From positions 806,001 through 870,000 of the forward strand of contig NZ_FNWJ01000001.1 in NCBI RefSeq assembly GCF_900108055.1: DNA of 64,000 bases. Direction: 5' to 3'. The notes below the pieces were generated by a model, which was given only the letters and a program-made list of their open reading frames with translations, was not told the DNA's origin and ran no database searches. Shown here in pieces: positions 1-64,000 of the stretch (within the stretch, counting starts at the first letter, position 1; the number at the start of each line of letters is the position of its first letter). Made by a program: the position numbers and the translations under genes. Source of the DNA: Thermoleophilum album (GTDB lineage: Bacteria > Actinomycetota > Thermoleophilia > Solirubrobacterales > Thermoleophilaceae).

Positions 1-1
1 T

Positions 2-649
2 GGGGCGCTCGGGCGTGCTGTTGCTGAAGAGCTCAGCGAGCACGGGTACGAGCTGAAAGGAATCGGTCGCAACGAGTCCGCGATGGCGGAACTGAAGCAG
101 CGGCTTCCCGCGCTCGAGTTGGTGGCGGCCGATCTCACCGATCTTGCCGAGGCTGGGGAGGCCGTGTCGAGGCTCGCACCGTTCGACGCGGTGGTCGACG
201 TGGTCGGCGGTTTTGCGCTTGGCCCGCCGCTCCACGAAACCGACCCGACGGCTTTCCGTGAGCTTCTTGACCTGAACCTGACTACTGCCTACAACCTCGC
301 GCGGGCGGCTTTGCCGGTGCTTCTGGAGCGCCAGGGAGGGCCATTTGTGGTGACCTCCGCTCGAGCCGCCCTAGAGCCGTTTGCCGGTGCCTCGGCATAC
401 GTCATCTCGAAGGCTGCATTGCTCGCCTTGATGCGCATGATCGACGTGGAGTACCGCAAGCGCGGGATCAGAGCTAACGCGATCCTCCCAGGAGTGATCG
501 ACACCGAGGCTAACCGCCGCGCTAACCCGGGCGCCGACCGCTCGAGCTGGGTCGACCCGCGCGCGATCGCGCGCGTCGTGCGCTTCCTCGTGTCGGACGA
601 CTCAGCGCCGATCGCGGGTCAGCTTGTGCCGGTCTGGGCTGCCCCCTGA
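2..649 (+). CDS. SDR-family oxidoreductase (5' end outside window)
   Basis: This is an NAD(P)-dependent short-chain dehydrogenase; the substrate cannot be told. The frame is open to the left edge and the first visible residues (GALGRAVAEEL) are the second half of the glycine-rich cofactor loop, so only a few N-terminal residues are missing and 215 are seen. An in-frame ATG at 83 would lose the Rossmann start and is not the real start. The catalytic Ser (VVTSARA) and YxxxK (AYVISKAA) are present, as is a 'GVIDTEANR' segment after beta-6 typical of classical SDRs. The gene is convergent with fabI, and the two coding regions overlap by 31 bp at their 3' ends. Confidence 0.88.
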   Translation, partial: GALGRAVAEELSEHGYELKGIGRNESAMAELKQRLPALELVAADLTDLAEAGEAVSRLAPFDAVVDVVGGFALGPPLHETDPTAFRELLDLNLTTAYNLARAALPVLLERQGGPFVVTSARAALEPFAGASAYVISKAALLALMRMIDVEYRKRGIRANAILPGVIDTEANRRANPGADRSSWVDPRAIARVVRFLVSDDSAPIAGQLVPVWAAP

Positions 650-1428
650 GCGGCCCGCTTACGCCCCGCGGCGACGAAGTTGAAGCCGGCGTCGACGTGC
701 AGGATTTCGCCGGTTATCGCGCGCGAGAAGTCGGAGAACAAGAAGCAGGCCGCATCGGCGACTGGGTAAGGGTCTTTGGGATCCCACGGCAGCGGGGCGC
801 GCTCGGCCCACGCCTCGGTCAGGATCTCAAAGCCCGGGATTCCCTTACCGGCACGCGTCTCGAGGGGTCCGGCGGCAATCAGATTTGAGCGGATGAGGCG
901 CTCGCCGAGGTGGAAAGCGAGATAGCGGTTGATCGACTCGAGCGCCGCCTTGCAGACGCCCATCCAGTTGTAGATCGGCCACGTCACCGCGGCGTCAAAG
1001 TCGAGGCCGACGAGCGATCCGCCTTCCGGTGGGCAGAGCTCGCGGAGCACGCGGCCGAGCGACATGTAAGAGAAGCTGCTGGTGTTGAAGGCGAGGTTCA
1101 CGCGCTCAGGCCGTACGTCGAGGAAATCGCCGGCGAGCGTCTCGCGGGGGGCGAAGGCGACAGCGTGCAGGGCGCCGTCCACCTGTCCCCACTTGGCCCG
1201 CAAGTGTTCGATCAGACGGTCGAAGTGCGAAAGGTCGGTGACGTCGAGGTCGATCACCTCCGGCTCGCTCGGCAACTGCTTGACCGCTTCTTCGCACAGT
1301 TCGCGGTCTTGCGGACGAGCGGTGGCGACGATCTCGGCGCCGAGCTCCTGCGCGCGCTTAGCGCACGCAAAGGCGATGCTCTGGTCGTTGACGATGCCAG
1401 TGATGATCAGACGCTTGCCTTCGAGCAT
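619..1428 (-). CDS. fabI: Enoyl-[acyl-carrier-protein] reductase (NADH), FabI type
   Basis: Reduces trans-2-enoyl-ACP with NAD(P)H in the last step of each fatty-acid elongation round (FAS II, cytoplasm). The protein is 269 residues, normal for FabI. It begins MLEGKRLIITGIVND, with the FabI cofactor motif (GI...SIAFA), and carries the FabI Tyr-x6-Lys pair (YNWMGVCK) instead of the classical SDR YxxxK. The frame is open further upstream, but the ATG at 1428 has a good ribosome site (GGAAGGGAGA) and homology begins there. It lies 37 nt after purE on the same strand, so purK-purE-fabI may share a transcript. The C-terminal tail is antisense to the end of the SDR gene. Confidence 0.93.
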   Translation of the reverse strand: MLEGKRLIITGIVNDQSIAFACAKRAQELGAEIVATARPQDRELCEEAVKQLPSEPEVIDLDVTDLSHFDRLIEHLRAKWGQVDGALHAVAFAPRETLAGDFLDVRPERVNLAFNTSSFSYMSLGRVLRELCPPEGGSLVGLDFDAAVTWPIYNWMGVCKAALESINRYLAFHLGERLIRSNLIAAGPLETRAGKGIPGFEILTEAWAERAPLPWDPKDPYPVADAACFLFSDFSRAITGEILHVDAGFNFVAAGRKRAAQGAAQTGTS

Positions 1429-1465
1429 GCTCTCCCTTCCGGTGTGCCTACGGTCGCTGGAGGCG

Positions 1466-1969
1466 CTAGTCGCGGAGGCCGGCGCGGATTTCGCGATCCT
1501 TTGCGCGCACGCGCTCGGCCTGTCGAGCGCGGAAGTCTTCCACGGCCTGCGCCACGCGCGCATCCTCGAGTGCGATGATGCGCGCGGCCAAGAGGCCGGC
1601 ATTGCGTGCCTGCCCGATCGCGACCGTCGCGACCGGTACGCCCGCCGGCATCTGCACGATCGAAAGCAAGGAGTCCATGCCGTCGAGGTGCTTGAGCGGC
1701 ACGGGGACGCCGATCACGGGCAGCACCGTTACCGACGCGAGCATCCCGGGCAGATGGGCAGCGCCGCCGGCGCCCGCGATCAACACCTTGAGACCCCGTT
1801 CGGCGGCGCTCGCCCCGTAATCGAGCATCTCCCGCGGTGTGCGGTGGGCCGAGACGATCCTCAGCTCGTAGGGGATGCCGAACTCCTCGAGTGCTTCGGC
1901 GGCCCCGCGCATGACCGGCAGGTCGGAGTCCGACCCCATCGCAATGCCGACCTGCGGTGTCGGGCTCAC
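1466..1969 (-). CDS. purE: 5-(carboxyamino)imidazole ribonucleotide mutase PurE
   Basis: Moves the carboxylate of N5-CAIR to C4 to give CAIR in de novo purine synthesis; it follows PurK in the pathway. The 167-residue protein shows class I PurE hallmarks: GSDSDLPVM near the N-terminus for phosphate binding, SAHRTP for the catalytic His, and the Gly/Ala-rich [11 protein letters not shown] loop. Its ATG overlaps the purK stop (ATGA), which implies translational coupling. The last roughly 30 residues are charged (Arg/Glu/Lys) and slightly longer than in many PurE proteins. Confidence 0.96.
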
Positions 1970-3075
1970 GCTTGCCCCTCGAGGATGCGAGCCGCTCGGT
2001 GCGCCTCCGCCAGCGCGCTCTGTAGGTCATCGCCGCAGACCGTTACGTGTCCGAGCTTGCGGCCGGGCCGCGGTTGCTTGGCGTAAAGGTGGATATGCGC
2101 GGCGCGCACGGCGAGGGCGCGTCCCAGCGACGCGCGCGGATCGAGCTCTGTCGAGCGACCGATGACGTTGACGGTGGCGACCGCCGGCGCGGTCAAGGTC
2201 GTGGAGCCGAGAGGCCAGCCAAGGATCGCCCGCAGGTGCTGCTCGAATTGGCTCGTGACGCAGCCCTCGATCGAGTAGTGGCCAGAGTTGTGCGGCCGCA
2301 AGGCCAGCTCGTTGACCAGCAGACCGCGCTCCGTGCGGAACAGCTCGAGCGCTAGCACGCCGGTCGCATCGATCGCCTCGGCGAGCGAACAAGCGAGCTC
2401 GCTCGCCAAACGCGCCTCGTCGGGTGGAACGCGCGCTGGCGCCACGATCTCGCGGCACATGCCGTCGACTTGAAGCGTCTCCACGACCGGGTAGACAACG
2501 ATTTCGCCGGTTGTCGAGCGCGCGACCAGAACTGCCAGCTCGCCGATCAGCTCGAGGCGCGGCTCCAACACCAGCGTGCCGGCTTCGGCAAGCAGGGCCC
2601 TTGCCTCCGCGAGCCTTCGTAGTTCGAACACGCCCCGGCCGTCGTAGCCGCCGCGCGGTGGTTTTGCGACCAACGGCCAGCCGTGTTCGGCGGCGAAGGA
2701 CTCGACCTGGTCGATCTGCTCGGCCACCGTGAAGGGGGGTACAGGAAACCCGAGCCGTGCGAGCTCGCGGCGCGCGTGCGCCTTGTCCTGGGCCAACAGC
2801 TTGGCGTCAACGGACGGCGCGAACTTAAGGCCGGCTGCCGCGAGGGCGCGTAGCGTGTCCGGGGGTATCCGCTCGTGATCGAAGGTCACGATGCTTGCGC
2901 CGGCCAGAGCTGATTCGAGTTCGCGCCGGTTTGTCGGGTCGGCGATCCGCGCCGGTGCTCCCCCGAGCACGGCTGACTCGCTTGCGTTGCGCGCGACCAC
3001 CGAAAAGTCGACGCCCAGGGAGATCGCTGCCTGGTGCGTCATGCGAGCGAGCTGCCCGGCACCGATCATCACCAC
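1966..3075 (-). CDS. purK: 5-(carboxyamino)imidazole ribonucleotide synthase PurK
   Basis: ATP-grasp enzyme that carboxylates AIR with bicarbonate to N5-CAIR; partner of PurE. It has the N-terminal dinucleotide-like fold ([10 protein letters not shown]), the PurK signature [15 protein letters not shown], and the late ATP-grasp segment with [18 protein letters not shown]. Start choice: the frame stays open upstream through the tRNA-Phe gene, but that part is tRNA read in a protein frame. Homology begins at a GTG-GTG-ATG cluster (3075, 3072, 3069), so I use 3075, giving about 369 residues. No strong ribosome site is visible. The 3' end overlaps purE by 4 nt. Confidence 0.93.
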
Positions 3076-3125
3076 GTGCGGGAGCGCGACACCCCGCTCC
3101 CGCGCAGCCGGTGCTTCGACTTCAG

Positions 3126-3198
3126 TGGCGAGGGCCGGACTCGAACCGGCGACACCACGATTTTCAGTCGTGTGCTCTACCACCTGAGCTACCTCGCC
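3126..3198 (-). tRNA. tRNA-Phe (anticodon GAA)
   Basis: A complete 73-nt cloverleaf can be drawn: acceptor GGCGAGG/CCTCGCC; D-arm GCTC...GAGC; anticodon stem CACGA/TCGTG with loop CTGAAAA, hence anticodon GAA; 5-nt variable region GTGTC; T-arm GCCGG-TTCGAGT-CCGGC; discriminator A. CCA is not encoded. It is on the same strand as purK and ends about 50 nt before the purK start, so it could be processed from a transcript that also carries purKE. Confidence 0.97.
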
Positions 3199-3277
3199 GC
3201 GGGCGTCGATGGTAGCGCCGCTTTGCCGATCCGGAGGCGCCGGTCGGCTGCTACCTGCCCGCCGGAGAGCAGATGCC

Positions 3278-3793
3278 TCAGGCCAGGCCCTCGGCTTCGT
3301 ATTCGCGCAGGAACCCCTCGAACAGGCGGCGGTGCCCCTCCTCGTCGTGAAGGATCCCGATCACCATGTCCTGGGTGACGTAGTCCTTGCCCTCGCAGAA
3401 CTCGATGATCCGGTTGTAGTGCTCGATCGCCGCTGTCTCGGCGGCGATCACGCCTTTGATCACGTGCACGACGTCGGTTTGATGCTCCGGCGGCTGCAGG
3501 CAGGACTGCTCGGGTTTGAACTCCAGGGAGCCGGGGACCACGCCGTAAAGCTCCTTGATCCGTTGCCCGAAGCGACGCGCGTGCTCGAGTTCCTCCTGGA
3601 TGTCCTCTTCTAGGGCCTCCTTGATCTCCTGAGCACGGACCCCGTCCGGGTTGATCGACGCTTGCAGATAGCTCATCACCGTCTCGAGCTCCATCCAGTA
3701 AGCGCGCTCGAGCATCGCGATCAGCTGCTCACGCTCTTCGCGCAGATCCTCGCTGAGGATCCCGTGTTTCACCGATGCACCGGTCTCCGCCAC
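3278..3793 (-). CDS. Ferritin-like diiron protein
   Basis: A 171-residue, four-helix-bundle-type protein of the ferritin/rubrerythrin-like superfamily. Carboxylate/His ligands occur in the usual pattern: a Glu in the first helix (YWMELETVMSYL), an ExxH in the second (EEELEHARRF), a Glu in the third (AAETAAIEHYN) and a second ExxH in the fourth (DEEGHRRLF). Likely roles are iron storage or detoxification of iron or peroxide; which one cannot be told. It is transcribed alone, about 80 bp downstream of tRNA-Phe in coordinates and on the same strand as the M23 peptidase. The start is an ATG with a purine-rich upstream stretch (GAGGAGGCGGCAGTGG). Confidence 0.82.
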   Translation of the reverse strand: MAETGASVKHGILSEDLREEREQLIAMLERAYWMELETVMSYLQASINPDGVRAQEIKEALEEDIQEELEHARRFGQRIKELYGVVPGSLEFKPEQSCLQPPEHQTDVVHVIKGVIAAETAAIEHYNRIIEFCEGKDYVTQDMVIGILHDEEGHRRLFEGFLREYEAEGLA

Positions 3794-3910
3794 TGCCGCC
3801 TCCTCTGGCTCTTTCTGGGTTCGGCCGCTCGCTCTTGACGTTGGCTCCCGCGTATCGGCGGGGAGCGCCGAGCCCCCGCTAGCGGTTCACCGCCTTAACC
3901 GTAGCCCCGC

Positions 3911-3929
3911 CGCGGGCTAGCGCCCCGCG
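3911..3929 (-). terminator. Hairpin at the 3' end of the M23 peptidase gene
   Basis: CGCGGG...CCCGCG, a 6-bp GC stem with a 7-nt loop that contains the peptidase stop codon. There is no T-run, so it is a weak terminator or mRNA-end candidate. Confidence 0.3.
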
Positions 3930-4978
3930 TCTGGCCCGAGACCCTCGTTGCGGGCCCAGGTCTCGAGCAGCGGCAGGGGATCGATCGGGCGCCCCCCGTC
4001 GCGCCAGCGCCCGACCCAAACTTCGAAGTGCAGGTGGGGGCCGCTCGACCGCCCGGTCGAACCGACCTCGGCGATGCGCGCGCCGGTCGCCACCGTCTGA
4101 CCCTCGACGACCGTGATCGAGCGTTCCCGCAGGTGCATGAAGACGTAGTCGCGCCTCATTCGAGGATCCCGCAACACCACGTAGTGACCGGCTCCCCCTG
4201 GCTGATAGGCGACGCGTACTACTTGGCCTGCGGCCGGGGCGACCACTGGCGTCCCCTCGGCAGCAACGAGATCTTGACCCTCGTGGCGATGGTCAGCGCG
4301 CGGCGCACCGAATCGACCGTCGGGTCCGGGCAGGCGCCAGGGACCCCGCAGAGGGAACGCGTTGGCAAGCACACGGACCGCGACTGCCGGCAGGTTCGCG
4401 AGCGGCACCCTGGCGCCTCGCGCGGTCGCGAGGCGTGGCCTGAGGATCACCTCCCCGCCGGTCGGAGAGAGCGCCTCGGGGGTTACGGTCGCCGCTAGGT
4501 CGCGGTTGGCGCGGGCCACCCCGAGCTCGATTGACGATCGGGCAGCAGCGGTGCGTGCGCCAGCGATCGCCGGGCTAGCTTGCAGCTCGACTCGCCAAGG
4601 CCCGCCACGACCGGCGACGCGCAGAGACACGCGCAGTGCCGGTCCGCCGAGATAAAGCCGTTGTTGCGAAATGTTGAAGGCGACGACGCGGGCGGGCCGC
4701 AAGCGAGGCCGCAAACGACCGCGCGGGCGTCGTGACCGCCCCCGGACTGGGCGCTCACGGCTAGTGCGCTGTGCCGCTGCCCGGTCCCGGTAGCGCGGAG
4801 CGGCGCCGCTTGCTGCGTCTGTCGAACTGCGGGCGGCGGGGGGTGCGCTACCGCCGCTGCGCGTCGACAGCTTGCCGGCTTGGGGAACGTACGCGGCCCC
4901 GCCGCTCGCCACCGAGGCGGAGGGCGTGGCGGCGAGCAGCGTGACCGCGAGGGGGAGCACGATGCGACGCGATCGCAT
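3917..4978 (-). CDS. Secreted M23 (LytM) family metallopeptidase
   Basis: Zinc endopeptidase of the LytM/M23 type, which cuts peptidoglycan cross-bridges outside the membrane, or a catalytically competent relative. An N-terminal signal peptide (residues 1-25, MRSRR then a hydrophobic core to ASVASGG) is followed by about 75 low-complexity Ala/Ser/Arg-rich residues, a roughly 110-residue beta-rich middle part without a clear family, and the M23 domain (about 220-345). Zinc and catalytic residues are present: H232 and D236 (HEGQD), H282, and H315/H317 (PHLHFEV). The gene is single on the minus strand with 146 bp to the helicase stop upstream; that gap holds a CTGCAAG-GGAA-CTTGCAG hairpin. Confidence 0.9.
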   Translation of the reverse strand: MRSRRIVLPLAVTLLAATPSASVASGGAAYVPQAGKLSTRSGGSAPPAARSSTDAASGAAPRYRDRAAAQRTSRERPVRGRSRRPRGRLRPRLRPARVVAFNISQQRLYLGGPALRVSLRVAGRGGPWRVELQASPAIAGARTAAARSSIELGVARANRDLAATVTPEALSPTGGEVILRPRLATARGARVPLANLPAVAVRVLANAFPLRGPWRLPGPDGRFGAPRADHRHEGQDLVAAEGTPVVAPAAGQVVRVAYQPGGAGHYVVLRDPRMRRDYVFMHLRERSITVVEGQTVATGARIAEVGSTGRSSGPHLHFEVWVGRWRDGGRPIDPLPLLETWARNEGLGPDAGR

Positions 4979-5040
4979 CTAGCGGCGATCGTCGGCAGCG
5001 CGGCAGCGGCCTTGAGCGAACCGGCGTCGTTTCCTTCCTT

Positions 5041-5058
5041 CTGCAAGGGAACTTGCAG
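5041..5058 (-). other. Small perfect hairpin upstream of the M23 gene
   Basis: CTGCAAG-GGAA-CTTGCAG, a 7-bp perfect stem with a 4-nt loop, 63 nt before the peptidase start. It could be a leader structure or part of the end of the helicase transcript. No known riboswitch consensus was recognised around it. Confidence 0.3.
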
Positions 5059-5124
5059 AGCGAGCGCCACCATGCGCTGGGCTTACCGCGCAACTGCGCG
5101 GGCGAGTGCGACTCCCGTTGTGGC

Positions 5125-7443
5125 TCAGCCGTCGACGCGGGCGGACAGCTTGATCGCCCGTGCGAACTCGTCCCGCAAGGCGCCGAGCAATGTGCAGGCG
5201 CCCGCCTTTGACAAGGGCTCGTTGAGGTTTCCGCACTTCGGCGATTGGATGCAGGAGGGGCAGCCACCCTCGCAGCGACACTCTTGGACGATCCGTAGGG
5301 CGTCTTCGCAGAGTCGCCCGAAGCGTTCGAAGCCAACCCGAGCGATCCCCACGCCGCCAGGGTGGCCGTCGTAGACGAAAACCGTTGGCACGCCGGTTTG
5401 GCCGTGTCGCGCGGTGGAAAGGCCGCCGATGTCCCAGCGGTCGCACATCGCGAGCAGCGGCAGCACCGCGATCTGCGCGTGCTCGGCCGCATGGAGGCCA
5501 CCCGGCAGCTCCTCTTCAGAGAGCCCCAGTCGATCCCAGCTGAGGAGTTCCCACCAGAACGCTTGTGTGACGAAATCTTGCGGGGGCAGATCGAGCGGCA
5601 CCAGGTCGAGGGGCTCGTGGTCGCGCAGGCGCTTGCGCTGGTAGGCGAGCAGCGTCTGGCGCACGGAGATCACGCCGAAGCTGAGGACCACGCCTTCCGC
5701 CAGCTCCTGGCGTGCGCGCACCGCTTCGACCGTCACGTCGGTGTCGTGGCGCGGCCGCGTGTACCAATCGCCGCGAAAGGGCTCGACGATTGCGCGGCCG
5801 GCGTCGAGATCGAGCTCACACACCTCGTATTGCACCCCCAGGTGCATGTAGACAGCACCTGGATGCACGAGCGTGAGAGCGCGCGCACGCTCGACCGTTC
5901 CGAGCACCTCGCCGCTCTCGCGATCGACGATCGTCAGGTTCTCGGCGCTCGCGCTGCGCAGCGGCACGCGCTCGGCTGGAAATGCCGCCGAGCGGTTTAG
6001 GTAGCGACCGCCGTGCTCACGCAAGGCGCCGATCCGTACCAGCCGGCGAAGCCGTTGTTGGAAGCTGGTGCCGAAGAAGGTTTCGTCAGCGGTGGTCAGC
6101 GGGAGCTCGTGTGCCGCGCACCAAAGGTGAGCGAGTTGGATCTCCTCGCTTTCCGGGTCGACGATCGCGCTTTCGACGGGCCGCTGGAGGAAGTCCTCGG
6201 GATGGCGGCAGAAGAATTGGTCGAGCGCGTCTTCGCCGGCCACGAACACCGCCAGTCCCGGTCGACGCCGTCCTGCGCGGCCCCACATTTGGCGGAGGCT
6301 GGCGACGGTTCCCGGAAAAGTGACGCACAGCGCGGCATCGAGGTGGCCGATGTCGATCCCTAGTTCGAGGGCGCTTGTCGCCACGATCGCTCGCAGCTCA
6401 CCGGAGACCAGCTTGCGCTCGATCTCTCGACGCTGATAGGGCGTGTATCCAGCGCGATACGGCAAGACCTGCGCGGCCAGTCGACTATTGCCGTCGCTGC
6501 GTAGGCGGTCGACTGTGAAGCGGTGGACGAGCTCGACGCCGCGTCGCGAGTTCAAGAAGCAGATGCTGCGCACGCCAGCGACGATCAGCTGTGCGAGCAG
6601 CCGCGCCGCCTCAACCAGTGGTGAGGCGCGCAGACCGAGTTTCTCGTCGATCAGCGGCGGGTTCCACAGCACGATCGTGCGTCCCGCTGATGGCGCTCCA
6701 TCGTCGCTCACCACGTGGACCGGTTCGCCGGTGAGGGTGGAGGCATGCGCACCTGGGTTGGCGATCGTGGCTGACGCAAGGAGGAAGCGCGGACGCGTGC
6801 CGTAACGCTCGGCAATTCGACGCAGGCGTCGAATCACCAACGCTACGTGTGATCCGAAGACTCCGCGGTAGACGTGCGACTCGTCGACGACCACCGCGGC
6901 CAGGTTCCGCAAAAGGCCCGCCCAGCGAGCGTGGTTGGGCAGGATCCCGAGGTGGAGCATGTCGGGGTTGGTGAGGATCAGATTGGCTTGACGGCGGATC
7001 GCCTGGCGTTCGGTGTGGGGTGTGTCGCCGTCGTAGATCGCCGGCCGTAGGAACGGCAGTTGTAGCTCCGCTAGCTTGCGTGCTTGATCCTGCGCCAACG
7101 CTTTGCTCGGGTAGAGGTAGAGAGCGCGGGCCGAGGGGTCCTTGGCCAGCACGTCGAGTACCGGTAGGTTGAAGGCGAGCGACTTGCCGCTAGCGGTGCC
7201 CGTCGCGACCACTACGTGCCCGCGGCGCGCCGCCTCCCAGGCAGCACGCTGATGGCGCCACAGCGCAGTCACGCCGTTGCGGGCGAGCGCCTCGCGGACC
7301 GGCTCGGCTAGCTCGCTCGGCAGAGGAACGGCAGAGCCGTCGCGCGGGGGCTCCTCGCAGCGAACTACGGTCGGACCGTCGCTGCGGCCGCCCTCTTGGG
7401 CGACGAGTGCGGCCAAAGCGTTGGGAGTAGGCACCACGGGCAC
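5125..7443 (-). CDS. DEAD/DEAH-box helicase with MrfA-type C-terminal zinc domain
   Basis: Superfamily 2 helicase of the YprA/MrfA group (DUF1998/MZB domain), linked in Bacillus to repair of mitomycin-type DNA damage. Domains: Walker A (ATGTASGKS, Lys about residue 87), motif II DESH, motif III ASAT, motif VI GRAGRR, then a long C-terminal region ending in a four-Cys cluster (CRCEGGCPSC...KCG, about 722-737). Start: the frame is open to a GTG at 7527, which would overlap the divergent GpgS gene. Homology starts near VPTPNALAAL, so I use the GTG at 7443; 7437 and 7434 are alternatives. No MrfB-like exonuclease gene lies beside it. Confidence 0.9.
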   Translation of the reverse strand: MPVVPTPNALAALVAQEGGRSDGPTVVRCEEPPRDGSAVPLPSELAEPVREALARNGVTALWRHQRAAWEAARRGHVVVATGTASGKSLAFNLPVLDVLAKDPSARALYLYPSKALAQDQARKLAELQLPFLRPAIYDGDTPHTERQAIRRQANLILTNPDMLHLGILPNHARWAGLLRNLAAVVVDESHVYRGVFGSHVALVIRRLRRIAERYGTRPRFLLASATIANPGAHASTLTGEPVHVVSDDGAPSAGRTIVLWNPPLIDEKLGLRASPLVEAARLLAQLIVAGVRSICFLNSRRGVELVHRFTVDRLRSDGNSRLAAQVLPYRAGYTPYQRREIERKLVSGELRAIVATSALELGIDIGHLDAALCVTFPGTVASLRQMWGRAGRRRPGLAVFVAGEDALDQFFCRHPEDFLQRPVESAIVDPESEEIQLAHLWCAAHELPLTTADETFFGTSFQQRLRRLVRIGALREHGGRYLNRSAAFPAERVPLRSASAENLTIVDRESGEVLGTVERARALTLVHPGAVYMHLGVQYEVCELDLDAGRAIVEPFRGDWYTRPRHDTDVTVEAVRARQELAEGVVLSFGVISVRQTLLAYQRKRLRDHEPLDLVPLDLPPQDFVTQAFWWELLSWDRLGLSEEELPGGLHAAEHAQIAVLPLLAMCDRWDIGGLSTARHGQTGVPTVFVYDGHPGGVGIARVGFERFGRLCEDALRIVQECRCEGGCPSCIQSPKCGNLNEPLSKAGACTLLGALRDEFARAIKLSARVDG

Positions 7444-7506
7444 GGCCTGCGATAGTAGGCGGACCTCGCGCCTCGACTCGCCGAGCGGTACGGCCCCAGG
7501 AACGTC

Positions 7507-8403
7507 GTGATCAAGACCTTCCATCACCGCGACTTCCGGCTCGACGAGCTGATTCGCTTGAAGCGCTCGCGCGGCGAGACGGTCTCAGTGGTCCTGCCGG
7601 CGCGCGAGGTGGCGGACACGATCGGCGAGATCGTCACGAAGCTCCGCACGCTGGGTGATCTGATCGACCAGATCCTGGTGATCGATGCGAACTCCGCCGA
7701 CGGCACCGCCGAGGTAGCGGCAGCGCACGGTGCTGAGGTGCATCAGGAATCGGCGCTCCTGCCCGAGTTCGGTCAGGCGCTCGGCAAGGGCGATGCGATG
7801 TGGCGGGCGTTGGCGGTCGCCCGCGGCGACCTGATCGTCTACCTCGACTCCGACACACGCCGCTTCCCGCGCCATTTTCCGGTCGGTCTGCTTGGGCCTC
7901 TGCTGGTCTTCGACGATGTCGGGTTCGTGAAGGGTTTCTTCCGGCGGCCGTTCGTTGGTCGTCAGGGCGAGGAGCGGCCCCTCGACGGAGGACGCGTCAC
8001 GGAACTCTGTGCGCGCCCTCTGCTGTCGGCCTTCTACCCCGAGCTGGCAGGCTTCGTGCAGCCGCTCGCCGGCGAGGTGGCAGCCCGGCGCAGCCTGTTC
8101 GAGCGGGTTCCCTTCGCCACTGGCTACGCCATCGAGACGTCGATGCTCTTGCACGTACGAGACCTGATCGGCGTTGACCAGATGGCTCAGGTCGACCTCG
8201 AGGTCAGGCGCAACCGCCACCAGCCTCTGCCGGATCTGGCGCCCATGGCTTACGCGGTGCTGCGGGTGGTGCTGGAGCGACTGCGTCGAGAAGGTCGTCT
8301 ACGCGACGGCCAGGCGCCACCCTTGCAGACAGCCGATGGCCGCCTAGTGCAGGTCGAAATCATCGAGCGGCCACCGTTCGTGACGCTCGGTGCGCACAGG
8401 TGA
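7507..8403 (+). CDS. gpgS: GT81 glucosyl- (or mannosyl-) 3-phosphoglycerate synthase
   Basis: Transfers a sugar from an NDP-sugar to D-3-phosphoglycerate, the first step to glucosylglycerate or mannosylglycerate, known as compatible solutes and as polysaccharide primers. The 298-residue GT-A protein lines up along its length with mycobacterial GpgS: PAREVADTI, LGKGDAMWRAL (93-102), metal motif DSD (114-116), FFRRPF, GGRVTELCARPLL, QPLAGEVAARR, FATGYAIE. The GTG start at 7507 is preceded by CCAGGAAC. GT81 also includes the dual-specificity MpgS of Rubrobacter xylanophilus, so the donor is open. It overlaps or abuts the HAD phosphatase gene, its likely partner. Confidence 0.88.
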   Translation: MIKTFHHRDFRLDELIRLKRSRGETVSVVLPAREVADTIGEIVTKLRTLGDLIDQILVIDANSADGTAEVAAAHGAEVHQESALLPEFGQALGKGDAMWRALAVARGDLIVYLDSDTRRFPRHFPVGLLGPLLVFDDVGFVKGFFRRPFVGRQGEERPLDGGRVTELCARPLLSAFYPELAGFVQPLAGEVAARRSLFERVPFATGYAIETSMLLHVRDLIGVDQMAQVDLEVRRNRHQPLPDLAPMAYAVLRVVLERLRREGRLRDGQAPPLQTADGRLVQVEIIERPPFVTLGAHR

Positions 8404-8425
8404 TCGAGGTTTCCGCCAGGGGCTC

Positions 8426-9277
8426 TTGAAGTCGCGTCTTGCGTGCATCTACACCGACCTCGACGGCACCTTGCTGGGCGCGGGTGCCTCGCTCTTTCGC
8501 ACCGTCGATGGGCGCTTCACGCTGTTGCCCGCTCGCGCCCTCGAGCTGTGTCACCGGGCAGGCGTTGAGGTCGTCTTGATGTCGGGGCGCAAGCGCGTGC
8601 AAGTGGCGGAGGATGCACGCCTGATTGGGCAGGACGCCTTCATCTACGAGCTCGGGGGAGGGCTGGCGGTGGGGGGCGAGGACTTCCTGCTGGTCTCGGA
8701 CCGCTGGCTCCCGCGCAGGAGTGGCGAGACCGTCTTCGACCGGGTCGCTGCGAGCGGCGCACCGGCGCTTCTGCTCGAGCGCTTCCGGGGGCGACTCGAG
8801 CCGCACTCGCCATGGCATCGAGAGCGCCGAATAACGCACCTGTTCCGGGGTTTCGTGGAGCTCGAAGAAGCACAGCAGGTACTCGCCGACGCCGGGTTTG
8901 GCGACCTGCGGCTGGTCGACAACGGGGTGCTGCCGGCTGGCGAGTGCCAGTTACCCCTGCCGGGCCCAGCCCACGCCTACCACCTATTGCCGCAACCCGC
9001 TTCGAAGGCCTTCGCGGTCGCGCGCCACATGGCGATCCGGGGGCTGGGGCGGGCACGCTGTGTAGCTATCGGTGACTCCCGAGAGGACCTTGCCGTTGCG
9101 CCGCTCGTCAGCCGCTTCTTCCTCGTTCGAAATGCCCTCGAGGAGGATCCTTCGCTGGCGCGTGAGCTCGGGCACTTCGACAACGTCGAGACCACCGAGG
9201 CAGCTTGCGGCGAGGGGTTTTACGAAGCCGTCGTGAGATCGCTCGCGGGCGTCGACGCGCAGTCTGCCTGCGCGTGA
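8426..9277 (+). CDS. HAD phosphatase, probable glycosyl-3-phosphoglycerate phosphatase
   Basis: HAD-superfamily (Cof/MpgP-like) phosphatase. The nucleophile motif is YTDLDGTLLG at the N-terminus, LMSGRKRVQV is motif II, a Lys lies in QPASKAFAV, and GDSREDLAVA is motif IV. A cap domain of about 100 residues lies between. Its position directly after gpgS suggests that it removes the phosphate from glycosyl-3-phosphoglycerate. Start: a GTG at 8390 is in frame but lacks a ribosome site and overlaps gpgS. The TTG at 8426 has CAGGGG just upstream and leaves a 22-nt gap, so I prefer it (283 residues). The known mycobacterial GpgP is a histidine phosphatase, so this pairing resembles MpgP-type systems. 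Confidence 0.82.
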   Translation: MKSRLACIYTDLDGTLLGAGASLFRTVDGRFTLLPARALELCHRAGVEVVLMSGRKRVQVAEDARLIGQDAFIYELGGGLAVGGEDFLLVSDRWLPRRSGETVFDRVAASGAPALLLERFRGRLEPHSPWHRERRITHLFRGFVELEEAQQVLADAGFGDLRLVDNGVLPAGECQLPLPGPAHAYHLLPQPASKAFAVARHMAIRGLGRARCVAIGDSREDLAVAPLVSRFFLVRNALEEDPSLARELGHFDNVETTEAACGEGFYEAVVRSLAGVDAQSACA

Positions 9278-9282
9278 CCGAG

Positions 9283-9302
9283 AATGTAACTACGGCTACA
9301 TT
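9283..9302. promoter_or_regulatory. Palindromic operator candidate
   Basis: AATGTA-N8-TACATT, 6-bp perfect arms around ACTACGGC, in the otherwise unexplained 146 bp between the HAD phosphatase stop and the membrane-protein start. Its size and symmetry fit a TetR-like dimer site. No regulator gene is adjacent. Confidence 0.4.
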
Positions 9303-9423
9303 TGTGAGTAACGGTTGATGACTACGTAACGCGGGCGGTCCGGTGGCCGCCCGGCGCTCGGCCGGTAAGGCCCATCGGATCGCTCCAAGATCGGATCCAG
9401 ACGGATTCGAAGGGGGAAACGCG

Positions 9424-10125
9424 ATGGGCACGAGTCGGGCTCATCACTTCCGCAAGCTAGTGGCCGGGACCTGCATGGTCGTGGCGCCAGTCGCGCTCCT
9501 CGTCGGGATGATCATCCATCCCGGGCTCGAGGACTCGGTAGGGGGCCAGCTCGCGACGATCGCGAGCAAGCGCGACAGCTGGCTGCTCGCGAACCTCGTG
9601 ATCGGGTTCGCGTTGGTTCTCGCGGTGCCGGTCGTACTCGGGCTCATGCACATGCTGCGTGAGCGCGACGCAGCCGTCGGACACCTGGGCGGCGCGATCG
9701 GCTTGATCGGGCTGATGGCGGCAGCTGCCTACGTGGCCGTCGAAGGTCTCGTTGGCTGGACGGCCGCAGGTCTGCCCGACCGCGCCGCGATGGTGACGCT
9801 GTTCCAGCGTCTCCACGACACGGCCGGGACGTTCGTGCCGATCTACCTGCTCGCCTACGGTGTCGTGGCGGGGTTCATCGTCCTCGCCTTCGGTCTCGCC
9901 CGGCGACGGCTGGTCGCGCCCTGGATGGCGGCGTGCACCGCGGTCGGTCCGCTCCTGATCGGCGTCGGTGTGCCGCTTGCCAGCGGCGTGCTGTGCCTGA
10001 TCGGCGCAGTGGTCACGCTCGTCGGCGTGGGCGCGATCGGCCAGATGGTGCTCGCCGAGACCGACGAGGAGTGGGAGCACACGCCGGAGTACAGGGGGTT
10101 CCGGCCGCGCTTCGGCACGCGGTAG
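9424..10125 (+). CDS. Multi-pass membrane protein of unknown function
   Basis: The protein has 233 residues. Hydropathy suggests six transmembrane helices: about 20-40, 60-80, 90-110, 130-155, 160-180 and 185-205. A charged C-terminal tail (DEEWEHTPEYRGFRPRF) follows. No catalytic motif was recognised and I cannot name the family. The ATG at 9424 is chosen over an open upstream extension because it follows a strong GAAGGGGGAAA ribosome site and the extension is Arg-rich and non-hydrophobic. The upstream palindrome suggests a dedicated repressor. The gene stands alone and is followed by a strong hairpin. Confidence 0.75.
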   Translation: MGTSRAHHFRKLVAGTCMVVAPVALLVGMIIHPGLEDSVGGQLATIASKRDSWLLANLVIGFALVLAVPVVLGLMHMLRERDAAVGHLGGAIGLIGLMAAAAYVAVEGLVGWTAAGLPDRAAMVTLFQRLHDTAGTFVPIYLLAYGVVAGFIVLAFGLARRRLVAPWMAACTAVGPLLIGVGVPLASGVLCLIGAVVTLVGVGAIGQMVLAETDEEWEHTPEYRGFRPRFGTR

Positions 10126-10208
10126 AAGACGGATAACTCGGTACGACTCATGCGATCTGGGTGCCTCGTCGCGAGGTACCGGGGCGGTTTCACCGAGGCG
10201 AGAGCGGA

Positions 10209-10233
10209 TGCGGGCGCCCCGCGGGCGCCCGCA
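10209..10233. terminator. Bidirectional terminator candidate
   Basis: Perfect 10-bp GC stem TGCGGGCGCC/GGCGCCCGCA with a 5-nt loop, between two convergent genes (membrane protein and glycerate kinase). It lacks a T-tract, as many high-GC actinobacterial terminators do. Confidence 0.55.
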
Positions 10234-10283
10234 CTTCGTTCGCCTCGGCTGGCGGTGTCGAAGAGGCTGGATCAGCCCCTCGC

Positions 10284-11318
10284 CTACGCGCTCGGCGCGC
10301 CGCGATCGAGGCCGTTGCAGGGATGCTCGCGCTCCACCAGCTGGCGCGCCGCTCGCGCGAGGTCTTCCGGCGTTCCCGCGGTCGCCACGCCTTGGAGGTC
10401 GAGTAGGCGCAGGTCGAACGCACTCAGTGCGCAGGCGCCGCAGATCGCGTGACAAGCGACGCCGCGCTGACGGGCGCGGGTGGCGACTTCCGCAACGACC
10501 TTCCCCTCCAAGGTCTGTTGGTCGAGTTTGCCTTCGCCGGTGATCACGAACCAGCAAGCGCGCAAGTGTTGGTCGAAGCCGACGCTGTCCAGCACGTACG
10601 GCGCCCCCGCCACGAGCCGCGCCCCGTACCACGACCAGAGCGCGCCAGCGAGGCCGCCCGCTGCACCGGTGTAAGGCTCCCCGCGGGGGTCGCGGGGAGC
10701 GCGCTCGGCGAGCTCGTCGAGCCGCTTCTCAAGCACGGGCAAGTGCTCGGGGCGGGCGCCTTTCTGCGGTCCGTAGGTGCGCGCGGCGCGTTCCCAGGAG
10801 GTGCGGACATCGCAGAGCACCACGAGCTCGCAGTCGACGGCGTGTTCTTCGAGCGCAGCGAGCGCACCTGCTCCGCCGTCCACGGTGGCGCTGCCGCCGG
10901 CGGCAACCAGCACGCGCTGTGCGCCGGTTCGTACGGCGGCGGCGATGAGCTCGCCGACGCCGCGACTCGAGGCGCGCAAGGGGTCGCGCTCGGCTGGTGC
11001 TAGTAGCGGCAGACCCGCGGCCGCCGCGACTTCCACGACCGCCGTGCGATCGTCGGCGAGCAGAGCGAACGACGCCTCGCGCGGGCGCCCGAGCGGGTCG
11101 CTAACACGCGCGCTGATCCACCTTCCGCCGAGCGCGCTCAGCAGCACCTGAGCGGTGCCCTCGCCGCCGTCGGCGAGCGGTAGCTCGATGCTCTCGAACG
11201 CAGCCCTGCGTAGCCCCTTAGCGATCGCGCGAGCCACCGTATCGGCGGCCATCGTTCCCTTGAAACTGTCGGGCGCAACGAGAGCGGGCAGACGTGGCCT
11301 CGCGATCGCCTTGGTCAC
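10284..11318 (-). CDS. Glycerate kinase (GarK/GlxK family)
   Basis: Phosphorylates D-glycerate with ATP, to 2-phosphoglycerate in most of this family, feeding lower glycolysis. At 344 residues it is slightly short. Family signatures are APDSFKGTMAA at the N-terminus, PLADGGEGTAQVL for substrate binding, AAGGSATVDGGAGAL, GAAGGLAGALW and ITGEGKLDQQTLEGK near the C-terminus. The start at 11318 overlaps the stop of the macro-domain gene (ATGA), so the two are co-translated. Glycerate is also what a glycosyl-glycerate would release on turnover; the nearby gpgS pair makes a link conceivable but unproved. Confidence 0.92.
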   Translation of the reverse strand: MTKAIARPRLPALVAPDSFKGTMAADTVARAIAKGLRRAAFESIELPLADGGEGTAQVLLSALGGRWISARVSDPLGRPREASFALLADDRTAVVEVAAAAGLPLLAPAERDPLRASSRGVGELIAAAVRTGAQRVLVAAGGSATVDGGAGALAALEEHAVDCELVVLCDVRTSWERAARTYGPQKGARPEHLPVLEKRLDELAERAPRDPRGEPYTGAAGGLAGALWSWYGARLVAGAPYVLDSVGFDQHLRACWFVITGEGKLDQQTLEGKVVAEVATRARQRGVACHAICGACALSAFDLRLLDLQGVATAGTPEDLARAARQLVEREHPCNGLDRGAPSA

Positions 11319-11821
11319 GCGCGATCCTCGAGCTGCGCGCGGAACGCTCGTTCTGCCTCCTCACCGCGCACGCAGAAGATCACACGTTCCAGCGAGCGCG
11401 GCTGGTGTTCGCGAACTACCCGGACCATGATTCGTGCCGCCTCGTCCAAGGGGAAGCCTCCGACCCCCGTGCCGAACGCCACGAGTCCGAGTGAGCGGCA
11501 GCCCAGCTCCTCGGCTTTGAGCAGGGTGTTGCGCGTAGCGCGCTCGATGATCTCGGCCGAGGTGGGCCCGCCGAGCTCCATCGTCGCCGCGTGGATGACC
11601 CATTTCGCCGGGAGCTTGCCGGCGCCCGTCACGACCGCCTCGCCGAGCCCAATTGGCGCCTTGCGATCGGACTCGCGCTGGATCTCCTCGCCCCCGGCTC
11701 GCACGATCGCCCCCGCCACACCGCCGCCGTGCAGGAGCTGCGTGTTCGCGGCGTTGGCGATCGCGTCGACCTCGAGCTTGGTTATGTCCGCGCGCCTTAC
11801 CTCGAGCTCCAGTTTCGCCAT
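11315..11821 (-). CDS. Macro-domain protein (ADP-ribose binding or hydrolase)
   Basis: A 168-residue single macro domain. The ligand loop NAANTQLLHGGGVAGAI (about 23-39) and the later GTGVGGFPLDEAA loop are both intact, as in MacroD/O-acetyl-ADP-ribose deacetylase-type proteins. Likely binds or hydrolyses ADP-ribose adducts in the cytoplasm. It is the first gene of a two-gene unit with glycerate kinase, with a 4-nt overlap, and is divergent from the DtxR-type regulator with only 43 bp between starts. Confidence 0.9.
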   Translation of the reverse strand: MAKLELEVRRADITKLEVDAIANAANTQLLHGGGVAGAIVRAGGEEIQRESDRKAPIGLGEAVVTGAGKLPAKWVIHAATMELGGPTSAEIIERATRNTLLKAEELGCRSLGLVAFGTGVGGFPLDEAARIMVRVVREHQPRSLERVIFCVRGEEAERAFRAQLEDRA

Positions 11822-11864
11822 AGCTCGAATGCTCGCGAATTTGCGCGGATAGGATGGGCAGCGG

Positions 11865-12581
11865 ATGTCGCGAGAACACGCAACGGTCGCCGAAGAGGAG
11901 TACCTGCAGACGATCTACTGGCTCGAGGAAGCGGGGTTGCCGCTGACCGGCGCCAACATCGCGCGCGCAATGCAGGTCTCGCCGCCGACGGTGCACGAGA
12001 TGGTGGGGCGCCTGGAGCGCGACGGCTACATCGTGCGCAAGCCCGACAAGACGCTTGAGTTCACCGAGCGCGGTCGCGAACAGGCGGCCACGATCGTGCG
12101 CCGGCATCGCTTGATCGAACGTTTCTTGACCGACGTTTTCGACATTCCGTGGGACCAAGTCCATGAGGAGGCCGAGCGTCTCGAACACTGGATGTCCCCG
12201 ATCGTCGAGGAGCGCATGCTGCGAGCGATCGGTGACGCCAAGACCTGCCCGCACGGCCACCCGATCTTCGAGGGTCAGCGTGAGCAGGCGGTGCCGCTCG
12301 CGGATTGCGAGGTCGGCGCACGCATCAAGGTGATCCGCTTCGAGAACGAGGCCGAGGACGTCCTCCACTACCTCAAGGAGTCAGGCTTCTACCCAGGGCT
12401 CGAGGGCAAGGTCGCCGATCGCGGTGAGGAGTGGATCTCGGTGGTGACGGACTCCGGCGAGCGCCTTGAGATAACCCGTAGCGTCGCTGAGACCGTCTCG
12501 GTGAAGGCCGACCCATCGCCGCCGCCCCGAACTGCTCTACCGGAGCAGCTCGTGATGGCGCGACACCACTGGGGACGCTGA
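11865..12581 (+). CDS. DtxR/MntR-family metal-dependent repressor
   Basis: Metal-sensing regulator with an N-terminal winged HTH (about 8-70, recognition helix near SPPTVHEMVGRL), a dimerisation/metal domain (about 75-140) and a C-terminal FeoA-like SH3 domain (about 150-220). Aligned by eye to Corynebacterium DtxR, the primary-site Met10 is replaced by E12 and Cys102 by E104, while E107 and H108 keep the EH pair. Acidic replacements at both places resemble the Mn sensor MntR more than the Fe sensor DtxR. Regulated genes are not obvious here. It is divergent from the macro-domain gene. Confidence 0.9.
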   Translation: MSREHATVAEEEYLQTIYWLEEAGLPLTGANIARAMQVSPPTVHEMVGRLERDGYIVRKPDKTLEFTERGREQAATIVRRHRLIERFLTDVFDIPWDQVHEEAERLEHWMSPIVEERMLRAIGDAKTCPHGHPIFEGQREQAVPLADCEVGARIKVIRFENEAEDVLHYLKESGFYPGLEGKVADRGEEWISVVTDSGERLEITRSVAETVSVKADPSPPPRTALPEQLVMARHHWGR

Positions 12582-12591
12582 TCCGGCGGGG

Positions 12592-12614
12592 CTAGGCCCG
12601 TCACACGGACCTAG
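12592..12614. terminator. Bidirectional terminator candidate
   Basis: CTAGG-C-CCGT loop CAC then ACGG-A-CCTAG: nine pairs and one mismatch, in the 38 bp between two convergent stops. Confidence 0.5.
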
Positions 12615-12619
12615 GCCAG

Positions 12620-13396
12620 TCACTCGTGGCCATCTCCGGATTGGCCGCCCGCGCCTAGGTCGACCGCTTCCCTTAGCGCTCCGTTCGATCGACGATCGAA
12701 GTACAAAACTGCCGTGCACACGGTGTACGCCGGTATCGCTAAGGCGCTCGTGAAGGCTTGGCCCAACAGTGACCAGCTGGCATCGTTGGCGGAACGGGCG
12801 AGCGACTCGAACGGCGCACCGATCGCGAGGGTAATCGCGCTCGCGAGCAGCCATCCGCAAGCGAGCACGAGGCTTGCGCGCCAAAAAGCACCGGCGGTCA
12901 GCTCGCCGCTGCGCCGTAGCGCCGAGACCGGACCGAGCCCTTCCAACGCCACGACTGGCAAGGCGAGGCTCCAGCGCACCGCTAGGTAGATCCCGGGGAG
13001 CACGAACAGCAGCAGACCCCCGCCAATTCCGAGCGCTGCGAGCGCAATGGTGGCCGCAGTTCTCGGGTAGCGGTCGAGCCCGAACTCGAGCGCGCGTCCC
13101 GGCCCCGTAGCCTGTTCCTGGGGAGCGCGTACTACGAGCAGTGTTGCGGCCACGCCGGCCAGCGGCACGACCACGAGCAAGTCGACCAGGGTCGTGACGA
13201 GGACCTCGGTCGGCTGCGGACGAGCCGCGTAGCTGGCCCCGAAGTCACGGAGTCCGATGCCCCCGACCGCGAGGTGTGCCGGTACTGCCACCAGTAGCCC
13301 GACCGTGGCAAGTGCGAGGGCTCGCCGGCGGATGATCAAGAAGGCGTGGGCAACGACGGCGACCGCCCCGAAACGACGATCGCTGGGATCGGCCAA
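12620..13396 (-). CDS. Membrane protein of unknown function (GPDPase membrane-domain-like)
   Basis: The protein has 258 residues with about six hydrophobic segments and a short Gly/Asp-rich C-terminus. The stretch PGIYLAVRWSLALPVVA followed by SALRRSGELT resembles membrane proteins related to the glycerophosphodiester phosphodiesterase membrane domain. That is a recollection of a pattern, and no enzyme motif is present. It lies 6 nt downstream of the aminotransferase stop on the same strand, so the two are probably co-transcribed. Confidence 0.72.
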   Translation of the reverse strand: MADPSDRRFGAVAVVAHAFLIIRRRALALATVGLLVAVPAHLAVGGIGLRDFGASYAARPQPTEVLVTTLVDLLVVVPLAGVAATLLVVRAPQEQATGPGRALEFGLDRYPRTAATIALAALGIGGGLLLFVLPGIYLAVRWSLALPVVALEGLGPVSALRRSGELTAGAFWRASLVLACGWLLASAITLAIGAPFESLARSANDASWSLLGQAFTSALAIPAYTVCTAVLYFDRRSNGALREAVDLGAGGQSGDGHE

Positions 13397-13402
13397 CGGA
13401 CT

Positions 13403-14509
13403 TCAGGGTTGGGCCGTACCGACGAGCTCGCGACGGGCGCTTGCGAGTCTTGCGACCCCTTCCCGCAACTGAGCGGGGGCCACCGCCGAGTAAGCGAGCC
13501 GCAACGACTGCTCGCCACCCTCGATGAAAAAGTCAGTGCCCTTGACCACTACGACCCCCCGCTCGCGCGCCCGCGCTTCGAGCTCCCGCACGTCACCGTC
13601 GGGAAGGTCGATCCAGAGGAAGTAGCCCCCTTCGGGTTTCACGAACCGTGCCTCCGGAAGATGCTCTGCTACGGCCTCGCAGATCGCGTCCCGCCGCTCA
13701 CGCAGCGCTGTGCGCACGCGCTCGAGTGAACGTTCGAAACCGCCGCCGCGACAGAACTCAGCGACGATTCCCTGCGACGCTACGCACGGCGAGATGTAAG
13801 TGTTCGTGGCGCGCCGACGGAGCCGGGCGACGATTTCGGGTGGTCCCAGCAGGTAGCCGACGCGCACGCCGGGACACACTGTCTTCGTGAAAGAGGACAC
13901 GTAGACGACGTTCTCCCGACGCCCGTCGAGATCGAAGATTCGGGGGAGGCTTTCCCCCTCGAAGCGGACGTCGACGTAGGGGTCGTCCTCGAAGATCAGG
14001 AAGTCGTAGCGCCGGGCGAGCTCCAGCAGCTGCCGCCGTTTTTCGAGCGAGAGCGTGCAGCCGGCGGGGTTCTGAAAGTTCGGGATGACGTGTACGAAGC
14101 GGGGTCGCGCACCCGCTTGGAGCGCGCGTGCGAGCGCTTCCACATCCAGCCCGTCGGCTTCGAGCGGTATGGCCAACAACTCGGCGCCGAGCTCGCGGAG
14201 CATCAGCAGCGTGCGATCGTAGGTTGGCGCCTCTACGACCACCAAGTCGCCTGCGCCAACGAACTCCTGGAAGAAGAAAGCGTCCGCCTGCATCGAGCCG
14301 TTGGTGGCCATCACCTGATCCTGCTCGACGCCGTGCCGTTTCGCGATCCACTCGACGAGCAACGGGTGCCCGGCGGCCGGGCCGTAAGAGAAGCAGTGCT
14401 CGGGGTGGCTGCGGAACGCGCGATCGGCAGCTTCGCGCAGCTCGTCGACCGGGACGATGTCGAGCGAGGGCGCGCCGCGCGCGAGCGAGATGACGTCGGG
14501 TGAGCTCAC
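13403..14509 (-). CDS. PLP-dependent aminotransferase (fold type I, LysN/2-aminoadipate-like)
   Basis: Class I/II aminotransferase of 368 residues. The PLP lysine is in SSFTKTVCPGVRVGY and the phosphate/ring segment is IFEDDPYVDVRF. NFQNPAGCTLS and the N-terminal FSYGPAAGHPLL are typical of the 2-aminoadipate/MocR-domain subgroup. The C-terminal carboxylate Arg is in SLRLAYSAV. No HTH domain is attached, so it is an enzyme and not a MocR regulator. The amino donor cannot be told. The start is a GTG with a weak upstream AGG. It sits 90 bp downstream of sucD on the same strand. Confidence 0.88.
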   Translation of the reverse strand: MSSPDVISLARGAPSLDIVPVDELREAADRAFRSHPEHCFSYGPAAGHPLLVEWIAKRHGVEQDQVMATNGSMQADAFFFQEFVGAGDLVVVEAPTYDRTLLMLRELGAELLAIPLEADGLDVEALARALQAGARPRFVHVIPNFQNPAGCTLSLEKRRQLLELARRYDFLIFEDDPYVDVRFEGESLPRIFDLDGRRENVVYVSSFTKTVCPGVRVGYLLGPPEIVARLRRRATNTYISPCVASQGIVAEFCRGGGFERSLERVRTALRERRDAICEAVAEHLPEARFVKPEGGYFLWIDLPDGDVRELEARARERGVVVVKGTDFFIEGGEQSLRLAYSAVAPAQLREGVARLASARRELVGTAQP

Positions 14510-14586
14510 GTCCGGGACGATACCTGGGCCCCGCTGAGGTTGGACCGCCCGGCCAGCGAAGCCACGGACGTCGGGCGCCGCTACCC

Positions 14587-14599
14587 GCCGGTTACCGGC
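14587..14599 (-). terminator. Short hairpin after sucD
   Basis: GCCGG-TTA-CCGGC immediately after the sucD stop: a 5-bp GC stem in the 90-bp gap before the aminotransferase. Weak terminator candidate. Confidence 0.3.
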
Positions 14600-15481
14600 T
14601 CAGACGCGGGCGCCGAGCGTCTCGGCGACGATTTCGGCGACTTCGGTGGGGTTGCGCCCGACGCGCACCCCACGCGCCTCCAGCGCTTCCGCTTTCGCCT
14701 GGGCGGTTCCCTTGGAGCCGGAGATGATCGCGCCGGCGTGCCCCATCGTCTTGCCAGGAGGCGCCGTGAAGCCGGCGATATAGCCGACGACCGGCTTCGA
14801 AACATGCTCGGCGATGTAGTCGGCCGTGCGTTCCTCCTCGTCGCCGCCGATCTCCCCAACCAACACGATGAGCTCGGTCTCCGGGTCGTCTTCGAACATC
14901 TGCACGATGTCGATGAACGAGGAGCCGACGATAGGGTCCCCGCCGATGCCCACGATCGTCGAGTTGCCGAGGCCGCGCTGAGCGATCTCGTTGCCGATCT
15001 GGTAGGTCAGCGTCCCGGAGCGAGAGACCAGGCCAACCGAGCCGGGCTTGAAGAAGTGCGCTGGGATGATGCCCACGTTCGCCTTGCCCGGAGAAAGCAC
15101 GCCCGGACAGTTCGGACCGACCAGGCGCGTCCGACCCTCGCGCTTGAGCTGCGTGTAGACGCGCAGCATGTCGTGCACGGGAATTCCCTCGGTGATGCAG
15201 ATGCAGAGTTCGACGCCGGCGTCTGTCGCCTCAAGGATCGCGTCGGCAGCGAAACGCGGTGGTACGAAGATCATCGAGGTATTAGCCCCGGTCTCGGCAA
15301 CCGCTTCGTGGACGGTGTCGAAGACCGGAATGCCCTCGACGTCGCTGCCACCCTTTCCGGGCGTGACGCCGGCTACGACGTTGGTTCCGTAGCGCTTGTT
15401 ATTGAGGCCGTGGAACGAGCCCTCCCGGCCAGTCAGGCCGGAGACCACGAGACGGGTGTGCTCACCGACGAGGATGCTCAT
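14600..15481 (-). CDS. sucD: Succinyl-CoA synthetase (ADP-forming) alpha subunit
   Basis: Alpha subunit of succinate-CoA ligase, which makes ATP or GTP from succinyl-CoA in the citric-acid cycle. It has the CoA-binding N-terminal domain ([12 protein letters not shown]), the conserved [11 protein letters not shown] segment and the phosphorylated active-site His in [11 protein letters not shown]. The 293-residue length is normal. Its ATG overlaps the sucC stop by 4 nt. In this window it would also finish the propionyl-CoA route, since succinyl-CoA is the product of the methylmalonyl-CoA mutase at 31.5-33.1 kb. Confidence 0.97.
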
Positions 15482-16641
15482 GCGTGTGCCTCCTGGGGAA
15501 CCGGACCGGCGAGTTCGACGACACGACGGGCGGCGTCCAGCATCGTCTTCTCGACGTGCACACCCTCGAGCTGCGCCTCGGCAAGGATCCGGCGCCCCTC
15601 CTCGTCGTTGGTGCCGTCCAGCCGAACCACTACCGGAACCGAGATGTCGAGTCGTCGGAACGCTTCGACCAGGCCTCGGGCGACCTCATCGCAGCGGGTG
15701 ATGCCGCCGAAGATGTTGAAGAGCAGGGCGGTGACCTTGGGATCGGAGAGGATCACCTCCACTGCCGCCACGATTTCGTCAGCTTTGGCGCCGCCGCCGG
15801 CGTCGCAGAAGTTCGCCGGCTTCCCGCCAGCTTGGGCGACGACGTCGAGGGTCGACATCACGAGCCCGGCGCCGTTGCCGAGGATCCCGATGTTGCCGTC
15901 GAGCTTGACGTATTGGATGCCGCGCTCCTTGGCCATCCGCTCCTGCGGGTCCTCCGCGGAGACGTCCCGGAACTGCGCGCTGTCCGGGTGACGCCAGAGG
16001 GCATTGTCGTCGAGCGTGACCTTGGCGTCGAGAGCCACAACCTCGCGACTCTTAGTAACCAGCAGCGGGTTCACCTCGACGAGCGTGGCGTCCTCGCTTA
16101 CGAAGACCTCGTAGAGCTTGGCGAGAACCGCTCCCACGGGGCGGACAACGTCACGTGCGATGCCCGCCTCGAAGGCCAGGCGCCGACCGTGGAAGTCCTG
16201 AAAGCCGAGCAACGGATCGATGTGTAGACGGACGATCGCTTGCGGGTCGCGTGCCGCTATCTCCTCGACGTCCATCCCACCCATTCGCGACAGCATCACC
16301 AACGGACGCTTGGCGGAGCGGTCGAGCAGTACGGCGGCGTAGTACTCCTCGTCGATCTCCGAGGCTCGCTCGATCCAAAGCTCGTGGACCGTGAACCCAC
16401 GGATGTTCATGCCGAGGATGGACTCCGCGTGGGATCGCGCCTCGTCGCGGTTCTTGGCGAGCTTGATGCCGCCGGCTTTACCCCGGCCGCCGATCTTCAC
16501 CTGCGCCTTGACGACCACCGGATAGCCGAGCTCCTCGGCCGCGGCAACTGCCGCCTCGACGCTGTCTGCGTGCCGCCCCTCGGGGACCGGCACGCCGTGC
16601 TTACGGAAAAGCTGCTTGCCCTGGTACTCGAGAAGATCCAT
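15478..16641 (-). CDS. sucC: Succinyl-CoA synthetase beta subunit
   Basis: Beta subunit carrying the ATP-grasp nucleotide site and the partner surface for SucD. It begins [16 protein letters not shown], the standard sucC start, followed by [18 protein letters not shown] and the C-terminal [12 protein letters not shown] power helix. The 387 residues are usual. The ATG at 16641 follows AACAAGG. The 90-bp divergent region to the HAD gene must hold both promoters and contains a CCGCC-TTC-GGCGG hairpin (16664-16676). Confidence 0.97.
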
Positions 16642-16731
16642 GCCTTGTTCGTAGAATCTGCGCCCGCCTTCGGCGGACGCCCCGCCGGAACGCCGCGCAA
16701 CACTACCGAACCCTCGATCGACAGGAGAGCC

Positions 16732-17415
16732 TTGGCCCTACCGAAGACCGTCAAATTCGTCAGCTTCGACTGTTACGGCACCCTCATCGACTGGGAGACC
16801 GGGATCTACGAAGCGTTCCGAGACGAGGCGGCGAAAGACGGTTTCACGATCGATCGAGACCAGCTGATCCCGCTCTTCATGAAGACCTTGCGGGAGGTGA
16901 TGCGCGGTTCCTACGAGCTCTACGCCGAGGTCCTCAGGCGCACTGCCGTGCGCGTCGCACGGGAGCTCGGCTGGGAGCTCGAGAACGTGCGCTCGAACTT
17001 CCTGCCGCAGAGCGTGCCTCGGTGGCCGCCGTTTGCCGAGACCAACAAGGTGCTCGAGCGGTTCCGCAAGAAGGTCGATATCGGGATCCTCTCGAACATC
17101 GACGACAAGCTTCTTGGTGCCACGCGGCGGCACTTCACGGTCGATTTCGACCTCGTCGTGACAGCCCAGCAGGTTCGCTCGTACAAGCCCGACCCGGCCC
17201 ACTTCAAGGAGTGCGCGCGACGGCTCGAAGATCGCAAGAAGCAGTGGGTGCACGTGGCGTCCGGTTGGGAGACCGACATCGAGCCTTGCCTCAAGCTCAA
17301 GATCCCGGTGGTGTGGGTCAATCGCCACGGCGAGGAACCGCCGGAGAAGGCCCGCAAGAAGCCGGACGTGGTGGTCAAGAACCTTCGGGAAGCGGCCAAG
17401 GCTCTCGGCGTCTGA
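16732..17415 (+). CDS. HAD-superfamily hydrolase (haloacid dehalogenase type II-like)
   Basis: A 227-residue HAD hydrolase. Motif I is SFDCYGTLIDWETG, the Ser/Asn of motif II is in GILSNIDDK, and Lys is in SYKPDPAHFKE; these resemble type II haloacid dehalogenases. The usual motif IV DD is replaced by ASGWETDIEP, so the acidic metal or water ligands are at least atypical. Substrate unknown. The TTG at 16732 has ACAGGAGAGCC upstream and fits where homology begins; the frame is open far upstream, antisense to sucC, which is not coding. The last 41 bp overlap the end of the convergent MFS gene. Confidence 0.85.
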   Translation: MALPKTVKFVSFDCYGTLIDWETGIYEAFRDEAAKDGFTIDRDQLIPLFMKTLREVMRGSYELYAEVLRRTAVRVARELGWELENVRSNFLPQSVPRWPPFAETNKVLERFRKKVDIGILSNIDDKLLGATRRHFTVDFDLVVTAQQVRSYKPDPAHFKECARRLEDRKKQWVHVASGWETDIEPCLKLKIPVVWVNRHGEEPPEKARKKPDVVVKNLREAAKALGV

Positions 17416-18490
17416 GGCCGGTCGCCGGTACCGGCCGCATCAGCACTGCCGAGAGCAGCATGCCAGCGGCCAACAAAAAGCCCAGCGCGCCGAAGCCCCG
17501 CGCCGTGATCACCGCGCCACCGAACGCTGCTCCGACGACGTAGCCGAGCTGTGCGGCCGCCGTTCGTGCGGCCATCATCGTGCTCTCGCCGTCCGGTATC
17601 TGGCCGATCGCGAGCACGCTTGACGCCGTCGAACGAAGGGCCGCAAAAAGCGCCGTGATGCAGAACGCTGCGAGCGTGAAGGCAACGCTTGGCGTGAGGT
17701 TCAGGAGCGGCACGAAGGCGACCCCCATGCCAAGCGCTGCAGCGACCGCGTAGCGGCGCGCCCGGCCGTTCGAGAGGTGGCGGCCGGTCGCGGCGGAGAC
17801 GATCAGGTAGACGGTCGAGCCGCAGGCCAGCAGCAGACCGACCTGGCCTGCGGGGATGCCATAGGTCTCGACGTAGAACGCGCCAGCGTAGGTCAGCTCC
17901 GCCGTCCAGGCGGCGAAGGCCGTAAGCTCGGCGACCGTCCACCGTCGCGCTCCCGGATTGCGCCAAATCGCCGCCAGTGCCCCGAGCCCTGATCGACCGG
18001 CGCCGCGCTGGCTCGCTTTCGGCGCCAAGAGCCCGGCGACGAGCGCGACGAGCGCCGCCGTGGCCGGCACCGCGTAAGCCGCCCGCCAGGAAATTGCCTC
18101 GGTGAGCAAGCCGATGATCGGGTTCCCGACAATCCACGCCAGCGACTGCGCCCCCACGACAAAGCCGAGCGCCCAAGCGACGTCGCGCCCCGAGAAGAAG
18201 GCCGAGGCACCAGCGAAGCCCGCCGACAACAGGCAAGCGACGGCCACGCCTGCCACCACGTGCGCGAGCAGAAACGCCGTCAGCGACTGCGCGCTAGCGA
18301 TCAGCAGGCATGCGATCAGCCCGCACGCGCCGCCGGCGGCGATTAGCCGAGCGGGACCGAAGCGTCCACCAGCCGTCGCGACCGGCAGCGATGTGCCGGC
18401 AGCTGCCACGGCGAGCACCGACCGTGCCAGCCCGACGGTACCCACCGAGGTGCCGAATTCGCGAGCGACTTCCGCCAGTATCGGCGCCAA
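17375..18490 (-). CDS. Major facilitator superfamily transporter
   Basis: A 371-residue (from TTG 18490) membrane transporter with about 11-12 helices. It is of the MFS type, with the N-terminal SVLAVAAAGTSLPVA region and a GRHLSNGRARR cytoplasmic loop. Substrate unknown. The start is a problem: the only ATG, GTG or TTG codon after the upstream stop is the TTG at 18490. In-frame codons before it encode a hydrophobic stretch (LAPLAAATVASQATIVALAP) that looks like transmembrane helix 1. The upstream stop is the stop codon of the carboxylase gene at 18596-18598, in the same frame. A rare start codon such as ATC is possible. The 3' end overlaps the HAD gene. Confidence 0.82.
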   Translation of the reverse strand: MAPILAEVAREFGTSVGTVGLARSVLAVAAAGTSLPVATAGGRFGPARLIAAGGACGLIACLLIASAQSLTAFLLAHVVAGVAVACLLSAGFAGASAFFSGRDVAWALGFVVGAQSLAWIVGNPIIGLLTEAISWRAAYAVPATAALVALVAGLLAPKASQRGAGRSGLGALAAIWRNPGARRWTVAELTAFAAWTAELTYAGAFYVETYGIPAGQVGLLLACGSTVYLIVSAATGRHLSNGRARRYAVAAALGMGVAFVPLLNLTPSVAFTLAAFCITALFAALRSTASSVLAIGQIPDGESTMMAARTAAAQLGYVVGAAFGGAVITARGFGALGFLLAAGMLLSAVLMRPVPATGLRRREPWPLPEGS

Positions 18491-18595
18491 GGCGACGATC
18501 GTCGCCTGCGATGCGACCGTCGCGGCGGCGAGCGGAGCGAGTCTCGCCCAGCGACTTCGCGTGCGCGCCGAGACAGCGATCGCGCGTCCGGGCGG

Positions 18596-20386
18596 CTACT
18601 GAATGACCGCGATCGTCTCGCCGATCGAGACCGATCCGCCCTCGTTCACGCCGAGCTTGACGACCTTGCCAGCGACCGGCGCGGTGATCTCGTTCTCCAT
18701 CTTCATCGCCTCGATCACGCAGATCAACGCGCCTTGCTCGACCTCTGCGCCTTCTTGGACGGCGACCTTCAGCACCGTTCCTTGAATTGGCGAAACGAGT
18801 TCGCCCGACGCACCGTCGCTGGAGGACGATCCCGAACGGCGCCGTTGCGGCGGTTTGCGGGTCGCCGGAGCTTGCGCCGGGGCTGAACCATTGCTGGCGA
18901 AGGCCGGGGGCGGGCCGATCACGCGAACGTCGAAGCGGCGCCCCGAGACCTCCACCGCGTAACGCCGCTCGACCTTCTCGCCCTCCGCCGGCTCGTCGCT
19001 CGGAGCCGTTTCACCGGCTGCCTCGCGCTCCGGCTCCTCGAGGGTTTTCAGCCACTTCTTGTCGCCGAGCAGGTCACGGCAGGTTTCGCCGCGCGCCCAC
19101 TGCTCGGTCGCGAGCAGCTTCTTGTGGAACGGGATCAGCGTGCGGATGCCCCCGATCTCGTACTCGTGGAGGGCGCGCAGCATGCGCCGCGTAGCCGCCT
19201 CGCGGTCGACGTCCCAGACGATCAGTTTCGCGATCATCGGGTCGTAGAGCGGCAGGACCTCGTAACCCGCCTCGACGCCCGAGTCGACGCGCACTCCCGG
19301 ACCGCCCGGTTCGCGATAGTGCGTGATCTTGCCGGGAGCGGGAGCGAAGTTCTTGGCGGCTGACTCTGCGTTGATCCGGCACTCGATCGCGTGCCCGCGA
19401 ATCTCGAGATCCTCCTGCTTGAAGGAGATCGGCTCGCCGGCAGCGATCCGGATTTGCTCGCGCACGATGTCGACGCCGGTGACCATCTCGGTCACGCAGT
19501 GCTCAACCTGCACGCGGGTGTTCATCTCCAGGAAGTAGTACTGGTCGCCGGACAACAGGCCCTCGACCGTACCCGCCGATCGGTAGCCGACGGCGCGTGC
19601 CGCCTCGACACCGATCTGGCCGATCCGCTCGCGCAGCTCTGGCGTGACGAGCGGACCGGGCGCCTCCTCGACCAGTTTCTGGTGGCGCCGCTGGATCGAG
19701 CAGTCACGCTCGAACAGGTAGACGATGTTGCCGTGGTCGTCGGCGAGGATTTGGACCTCGACGTGGCGCGGGTCGGGGATGTAGCGCTCGATGTAGACGG
19801 TCGGGTCGGCGAAGAACTTCTCGCCCTCGCGCGAAGCGCCCTCGAAGGCCTTTTCGAGGTCGTCCTCCGACTCGGCGACACGGAAGCCCTTGCCACCGCC
19901 ACCACCGGCCGCTTTGAAGGCCACCGGGTAGCCGATCTCGGCGGCGATCTCCGCGGCCTCCTCGACCGACTCGACGGGGTCGGTTGTGCCCGGAACGATC
20001 GGCACGCCCGCCGCCTTCATGAGCTCGCGGGCGCGAGTCTTGGAGCCCATCGCTTCGATCGCTTCCGGCGGCGGCCCGATAAAGACGATTCCGGCCTCCG
20101 CGCAAGCGCGGGCGAAGCTCGCGTTCTCGGCGAGGAAGCCGTAGCCCGGATGGATCGCCTGCGCGCCCGCGCGCTGCGCGACCTCGATGATCTTCGGGAT
20201 GTTCAGGTAGCTCTCGGGGGCCGGACCGGGACCGAGCAGGTACGCCTCATCGGCACGGCGTACGTGTGGCGCGTCGCGGTCGGGCTCGGAGTAGACGGCG
20301 ACGCTGGCGATCCCGAGCTCTTCTAGCGTCCGCATCACGCGGATCGCGATCTCTCCACGGTTTGCGACGAGGACCTTGTCGAACAT
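18596..20386 (-). CDS. accA: Acetyl/propionyl-CoA carboxylase alpha chain (biotin carboxylase + BCCP)
   Basis: Biotin carboxylase fused to biotin carboxyl carrier protein, the alpha chain of actinobacterial acyl-CoA carboxylases. The N-terminal MFDKVLVANRGEIAIRV and ATP-grasp loop AAGGGGGKGFRV are intact, as are HVEVQILAD, the catalytic EMNTRVQVEH and a C-terminal biotinyl domain with IEAMKMENEI (Lys562). A low-complexity Pro/Ser/Arg linker of about 60 residues lies between. With the carboxyltransferase at 29-30.5 kb and the small epsilon-like protein it should make malonyl-CoA and/or methylmalonyl-CoA. The start is an ATG. The gene is 45 bp after the TauE-like gene on the same strand. Confidence 0.95.
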   Translation of the reverse strand: MFDKVLVANRGEIAIRVMRTLEELGIASVAVYSEPDRDAPHVRRADEAYLLGPGPAPESYLNIPKIIEVAQRAGAQAIHPGYGFLAENASFARACAEAGIVFIGPPPEAIEAMGSKTRARELMKAAGVPIVPGTTDPVESVEEAAEIAAEIGYPVAFKAAGGGGGKGFRVAESEDDLEKAFEGASREGEKFFADPTVYIERYIPDPRHVEVQILADDHGNIVYLFERDCSIQRRHQKLVEEAPGPLVTPELRERIGQIGVEAARAVGYRSAGTVEGLLSGDQYYFLEMNTRVQVEHCVTEMVTGVDIVREQIRIAAGEPISFKQEDLEIRGHAIECRINAESAAKNFAPAPGKITHYREPGGPGVRVDSGVEAGYEVLPLYDPMIAKLIVWDVDREAATRRMLRALHEYEIGGIRTLIPFHKKLLATEQWARGETCRDLLGDKKWLKTLEEPEREAAGETAPSDEPAEGEKVERRYAVEVSGRRFDVRVIGPPPAFASNGSAPAQAPATRKPPQRRRSGSSSSDGASGELVSPIQGTVLKVAVQEGAEVEQGALICVIEAMKMENEITAPVAGKVVKLGVNEGGSVSIGETIAVIQ

Positions 20387-20431
20387 GCGACCGGGAAGAG
20401 TAATCGGAGGGCGTTCGCGACGGCGTACGGC

Positions 20432-21361
20432 CTAACCGCGGGACTCGACGGCGCGCGGCGGGTGGGGGGACGTTTCGAGTGTGCCGAGACGCGCGCGGCG
20501 TGCGCGGAGCAGGCCGGTAGCGACGACGACCGCCGCGGTGATCGGCGCTAGCGCGATCGCCGCGGTCGGTACGGCGAGACCGGCCTTCGCCAACAGCCCG
20601 AGGCCACCGCCGCACAAGACGAGCGCGAGCGTTAGCCGCAAGGCGCCGGTCGGAACGCGCACCGACAGGTGGCTGCCGATCCACACCCCGGGAACCGATC
20701 CGACAAGGATCTGTGCGGCGAGACCGTAGTCGACGTTGCCCGCCCCGAGGTGCGCAAGCGCTGCGGCCCACAGCAGGATCGCGGCGTGAACGACGTCGGT
20801 GCCCACCACCCGAGTCGGCGTCAAGCGAAAGAACAAGATCAAACCGACCGCAATGAGGGCACCGCTACCTGCCGATGTAACGCCGAGCACGAAGCCGACG
20901 ACCGCTCCGAAAACGACGGCTACGAGTCGCCTTCGCGCGGTCATCTCGACGGTCGAGCGCTCCCCTGCCGAGAAGCGGCGCGCGAAGATCGAGCGCACGA
21001 GCGTCGCGAGGCCCGTGACGATCAGGGTCACTCCGAGTGCCGCGATGAGGGTCGTGTCGAGACCGTCGCCGAGCGCGCTTTCCAGCAGCTGCAGCACGTA
21101 AACGCCGCCGACTGCAGCGGGTACCGAACCGAGCGCCATCCAGACGCACACGCTCGCGTCGACAGTGCGCTGCCGCCAATGCTTGTAGCCCCCGACCGTC
21201 TTCGTGATCGCCGCGTAGGCGAGATCGGTGCCGATCGCTGTCACCGGCTTGACACCAAAGACGAGGATCAGCAACGGCGTCATCAGTGATCCCCCGCCGA
21301 TGCCGGTAAGACCGACGAGGACGCCGACCCCAAGCCCGAAGATGACGAGCAGCGGATCCAT
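20432..21361 (-). CDS. TauE/SafE-family membrane transporter, sulfur operon
   Basis: Sulfite/sulfonate exporter-type permease of 309 residues with about eight hydrophobic helices and the two family repeats, each with Gly-rich motifs (VGLTGIGGGSLMTPLL and GVTSAGSGALIAVGL). It follows cysC by 7 nt at the end of the sulfate-assimilation operon. A role in moving sulfite, sulfate or a related anion is a fair inference; the direction is not known. No other sulfate importer is seen in the window. Confidence 0.88.
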   Translation of the reverse strand: MDPLLVIFGLGVGVLVGLTGIGGGSLMTPLLILVFGVKPVTAIGTDLAYAAITKTVGGYKHWRQRTVDASVCVWMALGSVPAAVGGVYVLQLLESALGDGLDTTLIAALGVTLIVTGLATLVRSIFARRFSAGERSTVEMTARRRLVAVVFGAVVGFVLGVTSAGSGALIAVGLILFFRLTPTRVVGTDVVHAAILLWAAALAHLGAGNVDYGLAAQILVGSVPGVWIGSHLSVRVPTGALRLTLALVLCGGGLGLLAKAGLAVPTAAIALAPITAAVVVATGLLRARRARLGTLETSPHPPRAVESRG

Positions 21362-21368
21362 CCGCGCT

Positions 21369-22004
21369 CTAGCTGCCGGCGTGTGCGGGCCCAGCGGTTG
21401 GCGAGATGCGCTCGATCAGCTCGAGCACCCGCTGGGCCGCTTCAAACGCTGCGAACTCGGGTGTCAACACGAGGTCGGGTTCGGTTGGCGGTTCGTAGGG
21501 GTCGTCGACGCCCGTGAAACCCTGGATCTCGCCGTTCCGCGCCCGCCGCCAAAGTCCCTTCGGGTCGCGTCGTTCGCACTCCTCGGGTGGCGTCGCGACA
21601 TAGACCTCGGCGAACGGGATCGCAGCCTTTGCGGCGATCGCGCGCGCTCGCTCGCGGTCGGCGCGGAACGGCGAGACCAGCGCGACCAGAGCGACCAGGC
21701 CCGCGTCCGCCAGGAGCGCTGCGACGTGCGCGGCGCGGCGGATGTTCTCGCTGCGATCGGCAGCGGAGAAGCCGAGGTCTCCGCACAGCCCGTGGCGCAG
21801 GTTGTCACCGTCGAGCAGATAGGCCGGTCGTCCCTTGGCGACCAGGAGTTCTTCGACACGCGCGGCGATCGTCGACTTACCGGACGACGGCAAGCCCGTC
21901 AGCCACACCACGGCGCCGCACCACCCTCGCGCTGCGCGCGCGGCGCGGTCGACGTGGGTGCGCTGCCAAACGACGTTCGGGCTGCGCTCAGCGGCCGTCG
22001 CCAT
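21369..22004 (-). CDS. cysC: Adenylyl-sulfate kinase (APS kinase)
   Basis: Phosphorylates APS to PAPS. The 211-residue protein has Walker A GLPSSGKST (Lys43), LLDGDNLRHGLCGDLGFS for APS/Mg binding, RSENIRRAAHVA, and the DDPYEPPTEPDL tail motif. About 27 residues precede the core. Because the operon also encodes an APS-type reductase, PAPS here may serve sulfation reactions, for example of the surface polysaccharide; that part is inference. The ATG is 2 nt after the cysN stop. Confidence 0.96.
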   Translation of the reverse strand: MATAAERSPNVVWQRTHVDRAARAARGWCGAVVWLTGLPSSGKSTIAARVEELLVAKGRPAYLLDGDNLRHGLCGDLGFSAADRSENIRRAAHVAALLADAGLVALVALVSPFRADRERARAIAAKAAIPFAEVYVATPPEECERRDPKGLWRRARNGEIQGFTGVDDPYEPPTEPDLVLTPEFAAFEAAQRVLELIERISPTAGPAHAGS

Positions 22005-22006
22005 CG

Positions 22007-23311
22007 TCAGCGCACCGCTTCGACCATGCCCGCTGCCGCCGTCTCCCCGGTCTGCTCGTCGATCAGGATGAAGGCGCCGGTTGCGCGGTTGTCGCGGTAG
22101 GTGTCGCAGGCCAACGGCTCGGCGGTGCGGATGCGAACGTGCGCGATGTCGTTGAGCTCGAGTCGATCGACATCACGGGCACGCTCGAGCGTCGCGACGT
22201 CCAGCACGTGTTCGATTGCCTCGATCCGTGCCGGTGTCGAGCGCGTCGTCTGCTTTAGCCGATAGCGAGCACGTGGTGTCGCCGCCTGTTCGGACATCCA
22301 GCAGACGGTCGCTTCGAGCTCGCGCGTCAGTGCTGGTGCGGTGGAGGGGTGAGCGATCAGGTCTCCCCGGGCTACGTCGATGTCATCCTCCAAACGCACG
22401 GTCACGGAGAGTGGCGGGTAGGCGGTCTCGAGCGCTCCGTCGGCGGTCTCGATGGCGGCTATGCGGCTGCGTGCGCCTGACGGCAGGACCACGACCTCGT
22501 CGCCTACGCGCACTATCCCGGATGCGACTTGTCCCGCGTAGCCGCGGTAGTCGTGCCAGCGGTCGTCCTGCGGGCGGATCACCCACTGGACGGGAAAGCG
22601 CAGGGCACGGAGGTTGCGGTCGGCAGCGATCGGCAGCGTCTCCAGCAGTTCGAGCAGGGTCGGTCCCGAGTACCAGGGAGTGCGCTGGGAGCGATCGACG
22701 ACGTTGTCGCCGTGAAGGGCAGAGATCGGGACGAAGCGCACGTCCCGCGCGCCGAGCCGCGATGCAAGCTCACCGAACTCGTGGGCGATCCGCTCGAAGA
22801 CCGCCGCGTCGAACGCCACGAGATCCATCTTGTTGACGCAGACGATCAGGTGGGGGGTGCCGAGCAGGGTGGCGATCGCCGCGTGCCGGCGTGACTGCTC
22901 GACGATGCCGCGGCGGGCGTCGACCAGGATCACCGCCACGTCGGCGGTCGAACAGCCGGTGACCATGTTGCGGGTGTACTGCTCGTGGCCGGGGCAGTCG
23001 GCCAACACGAACTTCCGCCGCGGCGTGGCGAAGTAGCGATAAGCGACGTCGATCGTGATGCCCTGCTCCCGCTCGGCGCGCAGGCCGTCGGTCAACAGCG
23101 CGAGGTTGACGTGCCCGTCGCCACGCCGTCTCGAGACCTCGACGACGTGCTCGAGCTGGTCTTCGAAGATCTGTTTCGCGTCGTAAAGCAGGCGACCGAT
23201 CAAGGTCGACTTGCCGTCGTCAACCGAGCCCGCGGTCGCCAGTCGCAGGAGCTCGACGGGCTGCGGGTCGAGGGCGTCGAGGGCGAGTGCGTTGACCGCC
23301 GCTCCTGCCAT
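22007..23311 (-). CDS. cysN: Sulfate adenylyltransferase large subunit (GTPase)
   Basis: GTPase subunit of ATP sulfurylase; GTP hydrolysis drives APS formation by CysD. It has EF-Tu-like motifs: G1 GSVDDGKST (28-36), switch EQGITIDVAYRYF, G3 DCPGHEQYTRNM, G4 NKMDL, then two beta-barrel domains. The 434 residues are the normal unfused length, and CysC is a separate downstream gene. Its ATG overlaps the cysD stop by one base (TGATG). Confidence 0.96.
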   Translation of the reverse strand: MAGAAVNALALDALDPQPVELLRLATAGSVDDGKSTLIGRLLYDAKQIFEDQLEHVVEVSRRRGDGHVNLALLTDGLRAEREQGITIDVAYRYFATPRRKFVLADCPGHEQYTRNMVTGCSTADVAVILVDARRGIVEQSRRHAAIATLLGTPHLIVCVNKMDLVAFDAAVFERIAHEFGELASRLGARDVRFVPISALHGDNVVDRSQRTPWYSGPTLLELLETLPIAADRNLRALRFPVQWVIRPQDDRWHDYRGYAGQVASGIVRVGDEVVVLPSGARSRIAAIETADGALETAYPPLSVTVRLEDDIDVARGDLIAHPSTAPALTRELEATVCWMSEQAATPRARYRLKQTTRSTPARIEAIEHVLDVATLERARDVDRLELNDIAHVRIRTAEPLACDTYRDNRATGAFILIDEQTGETAAAGMVEAVR

Positions 23312-24321
23312 CAGAAGTAGCCCTCGCGTTTGCGGTCTTCCATCGCCGCGTCGCTGATGCGATCGTCGGCGCGTGTCTCGCCGCGCTCGGTTACGCGGGT
23401 CGCGGCGATCTCGGCGATCACCTCATCGAGCGTGGCTGCTCGCGAACGGACAGCGCCGGTGCAGGTCATGTCACCGACCGTTCGGAAGCGAACGGTCTCC
23501 TCGAACGGCTCGTCGCCGGGTAGTAGCTGCACGTACGGGGAGAGCGCGTAGAGCATGCCGTCGCGCTCGAACACCTGCCGGCGGTGCGCGAAGTAGATCG
23601 ACGGCAGTTCGATCCCCTGCTCGCGGATGTAGCGCCACACGTCCAGCTCCGTCCAGTTCGAGAGCGGAAAGACGCGCATGTGCTCGCCCGGGCGGAGGAA
23701 CGTGTTGTAGAGGTTCCAAAGCTCCGGACGTTGACGGCGCGGATCCCACTGCCCGAAGTCGTCGCGCAACGAGAAGATGCGCTCCTTGGCTCTGGCTCGT
23801 TCCTCGTCGCGACGCGCCCCTCCGAAGGCGCACCGAAAGCCGTGCTCCTCGATCGCATCGAGCAGCGTCACTGCTTGCAGGCGATTGCGCGACGCGCGCG
23901 GTCCCCGCTCCTCCCTCACACGCCCACGGTCGATCGACTCCTGAACGGAGGCAACGATCAGCTCGCACTGATACTGCTCGACCATCCGATCGCGGTACTC
24001 GAGCACCTCGGGGAAGTTGTGCCCGGTGTCGACGTGCATCACCGCGAACGGGATGCGGGCGGGCCAGAAAGCCTTGTGGGCTAGGTGCAGCAGGACGGCT
24101 GAGTCCTTACCACCAGAGAAGAGGAGCACGCCCGGGCTGAGTTCGGCAGCGGCCTCGCGCAGCACGTGAATCGCTTCGGCCTCGAGTGCTCGCAGGTGCG
24201 AGACCACCGGGACGTTGCGAGACCCTGCGGAAGGGTCGTGCGCGCGCAGCTGGGTCGACACGTGCTCGAGCGCCGCGTGCCCACTGGGAAGCGTTTCGTT
24301 GAGCGTCTCCTCCGGCTTCAT
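23311..24321 (-). CDS. cysD: Sulfate adenylyltransferase small subunit
   Basis: Catalytic PP-loop subunit of ATP sulfurylase: ATP + sulfate to APS + PPi. The PP-motif LLFSGGKDSAVLLHLA is followed by family segments HVDTGHNFPEVLEYRD, FGGARRDEERARAKER, FPLSNWTELDVWRYI and the C-terminal MEDRKREGYF. A GTG 15 bp further upstream is also in frame, but the ATG at 24321 overlaps the cysH stop (ATGA) like the other junctions in this operon. That gives 336 residues with an N-terminal extension of about 45. Confidence 0.95.
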   Translation of the reverse strand: MKPEETLNETLPSGHAALEHVSTQLRAHDPSAGSRNVPVVSHLRALEAEAIHVLREAAAELSPGVLLFSGGKDSAVLLHLAHKAFWPARIPFAVMHVDTGHNFPEVLEYRDRMVEQYQCELIVASVQESIDRGRVREERGPRASRNRLQAVTLLDAIEEHGFRCAFGGARRDEERARAKERIFSLRDDFGQWDPRRQRPELWNLYNTFLRPGEHMRVFPLSNWTELDVWRYIREQGIELPSIYFAHRRQVFERDGMLYALSPYVQLLPGDEPFEETVRFRTVGDMTCTGAVRSRAATLDEVIAEIAATRVTERGETRADDRISDAAMEDRKREGYF

Positions 24322-25007
24322 CCGTGTAGTCCGCACTCGGTTTTGGCGTGCCCGTACCAGCGGCCTTCGCGTCCGCTGCCAGGTCGCGTGCAGTGCGTGC
24401 AGCCGATCGACTCGTAGCCGCGATCGTGCAGGGGGTTGTAAGGCACCTCGTGAGCAGCGATGTAGCGCCAGACGTCCTTGTCCGACCAGTCAGCTAGCGG
24501 GTTCGCTTTCCACAGCCCGTGCCGCTCGTCCCAATGCAACTTGGGCGTGTTCGCCCGCGTCGGCGACTGGTCGCGGCGAATGCCGGTCACCCAACAGTCG
24601 ACTCGCGCGAGTGCTTGTTTCAGCGGCGCGACCTTGCGCAAGCCGCAGCAGGCGTCGGGATCGCGCTCCCAGAGCTTGTCGCCGTGGAGCACTGCTTGGC
24701 GAGCCAACGACGGGCCTTGGTAGACGTCGATGGCGATGCCGTAGCGCTGCTCGAGGCGCCGCCAGGTGTGGTAGGTCTCGGGGAAGAGGAGGCCGGTGTC
24801 GAGCGTGAAGAAGCGCACCTCGGGAGAGATGCGCAGCGCGATGTCCATGATCACCGACGCCTCCTTCTGGAACGAGCAGGCGACGTAGAGGCGCGGATGG
24901 AACTGCTCGATCACGAAGGCGAGCAGCTGCTCGGCCGACATTTGCTCGACGCTTGCAGCGTCGAGGCCGGCAGGGAGCTCGCGCGCGGCTGTCGCCCCGC
25001 CACTCAT
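24318..25007 (-). CDS. cysH: Phosphoadenylyl/adenylyl-sulfate reductase, APS type with 4Fe-4S
   Basis: Reduces APS (or PAPS) to sulfite using a thiol donor. It has the PP-loop CSFQKEASVIMDIA and the four cluster cysteines of the APS-reductase group, Cys120-Cys121 (ACCGLRK) and Cys203/Cys206 (GCTHC), plus the catalytic Cys225 in ECGLH at the C-terminus. The cluster cysteines favour APS as substrate. The ATG at 25007 overlaps the sulfite reductase stop by 4 nt; the open frame upstream is antisense-like Arg-rich sequence, so the protein is 229 residues. Confidence 0.94.
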   Translation of the reverse strand: MSGGATAARELPAGLDAASVEQMSAEQLLAFVIEQFHPRLYVACSFQKEASVIMDIALRISPEVRFFTLDTGLLFPETYHTWRRLEQRYGIAIDVYQGPSLARQAVLHGDKLWERDPDACCGLRKVAPLKQALARVDCWVTGIRRDQSPTRANTPKLHWDERHGLWKANPLADWSDKDVWRYIAAHEVPYNPLHDRGYESIGCTHCTRPGSGREGRWYGHAKTECGLHG

Positions 25008-26827
25008 CCGGCGGCGCACTCCCCCTCGCCGCGTACGACCTTGAACGGTTCGCGGCGATTCCAGTCGATGAACATCGCGAGGTTTTCGAGGTTGAAGTCG
25101 ACCGGTAAGGCGAGGTCGCGGACGGCGTCCTCGAACGGCTTGGTGCCCACTCGGTCGACGAAGCGAGCGAACGTTTCGCCCGCCTCGCGCTCGCGCTCGT
25201 AGAGGCGGAGCCAACGCTCCACGGCGTCGGGCACGCGCTTCGCCGGCAAGCGCACCTTGAGACGCTGACCGAACGCCGTCTCCCCGTGTTCGTAGCGGCC
25301 GCCGACGTGTGCGACGTACGCGGGCAGCTGCTTATCGCCGATCTTCAGCGAGGCCCCGTAGAAACCGATCGTGCCGAGATGGTGCTGGCCGCACCCGTTC
25401 GGACAACCGGAGATCTTGATGTGCACGCGTCGAGTCAGCGGGTCGGTGATTCCGAGCTGCTCGACGCGTTCTTGAACAGCCCGGTTGAGCCCCATCGAGG
25501 CAGTGATCCCGAGCTTGCAGGAATCGGTTCCCGGGCAGCTGACGACATCCGTCACTTCGTGTGCCCCGGCATCGCCGAGACCGAGCTCGCAAAGCCGCTG
25601 CCACACCTCATAAACGGCCTCCTCGCGCACCCACCGCAGCACCAGGTTCTGCTGGATCGAGGTGCGCGCGTAGCCACCTGTGTACTCCCGCATGATCTGC
25701 GCGAGACCACGGAACTGCGCCGGCGCGAGATCGCCGCGCGGCACCTTCACCTCGACGGTGCAGAAGCCGGCTTGCCGCTGCGGTCGCACATTGGCCTCGA
25801 GGAAACGCTCGAACTCCGGTGAGTCGCCGTTCGGAGCTGCGTAAGAACTGCGCGGCGCCGGTGCGTTGGCCTCCTCGTCGTGGAGCAAGAGCAACGGATG
25901 CGGATCGAAGTTCCGCTCGGCGACCCACTCGCCGCGCAGCTCTTCCTCGACCATCGCGCGGAACTCCTCGATACCGACCTTGTCGACCAGGAACTTGAGG
26001 CGCGCGCGTGCCCGGTTCTTGCGCAGCCACTCCTGGCGATCGAAGATCCGCATGATCGCCTCGGAGACCTTGAGATAGTCGCCGTTGTCGAGCGCGACGA
26101 AGTCGTAGAGGGTTCCCCCGAGTCGAGCCATGATCGAGGTTCCCCCACCCGTTCGCACTTCGACGCCGCGCACGCCGTCGCGCACGCGCGGTATGAAGCC
26201 GAGGTCGTGGATCAGCGACACCGCGCGGTCGTCGTCGCTGGCGCTGAACGAAACCTTGAACTTGCGCGGCATGTCCTGGCACACCGGGTTGCGCACGAAG
26301 TAGCGGACGAAGGCCGCGGCGTAGGGCGTGATGTCGAAAGGTTCGTCGGGGCAGACCCCAGCCCACGGATCGCCCGTCACGTTGCGGACGGTGTTGCCGC
26401 AGGCCTCGCGTGTCGAAAGTCCGACCCGGCCGATGAACTGGAGCAGCTCGGTTGCGTGGACCAGCGGTACGTGGTGGAACTGCACGTTCTGCCGCGTCGT
26501 GATGTGGCCCTTGCCGAGCGGGGCCCACCGCGCTGCGACATCGCCGAGCGCATCAAGCTGGTCCGGTGTGACGCCACCGAACGGAAGCTTCACGCGCACC
26601 ATGTGGACGTCAGCCTGGCGCTGGCCGTAGACGCCCTGCTTCAGGCGCCGCGCGAGGAAGCGGTCGGGATCGAGTTCGCCGCGCAGAAAGCGCGTCGCCT
26701 GGGTTTCGAAGTCCTGGAGCTCTTCCTCCAGGATCGGGATCACGTGGCCGGGGACGTTCTCGTAGGTTCGCTCGGGGCTCGCGAGCGACCCGCGACCGGA
26801 GCCCTTGTTGCTGGTAGTCGCCTCCAA
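25004..26827 (-). CDS. sir: Sulfite reductase, ferredoxin-type (siroheme/4Fe-4S)
   Basis: Six-electron reduction of sulfite to sulfide, the last step before cysteine synthesis. The 607-residue nitrite/sulfite reductase carries the ferredoxin-like half domains (HITTRQNVQFHHVP and YARTSIQQNLVLRW) and the siroheme/cluster cysteines C431, C437 (CPGTDSC) and C475, C479 (CPNGC). The closely related nitrite reductases share this pattern; the cys operon decides for sulfite. The start is a TTG with AGGGGG about 10 nt upstream. It is the first gene of the operon sir-cysH-cysD-cysN-cysC-tauE, joined by 4-nt or smaller overlaps. Confidence 0.94.
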   Translation of the reverse strand: MEATTSNKGSGRGSLASPERTYENVPGHVIPILEEELQDFETQATRFLRGELDPDRFLARRLKQGVYGQRQADVHMVRVKLPFGGVTPDQLDALGDVAARWAPLGKGHITTRQNVQFHHVPLVHATELLQFIGRVGLSTREACGNTVRNVTGDPWAGVCPDEPFDITPYAAAFVRYFVRNPVCQDMPRKFKVSFSASDDDRAVSLIHDLGFIPRVRDGVRGVEVRTGGGTSIMARLGGTLYDFVALDNGDYLKVSEAIMRIFDRQEWLRKNRARARLKFLVDKVGIEEFRAMVEEELRGEWVAERNFDPHPLLLLHDEEANAPAPRSSYAAPNGDSPEFERFLEANVRPQRQAGFCTVEVKVPRGDLAPAQFRGLAQIMREYTGGYARTSIQQNLVLRWVREEAVYEVWQRLCELGLGDAGAHEVTDVVSCPGTDSCKLGITASMGLNRAVQERVEQLGITDPLTRRVHIKISGCPNGCGQHHLGTIGFYGASLKIGDKQLPAYVAHVGGRYEHGETAFGQRLKVRLPAKRVPDAVERWLRLYEREREAGETFARFVDRVGTKPFEDAVRDLALPVDFNLENLAMFIDWNRREPFKVVRGEGECAAG

Positions 26828-26859
26828 GTCTTGACCCCCTAAGAGCGGTTCGGTTTGCG

Positions 26860-26878
26860 CTGCCCACGGGACGGGCAG
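26860..26878 (-). promoter_or_regulatory. Leader hairpin of the sulfate-assimilation operon
   Basis: CTGCCC-GTCCCGT-GGGCAG, a 6-bp stem with a 7-nt loop in the 5' leader of sir. No known sulfur or SAM riboswitch consensus was recognised. Confidence 0.3.
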
Positions 26879-26905
26879 GGAGAGGGAGAGCTCTACGGCG
26901 GCGCG

Positions 26906-26911
26906 AGTATA
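26906..26911 (-). promoter_or_regulatory. -10-like element of the sulfate-assimilation operon
   Basis: TATACT on the minus strand, inside an AT-rich island (about 26905-26950) that stands out strongly from the surrounding DNA and lies about 80 nt before the sir start. No clear -35 at 16-18 bp was seen, so activator dependence is possible. The rest of the 234-bp gap up to the rhodanese gene shows nothing recognisable. Confidence 0.4.
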
Positions 26912-27061
26912 GAGGAGAAATAAGCAAAACTCTTCTGATATTTGGCATTTTCGGCGAGGCTGCGCAAGGGCGGGCGCTAGCGCAGCGCGCCGGAGAACGA
27001 CGACGGCTCCGCGGCCGATTGCCTACCTGGTTAGGCGAACGCCTCAGGAGTAGGCAAAAGC

Positions 27062-27430
27062 TCAGCTGGGCGGCAGAAAGATGTAGGGAGCTACCTCACC
27101 GTCCGGCGGGTCCAACTCGAGACCGGCTTGCGCCCACGCTTCCAGACCGCCCTCCAAAGACGCGGCTTTGCGTCCGGAAGCCACGAAGGCATCGGCGACC
27201 GGTGCCGAGCGCTCGCCCGAGCGGCAGTAGAAGACGACCAACTTGCGTGTCCCCAGGTCGCCGGGGTCGGCCGCCAGCTCGTCGGCAGTGCGGTGTACGG
27301 CTCCCGCAATGCGGCCACGCTCGTACTCCTCCGGCGAGCGGACGTCGACGAGATCGACCTCGCCGCGCGCCAGCCGATCGGCGAGCTCGCGCGCAGTGAT
27401 CGTGTCAGCTTTGGTGCTCGTGCCGCTCAC
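27062..27430 (-). CDS. Rhodanese-domain sulfurtransferase
   Basis: A single rhodanese domain of 122 residues. The N-terminal LVDVRSPEEYERGRIAGAVH segment and an active-site loop with the catalytic Cys (YCRSGERS, C69) are both intact. It carries sulfane sulfur or acts in thiosulfate/cyanide chemistry; its position just upstream of the sulfate operon suggests sulfur trafficking. The GTG at 27430 is used because homology begins there; an earlier in-frame start at 27466 adds an unlikely Arg/Ser-rich stretch. A TTCG-loop hairpin (27434-27461) lies directly before the start and would cover the ribosome site. Confidence 0.88.
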   Translation of the reverse strand: MSGTSTKADTITARELADRLARGEVDLVDVRSPEEYERGRIAGAVHRTADELAADPGDLGTRKLVVFYCRSGERSAPVADAFVASGRKAASLEGGLEAWAQAGLELDPPDGEVAPYIFLPPS

Positions 27431-27433
27431 CGC

Positions 27434-27461
27434 GCGCGAGCGTAGCGAACTACACGCGCGC
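27434..27461 (-). promoter_or_regulatory. Hairpin abutting the rhodanese start codon
   Basis: On the minus strand a GTAG-TTCG-CTAC core extends by a G-T wobble, a G-C pair, one mismatch and five GC pairs. The 3' arm ends 3 nt before the GTG start. It could mask ribosome entry, or be the end of the upstream transcript. Confidence 0.3.
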
Positions 27462-27514
27462 TGCACCGTCTGCCTGCGGCTGTGATCCGATCGGCCGCTT
27501 CGGGCTGCTCTGGG

Positions 27515-27760
27515 CTAGCGGCCCCAGGGCATCGGGTCCCCCCACGGGGACGTGCGCACCGGCAGCCGGTCGATTGCTTCGAGCATCGCCTGGCGCAACC
27601 AGCCCCCCCGCGGCCGCTCGGGCGCCCGCGGGGGCGGCGCGGTGTCGCGCAAGAACTGCTCGATCGCGGCCGCGATCGCCGCTGCTTCCTCGGGGCCAGC
27701 GGCACCATGCGCTACCTCGATGTTCGGGCGTCGCGGGCGGTTACGTCCGTTGCGGGTCAC
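27515..27760 (-). CDS. Acyl-CoA carboxylase epsilon-subunit-like small protein
   Basis: An 81-residue protein: a short basic N-terminus, then IEVAHGAAGPEEAAAIAAAI, a Pro/Arg-rich linker, and a Trp-containing C-terminus ending in WGDPMPWGR. This layout (v..G..tpEE.AA, Pro linker, terminal Trp) is that of the small epsilon subunits that stabilise actinobacterial acyl-CoA carboxylases. It is 11 nt after the GT87-like gene in the same operon as the carboxyltransferase, which supports the call. The start is a GTG. The sequence is short, so family membership is likely but not certain. Confidence 0.65.
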   Translation of the reverse strand: MTRNGRNRPRRPNIEVAHGAAGPEEAAAIAAAIEQFLRDTAPPPRAPERPRGGWLRQAMLEAIDRLPVRTSPWGDPMPWGR

Positions 27761-27771
27761 TGGCCGGAAAC

Positions 27772-28980
27772 CTAGCGAGCGAGCGCGCGCAAGGACGGCA
27801 CCGTCGCGGCGAGTCGTTCGCGGCGCGCATACAGCAGCCCCGAGAAGAAAGCGACGAGGGTGAGGTCACGAAGCAGTGTCAACAGGATCACCAGCGGGTC
27901 GAGCGCCGCCAGCCGCGCGAAGTGGTGAGGGAATTCGACCAGCGTGAGCAGCTGAGCCGCCGCGCCGATCAGCGCGAGCGCATACCGCCCGCGAGCCCAG
28001 CAAAGAGCGATCAGCGGCCAACCCCATACCAGGAATTGCGGCGAGAGCACCTTCCCGAAGGCGACCAACGCAAGCGGAGCCGCGAGCACGAAAATCGCGC
28101 TATCGCGGTTTCTTCCCCTGCGCCCCGCGCTAGCTGCGGCGGCCGCGGTCGCCGCAACGGCCAAAAGTGTGATCGTCGATGAAGCGCCCGCTAGCAAGCC
28201 CGCGCCCGAACCCTGGATCCCGACGGACGCGTGGCTGAACACCACCCTTGCGTCACCGCCGAGCAGGCTGCCAATTGCCAGCGCGAGCGCCCACACACTC
28301 TCTATTTCCAGTGGGCGTTCCAGGTGGTAGAGGAGCACGTGGAGTGCGCCCGGCGGCGACAAAAGAGCCGCAACCCCGGCCCCGCCCAGAACCACCAGCG
28401 CAGCACAGCTTGCGAGCTCGATAGCCGCGCGCCTGCCTGTTCGCGCCCACAGATAGGCGCAGGCGGGTGCAAGTGCGGCCAACGGGAAGAGCTTCACAAG
28501 CGCTCCAGCGCCTAGCAGCAAACCGCACGCGCGCCAGCGGCCGGCGAGCAGTCGCTCAGCGGCCAGCGCCGTGCAGGCGACCGCCACCAGGTCGAAGTGG
28601 ACCCAGGCGACCGTGCCTAGCAGCAACGGTAGGCCGGCGATCGTGAAGGCGGCCGTGACGCCTCGGGTATGGGAGGCGACGACGCGCGTGAGCGCCCAGG
28701 CTGTGACGGCCAGCGCAGCCAGCTGCTGGAGTCCGAACAATGTGCGGAAAGATCCCGACCCACCGAGCGCGGGCAGAGCCAGCGCGAGTGCGCCCAGCGG
28801 CGGGTACTCGAACGGAAAGTCCCGGTAGGGGAGGGACCCGCTGGCGAGTGCAAGTCCGTAGCGACGTAGCGTCGGGACGTCGCTGTGCAGACCACCCGCC
28901 CACCAGGGCCAGGCGAACATCGTGGGTATCCATACGGCGAGAGCAAAGGCCGCCCAAGCCGCCCACTCGCGCCGGCGCAC
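27772..28980 (-). CDS. GT87-like membrane glycosyltransferase (GT-C fold)
   Basis: A 402-residue polytopic protein with about ten hydrophobic helices. An acidic residue follows the first helix (GGLHSDVPTLRRYG), and later come PYRDFPFEYPPL, HFDLVAVACTALAAERLL, GALVKLFPL and KVLSPQFLVWGWPL. These are typical of GT87/DUF2029 polyprenyl-phosphate-mannose-dependent mannosyltransferases. It probably adds a sugar to a lipid or glycan on the outer face of the membrane; donor and acceptor are unknown. It lies 6 nt after the carboxyltransferase and 11 nt before the epsilon-like gene, an odd place for a glycosyltransferase. Start GTG. Confidence 0.8.
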   Translation of the reverse strand: MRRREWAAWAAFALAVWIPTMFAWPWWAGGLHSDVPTLRRYGLALASGSLPYRDFPFEYPPLGALALALPALGGSGSFRTLFGLQQLAALAVTAWALTRVVASHTRGVTAAFTIAGLPLLLGTVAWVHFDLVAVACTALAAERLLAGRWRACGLLLGAGALVKLFPLAALAPACAYLWARTGRRAAIELASCAALVVLGGAGVAALLSPPGALHVLLYHLERPLEIESVWALALAIGSLLGGDARVVFSHASVGIQGSGAGLLAGASSTITLLAVAATAAAAASAGRRGRNRDSAIFVLAAPLALVAFGKVLSPQFLVWGWPLIALCWARGRYALALIGAAAQLLTLVEFPHHFARLAALDPLVILLTLLRDLTLVAFFSGLLYARRERLAATVPSLRALAR

Positions 28981-28986
28981 CGGCGC

Positions 28987-30552
28987 TCAGAGGGGGATGT
29001 TGCCGTGCTTGCGCTTGGGTGTTTCGACGCGCTTGGTCTCGAGCACCTCGAGTGCGCGGATCAGCCGCGGGCGCGTTTCGTGGGGAAGGATGACGTCGTC
29101 GATGTACCCGCGTTCCGCCGCCGCGTAGGGGTTGGCGAAACGAGCCCGGTAATCGGCGATCAACTTCTGTCGCCGCTCTTCCGGAGTCGGCGAGTTCTGG
29201 ATATCGCGACGGAAGATGATGTTGACGGCGCCCTCGGGACCCATCACCGCGATCTCCGCGGTCGGCCAAGCGAAGTTGAAGTCGGCGAGCATGTGCTTCG
29301 ACGCCATCACGTCGTAGGCACCGCCGTACGCCTTGCGCGTGATGACCGTGACCTTCGGCACCGTCGCCTCCGTGTAGGCGTAGAGCAACTTCGCGCCACG
29401 CCGGATGATGCCGCCCCACTCTTGGCTCGTGCCGGGCAGGAAGCCGGGCACGTCGCAGAACGTGACGAGCGGGATGTTGAAGCAGTCGCAGAAGCGGACA
29501 AAGCGAGCCGCCTTCTCTGACGCGTCGATGTCAAGCACGCCGGCCAGTTGATTCGGTTGGTTGCCGACCACGCCGACGGCCCGGCCGCCGAGTCGCGCGA
29601 AGCCGATCACGATGTTGCGCGCGAAGTGCTCCTGAACCTCGAAGAACTCGCCGTTGTCGACAATCAGGTGGATCACGTCGCGCATGTCGTACGGCTTCGC
29701 GGGATCGTCGGGCACTACCCGATCGAGCTCGGGATCCATGCGATCAGGGTCGTCCCCGGTGTCCATGCGCGGCGGTAGCTCGAGGTTGTTCTGGGGAAGG
29801 AACGAGAGCAGGTAGCGCACGTCCTCGAAGCAGCTCTCCTCGTCCTCGCAGGCGAAGTGTGCGACCCCCGATTTCGTCGCGTGGGTCATCGCGCCGCCGA
29901 GCGACTCGAAGTCGACCTCCTCACCGGTCACTGTTTTGATCACGTCGGGACCGGTGATGAACATGTGCGACGTGCCCTTGATCATGAAGATGAAGTCCGT
30001 CATCGCTGGTGAGTAAACAGCGCCCCCGGCGCACGGTCCGGCGATGATCGAGATCTGGGGAATCACGCCCGACGACATCACGTTGCGGACGAACACGTCG
30101 CCGTAGGCGCCGAGCGACACAACGCCTTCTTGGATGCGCGCGCCGCCGGAGTCGTTGATGCCGATCACCGGGCAGCCGATCTTGGCGGCGAGGTCCATGA
30201 TCTTGCAGATCTTCTCGCCCATTACCTCGCCCAGCGAGCCGCCGAAGACGGTGAAGTCCTGGGAGAACACGCAGACCGGGCGCCCGTCGATGGTGCCGTG
30301 GCCGGTGACCACGGCGTCGCCCCACGGCCGGTTCTTGAGCATGTCGAAGTCGAAGGTGCGATGGCGCACGAAGGTGTCGACTTCGACGAACGAACCGGGA
30401 TCCAGCAGCTTGTCGATCCGCTCGCGCGCCGTTAGCTTGCCGCGCTCGTGCTGCTTGCGCTCAGCTTCGGGGCTGGGGTGACGGGCCTGTTGGCGAAGCT
30501 CCTCGAGCTGCGCCACCTTTTCCTCGAACGTCTCCGGCGACTTCTGGCGCAT
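28987..30552 (-). CDS. pccB: Acyl-CoA (propionyl/acetyl-CoA) carboxylase beta subunit
   Basis: Carboxyltransferase that moves CO2 from biotin to acyl-CoA. The 521-residue protein carries both crotonase-like halves. In the N-half are [32 protein letters not shown] and the oxyanion loop [12 protein letters not shown]. In the C-half are [34 protein letters not shown] and [11 protein letters not shown]. Asp in VLDID and the overall match favour the propionyl-CoA-using group, but dual use is common. The ATG at 30552 ([12 protein letters not shown]) is chosen; the frame upstream to 30678 is Arg/Pro-rich and unlikely. First gene of the operon with the GT87-like and epsilon-like genes. Confidence 0.95.
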
Positions 30553-30673
30553 CGGGGCGGGAACTCTAGCGGGGGGCGGAAGTCGATGATGGGAGCCGGC
30601 TACTCGGCCCGCACGGCGGCCACGTGCGGTGCGTCGGGTTCGGTTGGCCGGGTGTCCGAGTGACCGCTGTGGA

Positions 30674-30679
30674 TACAAT
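30674..30679 (+). promoter_or_regulatory. -10-like element before the DUF305 gene
   Basis: TACAAT ends only 8 nt before the ATG at 30688, with GGGGGT between. If functional, the mRNA would have almost no leader. Confidence 0.3.
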
Positions 30680-30687
30680 GCGGGGGT

Positions 30688-31452
30688 ATGGTTTCAACGA
30701 CCGTCACCGAGCGTCGAGAACTGGAATCCGATCGTCGCGACTCGAGCTCGAGTTCGCGGCCGGCCGCGGGTGTTGCACAAGCGGTTAGCGCACGTGCCGA
30801 CCGCGCGCGGCCACGCTTGCTGGCCGGTCTCGCAGGCGTGGCCGTGGCGGCGCTGCTCGCGGCTTGCGGTGGTTCGTCGGGCGGCGGCGAACGCGGGCTC
30901 GCCGCTCCCGGTCGCGCCACCGACCGGGAGTTCATCGCGGCGATGATCCCTCATCATCAAGGTGCGATTGCGATGGCGCGCGTCGCCACCCGTCGCGCTG
31001 AGCATCCGGAGATCCGCCGGCTGGCCCAGTCCATCATCTCCGCCCAGGAGCGCGAAATCCGCGAGCTACGCCTGGTTCACCGCGATCTCTTCGGGGGTGA
31101 GCCGGGAAGCGCCCGCCCGCAACTGCTCGGCCTGTCGATGAGCGAGGCGGGGATGGCTCACGACACCGCGATGCTCGAGACGGCCCGGCCATTCGATCGG
31201 GCGTTCATCGACATGATGATCCCGCACCACGAAGGAGCGGTGCGGATGGCGAAAGTGGTCTTGAAACGGGGCTCAGATCCACGGCTCAAGCGCTTGGCAC
31301 GCGACATCGTGCGCACGCAGACCGCCGAGATCCGCAGTATGAAGCGCTGGCGGCAGCAGTGGTACGGCTCGTCCGCCACCATGCACGAGGGCGCGCCCCA
31401 GCCGAAATCGTCGCCGATGGGTGGCGCGGGAGCGCACGGCGGGGCGCACTGA
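30688..31452 (+). CDS. DUF305 lipoprotein
   Basis: A 254-residue exported protein. A hydrophobic segment ends in the lipobox LLAAC (Cys60), so it should be lipid-anchored on the outer face of the membrane; the N-region before it is unusually long (about 42 residues). The rest is a DUF305 (ferritin-like helical) domain with two MIPHHxGA motifs ([12 protein letters not shown] and [13 protein letters not shown]) and a His-containing C-terminus (AGAHGGAH). DUF305 proteins often accompany metal, especially copper, handling, but no such genes are next to it. It is divergent from pccB and convergent with the mutase gene. Confidence 0.88.
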
Positions 31453-31485
31453 ACTGCCTGTCGAGCGGGGGCGACTGACCTTCGA

Positions 31486-31524
31486 GCGGCGCGTTCGGCG
31501 CGCAGGGCGCGCCGAACGCGCCGC
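31486..31524. terminator. Strong bidirectional terminator
   Basis: A 17-bp perfect GC-rich inverted repeat (core GGCGCGTTCGGCGCG and its complement) with the 5-nt loop CAGGG, between the convergent DUF305 and mutase stops. It is the strongest hairpin I noticed in the window. Confidence 0.75.
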
Positions 31525-31529
31525 CACCT

Positions 31530-33149
<1,620 letters not shown>

Positions 33150-33223
33150 GCGGCAGAGGATACGGAGCCGCTAGCGGGGCTGCTGCCCGCGCCGCGCGTC
33201 TTGGCGCAGCCCGAGCGCCGCTC

Positions 33224-34663
33224 TCAAGGCTCGAACTCGCCGGCCCAGCTGCGCTCCTCCACCGTCGCGGCGGCTGGGCCGGTTGAGGGCGTCCCTTGCG
33301 TAGAAGACGGCGTCGGCGAGCCGACGTTGGTCTGCGCTGCATCCGTGCGGGCGGGCGCTGCGTTTGACAACGGGGAGGACGACTGCGGGCGCGCCGTGTC
33401 GTTTGTCGGCGGAGCGCCGGCGCTCGGGGATCCTGCGGCCGCCTCCACGCCGAACTCGAGACCGGCCTGTGCCCCCGGGCCTTGGAGCCCGCGGGTGCTC
33501 CTGGGTTCGGGGCCGCTCTTCGTCGCTTGCTCTGTGCTCTCGGTACCGCTTGGCGAGGCGTCGTCCCGCGGCGCTGTGCCCGTTGCGGGCCGCGGGTGCA
33601 CGTTGCTCCGCTCGCCGACTTCGAGCCACGCCTCGGGCTTGGGGGCGCGGGGATCCGTCCGCACCGGCGTCGCGAGGCGGCTGATGCCGGCACCGCCGGA
33701 GGCGATCGCGACGGCGGACACAGCGATCGCTGCGGCCTTCTTCGCCGCGACTAGGTCGGCCGTCGCTTGCGCCCGATCGAGCCAGGCTGCGAGCCGGTCT
33801 TGCACGCCTGCGAGCAGTGTCTCGAGCCCGCGCCGACCGGGCTCCAGCCCCGCGCCAGCGGCACCGATCGGCAGCAGTGCGGCAAGCGTTTGCGGGGCGC
33901 CGCGGTACTCGCGCAGAACGCGCCGGCAGTGCAGGCAGCCACGCAGGTGCAGGCGGAGCGCGGTGAGTTCCGGGTCCCGCAGCTCGCCGTCCGCGAAACG
34001 GGACAGTGAGTCCGCGAGCCGCTCGCACTCTTCGCCTTCGAGGATTCCGTCGATGCGTTTGTAAAAGGCCTTGCGACCTTCGGTGAGGCAGCGGTTGACC
34101 TTCGTGTAAGTCCAACCGGTGAGCCGGCAGATTTCCCGGTAGGAGTAGCCCTCCGCCCGCAGCAGCAGTGCTCGGACCTCCTGCGGCTTCAAGCGGCCGA
34201 GCGCCTCGGCGCCCAGTCGCAGGGTTTCGTATCTGGCGACGTGATCGCCGGCGTCGCTGGCGCGACCGGCGAGCGAAGGCTCGGGCGGGGATCCGTCTTC
34301 GGATAGCGGTGAGTGGCGTTCGCGCTGGCGGCGGAGCGCGAACGCCTCGTGCTTGACCACCGTCTTAAGCCAAGGCAGGAGATCATCGACCCTGGTGGTC
34401 GGAGCCTTGGTCAAGAGGATCTCGAGGCCGCGCTGATAAGCGTCCTCGGCGTCTTCGCTCGTCTGTGCGTAGCGCCTCGCACAAGCGAGCAGCTCAGTCC
34501 CGTGTCGGCTGATCAGGTCGAGCGCAGCCTGTTCGAGCTCTCGCCGGCGCCGCCAGCTGCGGCGGCGCTCGCGGCGGCGCGTTGGCGCGCCCTCCTCGGC
34601 GGCGGTCGTAGCGAGACGGCCGTTGGTCTCATGTGTGCTCGATGGTTGCGCGGTTGCGTGCAT
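33224..34663 (-). CDS. ECF-like sigma factor fused to zinc-finger and membrane anchor
   Basis: A 479-residue multi-part regulator. An Arg-rich N-terminus is followed by a sigma-70 region 2 (about 45-112, YAQTSEDAEDAYQRGLEIL and WLKTVVKHEAFALRR) and a region 4 HTH (about 150-205, GYSYREICRLTGWTYTKVN). Next is an anti-sigma-type zinc finger with C213, then H239-x3-C243-x2-C246 (HLRGCLHC). A hydrophobic segment (about 309-327) precedes a Pro/Ser/Thr-rich, probably external, tail of about 150 residues. This places a sigma factor, its likely inhibitory domain and a membrane anchor in one chain. The gene is alone, between the mutase and a leader containing a 15-codon ORF. Confidence 0.85.
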   Translation of the reverse strand: MHATAQPSSTHETNGRLATTAAEEGAPTRRRERRRSWRRRRELEQAALDLISRHGTELLACARRYAQTSEDAEDAYQRGLEILLTKAPTTRVDDLLPWLKTVVKHEAFALRRQRERHSPLSEDGSPPEPSLAGRASDAGDHVARYETLRLGAEALGRLKPQEVRALLLRAEGYSYREICRLTGWTYTKVNRCLTEGRKAFYKRIDGILEGEECERLADSLSRFADGELRDPELTALRLHLRGCLHCRRVLREYRGAPQTLAALLPIGAAGAGLEPGRRGLETLLAGVQDRLAAWLDRAQATADLVAAKKAAAIAVSAVAIASGGAGISRLATPVRTDPRAPKPEAWLEVGERSNVHPRPATGTAPRDDASPSGTESTEQATKSGPEPRSTRGLQGPGAQAGLEFGVEAAAGSPSAGAPPTNDTARPQSSSPLSNAAPARTDAAQTNVGSPTPSSTQGTPSTGPAAATVEERSWAGEFEP

Positions 34664-34705
34664 GGGGAGGCGATTACCTGCGTGCAGGTGGGGGCGGGTG
34701 CAATG

Positions 34706-34721
34706 CGAAAAGCGGTTTTCG
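34706..34721 (-). promoter_or_regulatory. Leader hairpin before the sigma-factor gene
   Basis: CGAAAA-CCGC-TTTTCG on the minus strand, between the 15-codon ORF and the sigma ATG. It could be an attenuator-like element; no T-run follows. Confidence 0.3.
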
Positions 34722-34759
34722 AAAAAGGGGCAGGGGGCGAGCGGTAAGCCGGCGCGCGG

Positions 34760-34807
34760 CTAGCGCGCTCGTCCTTTGCTCTCGGGGTAGAGCGTGATCA
34801 TCCGCAT
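34760..34807 (-). CDS. 15-codon leader ORF candidate
   Basis: Reads MRMITLYPESKGRAR then TAG, with a good ribosome site (AAGGGGGCGAAC) before its ATG. It lies 96 nt upstream of the sigma-factor gene on the same strand, with a hairpin between. Nothing else explains this 299-bp gap. It may be a regulatory leader peptide or chance; it has no run of one amino acid. Confidence 0.35.
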   Translation of the reverse strand: MRMITLYPESKGRAR

Positions 34808-34835
34808 GTTCGCCCCCTTGCGCCACCCAATTTCC

Positions 34836-34848
34836 TCGCAAATTGCGA
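34836..34848. promoter_or_regulatory. Palindrome upstream of the sigma-factor leader
   Basis: TCGCAA-A-TTGCGA, 6-bp perfect arms, about 30 nt before the 15-codon ORF and in an AT-richer patch. Operator candidate. Confidence 0.35.
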
Positions 34849-34930
34849 ACAAACGCGCATTCGGAGATACCCGGCTCCCCTCGGACGGGGCGGATTAGGG
34901 CGGTCCGAACGCCCGCCGGGCAGGTGGTTC

Positions 34931-34959
34931 GCGCGCTTCGCGCACCCCGCTGGGCGGGG
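34931..34959 (-). terminator. Tandem hairpins after the GT-C gene
   Basis: Two adjacent GC hairpins directly after the stop: CCCCGC-TGG-GCGGGG (34945-34959) and GCGCG-CTT-CGCGC (34931-34943). Probable terminator of the glycosyltransferase gene. Confidence 0.5.
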
Positions 34960-34962
34960 CGC

Positions 34963-36585
34963 TCAGCGCGCCGATTGCGGGGCTGGTTCGGCTGGTCGTG
35001 GTCGAGGCGCGCGAACCGGCTCCACCAACACCGCCAACAGCGTCCGCCGCTTGAACGGCCGTATCCTCAGCGGCGCCCGGTCGGGGCTGCGCGAAGCGTC
35101 GCCGACGGCGCCCGTGGAAACCTGAACCGGGCAGGGGAGATCGGACAAGGTCGGGGCTCTCGGGCTCGACCCGCTCTTGCGCGCCGGGGAGGCACACAGA
35201 AACCGCTTCGACGGATCGTTCGGTGGCACGGTGACAACGCTCAGCCGAGGCTCGTAGTAGCGCACCGGCAGCACCCCGTCCGGAGCGACCACCACTGTTC
35301 CGACAGGCCCAACCGTGTGCGCCGCGAGCCGCGCGATGCCACGCCAGTCGGGCTTGCGGGCGAGCGGGTCGACCAGCGGCGCCGCGGTGCCCGCGGCGGC
35401 TGCCGAGACCACGAGCACCAAGGCCGGCCAAGCGACTGACCGGGGAGCTCGAGCGAAGCCAACGCCCACGAGCACAGCGAGCGGACAGGCGAGCCACAGC
35501 ACGTTGCGCGTCAACACGAAATCCTCGCCGAGCAGTGCCGCTACGAGGGGCGCTCCGACCCCCGCCAACGCCGCTACGAAGAGCAGCAACAGGACCGTTT
35601 GCGGTGGCTCGAGGGGACGGCTAGCGGCCGCGCCGGCAAGCGCGCGGTGGGCGGTCGGGGAGGCGATCCGGCGCACGCCGCCGGAGTTCCCGAGCGCGCG
35701 CTGCACGGCTAGCGCGAGCAGTAGCGCCGCCCCGATCGCGCCGGCGAGTGCCGACCAGGGCTCGAACAGAGCGTCGTAGCCCACGAGCAACTGCTTGGGC
35801 AGCTGAGCGAGGCGTCTCGCGAGCGGCTCGCTGGCGATGAAGCTGGCGTGGTCAGCTGAGCGTTGCGCGAGCAACAGGGGCGTCGCGAGGACCGCCGTGA
35901 AGAGTGGTAGAGCGGCGAGCGGGCCCGCTTGCCCCGCAACCGTCGGCCTTGCCAGCTGAAACCGCCGCGCTTGCCGGCGCGCGACGACCTCTCGGTAAAC
36001 GAGGTAGGTCGCGCACGCTCCGATAGGCGCGATCGCAAACCAGTGGGTGAGTACCGCAGCGGAGCCGCTCGCGGCGAAGACGAGCGTCGATCGGCGCGCC
36101 GCGGGGCGCAACAGCGCGCGCACGAACCCCCACAAGGCTGCGCTTACCAGGAGCGCGTAGAGGGAGTAGCTACGCGCCTCCTGGGCGTACCAAACGAGCA
36201 ACGGCGAGAGCGCCGCAACGACGCCCGTCGCCGCTGCTGCGCGGCGACCTGCCACCTCCTTTGCGATTGCCATCGCAACCAGCACGGTGAGTAGTCCCGC
36301 AAGGGCCGACAGAGCGCGCAAGGCGACCTCGCCGTCTCCCAACAGCCTCGTCGTGGCCCGCTCGAGCAGATAGAAGAGCGGCGGCGTCGACTCTTCGCGG
36401 GCTACCGCGTGAAGCATCGAGTCGAGCGGCAGCGACACAAGCCGTGCCGTTTGCGCCTCGTCGTACCAGACGCTCTGGAGCTCCAGGGTGGCGAAGCGCA
36501 GGATCGCCGTGAGCACGATGATCGAGACCAGTGCGACCACCACCGGAGCGCGCCGATGCAAGCGCGCGCCCAACCGCCCGAACAT
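34963..36585 (-). CDS. GT-C membrane glycosyltransferase (GT39/PMT-like)
   Basis: A 540-residue polytopic protein with about 11-12 hydrophobic helices. The first external loop holds the acidic motif VWYDEAQTARL, followed by STPPLFYLLERA, both characteristic of the dolichyl/undecaprenyl-phosphate-sugar-dependent GT39/ArnT group. A soluble C-terminal part of about 150 residues follows the last helix, with DWRGIARLAAH. Probable role: moving a sugar from a polyprenyl-phosphate carrier onto a lipid, glycan or protein outside the cell. The ATG at 36585 is used. An ATG at 36645 with a purine-rich upstream site is also in frame and would put its start on the same CATG as the divergent GGDEF gene. Confidence 0.82.
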   Translation of the reverse strand: MFGRLGARLHRRAPVVVALVSIIVLTAILRFATLELQSVWYDEAQTARLVSLPLDSMLHAVAREESTPPLFYLLERATTRLLGDGEVALRALSALAGLLTVLVAMAIAKEVAGRRAAAATGVVAALSPLLVWYAQEARSYSLYALLVSAALWGFVRALLRPAARRSTLVFAASGSAAVLTHWFAIAPIGACATYLVYREVVARRQARRFQLARPTVAGQAGPLAALPLFTAVLATPLLLAQRSADHASFIASEPLARRLAQLPKQLLVGYDALFEPWSALAGAIGAALLLALAVQRALGNSGGVRRIASPTAHRALAGAAASRPLEPPQTVLLLLFVAALAGVGAPLVAALLGEDFVLTRNVLWLACPLAVLVGVGFARAPRSVAWPALVLVVSAAAAGTAAPLVDPLARKPDWRGIARLAAHTVGPVGTVVVAPDGVLPVRYYEPRLSVVTVPPNDPSKRFLCASPARKSGSSPRAPTLSDLPCPVQVSTGAVGDASRSPDRAPLRIRPFKRRTLLAVLVEPVRAPRPRPAEPAPQSAR

Positions 36586-36643
36586 TCGCCCATTCCGCTG
36601 GAAAACGATCAAGGCTTGCCGATACGTTGGCTGGACCCGACCC

Positions 36644-37651
36644 ATGGAGACCCGCTCCCACCGCTCCTCGCGCGTGAACGCACTTGGCGGTCTGCTAGTG
36701 CTGACCGTCGCTTTCTCGATCTCAGCCGTCTACCACCTCGCCACCTGGGGGCGTCCGCACCGACCGGCACTCCTCGCAGCCCTCGGTGTCTCGTACCTGG
36801 TGGCGCTAGCGATCGTCGCTCTGCCGCCATCGCTCGTCTTCGGAACACGGCGGCGGCAAGTTGGCGTCGCTGCCTTCTGGAACATAGGGTGCGTCGCCCT
36901 GGTCGCCGTCTCCGCCGCGCTGGACGGCGGGCTGCGCAGTCCGATCGCGGCGATGATGTTCGTTCCCGTCGTCTTCGCCAGCGTCTCGTACGGCAGCGTT
37001 CCCCTGGTCGCGGCGGTCGGTCTGGCAGGTCTCGGATCGACGATCACGATCGGCCTGCTCGACGACAACGTCGGCTGGGCGCACGTGCTGATGTTCACGT
37101 CGGCGCTGGCGCTGGTCAGTGGGACCTGCGTCTGGCAGGCGCACATGGGGCGGCAGCGGCGCCGCCAGTTGGCCGAGGCTTCCCGCACGGACCCACTGAC
37201 CGGTTGCCTCAACCGGCGTGGCTTTGCGGAGCGCTACGAGCGAGCGGTCGAGGAAGCCGAGCGCACGGGCGTTCCCTTCGCGCTCGTGGAGTTCGATATC
37301 GATGGCTTCAAAGAGGTCAACGACATCTACGGACACGAGGCCGGGGATCGCTTGCTGGTTCAGCTGGTGCGGCGTGTACGAGGGGTGATGCGCAACGCCG
37401 ACGAAATCGCGCGGCTCGGCGGTGACGAGTTCGTGATCCTCGCCCCTGGCGCCGATCGCGAGGGAGCGCAAGCGCTCGTGGAGCGCATCGAGCGCGCCCT
37501 CTCGCCGCAGACGGGGAGCATTGGCGTGGCCGTCTACCCGCACGACGGCCGCACCCTCGACGAGCTTTACCGAGCGGCTGACGCCGGTGTCTACCGCACC
37601 AAACGTCAGCGCTGGGCGGAGCGGCGGGCGACCAGGCGCAGCGACGCCTGA
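36644..37651 (+). CDS. Membrane diguanylate cyclase (GGDEF), paralogue 1
   Basis: Makes c-di-GMP from two GTP. The 335-residue protein has six predicted helices (about 14-34, 41-61, 75-92, 100-117, 119-138, 145-165), then a GGDEF domain (about 180-330) starting RTDPLTGCLNRRGF. The active-site motif is intact (259-263) and an RNAD product-inhibition site sits five residues before it (250-253). No known sensor domain is present; the membrane part itself may sense. The start is fixed by alignment with its neighbour at 37819: both place 13 residues before the shared LGGL. Its ATG shares the CATG with an alternative start of the divergent GT-C gene. Confidence 0.9.
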   Translation: METRSHRSSRVNALGGLLVLTVAFSISAVYHLATWGRPHRPALLAALGVSYLVALAIVALPPSLVFGTRRRQVGVAAFWNIGCVALVAVSAALDGGLRSPIAAMMFVPVVFASVSYGSVPLVAAVGLAGLGSTITIGLLDDNVGWAHVLMFTSALALVSGTCVWQAHMGRQRRRQLAEASRTDPLTGCLNRRGFAERYERAVEEAERTGVPFALVEFDIDGFKEVNDIYGHEAGDRLLVQLVRRVRGVMRNADEIARLGGDEFVILAPGADREGAQALVERIERALSPQTGSIGVAVYPHDGRTLDELYRAADAGVYRTKRQRWAERRATRRSDA

Positions 37652-37772
37652 GCGGCGCTCGACATCTGTACGAGCGTCCGTCCCGCCGCTCGGGTAATTC
37701 GCAGAGTTGCCGACCTCGCTCCTCAAGACCCTTTGCGCCGCACGCCCGCGGCGCGACCGGCGGTGACCAACG

Positions 37773-37799
37773 ACCGGCCCGAGCAGGGGGCGGGCCGGT
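37773..37799 (+). terminator. Hairpin between the two GGDEF genes
   Basis: ACCGGCCCG...CGGGCCGGT, a 9-bp perfect stem with a 9-nt loop, ending a few bases before the GAGGAGGAGCG ribosome site of the second GGDEF gene. Either a terminator of the first gene or a leader structure of the second. Confidence 0.4.
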
Positions 37800-37818
37800 T
37801 ACCGAGGAGGAGCGAAGC

Positions 37819-38808
37819 GTGCAGCAAGAGCAGCGGGAGCGAGCGCGGGCGAATACGCTCGGAGGGCTGGCGTGTTCCTTGATCGCTTACGTCTTGACGG
37901 TTCCGTACATCGTCGCGACCTGGGAGCGACCGAATCGCTCGCTCATGCTTGCGGCGCTCTGCGCGGTGCTGGTCGAGATCGCCGTGATCTCGGTGCTCCC
38001 CTTACGCGTGGTGTTCAAAACGTCCTTGCGCGCACAGTTGATCGCCGCCGCCTGGAGCCTTTCGTGCGTGACCTTGGTCGCCTTCAACGCGAGCCTCGAC
38101 GGCGGGCTGGACAGTCCGCTGACACCTCTCATGTTCGTTCCGGTCGTCTTCGCCAGTCTCGTCTACGAGACCTGGCTGGTGGCGATCGTGGGCGCAGTCG
38201 GCCTCGGCGCGGCCGCCGCGGTCGGTCTGCTCGACGGGGACGCACGCTGGACGGAGACGTTCGTCTTCTGCGGCGCCGTGGCGGTCGTCTCTGGGACCTG
38301 CGTCTGGCAGGCGACGATGGCGCGCCGGCGGCGCGAAGAGCTAGCGATGATCTCGCGCACCGACCCTCTTACCGGTTGTCTGAACCGACGCGGGTTCGCT
38401 GAGCAGTTCGAAGCGGCCCGGGAGCGGGCGCGGCGTACCCGCGGCACGTTCGCCCTCATCGAGTTCGACATCGACGACTTCAAGCGCGTCAACGACGTCT
38501 ACGGGCACGAGACCGGTGACCGACTGCTGGTCCAGCTCGTGCGGCGGATGCGTCAGGTGGTGCGCACAGCCGACCCGATCGGGCGCTTGGGGGGCGACGA
38601 GTTCATGGTGCTAGCGGACGGCGCGGATCGGCCCGGCGCCGAGCGACTCGCGCAGCGCATTCGCAGCGCCATCGCACCACAGGTGATCAGCGTGGGGATC
38701 TCGGTTTTCCCGGAAGACGGGGAAAGTTTCGACGCGCTCTACAGAGCTGCGGATCGGCGCGTTTATCGCGAGAAGCAGGAGCACCAGACGGCCGCGCGTG
38801 AGCGCTAG
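37819..38808 (+). CDS. Membrane diguanylate cyclase (GGDEF), paralogue 2
   Basis: A 329-residue paralogue of the preceding gene, with the same six-helix N-terminal part and a GGDEF domain (motif 258-262). The I-site RTAD (249-252) is conserved. Shared segments such as RTDPLTGCLNRRGFAE, ETGDRLLVQLVRR and GTCVWQA show a recent duplication; the membrane parts have diverged more. The start is a GTG with GAGGAGGAGCG upstream. A 167-bp gap with a hairpin separates the two, so each may have its own promoter. Its stop and that of the convergent R2lox-like gene share one CTAG. Confidence 0.9.
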   Translation: MQQEQRERARANTLGGLACSLIAYVLTVPYIVATWERPNRSLMLAALCAVLVEIAVISVLPLRVVFKTSLRAQLIAAAWSLSCVTLVAFNASLDGGLDSPLTPLMFVPVVFASLVYETWLVAIVGAVGLGAAAAVGLLDGDARWTETFVFCGAVAVVSGTCVWQATMARRRREELAMISRTDPLTGCLNRRGFAEQFEAARERARRTRGTFALIEFDIDDFKRVNDVYGHETGDRLLVQLVRRMRQVVRTADPIGRLGGDEFMVLADGADRPGAERLAQRIRSAIAPQVISVGISVFPEDGESFDALYRAADRRVYREKQEHQTAARER

Positions 38809-40073
38809 CGGCCGAGGCTCCGTGCGAGGCGCACAAGCGAGCGAATCCGACCACGGGGACGCAGACGGCCCCGTAGGAACAGTTTGCGAGGGTCGTTGCG
38901 CCCGGCGACCACATCGACCCAGTCGTCGTAGCTGACCGCGAGTGTCACGTCGGGGTTCTCAACGCGCCCGCGCTGCGGCTCCGCGCGGCCATCAACGATC
39001 CGGATGAACCACGGTTCGGCGTCACGGAAGTCCCACTGCACCACCAAGCCGCCATTCGCAGCTCGGGGGTCGAGCGTCCGCGCGACCATGTCGAACAGCA
39101 GCTCCATCGTCTCGGGGTCGCGACGCGGGGGCCCGTTCGGTTCGCCGAGCACCCCCGCCTGGATCAGCTTGATCGCTCGCCGCGCGCGTTCCTCGGCGCT
39201 CAGGCCGAGCGGCATCACCGGCGGACCGGGAAGCTCCTCGACCGGCATGCCCGCGGCACGCAGTTTCTGCTCGAGCGAAGTCGCACCGATCGCGAAGATC
39301 TCCTCGATCGTGCGGCCGAACACCTCCGTGTAGCGGCGATCCCAGCCGGGCGGTACGAACACGGCGGCGCTGAAGGGCAGCACCTCGCGCAGCATCTCGG
39401 CGACCGCGTGGCGACAGTCGGGATCCTCGCGCTGCAGGTCGTAAAGCATGCGCACACCGAAGGCGATGTGGCGCTGCTCGTCGCGCGCGACGTTGCCCAT
39501 GCCCTCCCGGAAGCCGGGCAGCAACTGGCGCTCGGTGAGGTAGTCCTCGATGAAGTGCTGGCCGGTCTGCGCGAGCGTTCCCTCGATCACCAAGTGGTAG
39601 AGGCAGATCGCCGCCGCCAGCTGGGGGCGCGAGCGGTCACGCCGCAAGCGGTTGGCGACGTCGTCGAGTAGCTCGAACGTCTTGCGGAATCCCCAGGTCA
39701 GCTCGGGTCGCGTGCGTTCGAGCAGCCCATGGAAGTCGCCCCCGTAGTCGACCACCTCGCGCATGAAGCGGCCGAAGAAGACGGCGTGGCGCGCCTCGTC
39801 GACCTGCTGGGTCGTGAGGAAGTACTTCTGTTCCTCGCGCGGCGCGGCGTCGATGTAGGGGGAGAGGTTGTCGGCGACGGCGTCCTCACCGTGGAAGAAC
39901 AACGCGTAGTTCCAGAGCGCTGCGCGACGCTCGATATCCGATAGGCGCTCGTGCCACTGCTCGCGATCGCTCGAGAAGTCGATCGCCGTCGCCTGCCAGT
40001 TCTGCTGCTCCCAGCGGCGATAGAGGTCTTCGTAAGAAATCTGCTCAGCGACGATCGGGGGAGCCTCGTTCAT
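38805..40073 (-). CDS. R2lox-like diiron/Mn-Fe oxidase fused to SCP2 domain
   Basis: A ribonucleotide-reductase-R2-like helical bundle (about 1-235) plus a C-terminal SCP2/sterol-carrier-like domain (about 325-415, GGLVVQWDFRDAEPWFIRI and NPDVTLAVSYDDWVDVVAG). Metal ligands: E63, E93, H96, E164, E199, H202. It matches the R2-like ligand-binding oxidase group (M. tuberculosis Rv0233) in layout: IDFSSDREQW, GEDAV, YHLVIEG, LPGFREGM. The Val (V66) and Tyr (Y159) that form the ether cross-link there are both present. It is therefore unlikely to serve ribonucleotide reduction. Substrate unknown; the lipid-binding SCP2 domain suggests a hydrophobic one. The ATG at 40073 follows CGGAGG. Confidence 0.85.
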   Translation of the reverse strand: MNEAPPIVAEQISYEDLYRRWEQQNWQATAIDFSSDREQWHERLSDIERRAALWNYALFFHGEDAVADNLSPYIDAAPREEQKYFLTTQQVDEARHAVFFGRFMREVVDYGGDFHGLLERTRPELTWGFRKTFELLDDVANRLRRDRSRPQLAAAICLYHLVIEGTLAQTGQHFIEDYLTERQLLPGFREGMGNVARDEQRHIAFGVRMLYDLQREDPDCRHAVAEMLREVLPFSAAVFVPPGWDRRYTEVFGRTIEEIFAIGATSLEQKLRAAGMPVEELPGPPVMPLGLSAEERARRAIKLIQAGVLGEPNGPPRRDPETMELLFDMVARTLDPRAANGGLVVQWDFRDAEPWFIRIVDGRAEPQRGRVENPDVTLAVSYDDWVDVVAGRNDPRKLFLRGRLRPRGRIRSLVRLARSLGR

Positions 40074-40157
40074 TGCGAAACCTCCGCGCTTGGGTCGGCT
40101 GTCGGTTGGCGACCGCCGAATCGCAGTGGCGTCCGCCGGGGGTGGGAGTTGCCTGGT

Positions 40158-40167
40158 TGGTCGACCA
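40158..40167. promoter_or_regulatory. Perfect 10-bp palindrome in the divergent region
   Basis: TGGTCGACCA in the 292-bp space between the R2lox-like gene and the sugar-transferase gene. Operator candidate or chance. Apart from this and two further repeats the gap shows nothing recognisable. Confidence 0.25.
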
Positions 40168-40304
40168 GACAACCATGCAAAGAGATCCTAGCCATTGGCG
40201 TCGGCGCGATGGTGTATGCGGTGGGCGCCTGCGAGAATCGCTGCGGCCGGCACCGCAACTCGCCGGCTGGGAGCTTGTTCTGAAAAAACGGGGGATAGCT
40301 GGGC

Positions 40305-40320
40305 GTTGACCAACGTCAAC
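40305..40320. promoter_or_regulatory. Inverted repeat before the sugar-transferase gene
   Basis: GTTGAC-CAAC-GTCAAC, 6-bp perfect arms, 46 nt before the ATG of the polyprenyl-phosphate sugar transferase. Operator or leader-hairpin candidate. A TTG in the left arm is an alternative start of the gene. Confidence 0.35.
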
Positions 40321-40325
40321 CTCAA

Positions 40326-40350
40326 GGAGCTCAGGGAGCTCAGGGAGCTC
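40326..40350 (+). repeat. 9-bp tandem repeat GGAGCTCAG (2.8 copies)
   Basis: Two exact copies plus seven bases of a third, ending 15 nt before the sugar-transferase ATG. Each copy carries a GGAG ribosome-site core. If the TTG at 40306 is the start, the repeat encodes part of the protein (KELRELREL). Confidence 0.6.
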
Positions 40351-40365
40351 GCGCCGCCGGCTGCC

Positions 40366-41829
40366 ATGCCGCCACGCGATATCCGTGCTCCGCGCCGTCC
40401 GCTGCTGAGCTTCCTGGTGCGGCTCGACACTTTGCGCGTGGTCGCGCGTGTGGTGATGCTCGTCGCGATCGACGCTGCGGCGATCAGCGCGGCGATTTAC
40501 ACAGCGTTGTGGATCAAGGCGGCAACGATCGCGCCCGCTGCACGTCCGTACGTGGGCTCCCAGACGGCCGACTACGCACCGCTCGCCTGCCTCGTGGCGA
40601 TGCTGCTGTTCGCGCGCTCCGGTCTCTACCGGGAGCGGGCGCAGCGCCCGGGGCTCTCGAAGGTCGGGTCGTCGCTGTTCCAAGCGACGCTGGTGATCCT
40701 CGTGTACGCCCTAATCGAGGGCCACCACTTCCGAAGCTACTACGTGTTCTACGCCTCCCTGGCCTTCGCCGTTGTTTACGTCGGCGTCTTGCGCTGGGGC
40801 TTCGAGCGTCTCAGCGGATGGGTACTTAGAGCCGCTGGGTTCCGTCGCCGTGCGCTGCTGGTCGGTCGGCCCGGGCACGTCGAGCGCGTTGCCGAGGCAC
40901 TCCGCGACAGCTCCGAGATCGAACCGTTTGGGTACGTGCTGATCGGCGATCAAGGGGAGCGCGCTGGGAACGGGTTTCACGCCCACCGACTGCGCGACTT
41001 CGGATCGTTCGAAGCGATCGATCGCCACCTCGACTCAGTCGAAGAGCTGCTGCTCTGCGATCCGGAGTTTCCGTCCGAGCAAGCGGTCGAGTTGGTCGAA
41101 CGGTGCCACCAGGCCGGCGTGCGCGTGAAGGTCGCGCCTTCGACGCTCGAGATCTTGATGGACCGTGTGGAGTTTGTTCCGGGGCAGGCGCTGCCGCTCT
41201 TCGAGCTGCGCCCACCGGTGTTCGAGGGCGTGGACTTCGTCGTCAAGAGGCTCTTCGACCTCGTGGTTGCGGCGTCGCTGGTGGTGGTGTTGTCGCCGCT
41301 GATGGCGGCGATCGCGCTGGCCATCAAGCTGACCTCGCGAGGCCCGATTCTGTACCGGTCGATGCGGCCCGGCATCGGCGGTCGTCCGTTCCCTTGCCTG
41401 AAGTTCCGGACGATGGTCGAGGGTGCCGAAGACCTCCAGGACCTGCTCGAGGAGGAGAACGAAAAGGACGGCGCGATCTTCAAGATCCGCGACGACCCCC
41501 GTGTCACGCCGCTCGGGCGGGTCTTGCGCCGTTGGTCCCTCGACGAACTGCCCCAGCTGTTCAACGTGTTGCGCGGCGAGATGTCACTGGTCGGGCCTCG
41601 CCCCCTGCCGATGCGCGACTACCTGCGGCTCGAGCAGTGGCACCGCAAGCGGTACCTGGTGTTGCCGGGAATCACCGGGCTCTGGCAGGTGTCCGGTCGC
41701 TCGGAGCTCGATTTCGACGAGCTCGTTCGGCTCGATTTCCTCTACCTCGAGCGGTGGTCGGTATGGCTCGACCTCGCGATCCTGATTCGCACCGTGCCCG
41801 CGGTACTGCGGGCGCGGGGAGCCTGGTGA
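40366..41829 (+). CDS. Polyprenyl-phosphate sugar-1-phosphate transferase (WbaP/exopolysaccharide type)
   Basis: Starts a glycan repeat unit by loading a sugar-1-phosphate on undecaprenyl phosphate. The 487-residue protein has four N-terminal hydrophobic helices, a Rossmann-like CoA-binding-type middle domain (RRRALLVGRPGHVERVAEAL) and the C-terminal bacterial sugar transferase domain (about 295-487). That domain has KRLFDLVVAASL, PCLKFRTMVEGA, RRWSLDELPQLFNVL, MSLVGPRPLP and PGITGLWQVSGRS. It opens the polysaccharide locus. The ATG at 40366 is preferred on homology; a TTG at 40306 is possible. Confidence 0.92.
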   Translation: MPPRDIRAPRRPLLSFLVRLDTLRVVARVVMLVAIDAAAISAAIYTALWIKAATIAPAARPYVGSQTADYAPLACLVAMLLFARSGLYRERAQRPGLSKVGSSLFQATLVILVYALIEGHHFRSYYVFYASLAFAVVYVGVLRWGFERLSGWVLRAAGFRRRALLVGRPGHVERVAEALRDSSEIEPFGYVLIGDQGERAGNGFHAHRLRDFGSFEAIDRHLDSVEELLLCDPEFPSEQAVELVERCHQAGVRVKVAPSTLEILMDRVEFVPGQALPLFELRPPVFEGVDFVVKRLFDLVVAASLVVVLSPLMAAIALAIKLTSRGPILYRSMRPGIGGRPFPCLKFRTMVEGAEDLQDLLEEENEKDGAIFKIRDDPRVTPLGRVLRRWSLDELPQLFNVLRGEMSLVGPRPLPMRDYLRLEQWHRKRYLVLPGITGLWQVSGRSELDFDELVRLDFLYLERWSVWLDLAILIRTVPAVLRARGAW

Positions 41830-41854
41830 GCTGACGTCGTCGGGGAGCGAGCCC

Positions 41855-42439
41855 TTGGCAAGCCGCTACGACGACGAGCTATGGGAGCTTGTGCCCGAGC
41901 TTGAACATCCTCCGGACCCTCGTGTTGTGCGATTTGTGAGGGCGCTGCCGCCCGCCGAGCGGGCGCTGGATATCGGCTGCGGGGATGCTCGCCACAGTGG
42001 GCTAATCCCGGCACGCGAAGTGGTGCTCGCCGATGTTTCATCGGTCGCCCTCAAACGGGCGTGGCGCCAGGGTCCGCGCGACGCGCGAGTGGTCGAGATC
42101 GAGCCAGACGCCCCGCTGCCGTTTGCCGACTGCGAGTTCGAACTGGTGGTTGCGATCGACGTTATCGAGCACGTCCGTGACACGCAGCTCTGGCTCTCGG
42201 AGTTACGGCGAGTGCTCGCCCCCGGTGGCCTGCTGGCGCTGACGACGCCTGCGCACTCGCGCCTAACGGCGCTCAAGTGGGCGCTCGTCGGTATCGAGCG
42301 CGACCTCGACCCGTTCTCCCCGCACCTGCGCTTTTACACGCGACGGTCGTTGTCGCGGGCGCTCGACGATCTCGGGTTCACCAACGTCGCGGTGCATCAC
42401 AGAGCCGGTTTGCTGCTGGCGCGTGCGCACCGCCCATAG
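41855..42439 (+). CDS. Class I SAM-dependent methyltransferase
   Basis: A 194-residue Rossmann methyltransferase of the UbiE/type 11 kind. Motif I is RALDIGCGDARHSGL, the acidic end of beta-2 is VVLADVSS, motif II is LVVAIDVIEHV, and APGGLLALTTPAHS follows. It follows the sugar transferase by 25 nt on the same strand and has GGGGAG before its TTG start. It probably methylates a sugar or lipid of the surface glycan; the substrate is not visible in the sequence. Confidence 0.85.
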   Translation: MASRYDDELWELVPELEHPPDPRVVRFVRALPPAERALDIGCGDARHSGLIPAREVVLADVSSVALKRAWRQGPRDARVVEIEPDAPLPFADCEFELVVAIDVIEHVRDTQLWLSELRRVLAPGGLLALTTPAHSRLTALKWALVGIERDLDPFSPHLRFYTRRSLSRALDDLGFTNVAVHHRAGLLLARAHRP

Positions 42440-42462
42440 GCGCCAAGACACTGGGGCGGCCG

Positions 42463-43689
42463 CTAACGCCGGCGCTGCGCGCGCCAGGTAGCGGCTTGCC
42501 GCTCCACGAGCTCGACGAGGTTGCCCAGAGCGATGTTCACGTCCGCCAGGTGTAGCCCCCAGCTGGCATTCGGGACGGGCTTCAGGGGTGGTGCCCCGCG
42601 GCGCGGCGATACCAGCAAGACGTGCGCGCCGTTGGCGCGCACGCACCCCGCTGTATAGGAGCGCGGCGCTTTCAGCCAAAAGGCCCCGGGCCGTTCGACG
42701 CGGGGCGTGCCGAGTTGCTCGGTGAGCGCGCCGATCGTCGTTCCCCGGGCAAAAGCTTGCGATGGGTAAATCGGCGTCAGCAAGCCCTTCCCGCCAGGCT
42801 GCAGGTTGGCGGGGTTGGTGCACGCGACTTCGACCGGCCCTGGTGGCAGCGGCAACCCGAAGGACACGCGCGGGTTGCCGAACACGGCGTCGGCAGGAGG
42901 CCGCTCGCCGTATGTCGAGTAGGCGATGACGCAGCCCGTCTGACGCGGACTGGTGCAGACCCGGAGGTGCCGGAAGTCGCCGCCGCGGTCACTGCCTTGG
43001 CGTACGAGCACGTTGCCGCCGATCAGGAGCGCCGAAACCAGCAGGCGGCGTCGGGTTGGACGCCCATCGACTTCCGCTCGCAACAGTCGCCGCAGCGTGA
43101 AGGTGCCCTGGGAGTGACCGATTAGCACCACCCCCCGCCTGCCCCGGTTGTAACGCCGCAGGTAATCCAAAAAGGCAGCGCGCACATCGCCGTAAGCCTG
43201 CTCGCGCATCTCGGGAGTCACTTTGCCGGCATCGACCGTGATGCCGCGCAAAGTCAGCTGACGGTACACCGGCGCGAATACCCGACAGGCGAGGGAGAAG
43301 CGCGCGGCCTGATACTCGGCGATCGAGCGCTGCTCGGGGAAGATCCGTAGGGGGGCTTGCGGTCCGGGGAAATCGGAGACCGTCGGATAGATATAGAAGC
43401 AGTCGAACTGCGGATGTCGCGGTCGTTGCGGGTGCTCGATCCGCTGGCGCTGGCCGGAAGGGTCGAGTACGAGCGTTGATGTCGGTGGGCGGCAGGGGTC
43501 GGAGCGCAGCGTCACGGGGTTGCAAAGCCAGAGCGTTTTCGCTGCCACCGGAGCAGGTGAGGCCGCCGGGAGCGCTAAAGAGCTTGCGACCGCGACCGAG
43601 GCGGCGACCGCCCTGCTCCAGCGCTTGGAGAGGCGGGCGCTACCGGGCTTTGCCACGTTGAGAAACCGGGGGGCAACCGCTGATCGCAT
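42463..43689 (-). CDS. Secreted DUF3089-family alpha/beta hydrolase
   Basis: A 408-residue exported protein with a signal peptide (about 22-50, ending ASPAPVAAK). The DUF3089 signature FDCFYIYPTVSDFPGP is followed by a nucleophile elbow GHSQG (Ser193). The remaining catalytic residues are likely among the C-terminal Asp/His (WGLHLADVN). Four or more cysteines suggest disulfides outside the cell. Likely an esterase or lipase-like enzyme; it may act on the surface polymer, by position only. Its ATG lies 50 nt inside the upstream ligase gene. A GTG at 43656 is an alternative. Confidence 0.82.
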   Translation of the reverse strand: MRSAVAPRFLNVAKPGSARLSKRWSRAVAASVAVASSLALPAASPAPVAAKTLWLCNPVTLRSDPCRPPTSTLVLDPSGQRQRIEHPQRPRHPQFDCFYIYPTVSDFPGPQAPLRIFPEQRSIAEYQAARFSLACRVFAPVYRQLTLRGITVDAGKVTPEMREQAYGDVRAAFLDYLRRYNRGRRGVVLIGHSQGTFTLRRLLRAEVDGRPTRRRLLVSALLIGGNVLVRQGSDRGGDFRHLRVCTSPRQTGCVIAYSTYGERPPADAVFGNPRVSFGLPLPPGPVEVACTNPANLQPGGKGLLTPIYPSQAFARGTTIGALTEQLGTPRVERPGAFWLKAPRSYTAGCVRANGAHVLLVSPRRGAPPLKPVPNASWGLHLADVNIALGNLVELVERQAATWRAQRRR

Positions 43690-45748
43690 AGTTCGCTAAC
43701 GGGACAGGACGTGATTGCGACCGAGCAGCAGCGTAACGCGCACGCAACACACAGACAAGGTGTAAGCGGGCGCGGGCGGTGAGGAACAGCTCCCGTGCGC
43801 TGCGCGACTCCGGGTCCAGCCACAGCGCCCCTTTGACTAGCTCAAGGGCGCGGTCCGGACGGAGTTCGACGACCAGTTCGTGGCGGGCGGCTGCAAGCCA
43901 TGCCCGCGGGTCTTGGGGGTGCCGGCTGACCGCTGTCGCGAGCGTGTTCCGTGCAGTTGCCGGGCGTCCGAGCGCGACCTCCGCTCTTGCCGCCGCAAGC
44001 AGCGGGTCGAGCGCCAGGGGATCGATTCGCTGCGCGTTTTCGGCATGGTCGAGCGCGGCACGAGCCTGGCCGTGGGCCAACGCCTGCAAGGACCGCTCGG
44101 TTTCCCGCGCAGCGAGGGCGGGCTGAGCGATCGTCCAGGCCGCAGCGAGCGCCGCCGCCGCCGTCAGGGCGGCGAGTGTGCGGCGCCAGGCCGGCGCGAG
44201 CGGCGTGCGCGCTGGTACTTCGGCGTTGTCGCGACCCAGCGCCGAGACGAAGGCGGCGCAGGCGAGCGCGGGCAGCGCCAGAGCCGGGACGTACCAAGTC
44301 CAGTCGAGGAACGACTGCACACCGAACGCGAGGCTCACGACCACTGCCGCCGCCAACGCGCAGCGCTGGTCGTCCCAGGGGAGCGCAGCGAGCGTTCGTC
44401 GCCTGCCGACGCCGAGCGTTCGAGCCGCCGCCGGCAGAAAGGCGAAAAGCGCTAGTAGCGAGACCGCGACACCGAGCAGCCCGAGATCCGCCGCCTGTTG
44501 TGCGAGGTAGCCGTGCGCGTGGCGTGCCCCGAGCGGGCCGTGGCGGTGGCGCAGGCGGGTGATCTCGAAGGCGTCTGCGCCCCAGCCAGTCAGCGGGCGC
44601 TCGGAGAACAAGTCGAGCGCCTCTCGCCAGTAAGCGGACCGCGTCGAGGAGGTGGCTACCAGTCGTCCAGCGCCTTCCGTGGGCTGCGGCGCGCGTTCGC
44701 TAACGAGATCGTCGATCCGCCGCTCGAGCTTGGTCGTGACGGTCTCGGCGTTGAGCGCAATCCCTAGCAGGGCGAGCGCACAGAGCGCGAGCGCACCGAC
44801 CGTCGTCACGCGCTCAAGCCGCCGCCGCACGCCGATCGGCAGCGTCCAGCCGGGCGAGAGGCGCACCCACAGGGCCCCGACCACGGTCAATACCAGCACC
44901 AAGGCGAGGCACATGAGACCGAAGTCGCCAGCGGCGGCTTCGCGCGTACCGAGCGACGCGGCACGCACCGTGAACGCCGGTTGCGACAGCGCCCACGCGG
45001 CCACCGGAGTGGCTGCGAGCGCCGCGACGAACAGTGGCGCGGCACTCGCCGCGCGCCGCGGCACCGCCAGCAGCCAGATCGCCAAACCGGCACCGAAAGC
45101 CGCAAGGGCGCCTCGTGACTGCGTTAGCGCGAGCGCCAAGAGGGCAACGCCGAGGGCCGGCACGGCGAGTGCCCGCCCGCTTTCGCTGGCGGTGTGGCGA
45201 GTCGCTTGCCAGAGCGCCAGGAGCGCGGTCATCGCCGCGACGCCGCCCAGGGCGTTCCAGTAACCAAAGGGTTGTCCCAGGCGATTGGCGATCGCGCCAA
45301 GCTCGTCCTTGCCTAACGACCCGGGCCAGATGCGCGCCGCCAGGCCGTAGGCGCAAATCACGAAGCCGCCGATCAGCAGGGCTTCCAGTAGGACGTGCGT
45401 GCGATGCGGCCAGCGTCGAGCAAGAAAAGCCGCACCCGCCGCCACCGCGAGATAAGCGAGCGCGCGACCGGCCGCGATCAGGCTGGCGTCGGGGTTAGCC
45501 GACCACAAAAGCGAGAGCGCGTTGATCAGGGCGAGCGCGCCGAGCATTGCCAACAGCGGGTAGGCGCCGCCAGCGCCGCGACCCTTCAGCACGCTCCAGG
45601 TGCACACAGCGCCGGCGGCGAGCGTGGCCGCCGCTAGCACGAGCGCGGTGGACTGCACGCCCGTGCCGCTTTTCGCGACAAAGGCGCACGCCACCAGTGC
45701 CGCCGCGAGCGCTGCCGCGACCGCCCTAGTTGCCGCGTCGGAAGGCAA
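43640..45748 (-). CDS. O-antigen ligase/polymerase-like membrane protein with TPR tail
   Basis: Wzy/WaaL-like integral membrane protein of about 702 residues. About 12 helices are followed by a C-terminal soluble region with TPR-like Ala-rich repeats (ALDHAENAQRIDPLALDPLL, ARNTLATAVSRHPQDPRAWL). The ligase signature lies in the large loop: GWGADAFEITRLRHRHGPLG then ARHAHGYLAQQAADLGLLG. It would polymerise or transfer the finished glycan outside the membrane. The start is uncertain: the TTG at 45748 gives a 23-nt overlap with the preceding gene, and a TTG at 45817 is also open. The 3' end overlaps the DUF3089 gene. Confidence 0.85.
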   Translation of the reverse strand: MPSDAATRAVAAALAAALVACAFVAKSGTGVQSTALVLAAATLAAGAVCTWSVLKGRGAGGAYPLLAMLGALALINALSLLWSANPDASLIAAGRALAYLAVAAGAAFLARRWPHRTHVLLEALLIGGFVICAYGLAARIWPGSLGKDELGAIANRLGQPFGYWNALGGVAAMTALLALWQATRHTASESGRALAVPALGVALLALALTQSRGALAAFGAGLAIWLLAVPRRAASAAPLFVAALAATPVAAWALSQPAFTVRAASLGTREAAAGDFGLMCLALVLVLTVVGALWVRLSPGWTLPIGVRRRLERVTTVGALALCALALLGIALNAETVTTKLERRIDDLVSERAPQPTEGAGRLVATSSTRSAYWREALDLFSERPLTGWGADAFEITRLRHRHGPLGARHAHGYLAQQAADLGLLGVAVSLLALFAFLPAAARTLGVGRRRTLAALPWDDQRCALAAAVVVSLAFGVQSFLDWTWYVPALALPALACAAFVSALGRDNAEVPARTPLAPAWRRTLAALTAAAALAAAWTIAQPALAARETERSLQALAHGQARAALDHAENAQRIDPLALDPLLAAARAEVALGRPATARNTLATAVSRHPQDPRAWLAAARHELVVELRPDRALELVKGALWLDPESRSARELFLTARARLHLVCVLRARYAAARSQSRPVPLANYAISGCPPVSQRGKAR

Positions 45749-46364
45749 GGCGCTTGAGGTGAGCGAACGCCGAAAGCGAGGGGGGAACCTTGCTGCGCAG
45801 GGCAAGGACCGAGCCAACGAGGGCGAGCGCCAGCAGTGCGCCGAGCGCGCCGACCAGCGGCACCGGGAGCGGTCCGACCAGCCCGGCGGCGCGCAGCGCG
45901 CCGCCCCCGTCCGGTCGCAACACCGTGCCGTCGTCGAGGCGCACGGTCGGCGTGCGACCGAGCGTCCGCTCCCGCGACAACCGGTCGAGCGTGGTCGTCA
46001 GCGCCGCGTGGTCCTCGGGCCTGGCGGCGGACGGACCGATCGTGCTCAACAAGCGCGCGAGCTCGCTGCGGCGATGGTGCGAGCCGAGGGCGTTATTGGC
46101 CAGCGCGCCCTCGATCACGCCCCGGCAGTCCGAGTACTCGTCGAGGTCGGCGGGAAGCGAATTCAGCGCGCCGGCGAGGTCGCGTTGGCTGTATCGACGC
46201 GAGAGCGTGCCGTCGTCTGCACAGTCGGCAATCACCTGGCGGGGAGATGCCTTGGCGGCGGCAGGACGCAGCGCCGGGAGCGTCAGGCCGGCCACGAAAG
46301 CGAGCACGATCACCGCCGCCGAACTGGTGGCGAGCGAACGCCGCGAAGTGCGTGAGCTAGGCAT
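45726..46364 (-). CDS. Exported, membrane-anchored protein with 'CADDG' domain
   Basis: A 212-residue protein. The signal-like segment (about 13-37) is followed by a domain starting VIADCADDGTLSRRYS and continuing to SLPADLDEYSDCRGVI, with two conserved cysteines. Next comes a linker with an Asp/Gly-rich TVRLDDGTVLRPDG piece and a C-terminal helix (about 165-190) before a basic tail. I recall the CADDG...YS...L..LP.DLDEY.DC pattern as recurring in Thermoleophilia proteins of unknown function; this is memory, not a search. It is first in an operon with the ligase, so a role in glycan assembly or anchoring is possible. Confidence 0.7.
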   Translation of the reverse strand: MPSSRTSRRSLATSSAAVIVLAFVAGLTLPALRPAAAKASPRQVIADCADDGTLSRRYSQRDLAGALNSLPADLDEYSDCRGVIEGALANNALGSHHRRSELARLLSTIGPSAARPEDHAALTTTLDRLSRERTLGRTPTVRLDDGTVLRPDGGGALRAAGLVGPLPVPLVGALGALLALALVGSVLALRSKVPPSLSAFAHLKRLAFRRGN

Positions 46365-46471
46365 CAGTACTCCACAAATAGCGGGTGGGCAGCGTAAGTT
46401 GCGGTTCGCGGCCGGCGTCGGTGCCCGACCGGAGCCGCCGCTTCGGCACCGGAAGCGGCGCGGACCTTACC

Positions 46472-46477
46472 TACAAT
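46472..46477 (+). promoter_or_regulatory. -10-like element before a glycosyltransferase gene
   Basis: TACAAT 11 nt before the GTG at 46489, with no ribosome site between; a leaderless transcript is possible. It lies in the 124-bp divergent region. Confidence 0.3.
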
Positions 46478-46488
46478 CGCCGACCTCG

Positions 46489-47634
46489 GTGGCGGTCCGC
46501 TGCGCTTTCGTGCTCCCGATTCCGGTGCCCTACCGGGAGCCTCTGTTCGCGCTTCTAGCGGCGCGCGGGCGGGTGGAGCCGCACGTCGTTTACGCCCGTG
46601 CGCGGCAGCGCACCTGGCAACAACCGGACGCCTGGTTCCCGCGTCCGCGCGGCTACCAGGCACGAACGCTGAACGGTGTGGAGCTACCCCGACGAGGCCC
46701 CACACCGCTGACCGTACCGCGCGGGTTGCAGCGGACGCTCGACGAGATCGCACCGGACTGCGTGGTCTCTTCGGAGTTCGGGCCGCTGACCTGGGCGTCG
46801 ATTGCCTGGTGCCGCCGCCGGCGCCGGCCGTGGCTTGTCTTCAGCGAAGTGACCGAAGCCAGCGAGCGGGTGTTGAGTGCGCCGCAGCGAGCCTTGCAGC
46901 GCCTGATCGCGCGCCACGCCGCCGGACTCCTGGCGGCCAGTGGCCGGGCCCGAAGGCGATTGCTCGCCGCCGGCGTCCCACCGGAACGTGTCGCAGTGGT
47001 GCTGCAAGCAGCCGATCTGGACGCCTACGAGCGGGTCGCTCACGTCCGGCGAGAGCCGCTCGGCCGGCCGTTGCGGGTGGTCAGCGTCGGACGGCTAGTG
47101 CCCGAGAAGCGCCACGATCTCGCGATCGAGGCGGTGGCTCGGGCGCGCGCTTCGTTGACGCTCGAGATCGTCGGCGACGGGCCCCTCCGGCGTCAGCTCG
47201 AAGAGCTCGCGCGACGGCTACAGGCGCCCGCCTCGCTGCGCGGCTTCGTCGCTCCCCCCGACCAACCGAACGTGCTGCGGCAGGCCGACGTCTTCCTGCT
47301 GGCTAGCGACTTCGAGCCGTTCGGGGCGGTCGTTCGTGAGGCGGCGGCCTGTGGTCTCCCGCTCGTACTTAGCGAGCGGGTCGGGGCGATCGGCGACATC
47401 GCCGTCCCCGGCCGCAACGCACTGGTTGTGCCGGCGGGCGACCCCGCGGCGCTAGCGAACGCTCTCGAACGCTTGGCGAACGAGCCGGGGCTGCTCGCAC
47501 GCATGTCACAGGCCAGCATCGAGCTGACACGGAGCTGGCCGCTCGAGCGCGACGCAGCGGCCCTCGAAGATGCGGTCGAGGCGGCGGTAGCCGGGCATGT
47601 TGCGGTCGCTCGGGACTCTCAGCTGGCCGGCTGA
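46489..47634 (+). CDS. GT4-family glycosyltransferase
   Basis: A 381-residue GT-B enzyme. The C-terminal half carries the GT4 features: VVSVGRLVPEKRHDLAIEA, LEIVGDGPLRRQLEEL, and the acidic donor motif SDFEPFGAVVREAAACGLP (EX7E). The N-terminal half (VLPIPVPYREPLFALLAARG) is the acceptor domain. The GTG at 46489 is chosen from homology; the long open frame upstream is antisense to the CADDG gene and is not coding. The 3' end overlaps the next, convergent glycosyltransferase by 16 bp. Sugar and acceptor are unknown. Confidence 0.88.
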   Translation: MAVRCAFVLPIPVPYREPLFALLAARGRVEPHVVYARARQRTWQQPDAWFPRPRGYQARTLNGVELPRRGPTPLTVPRGLQRTLDEIAPDCVVSSEFGPLTWASIAWCRRRRRPWLVFSEVTEASERVLSAPQRALQRLIARHAAGLLAASGRARRRLLAAGVPPERVAVVLQAADLDAYERVAHVRREPLGRPLRVVSVGRLVPEKRHDLAIEAVARARASLTLEIVGDGPLRRQLEELARRLQAPASLRGFVAPPDQPNVLRQADVFLLASDFEPFGAVVREAAACGLPLVLSERVGAIGDIAVPGRNALVVPAGDPAALANALERLANEPGLLARMSQASIELTRSWPLERDAAALEDAVEAAVAGHVAVARDSQLAG

Positions 47635-48806
47635 TCGAGCAGTCTCGGGATTAGCTCGCGGCGCACCGTTCGCTCGAAGTGTCGGTGGGTGAACGGCTCA
47701 ACGGCGCGGGCCGCGCTGACCTGGTAACGGCGTCGGTCTTCGTCGGAGATCGCGAGCGCGCGCACCAGCGCGGCCGCCAGTTGTGAGGGGTCGTCGCGCG
47801 GCGCAACCAGCTCCGGCGCCAGCCGCCGCGCGAGCGCTAGCGCCGCGTACGGCCCTGCCGCGGCGCAGGTGACCAGCGGCACCCCCAGCGCGAGCGCTTC
47901 CAAAGGAGCCCGTCCGAAATCCTCCCAACGGGCGGCGTGCACGAAAGCCACTGCGCCGACGAGGTGCTTGCGGAACTCCTGTTCGGAGCGGCGGCCGAGT
48001 ACCCGAACCGAGGCCGGCAGCGGCAACCCCCGCCGGGCAAGCCACGCGCGCGCCCGCTCGCGCTCGATCCCGAAAACCTCGAGGCGGGGACGTCCCGCGC
48101 CGCTCTTCACGCCGCTGACGTGACCGCCCAGTGCGCCGCCGAGGTGCTCGCAGTGCAGCCAAGCTCGGACCAGCAGATCCAGGCCTTTCGCTTTGGGGTC
48201 CGGGGTGTACGCGACGAAGCGGGGGCGCCGCTGGTGCGAGCTGGGATCGCTGGCTGTCGCGGTGGCGTGAGCGGCGCCACCAGAAAGGATCGGCGGCGGA
48301 AGCAGCAGCAGGCGGCCGTGGCTCGCCGGTGCGCTGCGCAGCGCCGGCTCGCTCCAAGGAAGCAGTAGCCGCGCACGCTCGAAGCGTGCTCGCTCGAGGC
48401 GGTGCAGGAGTGCGTTCTGGGGACCGGGACGGTTGAGGTGGGCCGGCGCGTCGAACCAGACGGCGTACGGCAGCCCCACGGTGGGAGCCAGCAGCGCGCT
48501 GGTGGTCGTCGAGAAGAGGAGTGCGCGCGGCTGCACCCGCTGGAGCGCAGCCAGCAGAGCGCGTCGCGCTGCGTACGCCTCGATCAGGTCGGTAAGGGGA
48601 TAGAAGCGGCGCAAGCGACCGATGAGCCCGACACCGACGCGCGTCGCCGCGACCCGCACGCCAGCCTCCGCGAGCGCGTTCGCCAGCAGTCGGTCGGATA
48701 CGCGCAGGCCTGGCGTAGTGCCAAGCGAGACCAGCAGAACGTCACAAGCGGTTTTCGCTGACGACCGCCTTGCCGCCGCGTCTTTTCTGCTCCTAGCGGA
48801 CGCCAT
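47619..48806 (-). CDS. GT4-like glycosyltransferase
   Basis: A 395-residue GT-B-type enzyme. The N-terminal half has VLLVSLGTTPGLRVSDRLLA and FSTTTSALLAPTVG. The C-terminal half has FVAYTPDPKAKGLDLLVRAW and the donor-site segment ARWEDFGRAPLEALALGVPLV. It begins with a short Arg/Ser/Ala-rich tail. The ATG at 48806 overlaps the upstream glycosyltransferase stop by 14 nt, so four transferase genes (this one back to 51.9 kb) form one coupled minus-strand operon. Confidence 0.85.
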   Translation of the reverse strand: MASARSRKDAAARRSSAKTACDVLLVSLGTTPGLRVSDRLLANALAEAGVRVAATRVGVGLIGRLRRFYPLTDLIEAYAARRALLAALQRVQPRALLFSTTTSALLAPTVGLPYAVWFDAPAHLNRPGPQNALLHRLERARFERARLLLPWSEPALRSAPASHGRLLLLPPPILSGGAAHATATASDPSSHQRRPRFVAYTPDPKAKGLDLLVRAWLHCEHLGGALGGHVSGVKSGAGRPRLEVFGIERERARAWLARRGLPLPASVRVLGRRSEQEFRKHLVGAVAFVHAARWEDFGRAPLEALALGVPLVTCAAAGPYAALALARRLAPELVAPRDDPSQLAAALVRALAISDEDRRRYQVSAARAVEPFTHRHFERTVRRELIPRLLDQPAS

Positions 48807-50142
48807 CGACGGCAGCGCTCCCCCGGTTTTCCCGTTCGGTGGTGGCTGGCGGACCCTCGAGCAGTTCGCGATAGGCCGCGACCGTGCGCTCCCCGCAGCG
48901 CCGCCAGGTGAAGTTGGCGCGCACGGTTTCGCGTGCCGCGCGGCCGAGCTGCTCGCGCTCCGGTCCGAGGGCGCGCAGGATCGCGCTCGCCGTGGCCTCG
49001 TGGTCGCCCGGCGGTACGAGCAGGATGCCGCCGCCGGCCGTCGCGATGTCCTCCGGGCCACCCTCGCCGGCGCTTGCGATCACCGGCAAGCCGGCGGCCA
49101 TCGCCTCGACGTAAGCAACGCCGAACGGCTCCTCCACGCTCGGCATAACGAAGGCGTGGCAGCGGCGCATCTCGGCTAGCGCCAGGGAGTGCGGTAATTG
49201 GCCGAGGAAGCGCACGCGGTCGCCCAGCCCCAACTCCGCCACAAGCCGCTCGAGCCGCGGTCGCTCCTCGCCGTCACCGATCACCAGGTAGTCGACCCTG
49301 AGGCGGTCGCGCAGAGCAAAGAGTGCCTGCAGGACCGTCTCGTGCCGTTTACGTGCCTGCAGATGCGCGACCGTCACGATCGTCAGACGGGGATGCTTCG
49401 GCGGCAGTTCGTGCGGATCTGGCAGGTCGGCACCGAGGTGCACCACCCGCGTCGCTAGCGGCAGTCCCGCGAGCGCACGGCAGCGCTCGGCTGCCCAGCG
49501 GCTGTTGGCCAACACAAGGTCGCAGCGGGTGAGGGCCGTTTTGAGCGCGCGGCGCGCCAGCGGACCGCGCTCCGGCACCTTGATGACGTCCGGTCCGTGC
49601 GTTGAAGCGACGACCGGTACGCCGCTCCGCCACAGCTCGCTGAGGACGGTGGCGTGTGCGGTCGGCACCACGTTGTGCGCGTGTACGAGGTCGAATGGCC
49701 AGCGCGCGCGCAGCGCGCGCAGGGCACGGCCGAGCGTCGGCGCGATCCACCAGGCCCAGCTCCCGTAACTCCAGGGTCGCGGTGGGGCGACAAGTGGCAC
49801 CGGTGTGATGGGGATACCGTCGAGCTCTTCCGTTCGCCACAGTGTTGGCTGCGAGGCAAGCCAGCTCCGGAGCGGTGCGGGATCGGGCGGAAACCTGCCA
49901 AGCGCGCGCACCGTGCGCAGCGGCGGAACCGGTCGACGCAGCGCCAGCACGCGTACTTCGACACCGAGTTCGCGCACCGCCAGCGCTTGCCGGTGCGCCC
50001 AGATGCCGTGCACCGGATCGAGTGACGAGGGGTACCACTCAGCGACTACCGCGACGCGCAGCGGCCGCTGCCGGCGACGCGGCGATCGCCGCCCTGCATT
50101 GCGCGCATCAGCGACTTGGGCTTGATCTACGGGCGCGCTCAC
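48793..50142 (-). CDS. GT4-family glycosyltransferase
   Basis: A 449-residue GT-B enzyme: VAVVAEWYPSSLDPVHGIW at the N-terminus, HAHNVVPTAHATVL, then a complete GT4 C-domain with TIVTVAHLQARKRHETVL, YLVIGDGEERPRLERL, VMPSVEEPFGVAYVEAMAAGLPV and GGPEDIATAGGGILLVPPGD. The GTG start overlaps the upstream stop in a GTGA, which fixes the start. It is the third gene of the four-gene operon and the most canonical transferase here. Confidence 0.9.
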   Translation of the reverse strand: MSAPVDQAQVADARNAGRRSPRRRQRPLRVAVVAEWYPSSLDPVHGIWAHRQALAVRELGVEVRVLALRRPVPPLRTVRALGRFPPDPAPLRSWLASQPTLWRTEELDGIPITPVPLVAPPRPWSYGSWAWWIAPTLGRALRALRARWPFDLVHAHNVVPTAHATVLSELWRSGVPVVASTHGPDVIKVPERGPLARRALKTALTRCDLVLANSRWAAERCRALAGLPLATRVVHLGADLPDPHELPPKHPRLTIVTVAHLQARKRHETVLQALFALRDRLRVDYLVIGDGEERPRLERLVAELGLGDRVRFLGQLPHSLALAEMRRCHAFVMPSVEEPFGVAYVEAMAAGLPVIASAGEGGPEDIATAGGGILLVPPGDHEATASAILRALGPEREQLGRAARETVRANFTWRRCGERTVAAYRELLEGPPATTERENRGSAAVDGVR

Positions 50143-51023
50143 CGGTCCGACACGCTCGCCGGAAGCCGCCGGTACCGCGCCAGCGTCGTAGCTGCCGTCG
50201 CGGCCGGCAAGAAGGGGCGCTCGCGCAGGAAACGCAGTGCCTCCTCGATCGCCGCGTCGGCATCGTAGGTCGCTGCGACCGGCGTCTGTTCGTGACGAAC
50301 GACGACCGCGTCGACGATCCCGAGCCGCAGGCGGCTCCGCGCGGCCAGGGCTGCCCAGTGGAGCTCCAGTCCCCAGCCGTAACGGAGGGGCGGGAACGGC
50401 AACAGTGCACCAGCAGCGCGACGCGAGAAGACCGTTACGGGGCCGATCTCGACAAAACGGGTCGTACGCCCCAGAAGGCAAGGGCGCCGACGGGTCACCT
50501 GCCACGCTCCATGGCTCGCTCTCGAGAGTGCTGGTTGCGCGAGGTCGAAGCCCAACACCTCGCAGGCAGTTACCAGTCGATCGAGGAAACGCGGTGGCAG
50601 CACGACATCGTCATCGATCACCAGCAGCCAATCGAACTCGCCCCACGAGGGGTGCTCAGCTAGCAGCCGGTCGAGGTTCTCGAATTTGCCGCCGTCGAGG
50701 TGGCGGGCGACGGTCAGCCGCGCAAGCTCCGGCGCTCCTGCATCGAGCGCCCCGAGGCGCACCGTCACCGAGTGGCGGGAGCTCGAAAGCAAGTCGCCGA
50801 CGAGGTTGCGTACGGTCTCGGCGCGCGTCGACCGGTACAAGCACAGCGCCAAAATGCGACGCCGCGGTAAGCGCGGAGCGACGCGGTCGAGCCGGCGGCG
50901 AGTGCCGGCGAGCGTGTCGAGCAGGTCGAGGAAGCGGTCGGCGAGGCGCAGAAGCGGCTGTCGGCGGCCGACGTAGCCGACTCTCCCGGAGAGTACGTCC
51001 TCGCGGCGTGGCTCGCGGTTCAC
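50139..51023 (-). CDS. GT2-like (GT-A) glycosyltransferase
   Basis: A 294-residue GT-A-like protein. The core has ILALCLYRSTRAETVRNLV, FENLDRLLAEH, a metal-binding WLLVIDDDVVLPPRFLDRL (DDD), and YGWGLELHWAALA as a probable acceptor/catalytic region. The first 50 residues are Arg-rich and not typical. The GTG at 51023 overlaps the preceding stop (GTGA). Sugar unknown. Confidence 0.8.
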   Translation of the reverse strand: MNREPRREDVLSGRVGYVGRRQPLLRLADRFLDLLDTLAGTRRRLDRVAPRLPRRRILALCLYRSTRAETVRNLVGDLLSSSRHSVTVRLGALDAGAPELARLTVARHLDGGKFENLDRLLAEHPSWGEFDWLLVIDDDVVLPPRFLDRLVTACEVLGFDLAQPALSRASHGAWQVTRRRPCLLGRTTRFVEIGPVTVFSRRAAGALLPFPPLRYGWGLELHWAALAARSRLRLGIVDAVVVRHEQTPVAATYDADAAIEEALRFLRERPFLPAATAATTLARYRRLPASVSDR

Positions 51024-51874
51024 CGCTCGCGACCGCCGGTCGCTTCGACGGTACGACCGAGTGCGTGGGCGGCTAGTAGCAGCCCTTGAGGGCAACGTCG
51101 GCGGGCGACGTGCCAGCCGCAGCCGACCAGAGTTCTGAGTTCGCCGGCCAGCGACGGTGCTTGACCGCGGCGCTGGTCGCTCCGTCGGGCCCCCCGTCCG
51201 CGTCGGTAGCTTGCGCGCAAAAGTGCCGAGACGCGGGCGCTGCGCCCCCGCCGGACGTGCTCAAGGCGCCAAGCTCCGAGGTAAACGACACGACCACCGG
51301 CAGCCCGCAAGCGCTCGAACCATTCGGCTTCGTCACCTTCGTCTACCGAGAGCGAGGCGTCGAACACCCCAACGCGTTCGAACGCCCGTCGCCGGATCGC
51401 CATGCACGCACCCCAGGCAGCCAGCACCGGCCGGTCGTCGTGCCCCAGGTCGAGCGCCGTGATCGGGGGCGCGTGCCGGCCGCATCCGCGCCCGGCGAGG
51501 CCCTCGATGCGGGCGACTATCGCGCCGGCAAAAGCGTCGGCCCTGCGGTGGCGAGTGACCCCGGCGAGCAGCTCGCAGAGCCACTGTTCCGGCACCACCA
51601 CGTCGTCGTCGACGAACGCGATCAGCTCGCTTTCGGCAGCGTCGATCGCTGTGTTACGCGCGGCGTTCAAGCCGGCGGCCTGTCGGTGGCGGAGGTAACG
51701 GGCCCCGTGCGCACGCGCGAGTCTCTCGGCGGTGGAATCGCGCGAGCCGTCGTCGACCACGATCAGCTCGGCCTGCTCGCGTCCCCGCAAACGGCTCAGC
51801 GAGGCGAGCGCCAGCGCGAGCTCGTCGGGCCGATCGCGGGTGGGTACCACCACGGACACCGCGGGCTTGCTCAT
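51020..51874 (-). CDS. GT2-family glycosyltransferase
   Basis: A 284-residue GT-A enzyme: SVVVPTRDRPDELALAL, LIVVDDGSRDSTAERLA, LNAARNTAIDAA, AFVDDDVVVPEQWL (DXD), and acceptor region DEGDEAEWFERLRAAG. The Arg-rich C-terminus (about 240-284) may lie at the membrane. First gene of the four-transferase operon; its ATG (51874) is only 23 bp from the start of the divergent GT4 gene, so the two promoters must overlap the coding ends. Confidence 0.9.
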   Translation of the reverse strand: MSKPAVSVVVPTRDRPDELALALASLSRLRGREQAELIVVDDGSRDSTAERLARAHGARYLRHRQAAGLNAARNTAIDAAESELIAFVDDDVVVPEQWLCELLAGVTRHRRADAFAGAIVARIEGLAGRGCGRHAPPITALDLGHDDRPVLAAWGACMAIRRRAFERVGVFDASLSVDEGDEAEWFERLRAAGGRVVYLGAWRLEHVRRGRSARVSALLRASYRRGRGARRSDQRRGQAPSLAGELRTLVGCGWHVARRRCPQGLLLAAHALGRTVEATGGRER

Positions 51875-51897
51875 CGGCGCGCGTAGGGTAGCCCGGC

Positions 51898-53058
51898 ATG
51901 TCGCTGCCGGCCGTGGTCGTGGCACACAACCGTTACCGCCTCGAGGGGGGCGAGGAGCGTTGTGTTGCCTTGCAGCTCGCGGCTTTGCAGGAGGCTGGCA
52001 TTCCCTGGGAGCTGCTCGAACGGCGTTCCTCTGCGCTGTCGCGGGCGCAGGCCGCGCGCCTGCTGCTGGCTGGCGGTGGCGAGAGCTCACTCGCTGATCT
52101 CCTGGCAAAGCTCCGGCAGCGGGCAGCAGACCGTCGCGTCGTGCTGCACGCGCACAACTTGCTGCCGGCGTTCGGCCCGCGCTTGCTGGAGGCGGCTCAT
52201 GCCAACGGGGTGCCAACCGTTCTCCAGCTCCACAACCTCCGCCTCTCCTGCGCGATCGGCGTTGCGTGGCGCGACCGCCGCCCCTGCTCGAGCTGCCGCG
52301 GGCGCTTCACCCTGCCCGCAGTGGTTCACCGCTGTCGCCGCTCGCGCCTCGAGTCGGCGGTTTACGCGGCGGCCTTGGCGCGCCATTTCGAGCGCACCCT
52401 TGGGGCCGTCGATCGCTTCGTGGTGCCCTCGGCATACGCGCGCCAGCGCGTCCAGCAGATCGGTGTGCCGCCGGCACGCACGCTCGTGGTCTCCCACTAC
52501 CTGCCGGATGGGGCGTGCGCACGGGCATCGGGCGCCGGGCACGGGCGCTACGCGCTGGTCGCCGCGCGCCTTTCCCCGGAGAAGGGGATTGAACGAGCGA
52601 TCCGCGCCTGTGCGGCGGTTGGTGTGCCGCTCGTGGTTGCCGGTGAGGGGCCCGACCGGCCCCGCTTGCAGCGGCTCGCCGAGAGTCTCGCCGCGAACTG
52701 CAAGTTCGTGGGCTGGGTCGGCGAACGGGAGCTCCGAGCGCTGCGCGCTGAGGCCGCTTGCGCTCTGTTTCCCTCGGAGTTTCCCGAGTTCGCCCCCTAT
52801 TCGGCACTCGAGGCGCTAGCTGCCGGCGTTCCAGCGGTCGCTACCGACGTCGGTGCGCTACCCGAGATTCTCGGCCGTGACGCTTGCGTGCCTCTCCACG
52901 ACGAAGATGCCTTTGCTTCCCGCCTCGAGGCACTGTGGGTCGATCCGGATCGTCGTGCCGCGGAGGGCGAGGCGGCCCTCGCTCGGGCGCGCACGGAGTA
53001 CGGCAAGGAGCGCTACCTCGCCTCGCTAATGAGCCTCTACGGTGAGCTTCTGGCGTAG
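51898..53058 (+). CDS. GT4-family glycosyltransferase
   Basis: A 386-residue GT-B enzyme. The N-terminus is VVVAHNRYRLEGGEERCVALQ, then VVLHAHNLLPAFGPRLLEAA, followed by a Cys-rich piece (SCAIGVAWRDRRPCSSCRG) that recalls the zinc or disulfide loop of some GT4 enzymes. The C-domain has ALVAARLSPEKGIERAI, VVAGEGPDRPRLQRL and FPSEFPEFAPYSALEALAAG. ATG start. Its 3' end overlaps the convergent epimerase gene by 33 bp. Confidence 0.9.
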   Translation: MSLPAVVVAHNRYRLEGGEERCVALQLAALQEAGIPWELLERRSSALSRAQAARLLLAGGGESSLADLLAKLRQRAADRRVVLHAHNLLPAFGPRLLEAAHANGVPTVLQLHNLRLSCAIGVAWRDRRPCSSCRGRFTLPAVVHRCRRSRLESAVYAAALARHFERTLGAVDRFVVPSAYARQRVQQIGVPPARTLVVSHYLPDGACARASGAGHGRYALVAARLSPEKGIERAIRACAAVGVPLVVAGEGPDRPRLQRLAESLAANCKFVGWVGERELRALRAEAACALFPSEFPEFAPYSALEALAAGVPAVATDVGALPEILGRDACVPLHDEDAFASRLEALWVDPDRRAAEGEAALARARTEYGKERYLASLMSLYGELLA

Positions 53059-53994
53059 CCAGTCGGCGGTCGCCCGAATTCCCTCGGCAACCGGTATCCG
53101 AGCCTCGAAGCCGAGCAGCCGCTTCGCCTTCTCGATCGACGGCCAGCGCCTTTTGACGTCGACCTCGAATGACGGCAGCTTCCGCAACTCGAGTTCCGCC
53201 GGGTCGTTGCCGCACGCCTCCCAACAGATGCGCGCGATCTCGGCGACCGTGAGTTCTTCGCTGGCCGAGATGTTGAAGTCCTCGCAGGCCGCGCGGGGAT
53301 GGAAGGTCGCCCGCACGATCCCCTCCGCGATGTCGTCGACGTGGGTAAGGGTTCGCGTCTGCTCGCCCGAGCCGAAAATCTCGAGTGGGCGCTGGCGGGC
53401 CAGCGACTTGCGCAGAAGGTCGGGGACGACGTGCGCGATTCCCGGCTCGTCAGCCGGCATCTCGCCGGGCCCGTAGGCGTTGAACGGGCGACAGATCGTG
53501 TACTCGAGCCCGTGTTCGGCGTGCGCCGCGCGGCACATCACCTCGCCGGCGAGTTTCGAGAAGCCGTAAGCGGAGCGCGGCGTCGGGCACTCGAGCAAGT
53601 GTTCTTCCGGTGTCGGGAACCGGAAGGCGCGTTCGAAGACCATCGAGGAAGACACGTAGACCAGGCGCTCGACGCCCTCGGCGATAGCGGCGTCGAAGAC
53701 CGTGTTCAGGAGCGCCGTGTTGGCGGCGAGCAGCGTTTGCGGCTGGCGGTGGAAGTTGGCGATGCCGCCGACGATCGCGGCGAGGTGGATCACGTGGCTG
53801 CGTCCGCGCACGGCGGTACGCGCCACCGCCGGGTCGCGCAGGTCGCCGATCCGTACTTCGAAGCCCGCGGTGGGCGAGCGCGGCGGTACCTGATCGACTA
53901 CCAGGACCGACTCAACTCCCGGCTCGCTCAGCAGTCGCTCGACGACGGCACGCCCGATCGTGCCGGAGCCCCCGGTGACCAGCACCCGGCTCAC
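53026..53994 (-). CDS. NAD-dependent epimerase/dehydratase (nucleotide sugar)
   Basis: Extended SDR of 322 residues: cofactor loop VTGGSGTIGRAV, acidic GDLRDPAVA, VIHLAAIVGG, catalytic SSSMVFE and YGFSKLAGE (YxxxK), and substrate region CRPFNAYGPGE. It most likely epimerises, dehydrates or decarboxylates an NDP-sugar for the surface polymer. The gene directly upstream, coupled by an ATGA overlap, encodes a nucleotide-sugar dehydrogenase, so a uronic-acid product could be its substrate. Convergent 3' overlap with the GT4 gene. Confidence 0.88.
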   Translation of the reverse strand: MSRVLVTGGSGTIGRAVVERLLSEPGVESVLVVDQVPPRSPTAGFEVRIGDLRDPAVARTAVRGRSHVIHLAAIVGGIANFHRQPQTLLAANTALLNTVFDAAIAEGVERLVYVSSSMVFERAFRFPTPEEHLLECPTPRSAYGFSKLAGEVMCRAAHAEHGLEYTICRPFNAYGPGEMPADEPGIAHVVPDLLRKSLARQRPLEIFGSGEQTRTLTHVDDIAEGIVRATFHPRAACEDFNISASEELTVAEIARICWEACGNDPAELELRKLPSFEVDVKRRWPSIEKAKRLLGFEARIPVAEGIRATADWLRQKLTVEAH

Positions 53995-55286
53995 GAGGCG
54001 TCGTCTTCCGTCGGCGCCGGTGACCGGCTAGCGATGGTCGATGGGGAGAGCTCGCGCTCGCCGTCGGGCGCACCGACGCGGGCAAACACGACGCCGGTGC
54101 CCGAGGCGTTCCAGGGGTCGGCGACGATGACGCCCTGCCGTAGGCGTCGCGCGATGCCGTCGTAGACGCTGTGGTTGGTGGCGATCACCACGGCCTCGGC
54201 GTCGGCCAGCGCCTCGTCGAGTGGATCGGACTGGTCGGGCACGTAGGGGTCGTGGCGGGCGACGATCGCGAGCTCGCGCTCCAATAGGCGAATCAGCTTG
54301 TAGGAGAGCGAATCGCGGGTGTCGTCGCAGTCGCGCTTGAAGGTGAGGCCCAACACGGCCACTTTGCGATCCCGGAGGCTGCCACCGAGACGGCGTTTGA
54401 GGCCATCGACCAGAAAGCGCGGGACCGTTTCGTGCACCCGCGAAACGGCGAGCAGCATCCCCGGGGCGGGTGAGCGCTCCTCGGAGAACGCGAAGTCCTT
54501 GCGCAAACAGGTTCCCGCGGTGAGACCGGGGCTCGCGATGCCGCCCCGGGGGTAGTCGCGGTTGATCAAGTCGATGACCTCGAAGACGTTCGCGCCGTAC
54601 TGCTCGCACTCCATCATCAAAAGGTTGGGGAGCGAAAACTGGGTGTAGCGGAGGATGTTCGTCCAGATCTTCGCCAGCTCCGCTTGCACGGGCGTGGTGT
54701 GGCGGATCTCGCAACCAAACACCGCGAAGAGGTCCGCTGCGCGGCGTGCCGACTCGGGGTCGGAGGCGCCGACGATGCACGGCAACGTGCCGATCTCCTC
54801 GAGGAAGCGGTTCTGCGCGATGCGTTCTGGGACGTGTGCGACAAACACTTCGCGGCCGGTACGCAGCCCACGTCGCTGCTCGATGTAGCCGGCGACCCAC
54901 TCGGTCGTCCCGGGTGCCACCGTCGAGCGCAAGAGCAGCGCGTGTCCGGGGCGCAAGACCGGTAAGAGGTCGTCGAGAGCGGACCGAATCTGCCCAACGT
55001 CGATCTCGATGTGCTCGTGAGCGGGCGTGCCGAGCGTCAGCACGATGTCTTCGGCTTCGCCCGCGGCGACGACGCTTTCGGCGGTTTGCAGCCGCCCGCT
55101 CGCGAGCGCCCGCTCGAGCAGCGCCTGCGTGCCGCGCTCGCGGAACGGCATGTGACCGGAGCGAACCGCCTCGAGCACGTTGCGGTCGCGGTCGATGCCG
55201 ATCACGCTGAGGCCATGGTCGGCGAACGACAGGGCCAGCGGCAGCCCTACCCGTCCGAGACCCACTACCGCGACGCGCGCGCCCAC
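53991..55286 (-). CDS. UDP-glucose/GDP-mannose dehydrogenase family protein
   Basis: Four-electron NAD-dependent oxidation of an NDP-sugar to the uronic acid. The 431-residue protein carries VAVVGLGRVGLPLALSFAD (NAD), STVAPGTTEWVAGY, AELAKIWTNILRYTQF with Lys206 and Asn210, the thiol nucleophile C260 in GTCLRKD, and the second Rossmann domain VAVLGLTFKRDCDDTRDS. Features are mixed between the UDP-glucose and WecC/UDP-ManNAc branches, so the substrate is left open. It is the first gene of a pair with the epimerase. Confidence 0.9.
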   Translation of the reverse strand: MGARVAVVGLGRVGLPLALSFADHGLSVIGIDRDRNVLEAVRSGHMPFRERGTQALLERALASGRLQTAESVVAAGEAEDIVLTLGTPAHEHIEIDVGQIRSALDDLLPVLRPGHALLLRSTVAPGTTEWVAGYIEQRRGLRTGREVFVAHVPERIAQNRFLEEIGTLPCIVGASDPESARRAADLFAVFGCEIRHTTPVQAELAKIWTNILRYTQFSLPNLLMMECEQYGANVFEVIDLINRDYPRGGIASPGLTAGTCLRKDFAFSEERSPAPGMLLAVSRVHETVPRFLVDGLKRRLGGSLRDRKVAVLGLTFKRDCDDTRDSLSYKLIRLLERELAIVARHDPYVPDQSDPLDEALADAEAVVIATNHSVYDGIARRLRQGVIVADPWNASGTGVVFARVGAPDGERELSPSTIASRSPAPTEDDAS

Positions 55287-55319
55287 GTACCGAACTTTAC
55301 GGCCGGCTGCCGGCGGCAG

Positions 55320-56141
55320 CTAACGGCCACGCCGCTCGCGCAGCACCTGGCGCAACGCGCGCCAGATGAAACGCGGGTTGGTCGCGAGGTAGCGCGGCAC
55401 CAGCCGCACCGGCTCCTGCAGCGCGCGCCAAAGCCATTCGAGGCCCGTCTCCTGCATCCAGCGCGGCGCCTGCGAGATGCGCCCGGCGTGAAAGTCGAAG
55501 GCCGCGCCGACGCCGCAGAGTACGGGAGCTTCGAGGCGGTCGCGCATGCGCGCCATCCACTTCTCCTGCTTAGGGGCGCCGATACCCACCCACACGACGT
55601 CCGGCTGGTCGTGGTTGATGCGAGCCGCCAGCTCACGCTCCTCGGTGGCTGTTAGGGGGCGGTGAGGTGGCGACCACGAGCCAGCGATCTCAAGCTCGGG
55701 ATGCCGCTTGCGCAGTTGCTTTTCAAGTCGCTCCAGCCACTGTTCGTCGTGGCCGCCGTAGAGCCAGATGCGGCGGCGATCGCGTGCGCAGCGGGCGAGG
55801 TAGCGGGCCATCAGCTCGGGCCCGTAGACGCGCCCTGCGAGTTGGTGACCGAGTGCCCGCGCCGCCCACACCAGTGGCATGCCATCGGGCACCACCAGGG
55901 TCGCGCGGTCGAGTGCCGCTGCGAGCTCGGGATCGCTATCGGCTGCGACCACGGCGTGGACCGCGGCTGCGCAAACGTAGCCCCGCTGCCGCGTGTCAAT
56001 GAGGTGGTCCATGATGTCCATCGCGCGCTCGTAGTCGACCAGCGCTATTGGCACGCCGAGGATTCGGCAGCGCGCCACCCGCCCGTCGACTGACGCGGTC
56101 TCGGTGGCCGATGGTGAAGATGCGGTCGTGGACGTCTCCAT
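55320..56141 (-). CDS. WecG/TagA/CpsF-family glycosyltransferase (GT26)
   Basis: Typically adds ManNAc or a ManNAc-uronic acid as the second sugar on a polyprenyl-linked intermediate. The 273-residue GT26 protein has CRILGVPIALVDYERAMD, AAVHAVVAADSD, LVVPDGMPLVWAARALG, WLYGGHDEQWLERL, VVWVGIGAPKQEKWMAR and GVGAAFDFHAGRISQAPRWM. A uronic-acid-making dehydrogenase next to it fits such a substrate. The ATG at 56141 is used; a GTG at 56168 is also in frame. It is 33 nt downstream in coordinates of the dehydrogenase start, on the same strand. Confidence 0.92.
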   Translation of the reverse strand: METSTTASSPSATETASVDGRVARCRILGVPIALVDYERAMDIMDHLIDTRQRGYVCAAAVHAVVAADSDPELAAALDRATLVVPDGMPLVWAARALGHQLAGRVYGPELMARYLARCARDRRRIWLYGGHDEQWLERLEKQLRKRHPELEIAGSWSPPHRPLTATEERELAARINHDQPDVVWVGIGAPKQEKWMARMRDRLEAPVLCGVGAAFDFHAGRISQAPRWMQETGLEWLWRALQEPVRLVPRYLATNPRFIWRALRQVLRERRGR

Positions 56142-56235
56142 GAGCGGGTGCCAGGGGGCGGTTCGCACCCTTTTTGCTTAAACACCGCTTCGATGCCAGC
56201 GTCGCGGTCTTCCGCAGTGTAAGGTCGCGCGGCCG

Positions 56236-57843
56236 GTGAGCGACCTGACGAACCTCCGCGGCCCGGAGCGACGGCCGCTGCGGGGACGGCGGCTCGCACT
56301 CGGCACGATCGCGCAGCAGGGCTCGCAGGCGGCAGGTCTGCTCGCGATGTTGATCGTGACGACTGTCGTCGGGCGGCGTCTGTCGCTGCGCGAATTCGGT
56401 GTTTTCGGGCTGCTCTCGTCGTTGGCGGGCTATCTGCTGGTGGTGCAGAACGCGGCCGCGGCGGCTGCCGTGCGTGAGTTAGCGGCGAGCCTCGGGGCGG
56501 GTCAGCGGGAGCGCCGTTCCGTGGTTTTCGCCAGTGCGCTGGTGCTCTATACCGGTGGCGGACTGGTCGCTGCCCTGGCGTTGGCGATTTGTGGGCCGGC
56601 GGTGAGTTTCGTGTTGGGGCTCGAGGGTCAGCTTGCGCGCGACACGCAGGGCGGCGCTTTGTTGCTTGCCACGGTTACCGCGATCGGCTGGCCGCTCACG
56701 ATTTTTCGCGATGTGTTGCGGGCGCGCGGCCGCTTCGTCGCCCTCGCCGTCTGCGAGGTCGCGGGGATCGTCGCGTACGCGGCGCTCGTCTGCGCGTTGG
56801 CGCTTACGGCGGCGCCGCTCTGGGTGCTGATCGGTGCTGCTGGGACGCTGCCGCCGGCGGTCGGCTTGACTGCGCTTGCCGCACGACCGCTGGCGGGCGG
56901 CTTCGTCGCTCGCTCGGCGGCGCGGCCGGAGCGCGCAACCGTCGGATCGCTGTTGGCTGCGGGCGCCGGCTTGTCGGGCGCTGAGATTGCCAACGCGGTG
57001 GCTTACACCGCCGACCGCGGGCTGCTCGGGGCGCTCGGGTCGGCGAGACTGGTGGGTTTGTTCGAGGGACCGTTGCGGGCCCACAACGTGTTGCGGGCGC
57101 TGAGCGCGGCGCTGGTCACGACGGTCTTGCCAACCGCGGCGCGGCTGCATGCGAGCGGCGACGTTGCTGGCCTGCGCGAGCTCGCGCAGCGGGGGATCCG
57201 CTACGCGTTGCTGCTTACGGCACCGGCGGCGGCGGTGGTCGCTGCGGGCGCAGCGGTGCTGCTCGAGGTGTGGCTCGGCCAGCGCTACGTTGCGGGTGCC
57301 AGCGGACTGCGACTGTTGTGCAGCTACTGGCTCCTGCAGGGTGCCGGCGCGATCGCCGGTGCGATCCTGGTCGCGCTCGGTCGGACTGCCGTCGTCGCCC
57401 GGACAGCAGCATCCGCTCTGGCGGCCAACGTTTTGCTTGCGCTGGTTGCGATACCGCCGCTGGGCGTAGCGGGTGCCGCGCTCGCCTTTGCTGTACCCGC
57501 AGGGCTGCAGGCACTTTGGCTTGTTTGGCGACTCCGGCAAGCCCTCGACCTCACGGTGCGCGAGCTCCTGTCGGCGGCGGTTCCCGGATGGTTGGCAACG
57601 GCCCTCGCGCTGGCCGCGGCTTGGGCGGGTTTGGCGGTCGCCGGGGAGGCTGCGTGGCCGGCGCTGCTGGTGCTCCCGGTCGCGCTGTTGGTGGGCTGGT
57701 TCGTGGCGTTCGTGACGGCGCTCAAGCCTGCCGAGCGAGCCTTCGCGCGGTCGCTTTTGAGGCGTTTGCCGGTCAGCGAAGACACGCCTGGAACCGATCG
57801 GCGATCGGTCAGCGAAGGCGCGCCTCGACCCGATCCGCGATGA
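56236..57843 (+). CDS. Wzx-like polysaccharide flippase (MOP superfamily), first copy
   Basis: A 535-residue integral membrane protein with 12-14 helices of the polysaccharide-transport/oligosaccharidyl-lipid flippase type: TIAQQGSQAAGLLAMLIV, RLSLREFGVFGLLSSLAGYL, AYTADRGLLGALGSARLVGLF. It would move lipid-linked repeat units to the outer face. The GTG start follows a GCGGCCG stretch without a clear ribosome site. The last 24 codons are made of two near-identical 12-codon units (VSEDTPGTDRRS / VSEGAPRPDPR), and the tail overlaps the end of the convergent LhgO-like gene by 35 bp. Confidence 0.88.
   Translation: MSDLTNLRGPERRPLRGRRLALGTIAQQGSQAAGLLAMLIVTTVVGRRLSLREFGVFGLLSSLAGYLLVVQNAAAAAAVRELAASLGAGQRERRSVVFASALVLYTGGGLVAALALAICGPAVSFVLGLEGQLARDTQGGALLLATVTAIGWPLTIFRDVLRARGRFVALAVCEVAGIVAYAALVCALALTAAPLWVLIGAAGTLPPAVGLTALAARPLAGGFVARSAARPERATVGSLLAAGAGLSGAEIANAVAYTADRGLLGALGSARLVGLFEGPLRAHNVLRALSAALVTTVLPTAARLHASGDVAGLRELAQRGIRYALLLTAPAAAVVAAGAAVLLEVWLGQRYVAGASGLRLLCSYWLLQGAGAIAGAILVALGRTAVVARTAASALAANVLLALVAIPPLGVAGAALAFAVPAGLQALWLVWRLRQALDLTVRELLSAAVPGWLATALALAAAWAGLAVAGEAAWPALLVLPVALLVGWFVAFVTALKPAERAFARSLLRRLPVSEDTPGTDRRSVSEGAPRPDPR
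57771..57842. repeat. 36-bp tandem duplication at the flippase/LhgO convergent end
   Basis: Unit 1 (57771-57806) and unit 2 (57807-57842) match at 30 of 36 positions. Unit 2 holds the last codons and stop of the minus-strand LhgO-like gene. Unit 1, read on the same strand and frame, gives the similar IADRFQACLR followed by TGA, so it is a relic copy of that gene end. On the plus strand the duplication lengthens the flippase tail. Confidence 0.85.
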
Positions 57844-59056
57844 GTCGCGCGAGGGCCAACGCCGAGGTGGCGGCAGGCGACGGCGCGTTGAGGACATGGA
57901 GCATCCGGGGGCCTTCGGAGACCAGGAAGTCGTCGACGAGGGTGCCGTCACGAGCGACCGCTTGCGCGCGGATACCGGAGGGGCCGGGAGCGAAATCACG
58001 CGGGTCGAGTGCCGGTACGTAGCTGCGCGCATCGGCGACGAGCAGGCGCGGCCAAAGCCAGCGGCTGAGCTCGCGCACGCCGGCGCGGCGGTAGCGCCAG
58101 AGCGCCCGGTGCGTGCCGGGCCACCGGGCGGAGTGGATGAGGTGCTTGAGAACCCGCGCACGGCGGGCGGAGACTCCGGTGCCGCTCGGCAGCCCGCGCA
58201 GCGGCCAGGGCAGCGCGGTTGGTCCGAGCGTCACGACGCCGTCGACGTGCCGCGAGAGGTGCGCCCCCAGGAACGGGAGTTCGGGGTCCGGTACCGGGTA
58301 GATCAGCGCCCGCACGAGCTGCGAGCTGGGGGCCTTGATCGTCCGGTATGAGCCCCGAAAGGGCACAATTCGAACTTGCGGAGCGAGTCCAGCGGCGGCC
58401 GCCAGGCGGTCGGCATCGGCACCGGCGCAGGCGACTACGAAGCTCGCTGTGAGCCGTTCGCCGTTGGCTAGGGCGACGGTCAGGCGGGAGTTGCCGGTGG
58501 CACCGGTCGGACCCCGTCCGATCGCCTCGACCTGCGCCCGCGTCCGCAGTTCGCCGCCAAGTTGGCGCAGCTCGTCGGCAAGCGAGTGGGCGACCGCGCG
58601 GAAGTCGGTGACCGCGGTCATCGGCGACCACAGCGCCGCGACGCCGACGCAGTGCGGTTCGATGGCTGCGAGTCGCTGGCGGTCGACGATCTCGACGCCG
58701 CGCACACCGTTAGCCCGCGCTCGCCGCAAAAGCTCCTCGAGTCGCGGCCGCTCACGCTCGTCGCGCGCGACGATCACCTTGCCGCAGCGTTCGAACGGCA
58801 GGTCGAGGCGCTCGCAGTGGGCGGCAAGCAGCCGCCCGCCTTCCACACATAGCCGTGCCTTGAGTGAGCCCGGCCGATAGTAGATGCCGGCGTGCACGAC
58901 ACCGCTGTTGCGGGCCGTTTGGCCGAGTGCCGGCTCGGATCCACGCTCCAGCACGATCACGCGCTGGCGTGGCAGACGCTGTTGCAGCTCGCGGGCGGTC
59001 GCCAGCCCGACGATCCCGGCGCCGATTACGACCAGGGGATCTTGTCGCCTCAACAT
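57809..59056 (-). CDS. lhgO: L-2-hydroxyglutarate oxidase/dehydrogenase-like FAD enzyme
   Basis: A 415-residue FAD oxidoreductase of the DAO/LhgO family. The N-terminal dinucleotide site is VVIGAGIVGLATARELQ. Also present are the family signature ARNSGVVHAGIYYRPGSLKARLC, PFRGSYRTI, PVPDPELPFLGAHLSRHVDG, and C-terminal FAD contacts around DGTLVDDFLVSEG and HVLNAPSPAATSALAL. It should oxidise L-2-hydroxyglutarate or a related hydroxy acid, feeding electrons to quinones. No functional link to the polysaccharide genes is evident. ATG start; divergent from the FkbM-type gene. Confidence 0.9.
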   Translation of the reverse strand: MLRRQDPLVVIGAGIVGLATARELQQRLPRQRVIVLERGSEPALGQTARNSGVVHAGIYYRPGSLKARLCVEGGRLLAAHCERLDLPFERCGKVIVARDERERPRLEELLRRARANGVRGVEIVDRQRLAAIEPHCVGVAALWSPMTAVTDFRAVAHSLADELRQLGGELRTRAQVEAIGRGPTGATGNSRLTVALANGERLTASFVVACAGADADRLAAAAGLAPQVRIVPFRGSYRTIKAPSSQLVRALIYPVPDPELPFLGAHLSRHVDGVVTLGPTALPWPLRGLPSGTGVSARRARVLKHLIHSARWPGTHRALWRYRRAGVRELSRWLWPRLLVADARSYVPALDPRDFAPGPSGIRAQAVARDGTLVDDFLVSEGPRMLHVLNAPSPAATSALALARLIADRVEARLR

Positions 59057-59174
59057 ACGCCGCGACGCTATTACGAGGACCTTTAACCACCACTACGATG
59101 CGGGGCTGCTGCCCGCGCCGCCTGCGCTGATCAGCGCCGAGCGCGGCCGCTGGTCACCGGTCGTCAGAAGCTTC

Positions 59175-60038
59175 ATGCCACGCCGCCTGACAAGCCTGGA
59201 ACGTGCCGAGCAGGTCGCTGCCCTCGCTCGGCGGTTGGGTTTCGGTAGGGCGATCGACGCCGTGCGTCCGTATGCGCTGCGCGCGCTCGGAACGATGGAG
59301 GAGGAGGTGCGGGGCCTGCGCTTGCGCGCCCCGTTTGCCTCACACGCTCACTACATCCGCACGATCAAAGGCGGGGCCGAGGATTACCTGCTTGACCTTT
59401 TCGTCGAGTCGATCCCTGAGGGCGGGACGGTCGTTGACGTGGGCGCCCACATCGGGCTTTTCACGTTGCTTGCTGCGCGCGCGGTTGGGCCTAGCGGACG
59501 TGTCATTGCGGTCGAGCCGAATCCGCAGACCCGCGCTCTTCTCCAGGGAAACCTCGCACTGAACGGCCTCGCGGAGCGGGTGACGGTGCTCGACGTGGCG
59601 GTTTCGAATCAGCGTCAGAAAGCCACTCTCCACGTCAACGAGGAGGGATTCCTAAGCAACCTCTTCAGCACCGAGGATGGTTGCGAGAGAGAAGTGGAGG
59701 TTGACTGCGTGCCGCTCGACGAGCTGCTCGTCGAGGCGCCGCCGATCCACGTAATGAAGCTTGATGTGGAGGGCGCGGAGGTCGCGGCCCTTCAGGGATC
59801 CCACAGCATCATCGCGGCAAGCCCCGACATCACCCTCTTTTGCGAACTAAACCCCGGCACTCTGCAACGAGCCGGTTTTTCTCCCGACGACCTGCTGGCC
59901 GCGCTTGCCGAGCTCGACTTTCAGGCTCAGGCGATCGACGAACGCTCACGCACGCTAGTTCCGGTCGAGCGGGCACGCTTCGATCGGCCTTTCGTGGATC
60001 TCCTCGCCAAGCGCACCGGCGGCCACCGAGCTTCATGA
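59175..60038 (+). CDS. FkbM-family methyltransferase
   Basis: SAM-dependent methyltransferase of about 287 residues with the FkbM layout: GGTVVDVGAHIGLFTLLAAR (motif I), VIAVEPNPQTRALLQGNLALN, VTVLDVAVSNQRQKATLHV, VDCVPLDELL and HVMKLDVEGAEVAALQGS. This family usually O-methylates sugars or glycolipids, so it may cap or decorate the polymer. The ATG at 59175 is chosen from the start of recognisable sequence; the frame is open further upstream. Its stop overlaps the next flippase start (ATGA). Confidence 0.9.
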   Translation: MPRRLTSLERAEQVAALARRLGFGRAIDAVRPYALRALGTMEEEVRGLRLRAPFASHAHYIRTIKGGAEDYLLDLFVESIPEGGTVVDVGAHIGLFTLLAARAVGPSGRVIAVEPNPQTRALLQGNLALNGLAERVTVLDVAVSNQRQKATLHVNEEGFLSNLFSTEDGCEREVEVDCVPLDELLVEAPPIHVMKLDVEGAEVAALQGSHSIIAASPDITLFCELNPGTLQRAGFSPDDLLAALAELDFQAQAIDERSRTLVPVERARFDRPFVDLLAKRTGGHRAS

Positions 60039-61522
60039 GCGGAGCCGAGGCGCGGTCTCAGACGGGCGCCGCGCTCGAGTCACGCGAGGCCGGCGGCCGC
60101 GTAATCCGTGGCGGGCTGGTCAGGTCCCTGGGCTACGCCGCCGGCGCCGTCTTGACGGCCGCCGCGTCGGTGCTGCTGCTCCGATACCTGTCGGTCGCCG
60201 ATTTCGGTCGCTACGTCACCGTGATGTCGGTCGTTGCGATCGTCGGTGGCCTGGCTGACGCCGGCCTCACCTTGATCGGTCAGCGCGAGTACGCCACCGC
60301 TCCGACCGAGCGCGCCCGGCGGGCGCTGCTTGCCGACCTGGTCGCGCTGCGGCTCGTGATCACGCCGATCGGCGTGCTGCTGGCGCTGCTGTTCGGTCTC
60401 GCCGTGGGTTACGAGCGCCCGATGCTCGAAGGCATCGCACTCGCCGGCGCGGGGACGGTGCTCGCTGTGGTCGCCGGGTCACTGGTCGTACCGCTCACCA
60501 CCCAGCTGCGCTTCGCCAGCGCCACTGCTGTCGAGCTAACAAGGCAAGCAGCGATCGCGATCGGGATCGCCTGCCTGGTAGCGATCGGCGCGCCCTTCGC
60601 TGCTTTCTTCCTGAACCACATCGCGGCGGGGGCCGTGAGCGTCCTTGTGGCCGTGTTGCTGATCGGCTCCGCGCGTGCGCTGCGACCGCGCTTCGCTCCT
60701 CGGGAATGGCGACGCCTGCTCGCGGAGGCGCTCCCGGTCGCCGCGTCGAGCGTCGTCAACGTCGTCTACATGCGGGCGCTGGTGATCCTCATGTCGGTCC
60801 TTGCGAGTGCTCAAGCGACCGGCTTGTTTGCGACTTCCTATCGCGTGGTCGAAGTGCTGGTCGGCGTTCCCCAGCTCATGGTCGGCGCGGCCTTTCCGGT
60901 GCTGGCGCACGCCGGGGCTTACGACCGGGAACGTTTGGCGTACGCCATGCAGCGGTCCACGGAGGCAGCGTTCGTAGCTGGCTTGGCCTTGGCGATCGCG
61001 GTATCGATCGCAGCGCGACCGGCTATCGAGCTGTTAGGGGGGAGTCGCTACGAAGGCGCGGCCCCAGTGCTATCGATCCACGTGTTCGGGTTAGTTGGTG
61101 CGTTCGTGACGCAGGCGTGGGCATTAGCGCTCGTGTCGATCCGGCAGCAGCGAGCGCTGATCACGGTGAACCTGGTCGGTTTAGCGACGGTTGCCGCCCT
61201 GGGGGTGCCGCTCGTCATGGTGCTGGGTGCGACCGGCGCGGCGCTCGCGGCCGTGGTCGGAGAACTCGCGCTGGCGGGCTCGTTGCTGTTCTTCTTGGTG
61301 CGCGCTGACTCATCGACGGCGCCGGATCTGCGCCCCGTCGCCAAGGCACTAGCGATCGCAGCTGCCTGCTTTGCGGTCGGCCACCTCCTGCCCATCGCCG
61401 AGGTCGCGGCGGCGTTCCTCGCCAGCGCGTCCTTTCTGCTCGTGGCGTGGCGCTTGCGGCTTCTGCCGCGCGAGGTCACCGACGCGCTGTGGCCGGGGAG
61501 CCGGTTACCGGGAGCTCGGTGA
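60035..61522 (+). CDS. Wzx-like polysaccharide flippase (MOP superfamily), second copy
   Basis: A 495-residue membrane protein with about 12-14 helices: GGLVRSLGYAAGAVLTAAAS, SVADFGRYVTVMSVVAIVGG, ADAGLTLIGQREYA, and a central SSVVNVVYMRALVILMSVLA. It belongs to the same superfamily as the flippase at 56.2 kb but is only distantly similar, so it is not a recent duplicate; it may serve a second glycan. It is translationally coupled to the FkbM gene, and its last 47 bp overlap the convergent GT2 gene. Confidence 0.88.
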   Translation: MSGAEARSQTGAALESREAGGRVIRGGLVRSLGYAAGAVLTAAASVLLLRYLSVADFGRYVTVMSVVAIVGGLADAGLTLIGQREYATAPTERARRALLADLVALRLVITPIGVLLALLFGLAVGYERPMLEGIALAGAGTVLAVVAGSLVVPLTTQLRFASATAVELTRQAAIAIGIACLVAIGAPFAAFFLNHIAAGAVSVLVAVLLIGSARALRPRFAPREWRRLLAEALPVAASSVVNVVYMRALVILMSVLASAQATGLFATSYRVVEVLVGVPQLMVGAAFPVLAHAGAYDRERLAYAMQRSTEAAFVAGLALAIAVSIAARPAIELLGGSRYEGAAPVLSIHVFGLVGAFVTQAWALALVSIRQQRALITVNLVGLATVAALGVPLVMVLGATGAALAAVVGELALAGSLLFFLVRADSSTAPDLRPVAKALAIAAACFAVGHLLPIAEVAAAFLASASFLLVAWRLRLLPREVTDALWPGSRLPGAR

Positions 61523-62450
61523 GGCGCTCCGGCCCCCCGCCGCGCTTCGCGAGCCGCGGTCTTTGGGGCCAGCGGACGAGCGACCAGGCGGCGACGGCGA
61601 GAGCTGCCGGGGCCGTGAGCGCATAGCGCAGAAGCCACCTAATCGGGCGCTTGCCCGCACGGTCGCCGCGGCGCAGCGTCTCGAGCCAGTGGTGGCACGC
61701 TGACACCAGGGCGAAGAGCCGCGGCGGAAGGTGTCGTGCGCGGCCGAAGCGCTCGGGGTGGCGAGCGAAGAGGATCGCCTCGGCGCGTGCCCCGCGAGCC
61801 CGCCGAATGCGCTCCCGGTAGCGCATTGGGCGTGGCGGATGTTCGACGACCATCTCCGGCTCGAAGACGATCGGTCCGAAGCGGGCTACCGAGAAGGCGA
61901 GGTCGAGGTCTTCGCAGTGGCAGTAGCCGCAGTGCGCAAAGAAGCTTTGGTCGAAGCCGCCGACACGGTCGAGCAGCGAGCGGCGGAAGCCGATGTTGCA
62001 GGTGACGTGAGCCCCCGGTCGCTCGACCAGCACGCTGTGCTCGGATAGAGCGTCGAATGGGGCGGAGCGCACCGGGCCCTCCACGCCGACCGCCGACGGA
62101 TCCTTGCGGAGGCGCTCATAAGCGGCGGCGATCCACTGCGGCGCGGGGATCGTGTCGTCGTCGGTAAACAACACGATCTCCCCCCGCGCCGCCGCGAGGC
62201 CGAGGTTGCGTGCGGAGCCCGGCCCTTGACCACTCCCGCGGATGACGCGTAGCCGAGGCGGGCGCGGCAGTCGCGCCGACTCGACCGGCGGCTCGCTGCC
62301 ATCGTCGACGACGATTACCTCGAAGCTAGGTGCGCCCTCCTGACGCTCGAGGGCCGCCAGTGTGCGCACAAGCGAGGCGTGCCGATCACGCGTCGGCACC
62401 ACCACGCTGACCTTCGGTGTGTCTGGCGTCTGTTCGCGCTCCTCGGTCAC
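61476..62450 (-). CDS. GT2-family glycosyltransferase
   Basis: A 324-residue GT-A enzyme: VSVVVPTRDRHASLVRTLAAL, VIVVDDGSEPP, GPGSARNLGLAAARG, VLFTDDDTIPAPQWI (DXD), GFRRSLLDRVGGFDQSFF and CEDLDLAFSVARFG as the catalytic region. A hydrophobic helix near the C-terminus (about 275-295) suggests membrane attachment. The GTG start is 12 nt after the upstream GT4 stop, so they form an operon. Confidence 0.9.
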   Translation of the reverse strand: MTEEREQTPDTPKVSVVVPTRDRHASLVRTLAALERQEGAPSFEVIVVDDGSEPPVESARLPRPPRLRVIRGSGQGPGSARNLGLAAARGEIVLFTDDDTIPAPQWIAAAYERLRKDPSAVGVEGPVRSAPFDALSEHSVLVERPGAHVTCNIGFRRSLLDRVGGFDQSFFAHCGYCHCEDLDLAFSVARFGPIVFEPEMVVEHPPRPMRYRERIRRARGARAEAILFARHPERFGRARHLPPRLFALVSACHHWLETLRRGDRAGKRPIRWLLRYALTAPAALAVAAWSLVRWPQRPRLAKRGGGPERLTELPVTGSPATARR

Positions 62451-62462
62451 GTGCGCGCAACC

Positions 62463-63617
62463 TTACGAGGGCCGCCTTACGAGGGTCGCAAGCATCTTCG
62501 CTTTACGGGGCCGTCCTAATGCGGCGGCGCGCTCGTAGATGCGCGCGTTTTTCTCCGCGATTGCTCGCCAACGGAGCGCTCGAGCCGCCCGCGCCGCTTG
62601 CTCTGCGAGTCTCCTCCTGAGCTCCGGGTCGTCGAGCGCGCGCAGTACCTGTCGAGCCAGCGCCTCGGCGTCTCCTACGGGAAACAGCAAACCGTTGTTG
62701 CCGTGCTCAACGAAGTCACGATGCGCGGGAATGTCGCTGGCGACCGGTGCCAGGCCGCAGGCAGCTGCCTCGCGCAGGGCGATGTTGAATCCCTCAGCTA
62801 GCGACGGTGCGACGATCACCCCGCAGCCCGCAAGCAGCCGTGGTAGTTCGGCGTTCTGGTAGCGCGGGATCACCGTCACTCGCGGTCGCAGCTGGGGGTC
62901 GAGTGAGCTCAGCACCTGCCGCTCGTCGGCCACCGTCCCCAACAAGCGAAAGCGGGCGCGCGGGTTGTGCGCCGCGATCTTGGACATCGCCGTGGCCGCA
63001 GTCAGGCAACCCTTGCGTGGATTCCAGCTGCCCACGATCGCCACGTGGTCGCCGGTTTCGACGGTCTCGGCGGCCGCCAGGAGTTCGTCTCGCAGACCGT
63101 TTCCGACCACAAAGCAACGCGTACGCTCGATGCCGAAGCGCTCGCTGGCCCACTCGCGGTCGCCCGAGTTCAAGAACACGCAGGCGTCCGCCAAAGCCAG
63201 CGATAGCTCGACTTCCCGCAGCCGCCACCACCCGTGATAGAGGCGTGTGCGCAGGTGCAGGCGCGGTGCTTCGGCTCCCGGGAGGGCGGTTTCCGCCTGC
63301 CAGCCGACGTGCTCGAGGCCGTGCGATCTCGTCACGAGTGTCGGCGAGCGTCTGCGCCCGAGCGCCCAAAGCCAGGCATCACCCGTCGAAGCGTCGACCA
63401 CGTCGTAGCGGTGCGCGGAGCGCCACAACTCGCGTGCCACGAACTCGGGAAACAACGCCTCTTTGGCAAGCGCAGGCAGGCGCCGCGGGAGGTCGTCGAA
63501 CGAAAAGATCGTGACTTCGGCCCCGAGCTGTTTGAGGCCCTTGGCGAGCGAAAGCGTCGCTCCCGGCGCTCCGCTGTCTCGATCGAGATCGTGGTGAATG
63601 GTCAGCAGGACCCGCAT
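62463..63617 (-). CDS. GT4-family glycosyltransferase
   Basis: A 384-residue GT-B enzyme. The N-domain is VLLTIHHDLDRDSGAPGATL. The C-domain has VAIVGSWNPRKGCLTAATAM, RFRLLGTVADERQVL, APSLAEGFNIALREAAACGL (EX7E) and FVEHGNNGLLFPVGDAEAL. Its start overlaps the end of the upstream transferase by 16 bp. ATG start. The N-terminal HDLDRDSGAPG glycine loop fits donor-domain contacts in this family. Confidence 0.9.
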   Translation of the reverse strand: MRVLLTIHHDLDRDSGAPGATLSLAKGLKQLGAEVTIFSFDDLPRRLPALAKEALFPEFVARELWRSAHRYDVVDASTGDAWLWALGRRRSPTLVTRSHGLEHVGWQAETALPGAEAPRLHLRTRLYHGWWRLREVELSLALADACVFLNSGDREWASERFGIERTRCFVVGNGLRDELLAAAETVETGDHVAIVGSWNPRKGCLTAATAMSKIAAHNPRARFRLLGTVADERQVLSSLDPQLRPRVTVIPRYQNAELPRLLAGCGVIVAPSLAEGFNIALREAAACGLAPVASDIPAHRDFVEHGNNGLLFPVGDAEALARQVLRALDDPELRRRLAEQAARAARALRWRAIAEKNARIYERAAALGRPRKAKMLATLVRRPS

Positions 63618-64000
63618 CGGGTCCGTTCAAGTTCTGGTTCGGCGCGGTTCGCTCGAGAGGCGCTGCTGCCCAGGAAGCCCCCGAGTGCTCGCTGGTAGGC
63701 GCGATCGAGGCGTTCGGCGAACGCGCGCCCCGAGTAGCGATCCACCTGCTCGCGCGGATAACTGACGCGGGCGCCCGGTTCGCGCGACAACGGTCCCTGC
63801 ACGAGCAGCTGCGCAAGCGTCAGCCAGTCGCCGGGATCGAACAGCAGCGCCCCCCGCGGTGCGACTTCGGGAATCGCGCCTGACCGCGCGGCAGCGATCG
63901 CGAGTCCGACGCACGCGGCTTCGGCCATGACCATCCCGAACTGCTCCTCCCAAGACCAGATCGGCAAGCTTGCGAGCACCAGACACGACGCCCGTCGGTA
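63602..64000 (-). CDS. GT4-family glycosyltransferase (5' part outside window)
   Basis: Only the C-terminal 132 residues are visible; the frame is open to the right edge. The segment LPIWSWEEQFGMVMAEAACV is the GT4 donor-site helix (EEQFGMVMAEA), followed by GAIPEVAPRGALLFDPGDW and a charged helical end. The GTG at 63979 is internal, not a start. It is the upstream partner, with a 16-bp overlap, of the GT4 gene at 62463-63617. Confidence 0.85.
   Translation of the reverse strand, partial: YRRASCLVLASLPIWSWEEQFGMVMAEAACVGLAIAAARSGAIPEVAPRGALLFDPGDWLTLAQLLVQGPLSREPGARVSYPREQVDRYSGRAFAERLDRAYQRALGGFLGSSASRANRAEPELERTRCGSC

What the first reader, a model, noticed from the sequence alone, without database searches (positions are those of the whole stretch)
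38805..40073. R2lox-like oxidase fused to an SCP2 lipid-binding domain
Seen: six metal ligands in the R2 order (E63, E93/H96, E164, E199/H202), plus V66 three residues after E63 and Y159 five residues before E164. That spacing equals the Val-Tyr pair that forms an ether cross-link in R2-like ligand-binding oxidases such as Rv0233. An SCP2-like domain (about 325-415) follows. Known R2lox proteins bind a fatty-acid-like ligand but have no settled substrate. A built-in lipid carrier domain would be a direct clue that the enzyme oxidises a lipid or long-chain hydrocarbon.
Basis: partly seen in the sequence, partly recalled or inferred. Interest (0 to 1): 0.68.

Follow-up and report, generated by a model that had tools for sequence, protein, structure and literature searches.

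The report
R2lox-like oxidase fused to SCP2 domain
This gene encodes a two-metal oxygen-activating enzyme with a lipid-carrier domain built onto its end; the pairing is conserved across a whole order of soil and hot-spring actinobacteria, so it is a good place to test what the poorly understood R2lox-type oxidases act on.

Summary
The 422-residue protein (window 38805-40073, minus strand) has an N-terminal domain with all six R2-type metal ligands and a C-terminal SCP2 domain (Pfam 1.4e-8, above cut-off). AlphaFold2 gives a confident two-domain model (pLDDT 95.5, pTM 0.92). Its best solved matches are all R2lox; the isolated C-terminal domain best matches the SCP2-like domain of the alkylsulfatase SdsA1. 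The fusion is ancient and under selection: 40 of 61 searched genomes (own plus 60 relatives in its order) carry it full length, another class of the phylum has it too, and all ligands plus V66, Y159 and A168 are invariant in 79 fusions.

Three corrections. V66 is not diagnostic, because true RNR R2 proteins also have Val there; A168 (Phe in R2) is the better marker. R2lox's conserved cavity tyrosine (Tyr175) is an invariant Gln172 here, the NCBIfam R2lox cut-off is missed, and the clade is sister to known R2lox: a new variant. The substrate question is no longer blank: a 2024 paper reports alkane oxidation by GkR2loxI, on weak evidence.

Best reading: a Mn/Fe or Fe/Fe oxygenase acting on a long-chain aliphatic substrate that the SCP2 domain binds. 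Cofactor, cross-link, ligand and substrate are inferred.

The parts
38805..40073 (-). Gene of the 422-aa R2lox-like/SCP2 fusion (ATG start; an upstream in-frame TTG at 40172 is not supported by homologues)
   Evidence: homologues start at the same region
39204..40037 (-). R2lox-like di-metal oxidase domain, residues 13-290
   Evidence: PF00268 2.1e-18; NCBIfam R2lox 5e-37, below cut-off; PDB R2lox hits
39885..39887 (-). E63, metal ligand (E69 of GkR2loxI)
   Evidence: invariant
39876..39878 (-). V66, position of the cross-link valine (V72 of GkR2loxI); also Val in RNR R2
39786..39797 (-). E93..H96, metal ligands
39597..39599 (-). Y159, position of the cross-link tyrosine (Y162)
39582..39584 (-). 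E164, metal ligand
39570..39572 (-). A168, opens the ligand channel in R2lox (A171); Phe in all ten RNR R2 rows
   Evidence: role of A171 from PMC6399176 and PMC4118035
39558..39560 (-). Q172, replaces the conserved cavity Tyr175 of R2lox; invariant in 79 fusions
   Evidence: Tyr175 from PMC4118035
39468..39479 (-). E199..H202, metal ligands
38820..39113 (-). SCP2 domain, residues 321-418
   Evidence: PF02036 1.4e-8; profile vs PDB; fold match

Best explanation
A conserved two-domain oxidase. The N-terminal R2lox-like helical domain binds two metals (Mn/Fe or Fe/Fe), activates O2 and oxidises an aliphatic chain entering through the channel that the small Ala168 leaves open. The C-terminal SCP2 domain binds the long-chain lipid or hydrocarbon and presents it to the metal site, or shields it on the way, by analogy with the SCP2-like domain of alkylsulfatases. 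Shown here: the two domains, their folds (predicted), ligand conservation, conserved fusion, exclusion from RNR. Inferred: cofactor, cross-link, bound lipid, hand-over between domains, and the reaction (hydroxylation or desaturation).
For: Domains and ligands. AlphaFold2 model with confident domain arrangement, best solved matches all R2lox ahead of RNR R2. C-terminal domain matches SCP2 folds, best SdsA1, an enzyme of C12 alkyl chains, and also the ligand-binding MFE-2 SCP2 domain. Fusion kept full length in 40 of 61 genomes and in a second class, one clade in the tree. GkR2loxI co-purifies with C16/C18 hydroxy fatty acids and is reported to consume C10-C22 alkanes (PMC6399176; PMC10867098). 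Some relatives have a divergent TetR-type regulator directly upstream (about 8 of 46 loci), a pattern often seen with small-molecule-responsive genes (general knowledge).
Against: Gln172 replaces the cavity tyrosine conserved in R2lox, so the ligand and chemistry may differ. No conserved operon with electron-transfer or lipid-metabolism genes: the conserved neighbours look like housekeeping genes. Some full-length fusion paralogues in another class have lost a metal ligand and the tyrosine, so in them the SCP2 part is kept without the standard metal site. SCP2 domains can also serve structure or dimerisation.
Confidence: 0.6

Rival explanations
1. It is a dedicated n-alkane hydroxylase used for growth on hydrocarbons, as reported for GkR2loxI, with the SCP2 domain solubilising the alkane.
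For: The genome belongs to Thermoleophilaceae, in the genus of the hot-spring bin HRbin41; Thermoleophilum species grow only on n-alkanes (PMC6741124; PMC6544083). The genome has no AlkB-type match (one desaturase, nearest the DesA model), no LadA-type match over cut-off, and three R2lox-like genes. GkR2loxI activity.
Against: The same fusion is conserved in soil relatives (Solirubrobacter, Conexibacter, Patulibacter) not known to live on alkanes, and is not in an alkane cluster. The genome has two P450s, and T. album has an AlmA-like enzyme (PMC6741124). The GkR2loxI evidence rests on crude lysates, and a two-ligand mutant kept most activity. That this genome is a Thermoleophilum is inferred, not shown.
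Confidence: 0.15
2. It modifies an isoprenoid lipid (quinone, carotenoid or hopanoid), the SCP2 domain acting as UbiJ/UbiT do for ubiquinone hydroxylases.
For: Weak UbiT match (E 0.017) and UbiJ-SCP2 fold matches; wide conservation suits a core lipid.
Against: Alkyl-chain and fatty-acyl SCP2 domains match better; no quinone or isoprenoid genes conserved nearby.
Confidence: 0.12
3. The SCP2 domain is a structural or dimerisation module and the oxidase acts on something else.
For: The SCP2 part is less conserved than the oxidase core (0.56 against 0.71 mean conservation); ligand-less fusion paralogues exist.
Against: The fold, with W347, W355 and G369 nearly invariant, is kept in the fused subfamilies tested, at SCP2 E-values of 1e-8 to 1e-14.
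Confidence: 0.12
4. It is a ribonucleotide reductase small subunit with a C-terminal addition.
For: PF00268 match.
Against: The only RNR large subunit is class II; Ala168 instead of Phe and Phe100 at the radical-tyrosine position; RNR R2 forms a separate clade.
Confidence: 0.01

Closest known systems
[quoted passage not shown] erythraea 7QBP; NCBIfam PRK08326 models)
   Same: Six metal ligands, Val and Tyr of the ether cross-link, Ala171 position, fold; best hits by sequence and structure
   Different: SCP2 domain added; Tyr175 replaced by Gln172; below all NCBIfam R2lox cut-offs; sister clade, not nested
Type III alkylsulfatases SdsA1, Pisa1, SdsAP
   Same: A catalytic part followed by a C-terminal SCP2-like domain in an enzyme of long alkyl chains; best fold match of the isolated domain
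   Different: Unrelated catalytic domain (metallo-beta-lactamase fold, sulfate ester hydrolysis)
SCP2 domain of peroxisomal MFE-2 / sterol carrier protein 2
   Same: SCP2 fold and sequence profile (2.6e-8), likewise fused to lipid-acting enzymes
   Different: Eukaryotic fatty-acyl-CoA/sterol context; partner enzymes are hydratase and dehydrogenase
Unfused R2lox-like paralogues in the same genome (G000:C1:373283-374071 and C1:965219-965911)
   Same: About 41% identical, same ligands, V, Y, A and the Gln; in the same sister group
   Different: No SCP2 domain; one lies beside an enoyl-CoA hydratase-like gene and a TetR-type regulator
Class I RNR small subunits NrdB/NrdF
   Same: Ferritin-like di-metal fold
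   Different: Phe at 168, different clade, needs a class I large subunit, which this genome lacks

Membership tests
R2lox | Six ligands E/E/H/E/E/H in R2 spacing | tested here: met
   Invariant in 79 fusions, aligned to 3EE4/4HR0/7QBP/7QBK/6QRZ
R2lox | Val and Tyr residues that form the ether cross-link | tested here: met
   V66 and Y159 present and invariant; V alone is not diagnostic; the bond itself is not testable here
R2lox | Ala (not Phe) at position 171, opening the ligand channel | tested here: met
   A168 in 79/79; Phe in 10/10 RNR R2 rows
R2lox | Conserved cavity tyrosine Tyr175 | tested here: not met
   Gln172 in 79/79; Tyr in all five reference R2lox; feature from PMC4118035
R2lox | Score above an NCBIfam R2lox cut-off | tested here: not met
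   127.8 bits against 194; genuine R2lox controls pass theirs
R2lox | Falls inside the R2lox clade | tested here: inconclusive
   Sister to the known R2lox clade, both apart from RNR R2 (SH-aLRT 95 to 100); the root is by midpoint
R2lox | Mn/Fe cofactor, cross-link, bound fatty acid | not testable with these tools
   Needs purified protein
SCP2 (PF02036) | Profile match above gathering score | tested here: met
   35.4 bits against 21.3
SCP2 (PF02036) | SCP2 fold | tested here: met
   AlphaFold2 pLDDT 93.7; PDB SCP2 matches at 1e-7 and better
SCP2 (PF02036) | Lipid binding | not testable with these tools
   Needs a binding assay
Class I RNR R2 (NrdB/NrdF) | Phe at the 168 position, class I large subunit in the genome, place in the R2 clade | tested here: not met

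The most novel reading that the evidence does not exclude
A separate, previously undescribed family of lipid or hydrocarbon oxygenases in Thermoleophilia and a second actinobacterial class: a sister group of R2lox with a Gln in place of the cavity tyrosine, in which a covalently attached SCP2 domain hands a long-chain substrate to the di-metal site; in the Thermoleophilaceae it may take part in the first step of obligate n-alkane use.
Probability: 0.25. Interest if true: 0.75.

Novelty: new variant of a known kind. Interest (0 to 1): 0.6.

Why it matters
The natural substrates of R2lox oxidases, including the Mycobacterium tuberculosis protein Rv0233, are unsettled. A fused lipid carrier, conserved over a whole order with an intact metal site, points to a lipophilic substrate and gives a construct in which carrier and oxidase can be tested apart and together. 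I found no paper in the library that mentions R2lox with SCP2.

Tried and rejected
RNR small subunit: rejected by tree, marker residues and a class II-only RNR. Gene neighbourhood as a guide to function: no conserved operon in 46 loci; an upstream glycyl-tRNA synthetase-like gene and a downstream Lon-like gene look positional; only a divergent TetR-type regulator in about 8 loci is suggestive (a first attempt, timed out). Viral contigs: no relative. V66 as a hallmark of R2lox: rejected, Val also in RNR R2. Long-branch rows in the first tree were removed and the groups held. A link to long-chain diols in Thermoleophilum: no paper found. Domain orientation and pocket contacts could not be measured because model coordinates are not supplied to scripts.

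Full report
WHAT IS THERE. The minus-strand ORF at window 38805-40073 encodes 422 residues from an ATG. Pfam finds Ribonuc_red_sm over residues 15-230 (2.1e-18) and SCP2 over 339-410 (1.4e-8, above its cut-off); the next best C-terminal match is the alkylsulfatase C-terminal domain, just below its cut-off. Every NCBIfam R2lox model outranks the RNR models, but none reaches its cut-off (best 127.8 bits against 194). The best solved relatives of the N-terminal part are R2lox structures, and of the C-terminal part SCP2 domains.

IT IS NOT CHANCE OR A MISASSEMBLED FUSION. Among 61 searched genomes (own plus 60 relatives), 40 carry a full-length match and two more carry it broken by a contig end (my count). 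In a class-wide sample full-length matches stay within the window's own order; in a phylum-wide sample they reappear in two families of another class. Named relatives include Solirubrobacter soli, Conexibacter and Patulibacter isolates. In 79 fusions the six ligands, V66, Y159, A168 and Q172 are all invariant. The oxidase core is more conserved than the SCP2 part (0.71 against 0.56).

WHERE IT BELONGS. On an 80-row tree the RNR R2 proteins, three of the four checked being over NCBIfam RNR cut-offs, separate with 100/99 support. Known R2lox proteins (five crystal-structure sequences plus mycobacterial relatives) form one group; the fused proteins and unfused Thermoleophilia paralogues form a second, sister group. 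After removal of long branches the fused rows are one clade (SH-aLRT 96), known R2lox one clade (95) and RNR R2 one clade (100), so one origin of the fusion is enough. The root is by midpoint.

MARKER RESIDUES. Against the reference sequences, A168 equals A171 of GkR2loxI, which lines the fatty-acid tunnel and is Phe in RNR R2; all ten RNR rows have Phe and all reference R2lox have Ala. The tyrosine that R2lox proteins conserve in the cavity (Tyr175) is Gln172 here, in every fusion and in most unfused sisters. Phe100, four residues after the His ligand, stands where class Ia/Ib RNR R2 has its radical tyrosine (position from general knowledge of E. coli R2). The genome's only RNR large subunit is class II.

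STRUCTURE. AlphaFold2 with 72 sequences gives pLDDT 95.5 and pTM 0.92 for the whole protein. Foldseek ranks R2lox structures first and Chlamydia R2c next. The C-terminal domain alone (pLDDT 93.7) best matches SdsA1 solved with 1-dodecanol or a decane sulfonate, then human SCP-2L and Pisa1. A sequence profile of the domain agrees. SdsA1, Pisa1 and SdsAP pair a catalytic domain with a C-terminal SCP2-like domain. The architecture thus has a precedent in enzymes of long alkyl chains.

CONTEXT. In the window the gene stands alone: two tandem GGDEF genes converge on it (the second overlaps its end by 4 bases), and a sugar transferase gene starts divergently upstream. In 46 relatives no operon is conserved; about eight have a divergent TetR-type regulator directly upstream. 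The genome belongs to the family Thermoleophilaceae and the genus of bin HRbin41 (matching contigs). It may be a Thermoleophilum, whose species use only n-alkanes, but that is not shown. It has no AlkB-type match and no LadA-type match over cut-off; it has two P450s, one near the CYP152 peroxygenases, one rubredoxin, and two further unfused R2lox-like genes.

MECHANISM. Most likely an O2-activating Mn/Fe or Fe/Fe enzyme that oxidises an aliphatic chain reached through the Ala168 channel, with the SCP2 domain binding that chain. GkR2loxI co-purifies with C16/C18 hydroxy fatty acids and was reported to consume C10-C22 alkanes, but in crude lysate, and the double ligand mutant lost only part of the activity. 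Shown: domains, predicted folds, conservation, phylogeny. Inferred: metals, cross-link, lipid, hand-over, reaction. A general lipid substrate suits the wide spread in soil genera better than a growth-on-alkane role.

VERDICT. A real, conserved, apparently undescribed architecture: a new variant of the R2lox kind. It sharpens the R2lox substrate question without answering it.

Noticed in passing
L168 1932-3251, L169 1923-3239, L154 1971-3239: Full-length fusion paralogues in another class have lost the first metal ligand (Glu63 to Val) and the tyrosine (Cys or Thr); two of them have a Glu one helical turn later. They may be metal-site variants or inactive carriers.
   Followed up: partly
G000:C1:965219-965911 (L003), G000:C1:955405-955545 (L215): An unfused R2lox-like paralogue lies next to an enoyl-CoA hydratase-like gene and a TetR-type regulator, about 10 kb from the genome's single rubredoxin.
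   Followed up: partly
window 36488-38808: Two tandem GGDEF genes, also present in the sister species, the second overlapping the end of the fusion gene by 4 bases.
   Followed up: no
L213 1342-2640: A P450 close to the CYP152 fatty-acid peroxygenase family (544.5 bits, cut-off 600) in the same genome.
   Followed up: no
window 28987-33149: Carboxyl-transferase (acyl-CoA carboxylase type) and methylmalonyl-CoA mutase genes near each other, fitting propionyl-CoA handling.
   Followed up: no
L203 2659-3624, L204 1851-2777: A further R2-like group in this family keeps the ligands, Val and Tyr but has Phe at the Ala168 position, as RNR R2 does.
   Followed up: no
L139: A record titled Chlamydiae bacterium carries the fusion; its gene neighbours match those of Solirubrobacterales, so the label is probably wrong.
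   Followed up: no
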